NCBI GenBank assembly: GCA_009772895.1
Contig: WOUP01000028.1
Coordinates: 1-38,758 of the forward strand
DNA length: 38,758 nt
DNA from: Puniceicoccaceae bacterium 5H
GTDB lineage: Bacteria; Verrucomicrobiota; Verrucomicrobiia; Opitutales; Oceanipulchritudinaceae
Direction: 5' to 3'
Part shown: one piece after another, positions 1 to 38,758 of the stretch
Numbering within the stretch: the first letter of the stretch is position 1
Layout of the letters: each line of letters begins with the position of its first letter
The notes under the pieces: model-generated
Database searches by the model: none
The model's input: the letters and a program-made list of their open reading frames with translations, nothing else
Told to the model about the DNA's origin: nothing
Made by a program: the position numbers and the translations under genes

Positions 1-102
1 GTCAGTGATAAAGCGATGCAAATGGCTCACGCCTCACTCAGTTTAGCGATCTACCGCAGAGTACAAGCTTATTTTGCGAGTTTTGAAACCGCTTCTACTT
101 AA
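1..102 (+). CDS. C-terminal end of an unidentified protein (5' truncated by window edge)
   Basis: An open frame runs from the first base to a TAA at 100-102 and has no start inside the window. It would encode the last 33 residues of a protein, ending in ...YFASFETAST. The stretch reads like an amphipathic helix (AHASLSLAIYRRVQAYF). The tail is too short to identify a family. It could also be a chance open frame, because 33 codons without a stop is not improbable. Confidence 0.35.
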   Translation, partial: VSDKAMQMAHASLSLAIYRRVQAYFASFETAST

Positions 103-138
103 CTGCCCGCAGAGCTTGGAACATCGTCGATGAGCGCT

Positions 139-444
139 TCAATCCTGACGTTCATAGATCTTCACGCGCTGACGCTCGATGTTCTCCCGCAGCGCAGGCT
201 TCCGAATGCCCTCATAGGTGAGCAGGTCGACCGGCGCATGCAGCATATCTTCGAGTCCATGCAGGAGGTCGAAGTAATAACGCCCAAACTCTTCTGGAGC
301 CAGCTGCTCAAACTCCGCTACAAAATCGTAATCGCTCCCTTTGCGAGCATCATGCCTCGCACGGGAGCCGAACAAATCCAGCCGTCGCACATGCTGCTCT
401 TCGCAGAGTCGCTTCGTATGCTTCTTGAGCTCCTCCAACCGCAT
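139..444 (-). CDS. MNT-type minimal nucleotidyltransferase (MntA/HEPN-system antitoxin-like)
   Basis: The 101-residue product carries the nucleotidyltransferase signature GSRARHDARKGSDYDF at about residues 25-40, that is GS-x-A followed by the S-D-x-D metal-binding pair, with a further Asp in PVDLLT. Minimal nucleotidyltransferases of this size usually pair with a HEPN RNase and AMPylate it to neutralise it. I chose the start at 444 (MRLEELKK...) because it opens with the helix expected just before the GS motif; an upstream in-frame ATG at 486 adds 14 unlikely residues. No full HEPN gene follows. Only an 18-codon frame (99-155, minus) starts inside the end of this gene, so the partner is missing, decayed or encoded elsewhere. 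Family assignment is firm; the toxin-antitoxin role is inference. Confidence 0.8.
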   Translation of the reverse strand: MRLEELKKHTKRLCEEQHVRRLDLFGSRARHDARKGSDYDFVAEFEQLAPEEFGRYYFDLLHGLEDMLHAPVDLLTYEGIRKPALRENIERQRVKIYERQD

Positions 445-665
445 TGCGCTTTCACCATACACTGCCGCCGCTTGCTCGCAAGCCATTTGGCGCGCCTCCC
501 AGGCTGGCAGGATTGAAAGGATTCTGTTTTCACATCGGCTAAAGACTCCGAGCGGCCTACCCGCACCAGAAGCCCTTCAGTAAAAAAAGAAATCCCTGCA
601 ATCCACATCATCGGTGGATGATCTCCTCCCCGAACGAACCGTCCCTATCTGCGGATCGTCCTCTT

Positions 666-1334
666 TCAGTCCTCCAACGGCACATGCAGCACCGTTTCGC
701 CGTCGTCAGCCATGAACTCGGCAGAACGCAGGAACTGTTCGATCATCGCCATGTCCTCGTAGTCCTCTGGATATACCGCGACGATCCGGCGTAACAAATC
801 AGTGCGCACCAGATAGATATCCATGATGCGGTACACACCGCCGTCGGGCCCGATGCGGACGCGGCCGTGCATGAACGTGCCATCGTCTTCCAGTTCCTGC
901 AATTCTCCAAAACCGCTCAGAACCGACCGCACCTGGTGCTCGAGGGCCATACGGGGCAAATGCAGATTCGGACGGCTCTCGATCAGACGCAGGTTCACGT
1001 AGTCGTTGTCCAGACTCAGGACGAAGCCCGTGTTGACCAATGCGCCGGTCCTGAAAGACGTCCGCTCGGGATGGCCTGGAAAGGTCGCCGTGAGCTTGCC
1101 GTCCGACAGGCTGGCCCGAGCGCCCCGGGGTGTTAGCTCCACCCTGGCTTCCTCGCCGGCCTGCAACGCCACAAACCCACCGCCGAAAGCCGCTACGAAG
1201 ACGATGGCGACTCCGAGGTAACGCATGATCCTCACCCACCTCTGCTTTGCATCGGCGGCCTGCTTCCGCTTGCGAAAGCTGAGGCCGACCAGGACCAGAC
1301 CCAAAACGAGAACAATGATGATGCGGACCACCAA
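666..1334 (-). CDS. Hypothetical protein with two N-terminal membrane segments
   Basis: The 222-residue product has two hydrophobic helices, roughly residues 3-19 and 38-58, separated by a short basic linker (RKRKQAADAKQR). An extracytoplasmic-looking domain of about 160 residues follows, rich in acidic residues. I recognise no family. The initiating codon is TTG at 1334 or the adjacent GTG at 1331; there is no in-frame ATG before the first membrane segment. The gene starts 14 bases after the coaB stop on the same strand, so the two are probably co-transcribed. A functional link to coenzyme A synthesis is not evident from the sequence. Confidence 0.7.
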   Translation of the reverse strand: MVVRIIIVLVLGLVLVGLSFRKRKQAADAKQRWVRIMRYLGVAIVFVAAFGGGFVALQAGEEARVELTPRGARASLSDGKLTATFPGHPERTSFRTGALVNTGFVLSLDNDYVNLRLIESRPNLHLPRMALEHQVRSVLSGFGELQELEDDGTFMHGRVRIGPDGGVYRIMDIYLVRTDLLRRIVAVYPEDYEDMAMIEQFLRSAEFMADDGETVLHVPLED

Positions 1335-1348
1335 CGCAGCTTTCTACT

Positions 1349-2020
1349 TCATTCGCCCGAATCGGCTTTGGTTCCGCGACCTTCGCCTATGAGGCGCACC
1401 AGTTCGCGGGCAATTTCGACCTTGCTGGCAGGGCCGAGTTGTCGGGCTGGCTGGTTGGGGGCGAAGAGGAAGACCGTATTCTGGTCGCTCTGAAAGCCCG
1501 TGCCGGCGCGGCCAATGTAGTTGCCCACGATCAAGTCGCATTTCTTCTTTAACAGCTTGCCGCGAGCGTAAGTTTCGAGGTCGTTCGTCTCCGCGGCAAA
1601 GCCCACGATGTATTGGCCGGGGCGCTTGCGCTGGGCGAGGGTCTTGAGCACGTCCATCACGGGCTCCATGCGCACGCTCATGTCGAGCTGGTCTTTCTTC
1701 ACCTTCTGCGGCGCCTTCTCCGCCGGGCGGTAGTCCATGATCGCCGCCGTCATGACCAGCACGTCGCACGTCGCGAACAACGGGGCCAGTGCGTCGTACA
1801 TTTCCTGGCCGGTCTCTACCCGCGTGACGTTCACCCCTGGCGGATCGGCCAGCGCGACCGGCCCGCTGACAAGATCGACCTGCCAACCGGCCTGGCGTGC
1901 GGCTTCGGCAATGGCGTAGCCCATCTTGCCGCTGGAGGGGTTGCTCAGGAAGCGCACCGGGTCAAAGTATTCGCGCGTCGGGCCCGCGGAGACGAGGCAG
2001 CGGATCGGGCTTGCGTTCAT
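1349..2020 (-). CDS. coaB: Phosphopantothenate-cysteine ligase, stand-alone CoaB
   Basis: CoaB joins 4'-phosphopantothenate to cysteine, the second committed step of coenzyme A synthesis, in the cytoplasm. The 223-residue product matches the CoaB domain throughout: SAGPTREYFDPVRFLSNPSSGKMG near the N-terminus (nucleotide binding), MTAAIMDYRP, the lysine-rich KVKK strip, VGFAAET and FQSDQNTVFLF near the end. Most bacteria carry CoaC (the decarboxylase) fused in front; here the protein begins directly at the CoaB Rossmann domain. CoaC must therefore be encoded elsewhere, and no partner is in the window. Start chosen at the ATG giving MNASPIRCLVSAGPTRE; an ATG at 2038 adds six residues. It is divergent from the gene at 2049, with only 28 bases between the start codons. 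Confidence 0.92.
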   Translation of the reverse strand: MNASPIRCLVSAGPTREYFDPVRFLSNPSSGKMGYAIAEAARQAGWQVDLVSGPVALADPPGVNVTRVETGQEMYDALAPLFATCDVLVMTAAIMDYRPAEKAPQKVKKDQLDMSVRMEPVMDVLKTLAQRKRPGQYIVGFAAETNDLETYARGKLLKKKCDLIVGNYIGRAGTGFQSDQNTVFLFAPNQPARQLGPASKVEIARELVRLIGEGRGTKADSGE

Positions 2021-2045
2021 GCCGGGTAAATTAACCATACCCGGC
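2021..2045. promoter_or_regulatory. Perfect inverted repeat filling the coaB / VC0807 divergent junction
   Basis: The arms GCCGGGTA (2021-2028) and TACCCGGC (2038-2045) are perfectly complementary around a 9-base AT-rich spacer. The repeat occupies almost the entire 28-base gap between the coaB start (2018-2020, minus) and the ATG at 2049 (plus). It could be a shared operator, or a hairpin at the 5' end of both transcripts. No separate -35/-10 elements fit in the gap, so promoters must overlap coding sequence or the plus-strand gene must start further in (ATG at 2094). Confidence 0.45.
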
Positions 2046-2048
2046 AGC

Positions 2049-2786
2049 ATGGGAAGCGAAAACAAGGCCCCGCAGCAACAGGAAGATCCCTGGATGAACC
2101 TGTTGCTCAACATTGCACTGCCCGTCGTGATCCTCGGCCAGGGCGACCGCGTAACGGACAATGCCGTCGTCGTCCTGCTGGTGGCCCTCGCCTTCCCGGT
2201 CGGCTATTTCGTCTACGACCTCGTCAAGCGCCGGAAGTACAACTTCATCTCCATCCTCGGCTTCATCAGCGTGCTGCTGACCGGCGGCATCGGCCTACTG
2301 CAGCTCTCGCGCGACTGGTTTATCGTCAAGGAGGCCGCCATCCCCGCCATCATCGGGCTTGCCGTGGTGGTGAGCCTGTGGACCCCCTTCCCGCTGATCC
2401 GCAAGATCCTCTACACCCCGCAGCTCTTCGACGTGGAGAGCATCACGGGCCACCTCGAGCAGCGCGGTCACGTAAAGGCCTTCGACCGCCTGCTGCGCCG
2501 CACCACGTTGCTGCTGGGCGGCAGCTTCTTTCTCAGCGCGGTTCTGAATTTCCTCACCGCCAGCTACTTCGTAAAGACCGAGCCGAGTGTGGACCTCGCC
2601 CAGTACAACGCTGAAGTAGGAGCCATGACCGGCTGGAGCTACCTTATCATCGCCCTGCCGAGCATGCTCATCACCTTCGGCATCCTCTTTTACCTGGTGC
2701 GCCAACTGGAGCGCCTGACCGGCCTGAGCTTCGAGGAAATGCTCTCCCCCGAGATGCGCGCCAAGCAGGAAGAAACGCAGCGATAG
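2049..2786 (+). CDS. VC0807-family integral membrane protein
   Basis: The 245-residue product has about six hydrophobic segments and the pattern I associate with the VC0807 family: LLLNIALPVVIL, then FPVGYFVYDLVKRRKYNFISILGFISVLLTGGIGLLQL and KEAAIPAIIGLAVV. Members are inner-membrane proteins without an established function, and resemble intracellular-septation (YciB-like) proteins in the YDLVKRRK...SVLLTG region. The start is uncertain. ATG 2049 leaves no recognisable ribosome binding site, whereas ATG 2094 (MNLLLNIALP) is preceded by AGGAAG at 2080-2085 with an 8-base spacer, and it begins exactly at the conserved region. The tail is acidic and soluble. Family call by pattern memory. Confidence 0.75.
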   Translation: MGSENKAPQQQEDPWMNLLLNIALPVVILGQGDRVTDNAVVVLLVALAFPVGYFVYDLVKRRKYNFISILGFISVLLTGGIGLLQLSRDWFIVKEAAIPAIIGLAVVVSLWTPFPLIRKILYTPQLFDVESITGHLEQRGHVKAFDRLLRRTTLLLGGSFFLSAVLNFLTASYFVKTEPSVDLAQYNAEVGAMTGWSYLIIALPSMLITFGILFYLVRQLERLTGLSFEEMLSPEMRAKQEETQR

Positions 2787-2868
2787 GCGTTTCCAAGGCC
2801 GCCTCAACCGCCGTTGATGAAAAATCGGCTGGCGTCAGCCCGTATGGCGGCCCATGCTCGTTTGCCTC

Positions 2869-4584
2869 ATGAGCGAGAATCAGCTGCCCCGTCCCCATTC
2901 ATCCCCGGTGGTCGACGGCGTGGACCGCACTGCGGCCCGCGCCATGTTGCGCGCTACCGGCTTTGGGGACGATGACTTCCAGAAGCCCCAGATCGGCATT
3001 GCCAGCACCTGGAGCGATCTGACCCCCTGTAACATGCACATCAACGAGTTGGCCGAACATGCCGCTCGCGGGGTGGACAGCAACGGCGGCAAGGCCGTAA
3101 CCTTCGGCACCATTACCGTCTCCGACGGCATCTCGATGGGCACGAAGGGCATGCGCTACAGCCTTGTCTCCCGCGAGGTAATCGCCGACTCGATCGAGAC
3201 TGTGGTGGCCGGCGAAGGCTTCGACGGCGTGGTCGCGATCGGTGGTTGCGACAAGAACATGCCCGGCTGCATGATGGCGATCGCCCGTCTCAACCGCCCG
3301 GCCGTCTTCGTCTACGGCGGCACCATCCTGCCCGGCTTCATGCCGGCGGACACCAAGGAAGAAAAGCCGCTTGACCTCGTCTCGGTCTTCGAGGCGGTGG
3401 GCAAGCACGCCAAGGGCGAGCTCGACGACGCGGGGCTGAAAGAAATGGAAAAAGTCTGCATCCCCGGTGCCGGCTCCTGCGGCGGCATGTATACCGCCAA
3501 CAGTATGGCCAGCTGCATCGAAGTGCTCGGCCTCAGCCTGCCCGGCAGCAGCGCCCAGCTCGCGATCTCCAAGGACAAGCGCATCGACTGCGAACGCGCC
3601 GGCGCCGCCGTGCTCAAGCAGCTCGAAAAGGGGATCAAGCCCCGCGACATCCTCACGCGCAAGGCCTTCGAGAACGCCATCATGACGGGCATTGCGCTCG
3701 GCGGCTCGACCAACATCATCCTGCACTTGCTGGCCATCGCCCACAGTGCCGATGTGGAACTGACAATCGACGACTTCGAGCGCCTGGGCGAAAAAATCCC
3801 CCTGCTGAGCGATATGAAGCCGTACGGTCGTTACAACATGAGCCACCTCATCCGCATCGGCGGCATCCGCCCGCTGATGAAGGAACTGCTCGACCGCGGC
3901 CTGCTGCATGGCGACTGCCTCACCTGCACCGGCGAGACCCTCGCCGAAAGCCTGAAGGACGTCCAGCCCTACCCCAGCTACCCGGACAAGCAGGACATCG
4001 TCCGCCCCTGGGATCAGCCGATCAAGCAAACCAGCCACCTGCGCGTGCTGCGCGGCAACCTCGCCCCCACCGGCGGCGTCGGCAAGATCACGGGCAAGGA
4101 AGGCGAATACTTCAAGGGCACGGCCAAAGTCTACGAAGGCGAAGAAGACGCGCTGAAGGGCATCCTGCGCGGGGACGTCGTCTCCGGTGACGTGGTGGTG
4201 ATCCGCAACGAAGGCCCGGTCGGCGGCCCCGGCATGCGCGAAATGCTTTCCCCCACCTCCGCCGTGGCCGGCCGCGGCCTGATCAAGGAAGTGGCGCTGA
4301 TCACCGACGGCCGCTTCTCCGGCGGTTCGCACGGCTTCGACGTCGGCCACATCACGCCCGAAGCCGCCCTCGGCGGCCCCATCGGCGTCGTGCAAAACGG
4401 CGACATCATCGAGATCGACGCGACGAAGAACAGCATCAACGTCCTCATCTCCGACGACGAGTTGCAGGCACGCCTCGCCCAGTACCAGCCCAAGGGCCCC
4501 GGCGAAAAGCGCGGCGTGCTCGGCAAGTATGCCAAGCTCGTCGTCTCCGCCAGCGAAGGCGCGGTGACGGACAAGAACCTGTAG
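2869..4584 (+). CDS. ilvD: Dihydroxy-acid dehydratase
   Basis: IlvD dehydrates 2,3-dihydroxy acids to 2-keto acids in valine, leucine and isoleucine synthesis, in the cytoplasm, using an Fe-S cluster. Hallmarks are all present: the three cluster cysteines in [16 protein letters not shown] and [29 protein letters not shown], and the C-terminal [13 protein letters not shown] and [14 protein letters not shown]. At 571 residues it is full length. The start is taken at MSENQLPRP (2869); an ATG at 2854 adds MLVCL. Neither has a clear Shine-Dalgarno sequence. The gene is followed closely by a strong hairpin terminator, so it probably forms its own transcription unit or ends the one begun at 2049. 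No leader peptide rich in branched-chain residues is seen upstream. Confidence 0.96.
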
Positions 4585-4607
4585 CCGCCGCGACAACCAG
4601 GATTTTC

Positions 4608-4642
4608 AAGGGTAGTTCCACTTCAGGAACTACCCTTTTTTT
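4608..4642 (+). terminator. Rho-independent terminator of ilvD
   Basis: A perfect 12-bp stem, AAGGGTAGTTCC (4608-4619) with GGAACTACCCTT (4626-4637), closes a 6-base loop and is followed by further Ts to 4642. It lies 24 bases after the ilvD stop and separates ilvD from the SpoIIAA-like gene. Confidence 0.92.
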
Positions 4643-4664
4643 GCATTTTAAGCTACATTGGCGC

Positions 4665-5057
4665 ATGCCCTTCTCCATCAACTGGTATCCCAAGGGCACC
4701 GTGCTCGAATTCAAGGGTGCTTTGGACCTCGAACAGATCCGCCTGCTCGATCTGGAGCTGTACAGTGATTCCCGTTACGACGACCAGATCTTCAGCATCT
4801 GGGACATGCTCGAGGTCACGGCACTGCGCGTGCCGATGGACAAGGCCAAGCTGCTCGCTGCGCACGACAAAGCGGGCAACCTCCACGCCCCGCGCATCCA
4901 GATCGCCTTCATCGCCGATCAGCCCTACCTGGTCAGCTTCATCAGAGAGTATATCGCGTATTGCCGCAAAATGGCCTTCAGCTGGCGCTTCCACATTGTC
5001 ACGGAATACGAACAGGCGCTCGAGTGGCTCGGCATCGAGTCGCCGGAAGCGGCGTAG
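4665..5057 (+). CDS. SpoIIAA-like (STAS/SEC14-type) small protein, copy 1
   Basis: The 130-residue soluble protein resembles the SpoIIAA-like family of small STAS-fold proteins. It has MPFSINWYPKGTVLEFKG at the start, a RYDDQIFSIWDM strand-turn in the middle, and a C-terminal A-x-x-WLG helix end. No catalytic residues are evident, and the family function is generally unknown. The start at MPFS is preferred because the next gene's product aligns from exactly the same residue; an ATG at 4641 lies on the terminator's T-run. Its immediate neighbour (5163-5582) is a clear paralog, sharing MPFSI-W, MD-AK-LAA-D, HAPR, YI---R-M and WLG. No conserved phosphorylatable Ser is obvious. Confidence 0.7.
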   Translation: MPFSINWYPKGTVLEFKGALDLEQIRLLDLELYSDSRYDDQIFSIWDMLEVTALRVPMDKAKLLAAHDKAGNLHAPRIQIAFIADQPYLVSFIREYIAYCRKMAFSWRFHIVTEYEQALEWLGIESPEAA

Positions 5058-5162
5058 ACCCAAGGCCGTTCAAGCCATCTTTAAGGGTTAAATGCAGATT
5101 TAATCGCGTAAATTGAGCCGTAAGTATTGCGGCCAAGGCCAAGTTACAGTGTATACATGCGC

Positions 5163-5582
5163 ATGCCCTTCTCCATCGCATGGCAGGCCCGGGGCACCTT
5201 CATTCGCTTCTGGGGCTGCGTCGATCTTGATACCGTCACCAATTCTAACGATGCACTATGGCTCGACCCTCGTTTCGACGACCACACCTACTGCATCTAT
5301 GACCTGCGAGACGTGGAGAAATGGGACGTTGCGATGGATCAGGCCAAGGTCCTGGCGGCACTCGATCTGGCCGCATCGCAACACGCGCCGCGCCTCCGCC
5401 TCGTTTTTCTGGCGCACGAGGCCTATTCCATCCAGTTCGTCGAGGCGTATATTCAGCACTCTCGCCGAATGCGCTCCCCCTGGGACTTCGTGATCCTGAA
5501 GAACGAAGACGAGGCGGTGGCCTGGCTGGGGCTCGACGACCAGACGCAATCGAACGAAGGCTCAACCTTTTCTGAGGAGTAA
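5163..5582 (+). CDS. SpoIIAA-like (STAS/SEC14-type) small protein, copy 2
   Basis: The 139-residue paralog of the preceding gene has the same layout: MPFSIAWQARGTFIRFWG, a RFDDHTYCIYDLRDVEKWDV strand pair, MDQAKVLAALDLA, QHAPRLRLVF, and a WLGLDD end. The start is ambiguous between ATG 5157 (MRMPFS) and ATG 5163 (MPFS); I use the latter to match copy 1. The end of the gene contains GAGGAG (5574-5579), which serves as the ribosome binding site of truC four bases downstream, so the two genes are probably co-transcribed and translationally coupled. Function unknown; tandem duplication is visible. Confidence 0.7.
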   Translation: MPFSIAWQARGTFIRFWGCVDLDTVTNSNDALWLDPRFDDHTYCIYDLRDVEKWDVAMDQAKVLAALDLAASQHAPRLRLVFLAHEAYSIQFVEAYIQHSRRMRSPWDFVILKNEDEAVAWLGLDDQTQSNEGSTFSEE

Positions 5583-5586
5583 AGCC

Positions 5587-6285
5587 GTGGACACGCTGCA
5601 GCTGCTCTACCGCGACGCCCATGTCGCGGCTTTCAACAAACCGGCCGGGCTGATGGTGCATCGCTCTCAATTGGACACCCGCGAGACCCGCTTTGCCCTG
5701 CAGGAGGCGCGGGACTTCCTCGGACAGCACGTCTACCCAGTCCATCGGCTCGACCGTGCGACGTCGGGCGTGCTGATTTTCGCGCTCGATCCGGACAGCG
5801 CCCGCACGCTCACCACTGCCTTTGCCGAACGCCTCACCGCCAAACGCTACCTTGCCATCGCCCGTGGTTGGTTGCTGGAGCCGCAGACGCTCGACTACCC
5901 GCTGACGAAGGACAATACGGGTGAACCGCAGCCTGCGGTGACGGAGTTCCAGCCACTCGAACAGACGGAGATCCCGCACGCGGTCGGGCGCTACGAGACG
6001 GCTCGCTATACCCTCGTCGAGGCGCGGCCCCAAACCGGACGCTATCACCAGCTGCGCCGCCACCTGGGGCACCTGCGCCACCCGATTATCGGCGACACCA
6101 CTCACGGCGACAGCGCACACAATCGCTTTTTCCGCGAGCTGCTGGGCCACCAACGCCTGTGGCTGCACGCCGCCGCCCTGACCGTCCCTCACCCGGCCTC
6201 CGGTGAGCCGCTGGAGTTGACCGCACCACGCCCCGCCGCATGGTCCGCGGCGGCTCACGCACTCGGGTTTGCCCGCCTGAGCTGA
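5587..6285 (+). CDS. truC: tRNA pseudouridine(65) synthase TruC
   Basis: TruC isomerises U65 in tRNA-Ile and tRNA-Asp to pseudouridine. The 232-residue product follows E. coli TruC closely: NKPAGLMVHRSQLD near the N-terminus, the RluA-family catalytic motif HRLDRATSGV with nucleophilic Asp at about residue 58, KRYLAIARGWL, and the diagnostic TGRYHQLRRHLGHLRHPIIGDTTHGD. The length fits a family member without an S4 domain. The start is GTG at 5587, supported by GAGGAG 7 bases upstream within the end of the preceding gene and by conservation starting at LLYRD. Cytoplasmic. No terminator of note follows. Confidence 0.93.
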   Translation: MDTLQLLYRDAHVAAFNKPAGLMVHRSQLDTRETRFALQEARDFLGQHVYPVHRLDRATSGVLIFALDPDSARTLTTAFAERLTAKRYLAIARGWLLEPQTLDYPLTKDNTGEPQPAVTEFQPLEQTEIPHAVGRYETARYTLVEARPQTGRYHQLRRHLGHLRHPIIGDTTHGDSAHNRFFRELLGHQRLWLHAAALTVPHPASGEPLELTAPRPAAWSAAAHALGFARLS

Positions 6286-6404
6286 GACAAACGGGCGGGC
6301 ACAGCTCCCTAACCCCAGGTTAACGGATATTTAACGAAACTATGTCGTAGACGTCACCCAGCCTACTGGCCCTTGCCGCAAATCTGCCGTTTCCTCAGCA
6401 CCTC

Positions 6405-8012
6405 ATGAAGAAAACGGCTCTCTCTCTACTGTCTTGTCTGGCGGCGCTGCCTGCCTTCGGCGCCTACAGCCTCAATCTGGTCAACCAGGTCAACGTGGGC
6501 TCCGGCGGTGCCGAAATCCTGTCCTATCAAAAGAACACCGGCACCATCGCGTCCACCGCCAGCGGCGGTATCCAGCTCTACTCCTTCTCCGGCGGCGCCG
6601 TCAGCACGGGCGCTTTCGCCGATTTCTCCTCCTCGTTTGGCACCACCAGCGGACTGGACAACATCTCCAGCACCGCGCTCGACCCGCTGAACCGTGGGTT
6701 CGGTCTCGCCGCGCTCATCCCCAACAGCAATGGCGGCGAACTCGGACAGCTCGGCTTTTACGACTACAGCACCGGCGCGGTGCTCGGCTCGGTCAACGTC
6801 GGCTACCACCCCGACAGCGTCATCTTCTCCGGTGACGGTCGCTACGCCTTTGTGGCCAACGAGGGTGAAAATGGAGCCGACGGCGGCGAAGTGCCCGGCT
6901 CCGTCAGCGTGATCGACCTGCTCAACGTCTCCAGCACGGCCGACATCGGCAACGCGGTCGTCAACACCTACGACTTTCAGGGCCAGGACCTCTCCGGTCT
7001 GCGCGACTACGCCAGCCCGAACGCCCCGACCTACATGAACATCGAACCGGAGTACCTGAGCTATTCCAACGGCAAGCTCTATGTCTCTCTGCAGGAAAAC
7101 AACGGCATCGCCGAGTTCGACACCGCTACCAGCAGCTGGTCCAACATCTGGAGCCTCGGCACCCGCGATCTGGTCGTCGACGCCTCCGACCTGGATGGGG
7201 TGAACGTCGACGATGCGGTCAAGGGTCTGCCCATGCCCGACACCATCGCCAGCTTTGAAAAGGACGGCACCACCTACATTGTGACCGCCAACGAGGGAGA
7301 TGCCGCCAGCGACGATGAAGAGCGCGTGAAGGACCTGGGCACCGACGGCCTGCCGGCGGTCGACCCCGCGACCATCGCCGCCCTCAACCTCATCTACGGC
7401 GACTTCACCGACAATGAGGCGTTGGGACGCCTGCAGGTCTCCATCATGGATGGCGATACCGACGGTGACGGCGATATCGACGAGCTGACGATGTTTGGCA
7501 CCCGCGGCTTTTCCATCCTCGACGACGAAGGCAATCTCGTGGTCGACAGCGGTTCGCTCGAAAACCTGCTGCTGGCAATGGAGCCCGACGTCAATTACCA
7601 CAACGCAGAAGGCGAAGGCGGCATCCCCGACAGCTTCGACGGTCGCTCGGACAACAAGGGCCCGGAACCGGAAGGCCTCGACGTCATCCAGCTGGAGGAC
7701 GGCACCGTGTTGCTCGCCCTGGGCATGGAGCGCCAGAACGGCATCCTGCTCTTCGACATCACCGACCCGTCCAACCCGCTAGCGCTCGACTACATCAACA
7801 GCTACGAAGACGGCATGATCGCGCCGGAATCCCTGAAGTTCATCGAGGACGACGAAGGCAGGCTCTTCCTGCTCACCGGCTACGAAGTCTCCGGCAACTA
7901 CGGCATCTACAGCCTGGACCTGACCGCCGTGCCCGAGCCGGCGGCCTATGCAGCCTTCGCCGGCGTGCTCGGCCTCGGCCTCGTGCTGTGGCGTCGCCGC
8001 CGCACCGCCTAG
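6405..8012 (+). CDS. Choice-of-anchor I family PEP-CTERM protein (esterase/phosphatase-like beta-propeller)
   Basis: The 535-residue secreted protein begins with a signal peptide (MKKTALSLLSCLAALPAFGA). The body has the repeated beta-propeller look of choice-of-anchor I proteins: HPDSVIFSGDGRYAFVANEGE, DTIASFEKDGTTYIVTANEGDA followed by acidic DDEERVKDL, NKGPEPEGLDVIQ and AYESLKF-like segments. Acidic DGDTDGDGDIDE at about 350-361 is a likely calcium site. The C-terminus is a PEP-CTERM sorting signal: VPEPAAY, a hydrophobic helix, then WRRRR. Such signals are cleaved by an exosortase, which is not in this window. The enzymatic role is unproven; related proteins are often annotated as alkaline phosphatase-like. 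Upstream bases 6286-6404 form its own promoter region, but I see no convincing -35/-10 pair. Confidence 0.88.
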   Translation: MKKTALSLLSCLAALPAFGAYSLNLVNQVNVGSGGAEILSYQKNTGTIASTASGGIQLYSFSGGAVSTGAFADFSSSFGTTSGLDNISSTALDPLNRGFGLAALIPNSNGGELGQLGFYDYSTGAVLGSVNVGYHPDSVIFSGDGRYAFVANEGENGADGGEVPGSVSVIDLLNVSSTADIGNAVVNTYDFQGQDLSGLRDYASPNAPTYMNIEPEYLSYSNGKLYVSLQENNGIAEFDTATSSWSNIWSLGTRDLVVDASDLDGVNVDDAVKGLPMPDTIASFEKDGTTYIVTANEGDAASDDEERVKDLGTDGLPAVDPATIAALNLIYGDFTDNEALGRLQVSIMDGDTDGDGDIDELTMFGTRGFSILDDEGNLVVDSGSLENLLLAMEPDVNYHNAEGEGGIPDSFDGRSDNKGPEPEGLDVIQLEDGTVLLALGMERQNGILLFDITDPSNPLALDYINSYEDGMIAPESLKFIEDDEGRLFLLTGYEVSGNYGIYSLDLTAVPEPAAYAAFAGVLGLGLVLWRRRRTA

Positions 8013-8040
8013 ACGGCATCCCTTGCCTCTGACCCGTTGG

Positions 8041-8074
8041 GCCGGTTCTTCCGCAGGGGCCGGCTCATCTTTTC
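8041..8074 (+). terminator. Possible weak terminator
   Basis: GCCGG (8041-8045) can pair with CCGGC (8060-8064) around a 14-base loop, followed by TCATCTTTTC. The stem is short and the T-run interrupted, so this is only a candidate end for the preceding PEP-CTERM gene. Confidence 0.35.
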
Positions 8075-8136
8075 ACTACGTTAGCACGCCTCATACTTGA
8101 CTGCCCACCCGGGCTGGACATGAATAATAGCCGCTT

Positions 8137-9282
8137 ATGTCTCGTCTGCTTTTCAGTGCTGCCTGCGGGCTCGGCTTGCTGACCTCCCTTCACGCGGAGG
8201 ATGTGTTTCTCTACCCGACTCCCGACAGCACGTTGGGCAGCTACCTCGAGCACCTGAGTGCAGATGGGCAAGGAGCCGTTTATACCCTCTACGATCAGGC
8301 GGAGAACCGCACGTGGGCCATCTGGCGCAACGATTCCGGCTTTTCAATCCGCGACCCGTTGCTGGCGGATCTCGATGGCTACTCGACCTACATCGAAGGG
8401 ATTGACTATACCGGCACCACGCTCCTGCTCAGCGGCTACGGCCAGAACGGCAACCGCGGCTATTTCTGGACTCCGGACAAGCTGATCCCGTTCGACCTCG
8501 GCGAGAACTACGTCTCCGGCATCTCCGGCGATGGCTCGCGCGCCTACGGGTTCGATTCGACCGCCAATCAGGCCTTCTGGGTCGACCAGGGAGGCAACCT
8601 CACCCGGCTCGACAATTCGGAGGATATCTATCTGGTGGGAGCCGACAAGACCGGCTCCGTGCTCGTCGGCAATCGCTACGACTCCGAAACCGGCCTCGAG
8701 ACCACCCTCGTCTCCCGTGGAGACGGTGCTTTTGAGGAAATCCAGATCGACGGCCAAGCCACTTCGGCCGAAGCGGTTTCGGGTGATGGCTCGACCATTG
8801 CGCTCACCTTAAGCAGTGGCACCGACTCCTACGCAGTGCCCGCGCGAGTCGCCGTCAACGACCCTCTCTCCATCTACCTCTACCGGGGCGACGCCCTCGA
8901 GGAGATCCTGCTGCCGATGGACAAGATCTCCAGCTACGTGGAGTCCCTCTCCTACGACGGCAGCCACGCCCTGATCGCCGCCTACAATGCCGACGAGACG
9001 ACGGAGTATTTCCTGCACCTCAGCGAGCTCGACTACACGGTGGGGATCGACCCGCTACTGAAGGAGCTGCTGCCGGAGCAAGTAGTGGACTATTACGATC
9101 TGGAGCTGACCCTGGACGGCCATTCGCTGCTGGGCTCCGCCTATACCACGGAGGACCTCAACGTCGGCTTCCGCATCGACAATATCGACACGCTGGTGGT
9201 GCCCGAGCCGGAGACCTACGCGCTCTTCGGCCTCGGTCTGGGCATGATCGGGATCTTCGTCTGGCGCCGGCGTCGCGCGTAG
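8137..9282 (+). CDS. PEP-CTERM protein with HAF-like repeats
   Basis: The 381-residue exported protein starts with a signal peptide ending near SLHAED. The body repeats a pattern of about 45 residues built on G-x-S-x-DG-S...A-x-G and W-x-x-x-G, for example GISGDGSRAYGFDS, AVSGDGSTIALTLS and SLSYDGSHALIAAY. This recalls the HAF-repeat/beta-propeller secreted proteins. It ends VVPEPETYALFGLGLG...WRRRRA, a standard PEP-CTERM exosortase signal. It is likely to be anchored or released at the cell surface after exosortase processing. No catalytic motif is visible. It follows the other PEP-CTERM gene after 124 bases on the same strand but shares only the sorting signal with it. Confidence 0.85.
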   Translation: MSRLLFSAACGLGLLTSLHAEDVFLYPTPDSTLGSYLEHLSADGQGAVYTLYDQAENRTWAIWRNDSGFSIRDPLLADLDGYSTYIEGIDYTGTTLLLSGYGQNGNRGYFWTPDKLIPFDLGENYVSGISGDGSRAYGFDSTANQAFWVDQGGNLTRLDNSEDIYLVGADKTGSVLVGNRYDSETGLETTLVSRGDGAFEEIQIDGQATSAEAVSGDGSTIALTLSSGTDSYAVPARVAVNDPLSIYLYRGDALEEILLPMDKISSYVESLSYDGSHALIAAYNADETTEYFLHLSELDYTVGIDPLLKELLPEQVVDYYDLELTLDGHSLLGSAYTTEDLNVGFRIDNIDTLVVPEPETYALFGLGLGMIGIFVWRRRRA

Positions 9283-9332
9283 ATAGCTGCTTTTGCTTTG
9301 ATTATCCGCCGGGCTCGCTTACCGTAGGTCGG

Positions 9333-10355
9333 ATGTTTATCGATGAGTGCACGGTGAAGCTGCGGGCCGGGAACGGCGGGCATGGTAGCGTCAGCTTTCG
9401 CCGCGAAAAGTTTGTGCCCAAGGGCGGGCCCGACGGCGGCAATGGCGGCAAGGGCGGCGACGTCGTACTCGAGTGCGACGAAAACGTCAGCGACTTGCGT
9501 CAGTTCTACTACAAGCCCCACTGGGAAGCCGACAACGGCAACAACGGCGGCGGTCGCAACAAGGACGGCCGGGGCGGCAAGGATTGCGTGCTCAAGGTGC
9601 CGCCGGGCCTCGTCATCATCAGCACCCGCAACGACGAGCCGGTGACGGAGCTGCTCGAGCCGGGCAGCCGATTCGTGTTGCTGAAGGGCGGCATGGGCGG
9701 TCGTGGCAACACCACGTTCAAGAGCTCGACCAATCGCACCCCGCAGGAGGCGACCGACGGAGATCCAGGTCAGCACGGCGAGTTTCGCCTGGTGCTCAAG
9801 ACCATCGCAGACGTCGGCCTTGTCGGCTTTCCCAATGCCGGCAAGAGCACGCTGGTCAACATGATCACGGCTGCGCGGCCCAAGATGGGCGCCTACCCCT
9901 TTACCACGCTCAACCCCAGCATCGGCGTCGTCGAATACCCGGAGCGTTACGACCGCCTGAAGCTGGCCGACATCCCCGGCCTGATCAAGGGCGCGCACGA
10001 AAATCGGGGCCTCGGGCACCGCTTCCTCCGCCACATCGAACGCTGCCAGGTGCTCGTCTTCATTATCGACATGGCGGGCACCGACGAACGCGATCCGGTG
10101 CAGGATTACCGCGATCTGGTCGAGGAGCTGGAGCAATACGACCCCGCGCTCTCCGAACGGCCCCGCCTCGTCGCCGCCAACAAGATGGATGAACCGGCTG
10201 CGGCGGAACATTTGAAGCGCTTTGCCGCCGAGCTGAAGGATGTCCCGGTCCAGCCTGTTTCATGTCTGCTCGAAGAAGGCTTGCCGGAACTGAAAGAGAA
10301 GCTTTATGCCTTGGTAAAGGCGCAACCAACGTCCACTCCAGACTCCGAAGCCTGA
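9333..10355 (+). CDS. obgE: GTPase Obg/CgtA
   Basis: Obg is an essential GTPase acting in 50S ribosomal subunit maturation and stringent/stress control. The 340-residue product has the glycine-rich Obg fold (residues 1-158) with GGPDGGNGGKGGDVVL and GGKGGMGGRGN-type loops. A G domain follows: G1 GFPNAGKST (about 166-174), switch region YPFTTLNPSIGVV, G3 DIPGLIKGA, G4 NKMD and a G5-like SCL. It lacks the optional C-terminal domain, as many Obg proteins do. The stop TGA overlaps the next ATG by one base (TGATG at 10353-10357), so the following response regulator is translationally coupled to it, which is not a usual Obg neighbourhood. Confidence 0.96.
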   Translation: MFIDECTVKLRAGNGGHGSVSFRREKFVPKGGPDGGNGGKGGDVVLECDENVSDLRQFYYKPHWEADNGNNGGGRNKDGRGGKDCVLKVPPGLVIISTRNDEPVTELLEPGSRFVLLKGGMGGRGNTTFKSSTNRTPQEATDGDPGQHGEFRLVLKTIADVGLVGFPNAGKSTLVNMITAARPKMGAYPFTTLNPSIGVVEYPERYDRLKLADIPGLIKGAHENRGLGHRFLRHIERCQVLVFIIDMAGTDERDPVQDYRDLVEELEQYDPALSERPRLVAANKMDEPAAAEHLKRFAAELKDVPVQPVSCLLEEGLPELKEKLYALVKAQPTSTPDSEA

Positions 10356-11650
10356 TGCAACCAGCAGCCTCGATCCTTGTCATTGACGACGACCTCGACT
10401 TCCGCGGTCTGATGGTCGACGTCTTTTCGCAGGCGGGATACGAGACTGCCGCCGCCGCCAGCGTAGACGAAGCCCGCCAGATCCTCAGCAACGAGCGCTT
10501 TTCCCTCATCGTGACGGACTTGCGCATGCCGGAGAAAAACGGGCTCGAACTCGTGCACTGGCTGCGCCGCGAAGGCCGGGCGGTGCCGATCATCGTCATC
10601 TCGGGCTTCCTCGACAGCGACGGCATCCGCAACCTGATTCGCCAGGGTGTCGCCGGGGTCTTTACCAAGCCGATCAACCTCTTCTCGCTGCTGCAAAAGG
10701 CGACCGAGCTGATCCAGCAAAGCGGCAATCGCGGCGCCGCCCTCGAAGAGGAGTCCGACGCGGCCCTGAGCGCCAGCGTGCGCGCCGTACAGGGCGAAAG
10801 CCAGGCCGCGAAGGCATGGCAAACCCTGCTGCAAAACACCGCCAGCTTTACCGGCTGCCTCACGCTCCGCGCGGAAGCAGGCATCCCGGTCTACGAGGTG
10901 TGTCAGGACCTCGTGCGTCTCAATCCCGAAGAAGACCGCCTCGTCTACGTTTCACCCGCCACGTTGGACGACGAGGCGCTGGGACAGCTTCTGGCAGACA
11001 ACGATATCGGCCCCGAGGGCTGCCTGACGCTCGCCGTAGAGCAGGCGGACGCCCTGCAGGACTGGCAGCAGGACCTGCTGGTGATGGCCGCGCGCGGGGA
11101 AGGCAGCCTCGGTGCAGTCGAAGCCCAGCTGCGCCTCGTCGCCGCCGTCTCTCAGCCGCTCGAAACCCTGCGTGCAGAGGGTCTGCTCGAACCGCGATTG
11201 CTCAAGCTGCTGAGCCAGCGCGAAATTATAGCCCCCACCCTGCGCGAGCTCGCCGAGGACATTCCCGTGTTTGCCCAGCGCATCTGGACCCGGCTGCGCC
11301 CCAAGGGCCGGATCGACGTGAGCACCCACGCCTTTCTCAAACGCCAGAGCTGGCCCGGCAACATGCGCCAGCTGCACAAGGTGCTGCAGGTGGCCGCCAC
11401 GATCGGTTCCGAGCCCGTGCTGGGCCTCGAAACCTTACGCGAAGCCTTGCGCCAGGCCGCGGCCCAGGCCGTCGGCGCGCCGGACAGCCGCTTGTGGCGA
11501 CGCCTGAGCCTGCGCCGCTCGGAATACACCCAGGCCGCCTACCTGCTCTGCGGTCGCGACGCCGAGGCCACCGCCGAAGTGTTGCAGGTACACCCCGAGC
11601 TCGTGCGCCAGATTATCGCCGCAAACGTGGAGGACGCCCCCGCCCGATGA
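10355..11650 (+). CDS. Response regulator with degenerate NtrC-type AAA+ domain (1 of 2)
   Basis: The 431-residue product opens with a receiver domain (about residues 5-122): acidic DDD at 11-13, phospho-acceptor D55 in VTDLRMPEKNG, and KP in FTKPINLF. The remainder aligns in order with a sigma-54 activator ATPase but has lost its working parts. At the Walker A site it reads LRAEAGIPVYE, no GAFTGA loop is present, and Walker B reads GCLTLAVEQAD. The lid region is still recognisable (LRELAEDIPVFAQRIW, then SWPGNMRQL, about 296-345), and the Fis-like C-terminus is poor. It therefore probably cannot hydrolyse ATP or open sigma-54 promoters. It starts within the obgE stop and its own ATGA overlaps the next regulator. 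Start chosen by that overlap and by receiver alignment. Confidence 0.85.
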   Translation: MQPAASILVIDDDLDFRGLMVDVFSQAGYETAAAASVDEARQILSNERFSLIVTDLRMPEKNGLELVHWLRREGRAVPIIVISGFLDSDGIRNLIRQGVAGVFTKPINLFSLLQKATELIQQSGNRGAALEEESDAALSASVRAVQGESQAAKAWQTLLQNTASFTGCLTLRAEAGIPVYEVCQDLVRLNPEEDRLVYVSPATLDDEALGQLLADNDIGPEGCLTLAVEQADALQDWQQDLLVMAARGEGSLGAVEAQLRLVAAVSQPLETLRAEGLLEPRLLKLLSQREIIAPTLRELAEDIPVFAQRIWTRLRPKGRIDVSTHAFLKRQSWPGNMRQLHKVLQVAATIGSEPVLGLETLREALRQAAAQAVGAPDSRLWRRLSLRRSEYTQAAYLLCGRDAEATAEVLQVHPELVRQIIAANVEDAPAR

Positions 11651-12930
11651 ATGCCCAAATCCTGATCATCGACGACGAAGCCGACTACGCCGACATGCTC
11701 CGTGAGCTGTTGCAGGCGCACGGCTTTACCTCGCGCCTCAGCCATGAGCCGACCGAGGCCATGCAGCAGCTGCGCGAGGGACGCTACGACCTCGTGATCA
11801 GCGACTTCAAGATGCCGGGGCTCGACGGTGCGGACCTGCTCCAGGCCATCCGCAAGGAAAAGCCGGACATGCCCGTCGTGATCGTCTCGGGTATGATGAA
11901 CCCGCGCGACCTCATCCGCGTGGCCAATCTGAACGTCAACCTCGTGCTCGAGAAGCCCTTTAACGTGCACGATCTGGTGGACTACGTGCGCCGCTACGTG
12001 AAGCCGACTTATCACACCGCCCAGGATGGCAGTGCGTCGCTCGTCGGTGCCAGCTACCCACGGCCTGCCTCGCAGGTATCTGCCCGCAGCTGGCCCGCCC
12101 AGGTGGCGTTGCAGACCCTCTGGGAGGCCAGTCAGCAGGCCAGCGTGCTCCCCGTCCTAACCTCCGACACGCAGGAGGGCGAACTGCTTGCGCGGCAGTT
12201 GGCCGAGTGGAAGCTGGGGCAGTCCGACGCCGTCCATACCGTGGAATCGCTGGAAGACGTGAAGGGCACGCCGGGCATGTTGCTGCTCAACGTGGGCACC
12301 GCCGGCGAGGTCTCCACCGTGGCCGACTTTATCCGCACCCAGTTGCCGCAACTGGATCCACGCCCCGATGCCGTCACCCTGCTGATTGCACCGGGCCTGG
12401 AGGAAGACTGGGAGCGCGAAGCGGGCGGGGCCGGAGACATGGCCGACCTGACGCCCTGGCCGGCGCTACCGCAACGGGCCCTGGATAGCGCCCACTATTG
12501 CGCCGAGGCCTTGCGCAACCTCATCGGCGAATCCGTGCGCATGGAGCCGGCCGCCACCGGCTGGGTGCTCTCCTACCGCTGGCCCGGCGGGTTGCGGGAG
12601 TTGCGCGCCGTCATGCGCCGAGCGGCTTCCGGCGCGAAAAAAGGTGAACCCTTGAGCCTGAGTGCCCTGATGACGGCCTCCCGTTCCGGCCTGGTCGAGA
12701 AGCTCGATGAAGGCAGCTACGACGGCTCCCTCGCCGCCTATCTGCAGCGGGAACAGACGCACGCGCTGAAGCAAACCCTCTCCCCCAGCGCGACGCGGGA
12801 GCCCCTGCTGGCCGCCCAGGAGGCGGGGGTGCCGCCCGAACGCATCGACAAGCAGAGCACGCTCGAAAACCAGCCCCTCTGGTTCCCGGAATTGCTGCGC
12901 ACGCCCTGGCACGAAGGCAGCGGCGCGTAG
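11647..12930 (+). CDS. Response regulator with degenerate NtrC-type AAA+ domain (2 of 2)
   Basis: The 427-residue paralog overlaps the previous gene by 4 bases (ATGA). Its receiver domain has DDEAD at 9-13, phospho-acceptor D53 in ISDFKMPGLDGADLL and EKPFNVHDLV. The following region keeps the outline of an AAA+ activator but is even more decayed: the Walker A position reads TSDTQEGELLA, Walker B reads GMLLLNVGTAG, no GAFTGA loop is present, and the lid motif survives as RWPGGLRELRAVM at about 311-323. The C-terminus (PPERIDKQSTLENQPLWFPELL) shows no convincing DNA-binding helix-turn-helix. With its partner it may form a phosphorylation-controlled heteromer acting through protein contacts; that is inference. 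Its stop lies 7 bases from the convergent thioredoxin gene. Confidence 0.83.
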   Translation: MNAQILIIDDEADYADMLRELLQAHGFTSRLSHEPTEAMQQLREGRYDLVISDFKMPGLDGADLLQAIRKEKPDMPVVIVSGMMNPRDLIRVANLNVNLVLEKPFNVHDLVDYVRRYVKPTYHTAQDGSASLVGASYPRPASQVSARSWPAQVALQTLWEASQQASVLPVLTSDTQEGELLARQLAEWKLGQSDAVHTVESLEDVKGTPGMLLLNVGTAGEVSTVADFIRTQLPQLDPRPDAVTLLIAPGLEEDWEREAGGAGDMADLTPWPALPQRALDSAHYCAEALRNLIGESVRMEPAATGWVLSYRWPGGLRELRAVMRRAASGAKKGEPLSLSALMTASRSGLVEKLDEGSYDGSLAAYLQREQTHALKQTLSPSATREPLLAAQEAGVPPERIDKQSTLENQPLWFPELLRTPWHEGSGA

Positions 12931-12937
12931 GCGCGAC

Positions 12938-13564
12938 TTACTCTCCCAGCGCGTCCTGCACGTAGCGGTAGACGAGGTTTGGATTACCGGTCGGCTGCCC
13001 CACCAGCTTGCCCTCACGGTCGAAAACGAGGATGTGCGGAATTGCCTGGATGCCATATTGGCGCACCACCGGGCGGTCCCAGGTTACGATCTCGATCTTG
13101 CGCACCACCACGCCGTCGGTCCGTTGCGCAATCTGCTCCAGCATGGGACTGACCCGGCGGCACGGGCCGCACCAGTCGGCAAAGAAATCCACGATCGTGA
13201 CCGAGCCGTCGACCGTCACCGTATCCATGTCGACCGCCGCGCCATCGTCGCGGATCTCCTGCACCTTGGCCGCCTGATTGCTCGTGTTGCGCTGCCGCGG
13301 CTGGCGTGACTGCGCCTCTGTGGATCCGCTTGCAGCGGGGGAGCTGCTGCGCGGCTCGATCGAAAAGACCTTGCCCTTCTTCAGCTTGATGACCGCCTCC
13401 GGATACTGCCAGATCTGCAGATCGTCGCGGCCCATCTTGCCCTGGGGCTCGCCCATCTCGGCCCGCACCTCGTCCGCAGTGGCGCCCTCCTCGATCTGGT
13501 CCAGGCCAGCATGCAGGGTGGTAAAGGCGCAGCAGAGAGAAAGCAGGGCAAGGATGGACTTCAT
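12938..13564 (-). CDS. Secreted thioredoxin-like protein
   Basis: The 208-residue product has a signal peptide (MKSILALLSLCCAFTTLHAG). A short domain (about 20-72) follows, reading ATADEVRAEMGEPQGK...WQYPEAVIKLKKGKVFSIEP, like the SmpA/OmlA-type beta-alpha fold. After a Ser/Gln-rich linker comes a thioredoxin domain (about 108-208) with WCGPC at 131-135 and the cis-Pro loop in GIQAIPHILVF. It should act as a periplasmic disulfide oxidoreductase. The start at 13564 is chosen because it begins the signal peptide; an upstream alternative at 13600 would add a hydrophilic extension. It is the last gene of the minus-strand cluster, 42 bases after the fusion-protein stop. Confidence 0.88.
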   Translation of the reverse strand: MKSILALLSLCCAFTTLHAGLDQIEEGATADEVRAEMGEPQGKMGRDDLQIWQYPEAVIKLKKGKVFSIEPRSSSPAASGSTEAQSRQPRQRNTSNQAAKVQEIRDDGAAVDMDTVTVDGSVTIVDFFADWCGPCRRVSPMLEQIAQRTDGVVVRKIEIVTWDRPVVRQYGIQAIPHILVFDREGKLVGQPTGNPNLVYRYVQDALGE

Positions 13565-13606
13565 ACCGCCATCCCTACCTGAGTCGTCGCCATTGCGCAA
13601 GCGTGC

Positions 13607-16207
13607 CTACTCCGCCCGCTTGATTTCGCGCTGACGGCGGTGGCTGTCCCACCAATGGCGCAAGAAGCTGCGGAAGGTCCACGGTCGGTGCCCCTGCTGG
13701 CGCAAGGCATCGGCGATCTCGAAAACCAGTCGCCACTGCGCAAACATCGTGCGGTAGGCGTAGCCGGCCTTGTGCCGCGGGTCGTACATGTGGGTGCTCT
13801 CGGCCGTCACGCCGTTGAGCTCGATCACCTTCAGGTTGCGCCCGGCCTGGAGGTCTTCCTCCGACGGCACCCGGATGTCGTAGCGCCCAAAGTGAAAGCC
13901 CTCGAAGCACTTGGAGATGCGATCGATCTCGGCGGTCAGCTCCGGCGTGACCAGATGATTGCCGTCGAGGAACAGCGCCCCGCGCGCGTGCGTGCCGATC
14001 TCGATCAAGGGCACCCGTTCACCCTTCACCGGCACGCGCGCCAGCTGATGGTGGTGACGGTGCAGGAAAACCGGCGCGAGGCAGACCGCACGGTCGTCGT
14101 TGAGGATCAGGTATTCGAGGTCGTGCTCGCCGTCGCCCACCACGGCGGTCATTTCCTTGATCGTCAGGGAGATGATGCGTCCCGTCTCTTCGTCCGGACG
14201 GCGGGCGTAAAAGACACCGTATTCACGGCCAGGTACGTATTCCTGCGCGATCACCCGACAGGGCTGGCGTTGCAGGAAGTCCTTCCCCTGCTCCGGCTTG
14301 CGCACGACCGCCACCCCCAGGCCGCGCTGCCCCTCGTCGGGCTTCAGCACCACCGGAAATTCCGTCCCTTGCTCGCGGCAAAACGCTTCGACTTCCCGCC
14401 AACGCGCCTCCACGTCCGGATTAGGCTCGATCAGCTTCCACTTGGCCACCGCGCTGCCGGCCCCATCCAGGCCGCTGAGGATCTGACTCTTGCTCTCTCC
14501 GATGAAGCCGCTGTGCGGGATGCCGGGATTCACGATCGTAAAGAGCAGCGGCGAGCGGTAGCGGAAGAGCCCGAGATAGAGCACGTAGCAAAAGATCGGC
14601 AGGTTGAACTGCCAGAGCGGCCAGAACTCCCAGCGCGACGACCGGCGGTATTTGGAAAGCAGCAGGCGGCGGCCTCGCCAGGTAAAAAGCGGAATGCCGT
14701 AGTGGATCACCACGTAGAGGATCAGCCCGACCAGCAGTGCCGCCGGGAGCGCGAAGGCTTCGAACGCCTCGTAATAGCCCAGCAGGGCACTGCCCAACCA
14801 ACACGCGAGGCCCACCAGGACGGGCGTCCAGACGGCGGCCGCGATCGCGAAGTAACACAGGAACGAGATCCAGGGTGCGTGCACCGAACCGGCCGTAAAG
14901 TAGACCGGCGCCCGCGTGCCGGGCAAAAAGCGCGTAATGAAGATCACCAGTGACCCGCGTTGGTGAAACCAGCGGGCCGCACGCTCGACCTGCTCTTCCG
15001 ATACCAGCCATTTGAGCGGCGCTTTGCGCAAGGCGCGGCGCCCCATCAGGCGACCGAGCAGATACAGCCCGACATCGCCGATAAAGATCCCGGCCAGGCA
15101 AGCCCCGATAGCCGCCGGCAACGAGATGAGCCCTTGCGAGACCAGCAAACCGGCGCCGATACAGGTTAGATCTTCGGACACCAGCGTGGCGAGCGTCAGC
15201 AGGAGCAGCAAGACCACCAGCGCCATGCCCATGTAGTGAAACGTCTTGGCCCGCTGAAACGGTTCCTGGGCGCGCTCACGGGCATCGCGGCTCATATCCG
15301 CCCGCGTCAGATAGTCGCCCTGCTCCACCTGCTGGATAAAATGCCGGCAGAGCTCCGTGATTTCCTGCGTCTGATGGAAGAGCATGATGTGACCGCCCGG
15401 CATCATCACTAGCTCGCTCTGCGGCACCAGCCGGTGATGCTCTCGAGCCGCTTCAGGTGGCACCAGAATGTCGTCCTCGCCCTGGAGGATCAACATCGGG
15501 CCGTTGTAGTGACGCAGGATGCGGCGCAGAGGCCGCTGATCGGTATCGTAGAAATTGCGCGCGTAGGAGACGTTGAGCGGAAAATCGTCGAGCCAGCCGA
15601 AGTGCGGGAACCCCTCCTGCAACAGCCAGAGCAAGCCCAACTGCAGCCCGTGCACCGCATGGTTGATGTCATAGCTGCCGAAGAGCTCGTATTCCTGCAC
15701 CCCGATCGACGACAGCATGACGATGCTTTCGACGCGCGCGGGCGCTTCCTCCGAGGCGATCAAGGCCGGCCCACCGCCCATGCTGTAGCCGATCAGGTGC
15801 GCCTTCTCGATCCCGAGGGCATCCATGAACTCCAGCAGGTAGGTCGCATGGGCCTCGATCGAATAATCCGGGACGTCACGCGTGGAAGAGCCGAGCCCCG
15901 GCAGGTCGGGCGCATAGACGTTGTAGCCCTTCAGGTAGGGGAACATGGGCTCCATCGAGATCGAGGCGACCGGACTGCCGTGCAGCAGGATCACGGTCGG
16001 CGCGTCGGGATCGTCCGCCAGCTGGTAGCGGTAAGCCATCTCGACTTTCGGGCCTTGAACGGCCTTTTGCCCCCGCACCGGCTGCACTTCGACGACGCCT
16101 CCATCTTCCGGAAACGGCGCATGTGACGGCTGCTGCCACCGCACGATGTGCGACGCCACCAGCAAAAGCAGGTACACAACCCCGAGTCGACGCAACCAGC
16201 GCTTCAT
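13607..16207 (-). CDS. Three-part fusion: alpha/beta hydrolase + DedA (VTT) membrane domain + ATP-grasp ligase
   Basis: The 866-residue protein has an N-terminal membrane anchor (7-22) after basic MKRWLRR. An alpha/beta hydrolase (about 55-295) follows with oxyanion motif LLHGSP, nucleophile S142 in GYSMGG, acid D245/D246 in GEDDILVP and H273 in PGGHIML. A DedA/SNARE-associated domain (about 325-505) shows FIGDVGLYLLGRLMGRR and TRFLPGTRAPVYFTAGS, the conserved DedA re-entrant motif. Then comes a D-Ala-D-Ala-ligase-like ATP-grasp domain (about 560-830) with NPGIPHSGFIGESKSQIL, VVLKPDEGQRG (K622), QEYVPGREYG, RYDIRV and VIELNGV. All three active sites look intact. The N-terminal charge suggests a periplasmic hydrolase and cytoplasmic ATP-grasp domain. 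It overlaps the upstream NRDE gene by ATGA. The biological substrate is unknown. Confidence 0.88.
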   Translation of the reverse strand: MKRWLRRLGVVYLLLLVASHIVRWQQPSHAPFPEDGGVVEVQPVRGQKAVQGPKVEMAYRYQLADDPDAPTVILLHGSPVASISMEPMFPYLKGYNVYAPDLPGLGSSTRDVPDYSIEAHATYLLEFMDALGIEKAHLIGYSMGGGPALIASEEAPARVESIVMLSSIGVQEYELFGSYDINHAVHGLQLGLLWLLQEGFPHFGWLDDFPLNVSYARNFYDTDQRPLRRILRHYNGPMLILQGEDDILVPPEAAREHHRLVPQSELVMMPGGHIMLFHQTQEITELCRHFIQQVEQGDYLTRADMSRDARERAQEPFQRAKTFHYMGMALVVLLLLLTLATLVSEDLTCIGAGLLVSQGLISLPAAIGACLAGIFIGDVGLYLLGRLMGRRALRKAPLKWLVSEEQVERAARWFHQRGSLVIFITRFLPGTRAPVYFTAGSVHAPWISFLCYFAIAAAVWTPVLVGLACWLGSALLGYYEAFEAFALPAALLVGLILYVVIHYGIPLFTWRGRRLLLSKYRRSSRWEFWPLWQFNLPIFCYVLYLGLFRYRSPLLFTIVNPGIPHSGFIGESKSQILSGLDGAGSAVAKWKLIEPNPDVEARWREVEAFCREQGTEFPVVLKPDEGQRGLGVAVVRKPEQGKDFLQRQPCRVIAQEYVPGREYGVFYARRPDEETGRIISLTIKEMTAVVGDGEHDLEYLILNDDRAVCLAPVFLHRHHHQLARVPVKGERVPLIEIGTHARGALFLDGNHLVTPELTAEIDRISKCFEGFHFGRYDIRVPSEEDLQAGRNLKVIELNGVTAESTHMYDPRHKAGYAYRTMFAQWRLVFEIADALRQQGHRPWTFRSFLRHWWDSHRRQREIKRAE

Positions 16208-16947
16208 AAGGCATTCGTCAAAAACGATCGCGGCAGCTCCACTTCAGTCGCCGGCTGCCAGCCGTCCGGCCCACGTCCCTTGGGCTGGTAGCGGTAGAGC
16301 ACCTCGCCCGGCGTGACCGTGATCTCGCTCAGGCTGACCGTGCGGGCGTCCTCGCGTTCCATGCAGACGGAATAGGCCGAGCGGGCGGGGTCACAGGCGC
16401 GGTGGTAAGCGCTCACGGCCTCTGGCGCCAACGGGCGGGGCAGGTGCTCCCAATGCTCCAGACGATCGGCCGCCACGGCTGCCGGACGGAAAGAAGAGGT
16501 GGTGATGGGAGCGCGCACTTCCGCTTCGGCCACGCGGCGCAGGCGCTTTTCGTCCCAAATCCACCAGCAGACGCCCTCGGGGTCCCAGCCCAGCAGGTAG
16601 AAGGCGGGGTAGACGCTCAGATCCAGATCCGCGAGGGCTTCACCCATCCGCTCGACCTGCGTCACCTGCGGGATCAAGTCCCGGATCAGCAGCCCCCGGC
16701 TACGTTCGCCGCTCGCCGCGGGCTGGCGCTGCGCGGGGTAGTAGTTGAGCAGTCCCAGGGCGACGCCGGCCGCATTGAGCGCCAGCCAAGTGCCCTTGCC
16801 CTGCGGGTCGATGGGCGCGATCCACGGCAACGCGCTTTGATCATCGTAAACCGCAGGCGGCAGCGCGTCGGCGCGGTCGTGCTGTTCGTCACGGTTGAAC
16901 CAGAGCCGGAATCCCTCCGGCTGCCGCATCCAGGAAACGGTGCACAT
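16204..16947 (-). CDS. NRDE/TANGO2-family protein
   Basis: The 247-residue product begins MCTVSW, exposing Cys2 as the likely N-terminal nucleophile after Met removal, and carries the family-naming motif FNRDE at 17-21. KGTWLALNAAGVALGLLNY follows at about 51-69. NRDE/TANGO2 proteins are Ntn-hydrolase-like and have been linked to haem or lipid handling in eukaryotes; the bacterial role is unsettled. No signal peptide is present, so it is probably cytoplasmic. It lies 15 bases after the DinB-like gene and overlaps the fusion gene by 4 bases (ATGA), implying co-expression with a membrane lipid-type system. Confidence 0.88.
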   Translation of the reverse strand: MCTVSWMRQPEGFRLWFNRDEQHDRADALPPAVYDDQSALPWIAPIDPQGKGTWLALNAAGVALGLLNYYPAQRQPAASGERSRGLLIRDLIPQVTQVERMGEALADLDLSVYPAFYLLGWDPEGVCWWIWDEKRLRRVAEAEVRAPITTSSFRPAAVAADRLEHWEHLPRPLAPEAVSAYHRACDPARSAYSVCMEREDARTVSLSEITVTPGEVLYRYQPKGRGPDGWQPATEVELPRSFLTNAL

Positions 16948-16962
16948 GGCTCTGGCCCGGAA

Positions 16963-17469
16963 TCAGGCGCGCACCGCTCGGTGCTTCAGCGTGGAAGGGG
17001 CCACGCCAAAGCGGTCCGGGAAAGTATTGAAGCCGCTGCACTGGCCGATCGCCACCATCAGCGCGTAGTGGTGAATCGTGTGGCTGAGCAGGAACTGCAG
17101 CTCGCGGCGCACCGAAGAGGGGCTCCACTCCTGCGATTCGCCGCCGTCCATCTTCACTTGCAGCGGGGCGTCGAGCAGGGAGGCGTCCATCTGCTCCAGA
17201 CCATCCGCCAACCGGGCCAGCACGCCTTCCGCATACGCTGGATCGGTCTCGATCATCGTATCGCGGGTACGGTCGTCGTAGTCGACGCGGCCGGTAGCAT
17301 AGCCCTTCAGAAAGCACTCGTAATGGTCGGTATTGTGCCGCATGTGGCCACCCATGGTGCTGTTGAAGCATTGGGGGCACTTCTGGTGGTAAAGCTCGGC
17401 GGGCAGCGTCCGCAGTAGCTCCCGCCCTTGCTCGAGGCAGGAAATGTTATCGGCAATCAATGCAGTCAT
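16963..17469 (-). CDS. DinB/YfiT-like four-helix putative metalloenzyme
   Basis: The 168-residue protein has the histidine arrangement of the DinB/YfiT superfamily: GGHMRHNTDHY (H42, H45, H49) in helix 2 and LLSHTIHHYALM (H130, H133, H134) in helix 4, suitable for one divalent metal. Members are thiol-dependent transferases or detoxification proteins; the precise substrate is not predictable here. A CPQC pair at 31-34 is unusual and could be redox-active or bind a second metal. It is the first confidently called gene of a minus-strand set with the NRDE protein, the hydrolase-DedA-ATP-grasp fusion and thioredoxin. An upstream frame ends at its start codon with an ATGA overlap. Confidence 0.82.
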   Translation of the reverse strand: MTALIADNISCLEQGRELLRTLPAELYHQKCPQCFNSTMGGHMRHNTDHYECFLKGYATGRVDYDDRTRDTMIETDPAYAEGVLARLADGLEQMDASLLDAPLQVKMDGGESQEWSPSSVRRELQFLLSHTIHHYALMVAIGQCSGFNTFPDRFGVAPSTLKHRAVRA

Positions 17470-17629
17470 AACGCGTCCAAACGGGTAAGCCGGCCGTTTT
17501 CACCTACGAGGTAGTGCAGCACAGCCGTAAACGCAACATGATATTCGGGTCGCGCGGCATTACAAACCCCGGCTTCAGTCCATCGTTTCTCATCATTGCC
17601 AAAGGCGGTACGCGTGCTAAGGTCGCCCC

Positions 17630-18751
17630 ATGAGCGCACTTCCCGATCCGGATGAGGCATTCGACTCCATCGAGGCGGCAATCGACGACATTGCTGCCGG
17701 CAAACTGGTGATCGTGACCGATGACGAGGACCGGGAGAACGAGGGCGACCTCGTGATGGCCGCCAGCCTCGCGACCCCCGAAGCCGTCAACATGATGATC
17801 CGCCACGCGCGCGGCCTCATCTGCGTGCCCACGACGGAGAACCAGCTCAAGCGCCTGGGGCTCAACATGATGGTCGCACAAAACCGCGAGAGCCACGGCA
17901 CCGCCTTTACCGTCAGCGTCGACGCCGCCCACAACGTGACCACCGGCATCAGCGCCGCCGACCGCTGCGAGGCCGTGCGCGTCATGGGCGATCCCCACGC
18001 CACCGCCGACCAGCTCGTGACCCCGGGCCACATCTTCCCCCTGCGCGCTCGCCCCGGCGGTGTGCTGGAGCGTGCCGGCCACACCGAAGCCGCGGTCGAC
18101 CTCGTCTCGCTGGCCGGTCTTTCCCCCACCGGCGCGATCTGCGAAATCCTGAACGAAGACGGCAGCGTCGCCCGCCTGCCGGAGTTGCGGGAGTTCAAGC
18201 AGGAGCACGGCCTGAAAATGGTTTCGATCAAGCAGCTGATCGAGTACCGCCTCTCGCAGGAGATGCTGGTCGACAACATTGGTGAAACCGCGGTCGAAAA
18301 CGAATTCGGCTCGTGGACGCTGCGCTACTTCCGCTCGCAGGTGGACCACAGCATCAATTTCGCGCTGGTCAAGGGCGAGTTGAGCGAAGCCCCCACCCTC
18401 GTGCGCGTGCACGCCGAAAACGTGCTGGCCGACGTCTTTGGCGCGCGCCTGCCCAACCGCGGCGACGCCCGCACCCTGCACGAGGCCATGCGCATGATCG
18501 CCGACGTCGGCACCGGTTGCGTGCTCTACCTCAGCCAACCCTGCGGCGGGCTCAAGATCCCCGGCAATCTGGGCAGTGACACCCATTGCCAACAGGAAGG
18601 CGCCTCCCGCGACGCCCGGGCCTATGGCATCGGCGCTCAGATCCTGCGTCAACTCGGCCTGCGCCAGATCCGCCTGATCTCCAGCCACTCGCGCCGCCGC
18701 GTCGCGCTCGCTGCCTACGGCCTCGAGATCGTCGAGCAAGTGGGCCTATAG
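17630..18751 (+). CDS. ribBA: 3,4-dihydroxy-2-butanone 4-phosphate synthase fused to a degenerate GTP cyclohydrolase II
   Basis: The N-terminal half (about 1-205) is an intact DHBP synthase, which converts ribulose 5-phosphate to the four-carbon riboflavin precursor. It has DDEDRENEGDLVMAA, SHGTAFTVS and the active-site RAGHTEAAVDL. The C-terminal half (about 215-373) keeps the GTP cyclohydrolase II outline (LVRVHAENVLADVFGA, GYGLEIVE-like ending YGLEIVEQVGL). However, the three zinc cysteines of the usual SECLTGD and RCDCG motifs are gone (HAENVLAD and LPNRGDA), and RQEGRGIGL has become SQPCGGLKIPG. The second domain should not make the cyclohydrolase product, so a separate RibA is expected elsewhere. 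No FMN riboswitch is recognisable upstream. Cytoplasmic. Confidence 0.92.
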   Translation: MSALPDPDEAFDSIEAAIDDIAAGKLVIVTDDEDRENEGDLVMAASLATPEAVNMMIRHARGLICVPTTENQLKRLGLNMMVAQNRESHGTAFTVSVDAAHNVTTGISAADRCEAVRVMGDPHATADQLVTPGHIFPLRARPGGVLERAGHTEAAVDLVSLAGLSPTGAICEILNEDGSVARLPELREFKQEHGLKMVSIKQLIEYRLSQEMLVDNIGETAVENEFGSWTLRYFRSQVDHSINFALVKGELSEAPTLVRVHAENVLADVFGARLPNRGDARTLHEAMRMIADVGTGCVLYLSQPCGGLKIPGNLGSDTHCQQEGASRDARAYGIGAQILRQLGLRQIRLISSHSRRRVALAAYGLEIVEQVGL

Positions 18752-18916
18752 GCTGAGACGCGAGCCAGGTTGCCGGCGCGGCCAAGCCGGTTGCAGCCGC
18801 GCCTCATGGCAATCCAACGCAGCCCTCGCGCCTGGTAAGCACAGGGATCTCGTGGGCGGCACGAACGGTTATGCTCGCTCGCACAAGCGACGTGAGATTG
18901 CCCTTCCCTTGCACAC

Positions 18917-18946
18917 AAAAAACGCCCGCTCTGGGTGGAGCGGGCG
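18917..18946 (-). terminator. Rho-independent terminator of the giant GH92 gene
   Basis: Read on the minus strand, GCCCGCTC and GAGCGGGC (8-bp stem, extended by one C-G pair) enclose a 6-base loop and are followed by a run of six Ts. It lies about 90 bases past the stop of the 19033-26346 gene. In the remaining bases 18752-18916 I see only a 7-bp GGCGCGG/CCGCGCC inverted repeat without a T-run. Confidence 0.88.
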
Positions 18947-19032
18947 GTAAAGAGTGCGCTGTCCGGGACGGGAGGTCCGATCAGGGCGAACGTCGCCACC
19001 GGACAGCGCGAGCTGACTGAAGTTTCAGGTGC

Positions 19033-22000
19033 TTAGCGCACGTCTTCCTCGACTTGCAGGGCGTCCGAGAGGTCGGGGACCCACATGAAGAAGCGCGCGC
19101 CCGTGTAGTCGAGCACCGGCAGGACTTGCACCTTTCCGATCGGCAGCCAGGTGTCGAGATCCGCGCTGTAGTAGAGCTGCAGCTGGACGGAGATCTGGCC
19201 GTTTTCGTCGACTTCCATGACCGGGTTGCCGCCCCCGAGGCCGACGATGGTGTCGCTCGAGTAGAGGCCGAACTGCTCCTGCAGGTCGCGGTCGTTGCGC
19301 AGGGCATCCAGCAGGCTGCCTTGCAGGTCGGAGTCGAAGAGGCTCGGGTTGAGGCCGTGGGCGACTTCGACGCCGTCGTCGAAGAGGTCGCCGTCGGTGT
19401 CGGCGAGCATGGCGTCGGTGCCGATCTTCTGCTCCTGCAGGTTGGTCAGACCGTCGCCGTCGACATCGTTTTCTGCGGTGTAGTCGAGGCTACCGAACTG
19501 GTCCATTTCCCAGGCGTCTTCCAGGCCGTCACCGTCGGAGTCGACCGCGGTGGAGGCGATGGCGAAGTCACCCTGGTAGTCCAGGCGGGCCCAGACGACG
19601 TTGTTCTCGGTGTCGATGCCCCAGGTGCCGATCGCATCGTCGGCTTGCGCCGCGCGGTAGACCGGTTCGCTGGCGGCAGTGCCGAGGGTGGCCGTGACGG
19701 CGCTGATCCAGTCGCCCTCATCGGCATCGCTGGTGTCGGCGTCGAGGAAGGCCACGAGACTCAGTTGCTGTTCCTGCGAGAGCGACAGCGTGCTGTCGTC
19801 GTAGGAGAGCGCGAGCGTGTAGGCGTCGGAGCGGTTGCGCTGCGGGTGATTGCGCATGCCGTGGATGCTGGCGATGTCGGAGATCAGGCGCACGTCCTCA
19901 GCGTCATACCACTGGCTTTGCTGCACCCAGCCCACCGTGATGTTGCGGTAGAGGCCGAAGGTGGTGTTCTCCGCCGTGAAGTAGGTCGCATCGCTGTTGA
20001 CCCCGTCGGTGATGGCCAGACCGGTGCCGACAAAGCCGCTTTCCTGCGGCGCCTGGTCGCGGATGTTCGCGTCGTTGTAGCTGCCCTCGGCCGCGACGTT
20101 GAACTGACCGCCGTTGCGCGAATACGTGTAGGTATCCCAGATGCTCCAGTCCGTGAAGGTGCCGTCGGTGTTCTGCGGCGCCATGTAATTGTGCATGGAG
20201 ACGAAGTCGCCGTTGACCGTCAGGATCTGGAAGGCGATCGGCGCGCCATCGGTCGCCGTGCTGTCCACGAGGTGGTTCAGGCGCTGGTTGTCGACCGGCG
20301 CACGCTGCAGGCTGTAGAACTTCTCCGAGGCCGAGCCGGCGGTGAGGTAGAAGAACTCCGAGCGTGCATCGTTGTCGAGGTCCACCGCCATCGAGCGATC
20401 GTAGATGTGGTTGTGACCGGCGAGCCAGCCGTCGATCTCGTATTCGGCGCAGGCTTCGATGAAGGGCTGCGGGCCGGTGGAGATATACTCCGTCATGGCC
20501 GGGTGCAGGCTCATCGCAAACACGCCCGAGTGCGAATACGGGAAGATGTGCGCGTCCGGGTGATCGGCGCGGATCTCGGCCAGCTTGGCGCGCAGCCACT
20601 CGCTGTAGTTGACGCCGTCGCCGCCATCCCACTCATCGACCGCGATGAAGAAGGTGTTGGCGCCCGCATCGAGGACAAACGAGTAGTTGCGGTAGTTCGG
20701 GGAGCTTTCGCTGCCGCCCGGCACGTCGGTCGGGTCCACCAGCGGATCGTCGCCTTCGAAGAGCCACGGGAACGCCGTCTCCCACACCCAGGCCTGCGCA
20801 CTGGTCAGGCTGCTGGCGTTGGAGTCGTGGTTGCCGCGCACCGGATAGTAGTCGATGCCCGCTTCGCGCAGCGGCGTGGTCAGGTGCTGCTTGAGCAGTT
20901 CCAGCTGCGAGAGCTTGGAGTCGCCCGAGGAGTTGCCGTCGGTGATGTCACCGACTTCGACCACCAGGTCCGGCGCCAACTCGATGATCTTCTCCGCCAC
21001 GCCATTGGCTTCGTCCACCGGCACGCCGTTGGTCGAGCCCTGCGTGTCCGGCACCACGCCAAACTTCAGCGTCTCACCCAATACTGGCAGCGGTGCACGC
21101 GCCATTTCCGGCGCTTCGTCCGCATCCACCACGAAGGTAAACGTCACCGTGCCGTCCTCTCCGTCGGTCACGGAAATGACGAAGGTATTCTGGCCGATAT
21201 CGGCGGTCGTGGGCGTGCCCGAGAAGGTGCCGTCCTCATTGACCGTCAACCAGTCGGGGCCACTTACCTTGGTGTAGGTCAGCGCATCGCCATCCGGGTC
21301 GGTCACGTAATCGTTGAGGTCGCCCGTGTAGTCGGAGCCCATGTAGGCGCCCGTCTCGGCCGTCACCGTATCACTGTCCGGCGCCGGCGCATTGGCGGAG
21401 TAGATCTGCAGGCCCAGCTCGAGGTTGAAACCGACGTCGGAACTGTTCGGGGCCGAATTGTGGATCTCCACCGCCAACGTATTCTCGCCATCGACGAGTT
21501 GGCTGGCCGCCACGAGGTAGTTGAAGAACTTCGTTTCGTTCGAGCCGTCGATCGTGCCATTGGCATAGGTCTGGTAGTTGACGTCGCCGGACGGCATGTA
21601 GTCGCGGATGATCTCCTGCCCGTTCAGGTAGGCGATCACGCCGTCGTCGTGAATGATGTCGAAGCTCAGCGCCACGACCTCCGCGGCATGCTCCACCGTA
21701 AACGTGCGGCGGAAGTAGTAGGTCGGATACTTGTTGCCCGAGTCGTTGCCGTAGCTGATCGTAGTCGTGTTGTGGCTGTCGCCGTAGCCCAGCTTGGACG
21801 GGCCTTCCGCCCAGCTGCTGTCGTCAAAGCCGCTCGCGCGCCATGCCGTGCCCTGATCGCTGCCGTCGTCCAGATACTTCCACGCGTCGCCCGAGACGAT
21901 AGCGGGGGCTTCGTAGGTCGCTTCCGCGGCAGTGGGCTGGGCCGTGATCGTGCCGGAGGTGTCGACCACTGCATCGCCCTGCATGCCGACAACCTGGAAC

Positions 22001-25000
22001 TCGTAGTCGTTCAGGATCGGCAGGTGGGTATGAGTGTAAGAGGTTGTGGTCGGTGCGAGACCGGAGGCCAGCGTGAGCCATTCGTCGCTGCCGACCATAC
22101 GATAGAGCACGGACAGGGTTTCTGCGTCGTCACTCAATTCGCCACTCCAGGAGAGGGCCACGTGACCGTTGGCATCGACTCCACCCAGCAACACGATGTT
22201 GTTCGTCGGATTGTCGATCTGGCCTTGGGCGAGGATTTTCGCATCGCCAAGCTGCACCGCGTCGACGTCCACCCCACCGCCGACACGCAGGCCGACGTGG
22301 TTGAAGACGAAGGTCGAAGGCGACTGGTCCGAGCCGGTGAAGGCGGACAGCAACACCCCGTCGGAGGCGCGCACGAGTGCCGCATAATAGTCGATCGTGT
22401 CCGTTTCGGAGCGGGTCAGCGTCAGCACGACGCGGTAGGTCCCATCGGTCAGCTCCGGCGTGGGCAGGCGGTAATCAGCCAACGTGCGGCCTTCGCTGGA
22501 AGCGTAGAACGGCTGCGTGGCTCCCTGGTCCTTGCCGAGCATGACGCTCGCGCTGTCGTTGATGGCGTCGTTCGTCGCCAGATAGCCCGGCATGGCCAGA
22601 CCGCTCTGGTCGTTGCCGAAGAACAGGCCCCAACCGATCAGGTCGGAGTCGTTCGTTTCGCCTTCGATACCCGTCAGCGTCAGCGAAGTGCTGAACGTGA
22701 CGGTCGCGCCGGGCTGGTCGAGCGGTACGGCGTCAAAGGAAGCCATCACGGCCGTGTTGGCCGCGGCATCGGTAGCCGCGCCCCAGGTCGGCGCGTTGGT
22801 GTCGGCGCCCGAAAGGTCGACCGAACCATTGGCCAGCGTCCAACCGGTCAGCGCAACGGCATCGTCGCTGGTGACCGCCGCGAAATCGGAGCCCGTGCCC
22901 CAGACGTTCGGGTAAGCGCCCATGACCAGGTCCAGCGTGGAGCCGTTGGTGATGTCGGCATGATGAATCTCCGGCACGTCCAGCGCGGTGCCGTCGAGCA
23001 TCGCGGATTGGACGAACAGGTTCTCATCTCCCGCATTCTCCGCCGTGATCGTGAAGGTCTTGCCGTCGGCGACGTTGAAACGGACCTCCGGCACGCGCGG
23101 GCCGTGCACGTAGTAGACGTCCTGTGTGGCCATCGGGAAGAAGCCCGCCGTGTTGAAGAAATAGAGCGAGGCCATGGCGCCGGAGTCTTCATCGCCCGGG
23201 TAGCCGCTCTCACTGTAACGATCGCGCAGCTGAGACGCCCAGTAGGACGTCAGATACGGGCGATCCGCATAGCTGAAGAGGAAGGTCGTCTGGAAGCCCG
23301 GCTCGTTGGTGTAGTCGACGTAGGCGCCGCTGCCCTGCTCCATCGCGAACTCGAGGCGCTGGATGAAGCGGGCATGCCCCCCCATCAGCTCGACGAGTTC
23401 ATCGCGCTCGTGCGGGACGTTGAACGAGTAGTTCCAGCTCGTACCCTGGTAAAAACCGGAACCGGAGGTCGGTGCATCGCCGAGGAAGTCGCCATTGCGA
23501 TTGCGCCCGCGGATAAAGCCCTTGAAGCCGGCGTCCGTCGCGGATGCATCCCACACATTGCGCCAGTTGCCGGCGCGCTCGAACAAGGCCGCGGCCTCCG
23601 CGTCATGGCCCAGGGACTCGGCGATCGTGGCGGCGGCATAGTCACCATGAGCAAAGCCGAGCGTGGAGGAAGCCGAGGCGAGGCGGAAGTCGTAGCCGTT
23701 GGCATCGCCGTCGGTCGAAACGTAGCCGAGGTCGCGGTAGTCCGGCGTGCGGCGGTTGGCGTTGAACTCGAGCAACGGCCAGACTTGCTGCCAGTCGATG
23801 CCCGGGATGTCCTTGACGAAGGCGTCGAGGATCACGCGGTCCACTTCGTCCCCACCCTGGCCGACCTGGTAGTCCTTGCCCATGATGAAGGCGGTCTCCG
23901 CATGGCCGTTGCGCTGGAAGCGCTCGGCGAAGGAGTTGACGTTGCCGGCCACCGCATCGGGGTCGACGATCGCCAGTAGCGGGAAGAGCGTCTGCCAGGT
24001 ATCCCACAGCGTGTAGTGATCGTCCCAGAAGTCGGCATCTGCCGGCCAGCCTGCCGGATCGCCCGTGCGGTTGCGGGGTTGGATGAGGCTGTGGAAGAGC
24101 GCGGTGTAGAGCTTGCGGGCTTCGGCGATGCTGATGCCGGGCGTCTCGATGGAGCCGAGAGCTTCGTTCCAACGTGCCTTGGCGGCAGTTTCGAGACCTT
24201 CACGGTCCCAGGCCGGGATCTCGTCTTCGAGATACTGACGCGCGCGATCGACCGAGGCGAACGAGACAGCGATCTTGAGGCGCACCGTCTGCGTGGTATT
24301 GGTGTCGAAGCGCATCCAGGCACCCATCGGCTGTCGGGAGTCGATGGAAGCGCTCAACGTGCCGTCGCTGGCTGTGCTGCCGACCCAGGTGCCGCCCGAG
24401 GTGGGCGTCGCGTCGACCACGGCGTAGAAATAGACGTTGTACTGGGCGGGGTTCCAGTTGCTGTCGAAGGTGCCGCCGCCGCTGATCGTGCCGTTCTCGA
24501 GGTCCACCTCGACCGAGCCGTTGAGCATCGCGTCGGTCCGGCCCAGTTTGCGGGCCACGTCGAAGTTCAGGCGCGCGTCGTCGGACGCGGGAAACTCGAA
24601 CTCGTAGATCGCGGCGTTGTCGGTCGGAACGATCTTCACGGCGGTGTCCCAGCCGGTCAGCGTGCCGCTGAAGGCATACGGGCGGGCGTCGATGTCGCTG
24701 AGGCGCGAGCCGTTGTCGTCTTCGTTGGTCGCCTGGCCGATACGGGGCGAAACGAGGAAATTGCCGTAGGACAGCGTCGACGAGCCCGAACCGGAGGCGT
24801 GGAGCTGCGAAAAGCCGACCACGGGGCTGCCGGAGGCATAGCCGGAGGCGGCCGCGGCAACCGTGTCGGGGCTGGGATAGATCGAGCCGTGCGGCAGGAC
24901 CGGACCCGGAACCGTCGAACCGGCACCCGTGACGCCGATGAAGGTGTCGACGAGGTCGGCCGGTTCGGTATCGGGATCGACCAGCGGATCCGGCAGGTCG

Positions 25001-26346
25001 TCGGACAGCGTCAGCCCGGGGTTTTGATAAAGCTGCAGGGCCTGCGTCTCGGTCACGAGGCCTTCGTAGATCTGGAAGTCGTCCACATCGCCGTTCAGGT
25101 CGTCCAGGACCGAACCGTTGCGCAGGAACGCGCCGATCGCGAAATAGCGAATCGGGTTGGTCGTGATGGAAACGGGAACGTCGCTCACTCCAGCCAGCTG
25201 GCCGTCGATGTAGACCAGGCGCACGTTTTCCTGATAGACGGCGACGACGTGGTGCCAGAGGCTGTCCGACACGTCTGCGCCGGTGTTGATCTCGCCTTCG
25301 TTGCTGCCGCTGCCGCCGTTGCGCTGACGCACGCGCAACCCGAGACCGCCGGTTTCGCGGGTCGCGATCTCAAAGCCGGTATTATAGGTCGCGGAGTCCG
25401 TCGAAGCGGTGGTCATGCCCATCACGGCCTGGGTGTTGGCCGCGGCTTCATCCGGCGTCTGGCGCACCCAGAACGCGACGCTGAAGGGATCGAATTCGCT
25501 GTAATCGCCGAGGATCGCCAACGCATCACCGGCCTCCAGATCGGCCAGCAGGTAGTCGTCCGAACCACCCAGCTGGACGAAACCGCCCGCCGCACCGTCG
25601 GAGCCCATAAACGCCACCGAATCGCCATTGACGGTCAGCGACGCGACGCCGAGGGCGTCCGAAGCATCGCCGTCGAGCTTGTAGTGGTGCGCCAGCTTGG
25701 CCGCCGTGGCGGGGTCCGGATACTGGTTGAAGCTCAGGTTGTCGATCGCGTGACGCCCGTTGGAACCGTAGGTTTCCGAGGTGCGGTCGAAGGTGAGCGT
25801 GTAGTCTTCGCCCAGCTCACCGGTGAAGTTCGGGGAGACCGTGATGACGGAGGCATCCTTCGACGCGTTGTCGAGCGCCACGTGCTGGCTCCATACCAGG
25901 TTGTTGTGGGAGTCCGTCAGCGTCAGGTCCCATTCCGTGACCCCGGACGTCTCTTGGGTGTGGACGAAATCGAAGGAATTCAGCACCAGCGCATAACCGG
26001 CGTCTGCCTTGAAGCTGATGGTGTGAAAGTCGATGTCGAGCTGGCCGATACGCGGGATATCGCCCTCGTTGTCCCAGGCGCCCCCGCCCACGGTGAGGTT
26101 TTCGAGGTCGGTAAACCAGGAGCTGGTGTGGATATCCCACTGAGCATCCCAGGAAAGCGCGATATTGGGCGTGGTACCATTCGTGACCACGTAACCGTTG
26201 CCATCGGCCGTGGCATTGGAAGCCAGATCGGAGGGGACCGTAGTGTTGCTCCCCCCTAGCTGGCCAAAGCCAACGACCGTGGCCTGGCTGGTACTAGCGA
26301 AACCGGCTAGTAGCCCGAGCGTTAAAAGAGCTGAAGAAGTTTTCAT
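19033..26346 (-). CDS. Giant secreted GH92 mannosidase + calcineurin-type phosphoesterase multidomain protein
   Basis: The 2437-residue exported protein has a signal peptide (1-22), an N-terminal beta-domain (about 23-210) and a LamG-like domain (about 215-440). The GH92 alpha-mannosidase (about 463-1150) shows DTFIGVTGAGSTVPGPVLPHG, GTSWNYSFNVPHE, NEPGFQTTFLFSY and GYPGDEDSGAM, with base pair D1052/D1054. The general-acid Glu is replaced by Q967. After lectin/Fn3-like sandwiches come a galactose-binding-like domain (about 1480-1650) and a cadherin-like domain (about 1660-1745). The calcineurin-like phosphoesterase (about 1755-2010) has PDTQ (D1767), GDITDGN, GNHDS (N1839/H1840), YSHSG and GHNH (H1978/H1980). 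Thrombospondin-3 calcium repeats (about 2270-2330) and a short C-terminal domain follow. No PEP-CTERM signal is present. It should act on exogenous phosphorylated mannans or glycoproteins; that is inference. Confidence 0.9.
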   Translation of the reverse strand: MKTSSALLTLGLLAGFASTSQATVVGFGQLGGSNTTVPSDLASNATADGNGYVVTNGTTPNIALSWDAQWDIHTSSWFTDLENLTVGGGAWDNEGDIPRIGQLDIDFHTISFKADAGYALVLNSFDFVHTQETSGVTEWDLTLTDSHNNLVWSQHVALDNASKDASVITVSPNFTGELGEDYTLTFDRTSETYGSNGRHAIDNLSFNQYPDPATAAKLAHHYKLDGDASDALGVASLTVNGDSVAFMGSDGAAGGFVQLGGSDDYLLADLEAGDALAILGDYSEFDPFSVAFWVRQTPDEAAANTQAVMGMTTASTDSATYNTGFEIATRETGGLGLRVRQRNGGSGSNEGEINTGADVSDSLWHHVVAVYQENVRLVYIDGQLAGVSDVPVSITTNPIRYFAIGAFLRNGSVLDDLNGDVDDFQIYEGLVTETQALQLYQNPGLTLSDDLPDPLVDPDTEPADLVDTFIGVTGAGSTVPGPVLPHGSIYPSPDTVAAAASGYASGSPVVGFSQLHASGSGSSTLSYGNFLVSPRIGQATNEDDNGSRLSDIDARPYAFSGTLTGWDTAVKIVPTDNAAIYEFEFPASDDARLNFDVARKLGRTDAMLNGSVEVDLENGTISGGGTFDSNWNPAQYNVYFYAVVDATPTSGGTWVGSTASDGTLSASIDSRQPMGAWMRFDTNTTQTVRLKIAVSFASVDRARQYLEDEIPAWDREGLETAAKARWNEALGSIETPGISIAEARKLYTALFHSLIQPRNRTGDPAGWPADADFWDDHYTLWDTWQTLFPLLAIVDPDAVAGNVNSFAERFQRNGHAETAFIMGKDYQVGQGGDEVDRVILDAFVKDIPGIDWQQVWPLLEFNANRRTPDYRDLGYVSTDGDANGYDFRLASASSTLGFAHGDYAAATIAESLGHDAEAAALFERAGNWRNVWDASATDAGFKGFIRGRNRNGDFLGDAPTSGSGFYQGTSWNYSFNVPHERDELVELMGGHARFIQRLEFAMEQGSGAYVDYTNEPGFQTTFLFSYADRPYLTSYWASQLRDRYSESGYPGDEDSGAMASLYFFNTAGFFPMATQDVYYVHGPRVPEVRFNVADGKTFTITAENAGDENLFVQSAMLDGTALDVPEIHHADITNGSTLDLVMGAYPNVWGTGSDFAAVTSDDAVALTGWTLANGSVDLSGADTNAPTWGAATDAAANTAVMASFDAVPLDQPGATVTFSTSLTLTGIEGETNDSDLIGWGLFFGNDQSGLAMPGYLATNDAINDSASVMLGKDQGATQPFYASSEGRTLADYRLPTPELTDGTYRVVLTLTRSETDTIDYYAALVRASDGVLLSAFTGSDQSPSTFVFNHVGLRVGGGVDVDAVQLGDAKILAQGQIDNPTNNIVLLGGVDANGHVALSWSGELSDDAETLSVLYRMVGSDEWLTLASGLAPTTTSYTHTHLPILNDYEFQVVGMQGDAVVDTSGTITAQPTAAEATYEAPAIVSGDAWKYLDDGSDQGTAWRASGFDDSSWAEGPSKLGYGDSHNTTTISYGNDSGNKYPTYYFRRTFTVEHAAEVVALSFDIIHDDGVIAYLNGQEIIRDYMPSGDVNYQTYANGTIDGSNETKFFNYLVAASQLVDGENTLAVEIHNSAPNSSDVGFNLELGLQIYSANAPAPDSDTVTAETGAYMGSDYTGDLNDYVTDPDGDALTYTKVSGPDWLTVNEDGTFSGTPTTADIGQNTFVISVTDGEDGTVTFTFVVDADEAPEMARAPLPVLGETLKFGVVPDTQGSTNGVPVDEANGVAEKIIELAPDLVVEVGDITDGNSSGDSKLSQLELLKQHLTTPLREAGIDYYPVRGNHDSNASSLTSAQAWVWETAFPWLFEGDDPLVDPTDVPGGSESSPNYRNYSFVLDAGANTFFIAVDEWDGGDGVNYSEWLRAKLAEIRADHPDAHIFPYSHSGVFAMSLHPAMTEYISTGPQPFIEACAEYEIDGWLAGHNHIYDRSMAVDLDNDARSEFFYLTAGSASEKFYSLQRAPVDNQRLNHLVDSTATDGAPIAFQILTVNGDFVSMHNYMAPQNTDGTFTDWSIWDTYTYSRNGGQFNVAAEGSYNDANIRDQAPQESGFVGTGLAITDGVNSDATYFTAENTTFGLYRNITVGWVQQSQWYDAEDVRLISDIASIHGMRNHPQRNRSDAYTLALSYDDSTLSLSQEQQLSLVAFLDADTSDADEGDWISAVTATLGTAASEPVYRAAQADDAIGTWGIDTENNVVWARLDYQGDFAIASTAVDSDGDGLEDAWEMDQFGSLDYTAENDVDGDGLTNLQEQKIGTDAMLADTDGDLFDDGVEVAHGLNPSLFDSDLQGSLLDALRNDRDLQEQFGLYSSDTIVGLGGGNPVMEVDENGQISVQLQLYYSADLDTWLPIGKVQVLPVLDYTGARFFMWVPDLSDALQVEEDVR

Positions 26347-26411
26347 GCAAGCAGTGTGTTCGACGGGGCAGATCTCCCCTGCAAAAACGATAGGTGCCTA
26401 AAATGAAGGGA

Positions 26412-26436
26412 CCCGACGCCGCGAAGGGCCGCCGGG
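26412..26436 (-). terminator. Possible weak terminator after the beta-helix PEP-CTERM gene
   Basis: On the minus strand CCCGGCG and CGTCGGG can pair (one G-T) around a loop of about 11 bases, followed by TCCCTTCATTTT. The T-run is interrupted, so termination would be partial. It sits between the PEP-CTERM gene (26494-27714) and the giant GH92 gene; leaky read-through could couple the two. Confidence 0.3.
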
Positions 26437-26493
26437 AAACAACGCGGGCCGAGGCTCGGAAGCCACCGGCTCGCATTGGCAAGAATGAGCGTC

Positions 26494-27714
26494 TCAGGCC
26501 GCGCTGGAGTCGCGACGGCGGCGGCGCAGCAGTAGGGTGCCCCCCAGCGCGCCGCCCATGAGAATCAGCGCGTAGGTGGAGGGTTCCGGAATCACCGCGA
26601 TGTGGGTCAGATCGCTGTCGAGGTCGTAGGTCGCGATCGTGCCTTCGATTTCCTGGAACCAGAGCTCGTCGAGGATGCCCGTCTGGTCGCCGGCGAGGAA
26701 AATGTCCCCGCCCTGGAAGTCGAAGAGCCCGAGGCCGCCGTCTCCGAGCATGATGCCCAACGCGTTGAGCACCCCGTCCGTCATCAGGTAGGTGCCTTCC
26801 GAACCCGCGGCGTGGGACAACACGATGTAATTCACATTGAGCGTGCCGCCGTTCTGGATGAAAGTCCCGTTGACCTTCGGGTCGATATTCGGATCGGCAT
26901 CGCCCACCCAAATGTCGCCCTGCACGGTCATGACCCCGCCGTTGAGCGTAACCTGGGCGTTGTTCTTGTTGCCGATCGCCATCGCACCGCCCGCTTCGAC
27001 ATTACCCACGGTGAAGCTGCCGCCATTGATAATGATTTGGCTGACGGTGCCGTCCGCGAAGTCGCGGCCGACTACGAAATACTTGAAATTGTTGAAGGCG
27101 GCTGAGCCCGAGTCGACCTGCAGGATCGCGCCTTTGGAAACGTAGGTGCGCATGTTTCCAGTGGTAGCCGTAAAAGTCGCCGTCCCGCCGCTGACTGTGA
27201 AGCGGTCTTCACTGCTGTTCTTGCCCATGTGCACCCCGTTCGAGGCGGACGTATTCACATTCAAGCTACCGCCACTGAGGCTATAAGACCCCTTGGAGCT
27301 GCCGCCGTCGGAGAGAAACCAGCCGCGGGAAACGGTCGAATTGACCGTGCCACCCGTCTGGACGACGGAGCCTGTATTCTGGTTCGACACGAGGAAATAG
27401 TGCCCGTCCTGGGTCAAGGTGGCGTCATCGCTGACCGTCAGCGTGGCCGGACCGTTGGCGGCATTGATCAGACGACCATTGATCACGAGCTCGCCCGTGC
27501 CGTCGAGCGTGGTATCGGCGTCGCGCGTGAGGTTTTCCGAGATCGTGGCGGTACCGGAGCTGATGGTGACCACATCCGCGGCGGCCGGGACGGTATCGTC
27601 GTCCCAGTTGGTAGCGACATTGTAATCACCTTCCAGGCCGTCCCAGGTGCCGAAGGCATGGGCCATGGAAGATGTGCACAGCAATGCAGCTACGAAGCAA
27701 GAAGCCGTTTTCAA
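26494..27714 (-). CDS. Beta-helix/autotransporter-like PEP-CTERM surface protein
   Basis: The 406-residue exported protein has a signal peptide (MKTASCFVAALLCTSSMAHA). A long run of short beta-strand repeats follows, for example GTATISENL, GTGELVINGRL, QTGGTVNSTVS, SLSGGSLNVNTS, TVSGGTATFTA, INGGSFTVGN, LNGGVMTVQGDIWVG and QNGGTLNVN. This resembles the right-handed beta-helix of autotransporter-associated repeat proteins common in Verrucomicrobiota. The C-terminus is PEP-CTERM: IPEPSTYALILMGGALGG then LLRRRRR. The start codon is TTG at 27714; no in-frame ATG lies between it and an upstream TAA. It is likely to be a surface structural or adhesive protein, with no catalytic motif. It precedes the giant GH92 gene in the same direction. 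Confidence 0.85.
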   Translation of the reverse strand: MKTASCFVAALLCTSSMAHAFGTWDGLEGDYNVATNWDDDTVPAAADVVTISSGTATISENLTRDADTTLDGTGELVINGRLINAANGPATLTVSDDATLTQDGHYFLVSNQNTGSVVQTGGTVNSTVSRGWFLSDGGSSKGSYSLSGGSLNVNTSASNGVHMGKNSSEDRFTVSGGTATFTATTGNMRTYVSKGAILQVDSGSAAFNNFKYFVVGRDFADGTVSQIIINGGSFTVGNVEAGGAMAIGNKNNAQVTLNGGVMTVQGDIWVGDADPNIDPKVNGTFIQNGGTLNVNYIVLSHAAGSEGTYLMTDGVLNALGIMLGDGGLGLFDFQGGDIFLAGDQTGILDELWFQEIEGTIATYDLDSDLTHIAVIPEPSTYALILMGGALGGTLLLRRRRRDSSAA

Positions 27715-28135
27715 ACGACTATTTGAGAGAGAGAGGCAGCGATAGGCTTAGTCATAAAGGCACAGGCTTTGTAAAGCTTTAGCGAATTAGACGAAACAAG
27801 CCTATGCAAGCGTCTGAGTGTAACACTTCAGCTACTAGCCACGTTGCAAAAATGTAGCAAACTCAACGCTACTGAAACGCAATGCAGCGAAGGCGAGAGG
27901 CTCTATTGTTATACACACGCATTCTGCATCAGGGCCCATAACGCACCTCGGCAGCGGCGTTTTGCAGCTGTCACCCGGGTGTGACAATAACCGCCCTCTG
28001 GCGGAACGACAGGCGCGATTTTACTGTCAGGCTGCAAAGTCCTCCCCTTCGCCGGCATGGTACTTAGGCTCAGGCTAGGGGACGCTCTCTGTCTCCCCCG
28101 TTTCACGGCTCACCCCTCCGCCGCAAAGTTACCCC
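27715..28135. other. 421-base AT-richer divergent intergenic region with several inverted repeats
   Basis: No gene is supported here. The region separates the PEP-CTERM gene (minus) from the NCS1 permease (plus), so it must hold both promoters. Visible structure includes ATAGGCTT (27742-27749) repeated inverted as AAGCCTAT (27798-27805), the 12-base palindrome GCTTTGTAAAGC (27766-27777) between them, AGTGTAACACT near 27819, GTAGC...GCTAC around 27855-27873, and the strong dyad at 27970-27987 listed separately. I cannot assign -35/-10 boxes with confidence. Confidence 0.5.
27970..27987. promoter_or_regulatory. Dyad operator candidate upstream of the NCS1 permease
   Basis: The 18-base TGTCACCCGGGTGTGACA has perfect TGTCAC/GTGACA arms around CCGGGT and also contains the nested palindrome CACCCGGGTG. 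The form is that of a dimeric activator or repressor site (TGTCA-N8-TGACA). It lies about 150 bases before the permease start and could also serve the opposite gene. The binding protein is unknown. Confidence 0.4.
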
Positions 28136-29539
28136 ATGTCCAGCCCCAAGACCGAATACGAACGCGAACCTGTCCCACCCCAGGCCCAACTGGGCTTCAA
28201 GAGCTTCATCGGCCAGTATGCCGGTGAACACACCGCCGGGACCGAGTTGATGCTCGGCCCGCTGTTTGTCGCCGCCGGCGTGAGTGCAGCCGACCTGATC
28301 GTGGGTCTGTTGCTGGGCAACTTGCTGGCGGTGCTCAGCTGGACGCTCTTTACTACCCCGATCGCGACGCGCGCCCGCCTGACCCTCTACTATCAGCTGG
28401 AAAAGATCTGCGGGCGCCACTTCGTCGTGCTCTACAATCTGGTCAACGGCATTGCCTTCTGCTTCCTCGCGGGCGCGATGATCACCGTCTCGGCCACCGC
28501 GCTCGGCGTCGCCTTCCATTTCCCCATGCCGGGGCTGAACGACTTTTGGCCCAACAGCGTGGGCTGGGTGCTCGCCGTGCTCGCGGTGGGCGCCGTCATC
28601 TCGTTTGTCGCGGCCTGCGGCTACCGCATCGTGGCCAAGGTGGCCAACTACGCCGCGCCCTGGATGGTGCTGGTCTTTATCGCCTTCGGGCTGATCGGCC
28701 TGCGGGACTTCATCAACGAGACGGGCACGACGGTCCATGGGCTGGCGGATGTCTGGCATTTGGCCAAGACCGCAATCTGGACCGGGGGCGACCCGCTGCC
28801 CGGGCAGGTCAAATTCACCTTCTGGCACGTGCTGTTCTTCGCCTGGTTCTGTAACATGGCCATGCACATCGGTATGTCGGACCTCAGCGTTTTCCGCTTT
28901 GCCAAGAAGGCGCGCTACGGGCTCGCAACCGCGAGCGGCATGTATCTGGGGCACTTCCTGGCCTGGATTGCCGCCTCGGTGCTCTTCGCCCTGCAGCTGC
29001 ACCGCGATCCGGCCAACACCGACGTGCTGCCCGGCCCCCTGGCGGCCGGCGCCTGCGGGCTGACCGGTGTGCTGTGCGTGATCATCGCCGGCTGGACGAC
29101 CGCCAACCCCACGATTTACCGCGCCGGCCTGGCCTTCCAGGCCATCGTGCCCCGCGTGTCGCGCTTCAAGGTCACGCTGGCCACCGGCCTGTTGTGCACC
29201 ATCGCCGGCATGTTCCCCGCCATCGCGATGAAGCTGCTGGATTTCGTCGCCCTCTACGGCCTCGCGTTGATGCCGATGGGTGCCGTGATCTTCTGCGATT
29301 TCTGGCTGATGAAGCGCCTCGGCATGCAGCCTTACTACGCAGAGCTGGCCGGCAAGAAGATCCACCTGGCCCCGGCCATTGCCTGGCTGGCCACGCTCGC
29401 GATCTGTGTGACCGTGGTGCAGATGGGCTACATCGAGATTTTCTTCGTCAGCCTGCCCGGCTGGTTCATCGCCGCGTTCATCTACCTTGGCCTGAGCAAG
29501 CTCATCCAGAAGCCGCAGCCCCAACCCCTCCAAGCCTAA
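28136..29539 (+). CDS. NCS1-type purine/cytosine permease-like transporter
   Basis: The 467-residue protein has about twelve hydrophobic segments and the N-terminal layout of NCS1/purine-cytosine permeases: a short soluble head, then GTELMLGPLFVAAGVSAADLIVGLLLGNLLAVLSW, TTPIATRARLT and, later, GWTTANPTIYRAGLAFQAI with FVALYGLALMPMGAVIFCDFWLM. It should import a nucleobase or related heterocycle by cation symport across the inner membrane; the substrate is not readable from the sequence. It starts at ATG 28136 with no clear ribosome binding site. It is followed after 4 bases by a 56-codon membrane protein, probably translated together with it. Confidence 0.83.
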   Translation: MSSPKTEYEREPVPPQAQLGFKSFIGQYAGEHTAGTELMLGPLFVAAGVSAADLIVGLLLGNLLAVLSWTLFTTPIATRARLTLYYQLEKICGRHFVVLYNLVNGIAFCFLAGAMITVSATALGVAFHFPMPGLNDFWPNSVGWVLAVLAVGAVISFVAACGYRIVAKVANYAAPWMVLVFIAFGLIGLRDFINETGTTVHGLADVWHLAKTAIWTGGDPLPGQVKFTFWHVLFFAWFCNMAMHIGMSDLSVFRFAKKARYGLATASGMYLGHFLAWIAASVLFALQLHRDPANTDVLPGPLAAGACGLTGVLCVIIAGWTTANPTIYRAGLAFQAIVPRVSRFKVTLATGLLCTIAGMFPAIAMKLLDFVALYGLALMPMGAVIFCDFWLMKRLGMQPYYAELAGKKIHLAPAIAWLATLAICVTVVQMGYIEIFFVSLPGWFIAAFIYLGLSKLIQKPQPQPLQA

Positions 29540-29543
29540 GCCC

Positions 29544-29714
29544 ATGCACCGCATTCTGCAGCTGATCTCCTTTCTGGCGCTGGTCGGCGTCATCCTGCCG
29601 CCCGCCCTCTACCTAGCGGGCACACTGGACAAGGGCCCCATGGCCACCGTCATGATCATCTCCACGCTGGCCTGGTTTGCCTCGGCGCCGTTCTGGATGG
29701 AGCGCAAGGGATAA
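29544..29714 (+). CDS. Small two-helix membrane protein downstream of the permease
   Basis: A 56-residue open frame starts 4 bases after the permease stop: MHRILQLISFLALVG, a first membrane helix about 5-25, the short loop GTLDKGP, a second helix about 33-50 (ATVMIISTLAWFASAPFW), and a basic end MERKG. The close spacing and two clean hydrophobic segments support a real gene despite its size. It could be an accessory subunit of the transporter, as many symporter families have such small partners. No homolog is recognised; function is inferred only from position. Confidence 0.68.
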   Translation: MHRILQLISFLALVGVILPPALYLAGTLDKGPMATVMIISTLAWFASAPFWMERKG

Positions 29715-29751
29715 ACAAAAAGGCGCCCGACCCCTTCGAGCCGGACGCCTT
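29715..29751 (-). terminator. Rho-independent terminator of the GH97 gene
   Basis: On the minus strand AAGGCGTCCG pairs with CGGGCGCCTT (10 bp, one G-T) around a GC-rich loop and is followed by TTTGTTT. It lies directly between the convergent small membrane protein gene and GH97. Read on the plus strand the hairpin lacks a T-run, so it mainly serves the minus strand. Confidence 0.85.
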
Positions 29752-29773
29752 GCAAGATTCCTGAGGCCAGACG

Positions 29774-31774
29774 CTACTCGGCCTTGACGACCGCGACGAA
29801 ACCGCCCTTGGCCGGCATCCGCTTCGGCAGGCTGGTCATGTCGTGCTGGAAGTGCGCGTCTTCGTCCGCCCAATAGACTTCACCCTTGCCGCGCGGCAGG
29901 AAGCGGGCGTGGGCGTAGCTGACCTTCGCCGGCTTGTCCTTGGCGTTGATGCCCGCGATATACCAGGTATCGCCGGAACGCCGCGCCAGCACGGCGTATT
30001 CGCCCGGGAAGCCGTCGATGAAACGGGTTTCGTCCCAGGTTTTCGGCAGGTCGCGCAGCAAGTCGCGGATAAACTCCGGCTGCTCGGCCATGCCCCGGTC
30101 GGTTTCGGCAAAGTGCTGAATGCCCGAGTAATAGAGCACCGAGAGCGCCAGTTCAAAGTCCTTGCGGTCGCGCATCTCGATGTTGGGGATGCCCGAGAGC
30201 CCCATCGGCGTGAAGTCCATCGGGTCGAATACATTGCGCGTAAAGGGCACTGTCGCCATGTGCTCGGGGCCCTTGTCGGCGTCAAACTGGGCAAAGGTCA
30301 TGAACTCGAAGCCGCGCACCGACTCCATCGTCATGAGATTCGGATAGGTGCGATGCCAGCCGCGCGGGAAAGTCGTGCCGTGGAAGTTGACCAGTAGTTC
30401 GTATTGGGCCGCGTCAGTCATGAGATCGCTGTAGTACTGCATCACCGACTGGCCATCACCGGGGAAGAAGTCGATCTTCACACCGCGAATGCCCATCTCG
30501 TGCAGACGTGCGAACTCCTCGCGACGCTGCTCGGGATCGATGAGCTTGCCCTTGGGCGTGTAGGGCGTGGTGTTCCATTCGCCCGAAGAGTTGTACCACA
30601 GGATCAGCCCCACATCTTTTTTCGCCGCGTAATCGGCCAACTCCTCGATGCGGTCGTAGCCGATATTCCGGTCCCAATAGACGTCGATCAGGCAGTAGTC
30701 CCAATCCATGTCGGCCGCGTAGTCGATAAAGCGCTTCTGCACGTCATACACGATGGAGTCGTCCTTCAGCAGGGCCCAGCTCCAGGCCGCGTGGCCCGGC
30801 TGCATCCAGTCCTCGGCCGAGTAACGAGCCGGCTCCGCCAAGTCGGTCCCCAAGGCCGATTCCACGATACCGCCCAGCCCGTCGGAGACCACCACCAGGC
30901 GCCACGGCATCTCCCACGGCAGGGCAGACTCCGGCTTCACGGGTCCGTTTTGCACGCGTTCGGGCTCCTGCGGAAAGCCGATGCGGAGGGTCTGCCCCGC
31001 CGCGTCCTGCACCAGATGGCTGGCGCAGTAGTGGCCATCTACCGAGGTTTCGGAGAGCAGCACCCAATTGTCGCCCACCTCAAACAAGGCCGGGAAGACC
31101 CAGCCCTGGAAGGGATAGACGTTGACCATGTCGTTTGCTTCGGCCGCACGCTGCTCCTGCTCTTGCAGGAAGGGCTGCAACGTATCGAGCGTCACGCCTT
31201 GCTGGTAATGCTCTTCGTAGGAAGGCTGTGTATGCGACCACCCGGCCTGGGCGACCGGCATCGGCTGGATCCACGCCCGCGTGTCTTGCGGGAAGGTAAA
31301 GCCGGTCTGCTCTTGCTCGATGTGCCAGCGCTCCTCGCTCGAACCGGGCAGGCGATAACGGAACGCCAGCCCGTCGTCGGAAAGCCGGAACACGATCTCG
31401 AGCTTCACATCGTCGAGATTGGTCAGCTCCACCACGCGCTCCTGCGCCTGGTAGTGCATTTGCAGCTGCTTGCCGTGGATGAGCGTGTAGTCGTCGGTGA
31501 CGGTGCGGGCGTCGGACACCTGGGTGAGCGCGAAGCCGTCGTGGAGGTTGGTCTCTGCACAGTCGAGACCGAGCAGGGAGGGTTGCAACACAGGGCTGCC
31601 GTCGAGGCTCAGCTCATAGCTCGGCACGCCGTTTTCACTGAGGTGGAACTGCAGTTGCAGGTCGCCATCGGGGCTTTCGAGCGTCATCTCGGCTGCCGCC
31701 AATTGGGAAGCAAGCAAGGCGAGTGGGGCGCAAGCCCAGCCCAGCAGTGAGGTTAGGGAGGTAGATCGGGGCAT
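29774..31774 (-). CDS. GH97-family alpha-glycosidase, secreted
   Basis: The 666-residue product begins with a signal peptide (MPRSTSLTSLLGWACAPLAL..., cut near LAAAEM). An N-terminal beta-supersandwich (about 30-260) carries SPDGDLQLQFHLSENGVPSYELSLDG, TVTDDYTLIHGK and LAFRYRLPG. A TIM-barrel (about 290-590) contains AWSWALLKDDSIVYDVQKRFIDYAADMDWDYCLID, GVKIDFFPGDGQ (about 432-443), NFHGTTFPRGWHRTYPNLMTMESVRG and TRNVFDPMDFTP, all typical of GH97. The aspartate in GVKIDFF occupies the place of the retaining-type nucleophile, suggesting an alpha-galactosidase-like retaining mechanism rather than the inverting SusB type (inference). Start chosen at the signal peptide; an ATG at 31813 adds 13 residues that run back across the upstream palindrome. 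It needs calcium in characterised relatives. Confidence 0.93.
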   Translation of the reverse strand: MPRSTSLTSLLGWACAPLALLASQLAAAEMTLESPDGDLQLQFHLSENGVPSYELSLDGSPVLQPSLLGLDCAETNLHDGFALTQVSDARTVTDDYTLIHGKQLQMHYQAQERVVELTNLDDVKLEIVFRLSDDGLAFRYRLPGSSEERWHIEQEQTGFTFPQDTRAWIQPMPVAQAGWSHTQPSYEEHYQQGVTLDTLQPFLQEQEQRAAEANDMVNVYPFQGWVFPALFEVGDNWVLLSETSVDGHYCASHLVQDAAGQTLRIGFPQEPERVQNGPVKPESALPWEMPWRLVVVSDGLGGIVESALGTDLAEPARYSAEDWMQPGHAAWSWALLKDDSIVYDVQKRFIDYAADMDWDYCLIDVYWDRNIGYDRIEELADYAAKKDVGLILWYNSSGEWNTTPYTPKGKLIDPEQRREEFARLHEMGIRGVKIDFFPGDGQSVMQYYSDLMTDAAQYELLVNFHGTTFPRGWHRTYPNLMTMESVRGFEFMTFAQFDADKGPEHMATVPFTRNVFDPMDFTPMGLSGIPNIEMRDRKDFELALSVLYYSGIQHFAETDRGMAEQPEFIRDLLRDLPKTWDETRFIDGFPGEYAVLARRSGDTWYIAGINAKDKPAKVSYAHARFLPRGKGEVYWADEDAHFQHDMTSLPKRMPAKGGFVAVVKAE

Positions 31775-31801
31775 AGGTCCGGTCACGTTAACCCACCGCA
31801 A

Positions 31802-31853
31802 CAACCGGTTCAACTATTCATCACTGGACCGTCAAACAAGTTCGCACCGGTTG
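31802..31853. promoter_or_regulatory. Paired CG-centred palindromes upstream of GH97 (LacI-type operator candidates)
   Basis: CAACCGGTTC (31802-31811) contains the perfect palindrome AACCGGTT, and CACCGGTTG (31845-31853) repeats its core. Each has the central CG step typical of LacI-family operators. Their centres (31806.5 and 31848.5) are 42 bp apart, about four helical turns, an arrangement suited to cooperative binding or looping by the LacI-type protein encoded at 33242-34306. Both lie in the 81-base gap before the GH97 start. Confidence 0.5.
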
Positions 31854-31855
31854 CG

Positions 31856-33205
31856 CTACCCCTTGGTCTGGAGCTTGATGACGCCTGCCCAGTCCTCGTC
31901 AGCCCGCTCACGCAATTCCCAGATCTGCTCGAGGTGGCGCTGAATGGTGGCGTCTTCGGGATTGATGTCCTGAATCGCCTCAAACTGCCGGATGGCGGCG
32001 TCCCAATGACCGTGACGAAAAGCGCGCAATGCGGACTGATATTCCGCGAGCGTCGCCAGTTTGCCATCCCGCACCTCGGGCGGATCGGCATCGAGGATCT
32101 CATATACGCCCACCGGCTGGGTGCGCCCTTTGACCTGAATCTGCCCGAGAAAACGTGCCTGCCAGCGCTCCGGCTCCTTCAGGCCGAGGAAAGTCGCCTC
32201 GCTCAGGATGATGCGCGCATTGTAGAGGCGGGTCAGCCCTTCGAGCCTTGAGGCCAGGTTGACGTTGTCGCTCGCGACGGCCCCCTGCATGCGTTCCTCT
32301 TCGCCCAGAATGCCCAAGGCCAGCAGCCCCGTATGCAGGCCGATGCCGATTTCGATCGGCTCCTGCAGCTCGGCCTGTACGTCTGCCCGATCGAGACGTC
32401 GGAAGATCTCCACTGCCGCCCGCACCGCCTCATCGGGCGTGTGGTCGAACAACGCCATGATGCCGTCGCCGTAATACTGGTCCACGAAACCGCCGTTATT
32501 GCGGATGATGGGGCTGACCTGCCGGAAATAGCCGTTGATGAACTGGAAATTCTGCTCGGGGGACAACCGTTCGGAGCGCTGCGTCCAGCCATGCACGTCG
32601 GAGAACATCACGGTCATCTCCCGCCGAATATGGTCCCCCAGCTTCACCTCGGTGATGGACTTCTTCTCGAGATAGGAAAGGAACTCCTGCGGGACGAAGC
32701 GCTTGAGCGCCTGGTTGAGGTTGGCCAGCTCCGCCGTGCGCTCCGCCACCCGCTGCTCCAGCCACGTGTTCTGACGCTCCAGGGCCTGCTGCAACTGGCG
32801 CAGTTTGAGGTGCGTCTTGATGCGTGCCAGCACCTCTGCCGGCTCAAGTGGCTTGATGAGGTAGTCTACCGCGCCCGCCGTTAATCCCCGCACCTTGTTG
32901 TCGGTCTTGCGCAGGGCGGTCATGAACATGACGGGCACCGCCCGAGTCGCCTCATTCGCCTTCAATTTCGCGCAGACGGCAAACCCGTCATCGCCCGGCA
33001 TCAGAATGTCGAGCAGGATCAGATCGGGCAGCTCGCTGGACGCCAACGCCAAGGCCTCCGCACCGTTACCGGCTCCGACCACACGATACTGGTGTACCTC
33101 CAGTAAATCGGTCAGGAACTCTCGGGTCGGGGCGTTATCATCAGCCACCAGAATAAGGGGGGCTACAGTCTGATTCTCACCAGCGAGACTCACTGCCTGA
33201 AACAT
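31856..33205 (-). CDS. Response regulator fused to a class III nucleotide cyclase domain
   Basis: The 449-residue cytoplasmic protein has a receiver domain (about 16-130; phospho-acceptor D66 in LILLDILMPGDDG, K118 in YLIKPL). A coiled coil (about 132-168) follows, then a class III adenylate/guanylate cyclase domain (about 190-372), and a C-terminal TPR-like stretch (YQSALRAFRHGHWDAAIRQFEAI...). The cyclase keeps both metal aspartates (D203 in MFSDVHGWT, D247 in YYGDGIMALF) and VNLASRLEG. The substrate-selecting Lys before GD is replaced by Q243 (GGFVDQYYGD), so nucleotide specificity or activity is uncertain. It lies 36 bases after the LacI gene on the same strand and may be co-transcribed with it and with GH97. 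Confidence 0.9.
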   Translation of the reverse strand: MFQAVSLAGENQTVAPLILVADDNAPTREFLTDLLEVHQYRVVGAGNGAEALALASSELPDLILLDILMPGDDGFAVCAKLKANEATRAVPVMFMTALRKTDNKVRGLTAGAVDYLIKPLEPAEVLARIKTHLKLRQLQQALERQNTWLEQRVAERTAELANLNQALKRFVPQEFLSYLEKKSITEVKLGDHIRREMTVMFSDVHGWTQRSERLSPEQNFQFINGYFRQVSPIIRNNGGFVDQYYGDGIMALFDHTPDEAVRAAVEIFRRLDRADVQAELQEPIEIGIGLHTGLLALGILGEEERMQGAVASDNVNLASRLEGLTRLYNARIILSEATFLGLKEPERWQARFLGQIQVKGRTQPVGVYEILDADPPEVRDGKLATLAEYQSALRAFRHGHWDAAIRQFEAIQDINPEDATIQRHLEQIWELRERADEDWAGVIKLQTKG

Positions 33206-33241
33206 GTAACGTAATTGCGTATCTGTAAAGCGCCGGGATAA

Positions 33242-34306
33242 TCAACCCGCATTTGCGCCCTCGCTGGGCAGGTATTCCCAGTGCTCCTGGGCCGCCTGCC
33301 AGCGCTGCCACATATGCAAGTTGTTGAGTTCCGGCAAGCTCCCCCCGGGTTGGAAGTGACCGCGCAGACCAAGGCAGGCCATGCCCCGCAATTGCGTGAA
33401 TCCAAGCCGCACGATCTGCGCATCCAGCCAATCTGCGGCCGCACGCCCCAGATCGTCGGAGGGCACCTGCCAGGACGCGCCCTCAGTCTTGGGCGCATCC
33501 TGGGCTGCCTGCAGTGTCACCAGCCCCAGCTCACGCCCGGGGCGGAACTTGAGCTGAGTCGCCTCCTTGGCCGCCTCCGGGAAGGCCGTCACCACGCAAC
33601 AAGGCAGTTCATGCTGCAGCCATTTGCGGAAAACCTTCGCATCCCACCGGTCGATCAACAGTGGCGGCACCGGCAGGTTGGCACCTTGCGGCACCAGCGG
33701 CTGCAATGCCTCCGGGACCACCCAGCCGACCCGATGGTAAGCCTGCCGCCGCAACTGGCGCGCCAGCGCGTGCAGGTCCAGGCGTCCGCTCCAGCCCAGC
33801 TGGGCCTCGCTCGAATCCGCATTCCAGCCCCAGATAGCCAAAGGGCGGTCCAGCACCGGCGGCTGCAGCGGCTTGAGTTCGCGATAATGCGGCTCCGAAA
33901 TCACCAGGCCCTTCAAGCCCTCTTCCACCGCTTTGGCCTCCAGGTCCGCCGCCCGCCGCATGGGCGAGTCGCCCTCCAGCGAAAGCGTCACCACGCGGTA
34001 ACCGAGGGATTCGGCCCGGTGCAGCAAGCCCTTCAATACCGCCAGATCCCAGGGCGTCTGAGCCTCGGCGTCTTGCACCCAACCGAGGGAAGAACGCGGC
34101 ATGCCCTGGCGCGCGCTTTGTTGACGGTGCGCCATCAGGGCCGAGAGCACCGGATCGCGCCGGTAGTTGAGCGACTCGGCCGCCTCCTTGATCTTCACCC
34201 GCGTGGCTTCCGGAATCGAAGGGTGGTCCCGCAGCGCCAGCGAAACCGTGGTGTAGTGGTAGCCAGTCTTGGCGGCAATATCGCGAATCGTCGTTCTTTT
34301 CGGCAT
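33242..34306 (-). CDS. LacI-family transcriptional regulator
   Basis: The 354-residue product has the LacI N-terminal helix-turn-helix: TTIRDIAAKTGYHYTTVSLALRDHPSIPEATRVKIKEAAESLNYRRDPVLSALMAHRQQ. The hinge reads RRDPVLSALMAHR, the form usual in Verrucomicrobiota. The remainder is a periplasmic-binding-protein-like effector domain with a degenerate sugar site. It should repress glycan genes until its inducer binds; likely targets are the adjacent GH97 and the divergent GH106. The start at 34306 matches the family N-terminus (MPKRTT). A longer frame up to 34450 extends across the promoter region and is rejected. The operator candidates at 31802-31853 and 34478-34489 support local control (inference). 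Confidence 0.93.
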   Translation of the reverse strand: MPKRTTIRDIAAKTGYHYTTVSLALRDHPSIPEATRVKIKEAAESLNYRRDPVLSALMAHRQQSARQGMPRSSLGWVQDAEAQTPWDLAVLKGLLHRAESLGYRVVTLSLEGDSPMRRAADLEAKAVEEGLKGLVISEPHYRELKPLQPPVLDRPLAIWGWNADSSEAQLGWSGRLDLHALARQLRRQAYHRVGWVVPEALQPLVPQGANLPVPPLLIDRWDAKVFRKWLQHELPCCVVTAFPEAAKEATQLKFRPGRELGLVTLQAAQDAPKTEGASWQVPSDDLGRAAADWLDAQIVRLGFTQLRGMACLGLRGHFQPGGSLPELNNLHMWQRWQAAQEHWEYLPSEGANAG

Positions 34307-34477
34307 CTTCTCTATCCCCGCCGGGCTCAACTGTATACCTAGAGCACGACACCCGACCTTGGCAAGTCTTGAAACCGAAAGCCACACCCTTTTACGACAT
34401 TCTTTTCCATAAATCCTCAGCAATAAATATAAGCCAAACGCCTTATTCAACCTCCACCGAAAGGGGCTCGGACGTGT

Positions 34478-34489
34478 GGAAAGCGTTCC
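34478..34489. promoter_or_regulatory. LacI-type operator candidate upstream of GH106
   Basis: GGAAAGCGTTCC is a near-palindrome (10 of 12 positions symmetric) with a central GC step, 38 bases before the GH106 ATG. It could let the divergent LacI-type regulator control GH106. It does not match the AACCGGTT palindromes found before GH97, so it may belong to another protein or be chance. Confidence 0.3.
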
Positions 34490-34526
34490 GCTCGGCGGAA
34501 GCAGCAGGAGCGCCTAGAGTCGTGAT

Positions 34527-37169
34527 ATGGCGTGGAAAACGATGCGGAAACGGATGCAACGCGGCCGGGGCCTGATGGCGCTCACCGCCCTGATGTTGAC
34601 CTCGATCGGCCATGCCGCAACGAATCTCCAACCCGGCTGGCCCGATGTCACCCAAACTGCGCACCCCTGGATCCGCTGGTGGTGGCCCGGCAGCGGCGTG
34701 GACGAAACCAACCTGACGCACGAGCTGCAGGCCTTTGCCGACGCCGGCCTGGGCGGGGTCGAGATCACGCCCATCTACGGCGCCAAGGGCTACGAAGACC
34801 GCTACGTGGACTACCTCTCCCCGCGTTGGATGGAGCTGCTGGAGCATACCGGCCACGAAGCGGACCGCCTCGGCCTGGGCGTCGACATGGCAACCGGCAC
34901 CGGCTGGCCATTCGGCGGCCCCTGGGTCCAGCCGGAGGACGCCGCCCAGACGCTGGCCCTGCAGAACAGTGAGCTGGCGCTGCAGCCGACCGGTCAACAG
35001 GTGAAGCGTGCCGCGCCCGGCGGCGAGGGCCTGGTGCTCGACCCGTTTTCGCCGAAAGCGCTCGACCACTACCTTGCCCGCTTCGACACGGCCTTCGAGG
35101 GGTTCCCGGAGGGGTTGCTCCGCGCGCAGTTTCACGATTCCTTCGAGTATTACGGGGCCAACGTTACGGACGCCTTGCCCGAGGTGTTTGCCGAGATGCA
35201 CGGCTACCGCATCGAGCCCTATGCCGCCGCCCTGCTGGACGAAGAGCCGGACCTCGATGCCGACCAACTGGCCCGGATCAAGCACGACTACCGGGAGACG
35301 CTCGACCGCCTGCACCAAGGCTATCTGCGCGCATGGACCCGCTGGGCGCACACCCACGGCTGGAAGACCCGCAACCAGTCACACGGCGCGCCGGCCAACC
35401 TGCTGGACCTCTACGCGATCGCCGACATCCCGGAGACCGAGAGCTTTGGCTCCACGCCCTTCCCCATCCCCGGTCTGCGCCGGGAGCCGGACGCGATCAG
35501 CGTCGGGGCGGAGCCGCCCGAGCCCCTGGTAAGCCGCTTTGCCGCGTCCGCCGCCCACGTGATGGGCAAGCCGCTCGTCTCCTGCGAGACCGCCACCTGG
35601 TTGCGTGACCACTGGAAGGTGACGCTGGCGGACGTAAAGCCCGAGCTCGACCGCCTCTTCCTCGACGGCATCAACCACGTCTTTTACCACGGCGCCGCCT
35701 ACTCGCCACAGGATGCTGCCTGGCCGGGCTGGTTTTTCTACGCTGCCACCCAGTTCAACCCGCGCAACCCGTGGTGGGAGGACTTCGGAGCCCTCAATGC
35801 CTACGTCACCCGCGTGCAGAGCGTGCTGCAGGCCGGCCGGCCCGACAGCGACCTGCTGATCTACTGGCCGCTCGACGACCTCTGGCAGTCCCCCGAAGGC
35901 CTGCAACGCCAACTGACCGTGCACGATCCGGCGTTTGTCACCGAGACGGCCTTTGGCGATACCGTGCGCGGCCTCTACAACGCGGGCTACACCTTTGACT
36001 ACATTTCCGCCGCCCAGATCGAGGAGGCGTCTGCCCAGGGCGACCGTATCGCAACGCCGGGTGGCGATTATGCTGCGCTGGTCGTGCCGCCCACGCAGCA
36101 CATGACGCCCGCCCTGCTCGAACAATTGCGGGACTTGGCCCAAAACGGTGCCACGGTAGTGATGGCGGCCTGGCCGGAAGACGTGCCCGGCCTGGGGCGC
36201 CTCGAAGCCCGCCGCGCGGCCCTGCAATCCCTGCGCCAGCAGCTCGACTTCCAGCCGGATCGCCGAACAGGCCTGCCGATCGCGCCAATCGGCAAGGGTC
36301 GCATCATCCTCGCTCCTGCCACGAAAGCGGTGCCACTGCTCAAAGGAGTGCGCCCGGAACCCATGATCCAGCAAGGGCTCGAGTGCATTCGCCGCCGCAA
36401 CGGCACTGGCCACGATTACTTTATCGCCAACCTCGGTGCGGAAGCGCGCGAGGGATGGTTTACCCTCGGAGTCGAAGCCACCGGGGCCACGCTGCTCGAT
36501 CCGTTGACCGGAACTGGTGGAGTCGCGGCCCTGCGCCAGCACGAGGGCCAAACGCAGGCCTATCTTCAACTCGCACCCGGCGAATCGCAGATCCTGCGCA
36601 CCACGGCAGACCAGCCCGCCGAAGGCGAGCCTTGGGCCTACCTGGCGCCCGCCGGTGAGCCGCACGCGATCGAAGGCCCCTGGCAGGTGCACTTTGTGCG
36701 CGGCGGCCCGGAGCGACCGGAAGCCTACCAGATCGACGCCCTGACCTCCTGGACCGAATCCAGCCCGGCCGCCAAGCGCTTTGCCGGCACTGCCCGCTAC
36801 GAAACGACCTTCGAAGTCGACCCCAACACCGCCGACGCCTGGATCCTCGATCTCGGCGACGTGCGCGAAAGCGCGCGTGTATGGCTCAACGGCCACCTCG
36901 TCGGCACCGCATGGAGCCTGCCCTACCGCCTGCGCGTCGGCGCATGGCTGGTCGACGGCCCCAACCAGCTCGTGCTCGAAGTCACCAACACCGCGGCCAA
37001 CCGGATCCGCGACCTCGACCGGCGCGGCGTAGACTGGAAGATCATGCGCGAAATCAACCTCGTAAACATCCGCTACCGCCCCTTTGACGCCTCCACCTGG
37101 TCCCTGCAACCCGCCGGCCTGCTCGGCCCCATCCGCCTCCTCCCCATGCAGGCGGAAGCGGAACAGTAA
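34527..37169 (+). CDS. GH106 alpha-L-rhamnosidase-type glycosidase, secreted
   Basis: The 880-residue protein begins with a basic signal peptide (RKRMQRGRGLMALTALMLTSIGHA). The N-terminal barrel shows the GH106 signature HPWIRWWWPGSGVDETNLTHELQ, AGLGGVEITPIYG, GVDMATGTGWPFGGPWV and, further on, SHGAPANLLDLYAIADIPETE and NHVFYHG. The C-terminal galactose-binding-like sandwich (about 710-870) reads LDLGDVRESARVWLNGHLVGTAW and ends GLLGPIRLL. It should release terminal alpha-L-rhamnose from polysaccharides outside the cytoplasm. AGGAG at 34506-34510 is rather far from ATG 34527; ATGs at 34542 and 34554 are possible starts. The gene is divergent from the LacI regulator. At 37170-37427 I see no gene. 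Confidence 0.9.
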   Translation: MAWKTMRKRMQRGRGLMALTALMLTSIGHAATNLQPGWPDVTQTAHPWIRWWWPGSGVDETNLTHELQAFADAGLGGVEITPIYGAKGYEDRYVDYLSPRWMELLEHTGHEADRLGLGVDMATGTGWPFGGPWVQPEDAAQTLALQNSELALQPTGQQVKRAAPGGEGLVLDPFSPKALDHYLARFDTAFEGFPEGLLRAQFHDSFEYYGANVTDALPEVFAEMHGYRIEPYAAALLDEEPDLDADQLARIKHDYRETLDRLHQGYLRAWTRWAHTHGWKTRNQSHGAPANLLDLYAIADIPETESFGSTPFPIPGLRREPDAISVGAEPPEPLVSRFAASAAHVMGKPLVSCETATWLRDHWKVTLADVKPELDRLFLDGINHVFYHGAAYSPQDAAWPGWFFYAATQFNPRNPWWEDFGALNAYVTRVQSVLQAGRPDSDLLIYWPLDDLWQSPEGLQRQLTVHDPAFVTETAFGDTVRGLYNAGYTFDYISAAQIEEASAQGDRIATPGGDYAALVVPPTQHMTPALLEQLRDLAQNGATVVMAAWPEDVPGLGRLEARRAALQSLRQQLDFQPDRRTGLPIAPIGKGRIILAPATKAVPLLKGVRPEPMIQQGLECIRRRNGTGHDYFIANLGAEAREGWFTLGVEATGATLLDPLTGTGGVAALRQHEGQTQAYLQLAPGESQILRTTADQPAEGEPWAYLAPAGEPHAIEGPWQVHFVRGGPERPEAYQIDALTSWTESSPAAKRFAGTARYETTFEVDPNTADAWILDLGDVRESARVWLNGHLVGTAWSLPYRLRVGAWLVDGPNQLVLEVTNTAANRIRDLDRRGVDWKIMREINLVNIRYRPFDASTWSLQPAGLLGPIRLLPMQAEAEQ

Positions 37170-37427
37170 GAGCCGGGGCTCAAAGCGCGTCGAAGCTGGA
37201 AGCAGTTTCGGCAACAGCGCTTCCATTCGCTCCAACAACCCCTCCGGTAGCAGGCCGGACTCCGTCTACTCCGACGAGCACGCGCAGATCGCATGCAAGC
37301 TATATGCTGTCGGGCGATCTGCCGCCGGTGGATGAGTGCGGCGGAGCTTGTCCGTCTAGAAGATCCGAAACATAACCTGAATCTCCGCCAGACTCACATC
37401 CAAAGTGGTCCGAAGCCAGGGATCCTC

Positions 37428-37566
37428 TCAGTAGCGCTTCGCGCCACAGAGCGCGTCGGCCTTCGCATCCAAGAGCGCGTTAAGCGTCTCCTCCACGCTC
37501 TCCACGATCCGGCGGTCCAGATGACTGCGCAACTGCGCCTCGTCCAGACGAATGACCTTCCCGCTC
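37428..37566 (-). pseudogene. N-terminal remnant of an IS256-family transposase
   Basis: About 45 codons in one frame read GKVIRLDEAQLRSHLDRR, then VESVEETLNALLDAKADALCGAKRY and a stop. This matches the usual N-terminus of IS256-group (Mutator-type) transposases up to the ...RYER position, after which the DDE catalytic domain is absent and the sequence is non-coding. It is continuous in frame with the IS1-type remnant upstream, so one insertion has landed in another or a deletion has joined them. Not functional. Confidence 0.6.
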
Positions 37567-37606
37567 CAAACGTCACGACCAAATGTGCGAAAAATACGAT
37601 ACGTTA

Positions 37607-37868
37607 TCAACTTTTTTGAATCCACTCGAGGACTGTTTGTGGCCGAACCCCCAACACTCGGTAAATCGCTCTCAGGCTCATGCGCTCGCGATGAGCCGCC
37701 AGCACTTGTTCCACCAACTCTGGCGGGTGCGACCGGCTCTTGGGTTCCAAGCCGAAACTGATACCCACAACCGCGGCAACGATCTTTCTGGATCCCCCTC
37801 GGATCCTTCCCATGCTTGATCACATGCTCGCTCTGGCACTTCGGACACTGAATCTGGATCGCAGACAT
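37607..37868 (-). pseudogene. IS1-family InsA-like fragment, frameshifted
   Basis: The first part reads MSAIQIQCPKCQSEHVIKHG then IQKDRCRGCGYQF, a four-Cys zinc ribbon like InsA. About at 37750 the homology moves to another frame, where it continues SRSHPPELVEQVLAAHRERMSL and RAIYRVLGVRPQTVLEWIQKS, the InsA helix-turn-helix, ending at TGA 37607. A single indel has therefore broken the gene. The final codons contain CAAAAAAG (37611-37618), like the A6 slip site where IS1 elements shift to InsB; after a -1 shift the frame runs into the IS256 remnant instead of InsB. No terminal repeats were identified. Confidence 0.65.
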
Positions 37869-37937
37869 CCATCGTAGACGGCACATCAGATCACAGATGT
37901 ACAGCTAAAATATTCAACCGCGTAACACGACCACATT

Positions 37938-38135
37938 TTATTCGTCAATTGATCGATACATGCGAGCGAGCATAAAAACTGCGGGCCAAACATAAGCGCC
38001 CATAAAAGTTAACGCACCAACGAGGAGCACCCAACGCCACCGACCCCAATTATCAACTGGTATACACTTTGAAAAGCAGCGCAAACAAACAACTACCCCA
38101 ACTACAAAATAGATAAAAATGACAAAGTTAATCAT
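37938..38135 (-). CDS. Small two-helix membrane protein, candidate immunity protein
   Basis: The 65-residue product starts on the base next to the RHS-type gene's TAA (TAAATG). It has two hydrophobic segments (about 2-19 and 35-52) separated by a Cys-containing loop (CLRCFSKCIPVDNW) and a short tail ARMYRSIDE. The base composition is visibly more AT-rich than in the chromosome-like part of the window. Position immediately behind an RHS C-terminal tip is where immunity genes for polymorphic toxins lie, and two-helix immunity proteins exist; the role is inference. I recognise no homolog. Confidence 0.6.
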   Translation of the reverse strand: MINFVIFIYFVVGVVVCLRCFSKCIPVDNWGRWRWVLLVGALTFMGAYVWPAVFMLARMYRSIDE

Positions 38136-38758
38136 TTAGTAATCCACTGTTCGAGGCCCCCAATGAACAACATTTGGCTTGGTTTTCCAGCCATTTCCTG
38201 TACTAAGACCGAAGCGGACCAGCGGAATGCCAATATTCCATCTAACCTCTGAAACAAGACTTATTACGAAATGGCTAGAAGGGCCATTCGCCGGCGCTCC
38301 TGCGGTGACCATCCATTTCTCGGTAAATGAAACCGGGATAGGGGGAACGCCAATGCTAATGGAATCCCCGAAAATTGTATCACCCATCAAGCCATACGAA
38401 AGCTTGTAGTCGGTCCAAAGAATATTGTCATCTGCATCCACCGCAAAGTCTACGGTTAGATGATGGTCGCGGATTCGAGTTCTTGGTATATCGCCTTTTG
38501 CATGCTTATTGTAATGCTCGGCCTTCCATTTAGCATCATAGCGAAGCACTTTATTCCCATTCTCATCCGTGACAAATTCGGCCGACTCCGAAACCTCAAA
38601 TACTTCTCCAATTTGATCGCCATCCCTGAGCGCCCTCCCCCCTTGATCCTCGCGGTTACCTGGATCCTCATGTTGGTCATCATTCAGCAGCTTCACAAAC
38701 ACAGCGGTCACCGCTCCGTTGGCGAACTTGCCTCCGCCTACCTCCGAGGCGGTTCCAC
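38136..38758 (-). CDS. C-terminal part of an RHS-repeat/polymorphic-toxin-type protein (5' cut by window edge)
   Basis: The frame is open from the window edge to TAA at 38136 (at least 207 residues). Its first residues read GTASEVGGGKFANGAVTAVFVKLLND, the conserved end of RHS core proteins (GGKFANGA-x-T-x-x-F) that precedes variable tips. A tip of about 180 residues follows: acidic and polar first (DQHEDPGNREDQGG), then KWKAEHYNKHAKGD, HHLTVDFAVDADDNILWTDYKLSYG, and an end rich in beta strands (...WGPRTVDY). No known toxin motif is recognised. The internal GTG at 38711 is not the true start. The composition is AT-rich like the adjoining candidate immunity gene, suggesting transfer. Confidence 0.72.
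   Translation of the reverse strand, partial: GTASEVGGGKFANGAVTAVFVKLLNDDQHEDPGNREDQGGRALRDGDQIGEVFEVSESAEFVTDENGNKVLRYDAKWKAEHYNKHAKGDIPRTRIRDHHLTVDFAVDADDNILWTDYKLSYGLMGDTIFGDSISIGVPPIPVSFTEKWMVTAGAPANGPSSHFVISLVSEVRWNIGIPLVRFGLSTGNGWKTKPNVVHWGPRTVDY

Follow-up and report, generated by a model that had tools for sequence, protein, structure and literature searches.

Why would a single bacterial polypeptide join a family 92 glycoside hydrolase (GH92), with glutamine where the general-acid glutamate is expected, to a phosphoesterase? The question is raised by a gene on the minus strand, positions 19033-26346, of the window, a stretch of 38,758 nucleotides from Puniceicoccaceae bacterium 5H that makes up an entire contig (C38) of a 4.10-Mb genome. 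An earlier note on this DNA had proposed that the GH92 domain removes capping mannose from mannosyl-phosphate and that the phosphoesterase then removes the exposed phosphate. We analyzed the domains and active sites of the encoded protein, its relatives, and its genomic context.

Domain architecture of the protein

The gene is an open reading frame of 2437 codons without a stop. By Pfam, its product contains, in this order, a LamG-type beta-sandwich (residues 285-435, positions 25042-25494; PF13385, 63 bits), a GH92 N-terminal domain (465-695, 24262-24954; PF17678 GH92N, 156.6 bits against a cut-off of 34.5), a GH92 catalytic domain (702-1143, 22918-24243; PF07971, 349.3 bits, cut-off 24.6), an Ig-like linker domain He_PIG (1661-1740, 21127-21366), a calcineurin-like phosphoesterase and a TSP3-type repeat (2269-2286, 19489-19542), all encoded on the minus strand. 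The phosphoesterase match (PF00149 at 1783-1982, 35.9 bits, cut-off 21.5) lies within what we call the metallophosphoesterase (MPP) module, residues 1745-2240 (19627-21114, minus strand). The GH92 region also matches NCBIfam TIGR01180 (277.6 against a cut-off of 249.55). The presence of a GH92 and a calcineurin-type phosphoesterase in one chain, claimed by the earlier note, is therefore confirmed, with GH92N, GH92 and Metallophos all over their cut-offs. Residues 1-23 (26278-26346, minus strand), judged by eye, resemble a signal peptide, and the 2437-residue chain is probably secreted. Directly 3' of the gene, a consensus scan found an intrinsic terminator-like hairpin at 18923-18946 (minus strand), in a region with 8 such hairpins observed against 5.3 expected.

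The GH92 active site

In the alignment to GH92 proteins of known structure, Gln967 falls in the column of the Glu of the FTEG[NS]xW motif, which we take to be the published general acid, Glu533 in Bt3990 and Glu535 in Bt3130 (PMC10167667 and PMC5930347, among others). The codon is CAG at 23446-23448 on the minus strand, as previously read. The same column holds Gln in CcMan5 of Cellulosimicrobium cellulans (PDB 2xsg/4aq0), where GLYQGTLWQY corresponds to GFYQGTSWNY of the window protein; PMC5930347 reports that CcMan5 hydrolyses mannose from Man-PO4-Man linkages. The two proteins share the Tyr-Gln-Gly-Thr context, the Asp776 column and the base Asp, but CcMan5 belongs to a separate lineage, its group motif VPTVR[WF]ER is missing from the window protein, and the latter shows an identity of about 25-26% with the C. 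cellulans homologues retrieved. An assembly error as the source of Gln967 was rejected because the fused genes of three other genomes also encode Gln at this position (codons CAA, CAG and CAG).

The general-base pair D1052-E-D1054 (23185-23193, minus strand) and the -1 subsite Asp782 are kept. Membership in GH92 is thus indicated by scores above the Pfam cut-offs and by the retained base Asp (D1054) and -1 Asp (D782), with the acid Glu replaced by Gln967. Gln at the acid column occurs as well in CcMan5, an accepted member of the family.

An AlphaFold2 model of residues 456-1155 has a mean pLDDT of 83.5 and a pTM of 0.89, and is poor at residues 818-833, the loop that sets the window protein apart from other GH92s. 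When the model was compared with solved structures, GH92 proteins made up the top 16 entries (Z 36.6-42.5; the next match has 16.6). Among them are the ordinary exo-alpha-mannosidases Bt3990, Bt3130 and NnGH92 (Z 38.5, 40.7 and 37.5), which share with the window protein the fold, the base pair and the -1 Asp782. CcMan5 is the lowest of the 16, and Z gaps this small are no test of specificity. The modelling suggested by the earlier note therefore bore out the GH92 fold, and left room for an acid elsewhere, at D833 or E834, given the bad prediction of 818-833.

In contrast to Bt3990, Bt3130 and NnGH92, the window protein has Gln in place of the acid Glu and a QGGDE loop (830-834, 23845-23859, minus strand) in place of the Cys-Met loop, and the +1 His of their 580-loop is not found at its place in the alignment. 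The alignment, gap-free from residue 830, equates the Met of the Cys-Met pair with Gln830 and the Cys with Gly829; an initial assignment of the pair to Val828-Gly829 was dropped. Gln1019, a His-to-Gln replacement in the 580-loop, was likewise dropped as a second marker, as it varies within both Gln-containing lineages described below.

This unusual -1 loop, with Gln830 for Met, would be in line with the release of a terminal mannose bearing its own 6-phosphate, the MPP domain then turning mannose-6-phosphate into mannose. An analogous succession is described in PMC13063451, where PbGH92_1 acts as a 6-sulfate alpha-1,3-mannosidase and is followed by a mannose-6-sulfate sulfatase. Such a route would leave the loss of the acid unexplained, since the leaving group would be a sugar, and Met-to-Gln does not by itself demonstrate a different sugar, as AnGH92A, a fungal alpha-1,3-mannosidase that is active, likewise has Gln there (PMC12858847). 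We regard this route as improbable.

It could also be supposed that GH92 catalysis is lost and that the domain serves as a sugar-binding module guiding the phosphoesterase. Ala and Gln variants at the acid position of Bt3990 substantially lowered the activity on alpha-1,2-mannobiose, though they did not abolish it (PMC10167667). The retention of D1052, D1054 and Asp782 argues against lost catalysis, as do the compatibility of the same Gln with catalysis in CcMan5 (PMC5930347) and a dN/dS of the GH92 domain that is as low as that of the MPP domain or lower (see below), so that we consider a purely binding role very improbable.

Three GH92 lineages and the repeated origin of Gln at the acid position

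We scanned bacterial and archaeal genomes for relatives, kept the best 80 of 164, corresponding to 79 loci, and added relatives found by surveying the order (132 genomes) and the phylum (387 genomes). Without duplicates and fragments, the alignment comprised 142 GH92 domains, which were sorted into 19 QGG, 76 CcMan5-type and 47 ordinary rows. The column counts leave out three partial sequences (L022, L017, L023), four duplicates (L029, L031, L053, L057) and one open reading frame fragment of L118. The acid column of the three partial sequences holds Glu in two and Asp in one (a 270-residue frame).

The QGG subfamily, which includes the window protein, is characterized by the loop QGG[DNS] (AGG in one row), and the CcMan5-type rows, from the best 80 of 164 relatives, by a loop of the form Arg-x-Glu, which with a single exception reads VR[FWNT]E. 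At the Gln830 column, an earlier sorting, which misplaced the QGG row L132 and the CcMan5-type row L077, counted Met in 46 of the 48 rows that it classed as other and Gln in 17 of 18 QGG rows.

The acid column contains Glu in all 47 ordinary rows and Gln in all 76 CcMan5-type rows among the best 80 of 164 relatives, a uniformity that is partly built in, as the CcMan5-type loci were found with patterns containing the Gln motif. The QGG rows divide into 10 with Gln, 8 with Glu and 1 with Gly, the last being a truncated sequence, and the close Glu-bearing relatives in G220 and G364 keep the QGGDE loop. As Glu and Gln alternate within the QGG subfamily, Gln alone proves little about phosphate. The alternation is expected if the acid is dispensable for the QGG substrate, and equally if another residue has replaced it.

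Several columns are common to the QGG and CcMan5-type lineages (the latter again from the best 80 of 164 relatives) and never occupied in this way among the 47 ordinary rows: Tyr966 (23449-23451, minus strand) in 19/19 and 76/76 rows, Asp776 (24019-24021, minus strand) in 18/19 and 75/76, and Gly940 in 17/19 and 69/76. The other two pairings of lineages against the third gave one such column (Gly832) and none. In sequence, Tyr966 and Asp776 adjoin active-site residues or lie within six residues of them. The D1054 column is conserved throughout, in 18 of 19 QGG rows (the remaining row has a gap), in 76/76 CcMan5-type rows from the best 80 of 164, and in 47/47 ordinary rows.

A tree of 31 rows selected from the 142, 18 of them QGG, places the QGG subfamily on one side of a branch with support 100/99. 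It needs four Glu/Gln changes, three of which are forced by well supported branches. A single Gln clade, in which the window Gln would be inherited from the CcMan5 group, was rejected by the AU test on these 31 rows (p 0.00016). Tree and test together thus imply that Gln arose more than once. The window protein has the Gln after Tyr at the acid column that is typical of the CcMan5 type; it lacks the VPTVR[WF]ER loop, reading YQVGQGGDEVD there, and its placement in the CcMan5 clade is the one rejected above. The likeness to the Cellulosimicrobium enzyme invoked by the earlier note does not, therefore, extend to descent of the window Gln from that group; the protein belongs to a separate subfamily. 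Being unrooted, the trees do not single out any one of the lineages (QGG, CcMan5-type, ordinary) as basal.

The alignment also bears on the possibility that the GH92 domain acts on ordinary glycosides with a moved acid, likeliest residue 833 or 834 (D833, E834) in the QGGDE loop, the MPP domain of this secreted chain scavenging phosphate independently. Within the QGG subfamily, Asp occupies column 833 in every one of the 10 rows with Gln and in 4 of the 8 with Glu (Fisher p 0.023, relatedness ignored). Overall the 833 column is acidic in 14/19 QGG rows, in 76/76 CcMan5-type rows from the best 80 of 164 relatives (always Glu) and in 7/47 ordinary rows (Asp), which speaks for a moved acid. Against it stands that the lineage in which this column is always acidic includes CcMan5, an enzyme reported to act on a phosphodiester. 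We consider a moved acid with an unrelated phosphatase rather unlikely, also in view of the fusions described below.

The metallophosphoesterase module and its partners

The MPP module is assigned to the calcineurin-like metallophosphoesterases by a score above the PF00149 cut-off and by metal-ligand motifs in 9 of 9 sequences, the window included. All nine share D1767, Q1769, D1800, N1839, H1840, H1939, H1978 and H1980; D1767, the first metal ligand, is encoded at 21046-21048, and H1978-N-H1980, the last motif (GHNHIYDRS), at 20407-20415, both on the minus strand. The complete calcineurin-type site reported some 800 residues beyond the GH92 motif is thus intact, and D1052 and D1054 as well as D1767, D1800, N1839, H1840, H1939, H1978 and H1980 are present as described in the earlier note or within the motifs it named.

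A single-sequence search of the domain against solved structures gave no match, and the matches listed in a profile search, none of them significant, were all purple acid phosphatases (6/6, E 0.15-0.18). Purple acid phosphatases have a metal-binding Tyr in a GDxxY motif. The window motif is GDITD, with Asp1803 at the place of this Tyr in 9/9 sequences. The structure prediction of the domain, from a three-sequence alignment, is of low confidence (mean pLDDT 31.7).

Relatives of the module with at least 55% identity were found in nine of the 132 surveyed genomes, the window genome included; three more genomes, and a second copy in G033, gave weak matches only. The 387-genome survey yielded no MPP relative beyond those of the 132-genome survey at 1e-30. 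The module is joined to a Gln-type GH92 in four genomes from two families: the window genome, G055 of the same genus, and, as the closest named species with this fusion, Cerasicoccus frondis and C. maritimus (genus Cerasicoccus, Puniceicoccales, Verrucomicrobiota). Four others (G069, G020, G033 and G049; frames of 2259-2300 residues) have a second metallophosphatase domain instead of GH92. It was recognized by eye in each case and also by Pfam in G069, the only one scanned, where it resembles a 3',5'-cAMP phosphodiesterase (E 1.7e-7). In G022 the module stands in a 1029-residue frame, in which neither GH92 nor a second metallophosphatase was seen by eye. By its group code (g50) G069 belongs to the same genus as the Cerasicoccus pair, and so the partner of the MPP module changes within a genus. 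The cAMP-phosphodiesterase-like partner in G069 may again be a diester opener; a scheme with the partner as diester opener and the MPP module as monoesterase would fit both kinds of partner.

By the NG86 method, the non-synonymous and synonymous values (dN/dS) between the window and G055 are 0.082/0.661 for GH92 and 0.133/0.569 for MPP, and between the two Cerasicoccus species 0.049/1.16 and 0.045/1.032. Synonymous change is at least four-fold the non-synonymous change in both catalytic domains and both genome pairs. Both domains are thus under purifying selection, and neither looks decaying. We recognized no description of a GH92-metallophosphoesterase fusion in the open-licence literature.

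PAP2 phosphatases fused to CcMan5-type GH92 domains

A second kind of phosphatase fusion was identified in actinomycetes. A regular-expression search for the PAP2 motif gave nothing, and the domain was found by a family search and a profile. When 23 of the 76 CcMan5-type proteins (from the best 80 of 164) were scanned with Pfam, PAP2 was detected in five. All five matches, from a search of 12 genomes, exceed the curated cut-off and lie in the same reading frame as a Gln-type GH92, whereas none of the 19 confirmed Glu-type GH92s of these genomes shares a frame with a PAP2 match; the 12 genomes were chosen partly for carrying PAP2, so that 5/13 against 0/19 is not an unbiased rate, and the counts cover the frames typed for the acid residue.

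With a profile built from the five proteins, a C-terminal PAP2 domain was found in 31 of the 76 CcMan5-type proteins from the best 80 of 164 relatives, in 0 of 47 ordinary and in 0 of 19 QGG proteins; the comparison of 31/76 with 0/47 is less biased, although 37 of the 47 ordinary rows come from Verrucomicrobiota. The motifs K-x5-RP and PSGH are present in 29 of the 31, and the five aligned proteins also have R-x5-H-x3-D. The other two lack the motifs in the matched stretch, one of them being cut by a contig end. The bearers belong to the genera Streptomyces, Kitasatospora, Actinacidiphila, Micromonospora, Actinoplanes, Schumannella and Mycetocola. The Schumannella soli protein, the first bearer by similarity to pieces of CcMan5, is 65.5% identical. 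In an earlier tree of 55 of 117 rows, the Cellulosimicrobium proteins fall inside a branch of nine rows, three of which are PAP2 bearers; because these three share one branch, the 31 bearers do not represent 31 events.

Like the window protein, the actinomycete proteins combine a Gln-type GH92 and a phosphatase in one chain, but their phosphatase is PAP2 rather than a metallophosphoesterase, that is, of an unrelated superfamily, and their GH92 is of the CcMan5 type. Two separate Gln-type GH92 lineages have therefore each been joined to a phosphatase of a different superfamily, and Gln-type GH92 domains have joined phosphatases at least twice. This pattern fits a GH92 product with an exposed phosphate, and another explanation is hard to find; if these domains acted on ordinary glycosides, the repeated fusion would be a coincidence.

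Proposed reaction of the fused enzyme

On balance we lean slightly towards demannosylation of a mannosyl-phosphodiester followed by dephosphorylation, both by one chain. The GH92 domain would release an alpha-mannosyl residue, or one closely akin to it, from a phosphodiester, with D1054, together with D1052, activating the water. Because phosphate leaves easily, the acid Glu would be dispensable and Gln967 tolerated. Removal of the mannose would expose a phosphomonoester, from which the metallophosphoesterase domain of the same chain would then release the phosphate, giving free sugar and phosphate. Here we infer the substrate, the order of the reactions and the role of the MPP domain as a monoesterase. 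Of the earlier proposal, uncapping followed by dephosphorylation is supported by the Gln in the acid column matching CcMan5, by the shared Tyr966 and Asp776, by the PAP2 fusions (31/76, best 80 of 164 relatives, against 0/47) and by the constraint on both domains; the step from Gln by itself to phosphate did not hold, given the alternation in the QGG subfamily. The mechanism is plausible, and better supported than could be known from the sequence when the earlier note was written, for reasons that go beyond the Gln itself.

The wider proposition is that a self-contained phosphoglycan enzyme, for mannosyl uncapping and then dephosphorylation, would have been assembled at least twice, each time independently, by joining Gln-type GH92 domains to phosphatases unrelated to one another, MPP in Verrucomicrobiota and PAP2 in Actinomycetota, with acid-less GH92 chemistry evolving repeatedly; the comparisons made here leave this evenly balanced in our view. 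The diatom mannan pair PbGH92_1 and PbSulf2 similarly couples a GH92 with an ester-removing enzyme on a charged mannan, but involves sulfate and two separate proteins instead of a phosphoesterase in one chain (PMC13063451).

If the proposition is true, a Gln-type GH92 with a fused phosphatase marks enzymes of mannosyl-phosphate glycans and provides a sequence rule for finding them; CcMan5 is the one characterized example that we recognized in the open-licence literature. An enzyme that both uncaps and dephosphorylates in one chain would have practical value as a reagent, too: when mannose-6-phosphate glycans are made, mannosyl caps are at present removed with mild acid or with an uncapping enzyme (PMC5992200). 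Finally, the QGG subfamily, with its alternating Glu and Gln, opens to direct test the question of when a glycosidase can dispense with its acid.

Genomic context and the candidate substrate

Of the three families searched in the whole genome, GH92 gave one match, the window gene itself, GH38 gave none, and GH76 gave one at the borderline (26.1 bits, neighbours included, against 25.9). The yeast-mannan scenario is therefore weak and yeast mannan is an unlikely substrate; phosphomannan, the polymer named by the earlier note, thus found no backing among the families searched. Another phosphoglycan, or a lipid-linked glycan, capped by a single mannosyl residue would fit equally well.

None of the 15 window genes tested has a counterpart in the flanks retrieved for the three orthologues (E 1e-8). 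The closest unfused relative, in G175 (66%), is flanked by a GH31 gene and a GH38 gene, and its five neighbours on a 15.5-kb contig include no phosphatase family. A GH20 gene lies beside the relative in G335, and G429 has a like gene, judged by its N-terminus. These GH31, GH38 and GH20 neighbours, which favour action on ordinary glycosides, read like N-glycan trimming.

The gene neighbourhood is weak evidence for a phosphate substrate. In a survey of six kinds of phosphoesterase, PAP2 not among them, phosphoesterase neighbours were detected, besides the four fusions, at 2 of 13 unfused QGG, 1 of 75 CcMan5-type and 1 of 20 ordinary loci; the queries were taken from QGG and CcMan5-type loci (one from G069), so that matches there are self-hits. 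The two QGG loci are those of the Verrucomicrobia MAG L054, with an Exo_endo_phos gene that overlaps the GH92 gene and a PI-PLC-like gene, and G345, with a GDPD gene near its unfused QGG GH92.

Other genes and open frames of the window

Antisense to the gene for the GH92-metallophosphoesterase protein, an open frame of 1641 aa extends over positions 19054-23979 of the plus strand, and is probably a by-product of coding sequence at 64% G+C. The gene upstream of the GH92 gene (26494-27714) encodes a PEP-CTERM protein with glycine-rich, autotransporter-like repeats; a search of the flanking DNA retrieved with each of the three orthologues of the fused gene gave no match to it. Genes for a GH97 protein (alpha-galactosidase-like), a response regulator with an adenylate/guanylate cyclase domain and a LacI-type regulator are located at 29774-34450, and an InsA-type zinc-ribbon protein is encoded close to the contig end (37428-37886).

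Related loci in other genomes

The C-terminal module of the window's protein is shared with proteins of about 2260-2300 aa that contain two metallophosphatase domains, as well as LamG domains (L047:5169-12002). In a Verrucomicrobia MAG (L054:3837-12748), an autotransporter-like repeat protein, an Exo_endo_phos protein and a LamG-GH92(Gln) protein are encoded consecutively, the latter two by overlapping open frames.

The Flavobacteriaceae BB24 locus (L056:927-12133) combines SusC/SusD genes and a PI-PLC-C1 gene with two adjacent GH92 genes, one of the CcMan5-type (Gln) and one of the QGG-type, the window's subfamily, but with Glu; this locus is possibly devoted to phosphoinositol-mannose glycans. 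Finally, a match to PAP2, a phosphatase unrelated to the metallophosphoesterase, was identified within an 866 aa frame of Cellulosimicrobium cellulans (the L112 genome, G494:C17:72901-80809), approximately 2.5 kb past two Glu-type GH92 genes.
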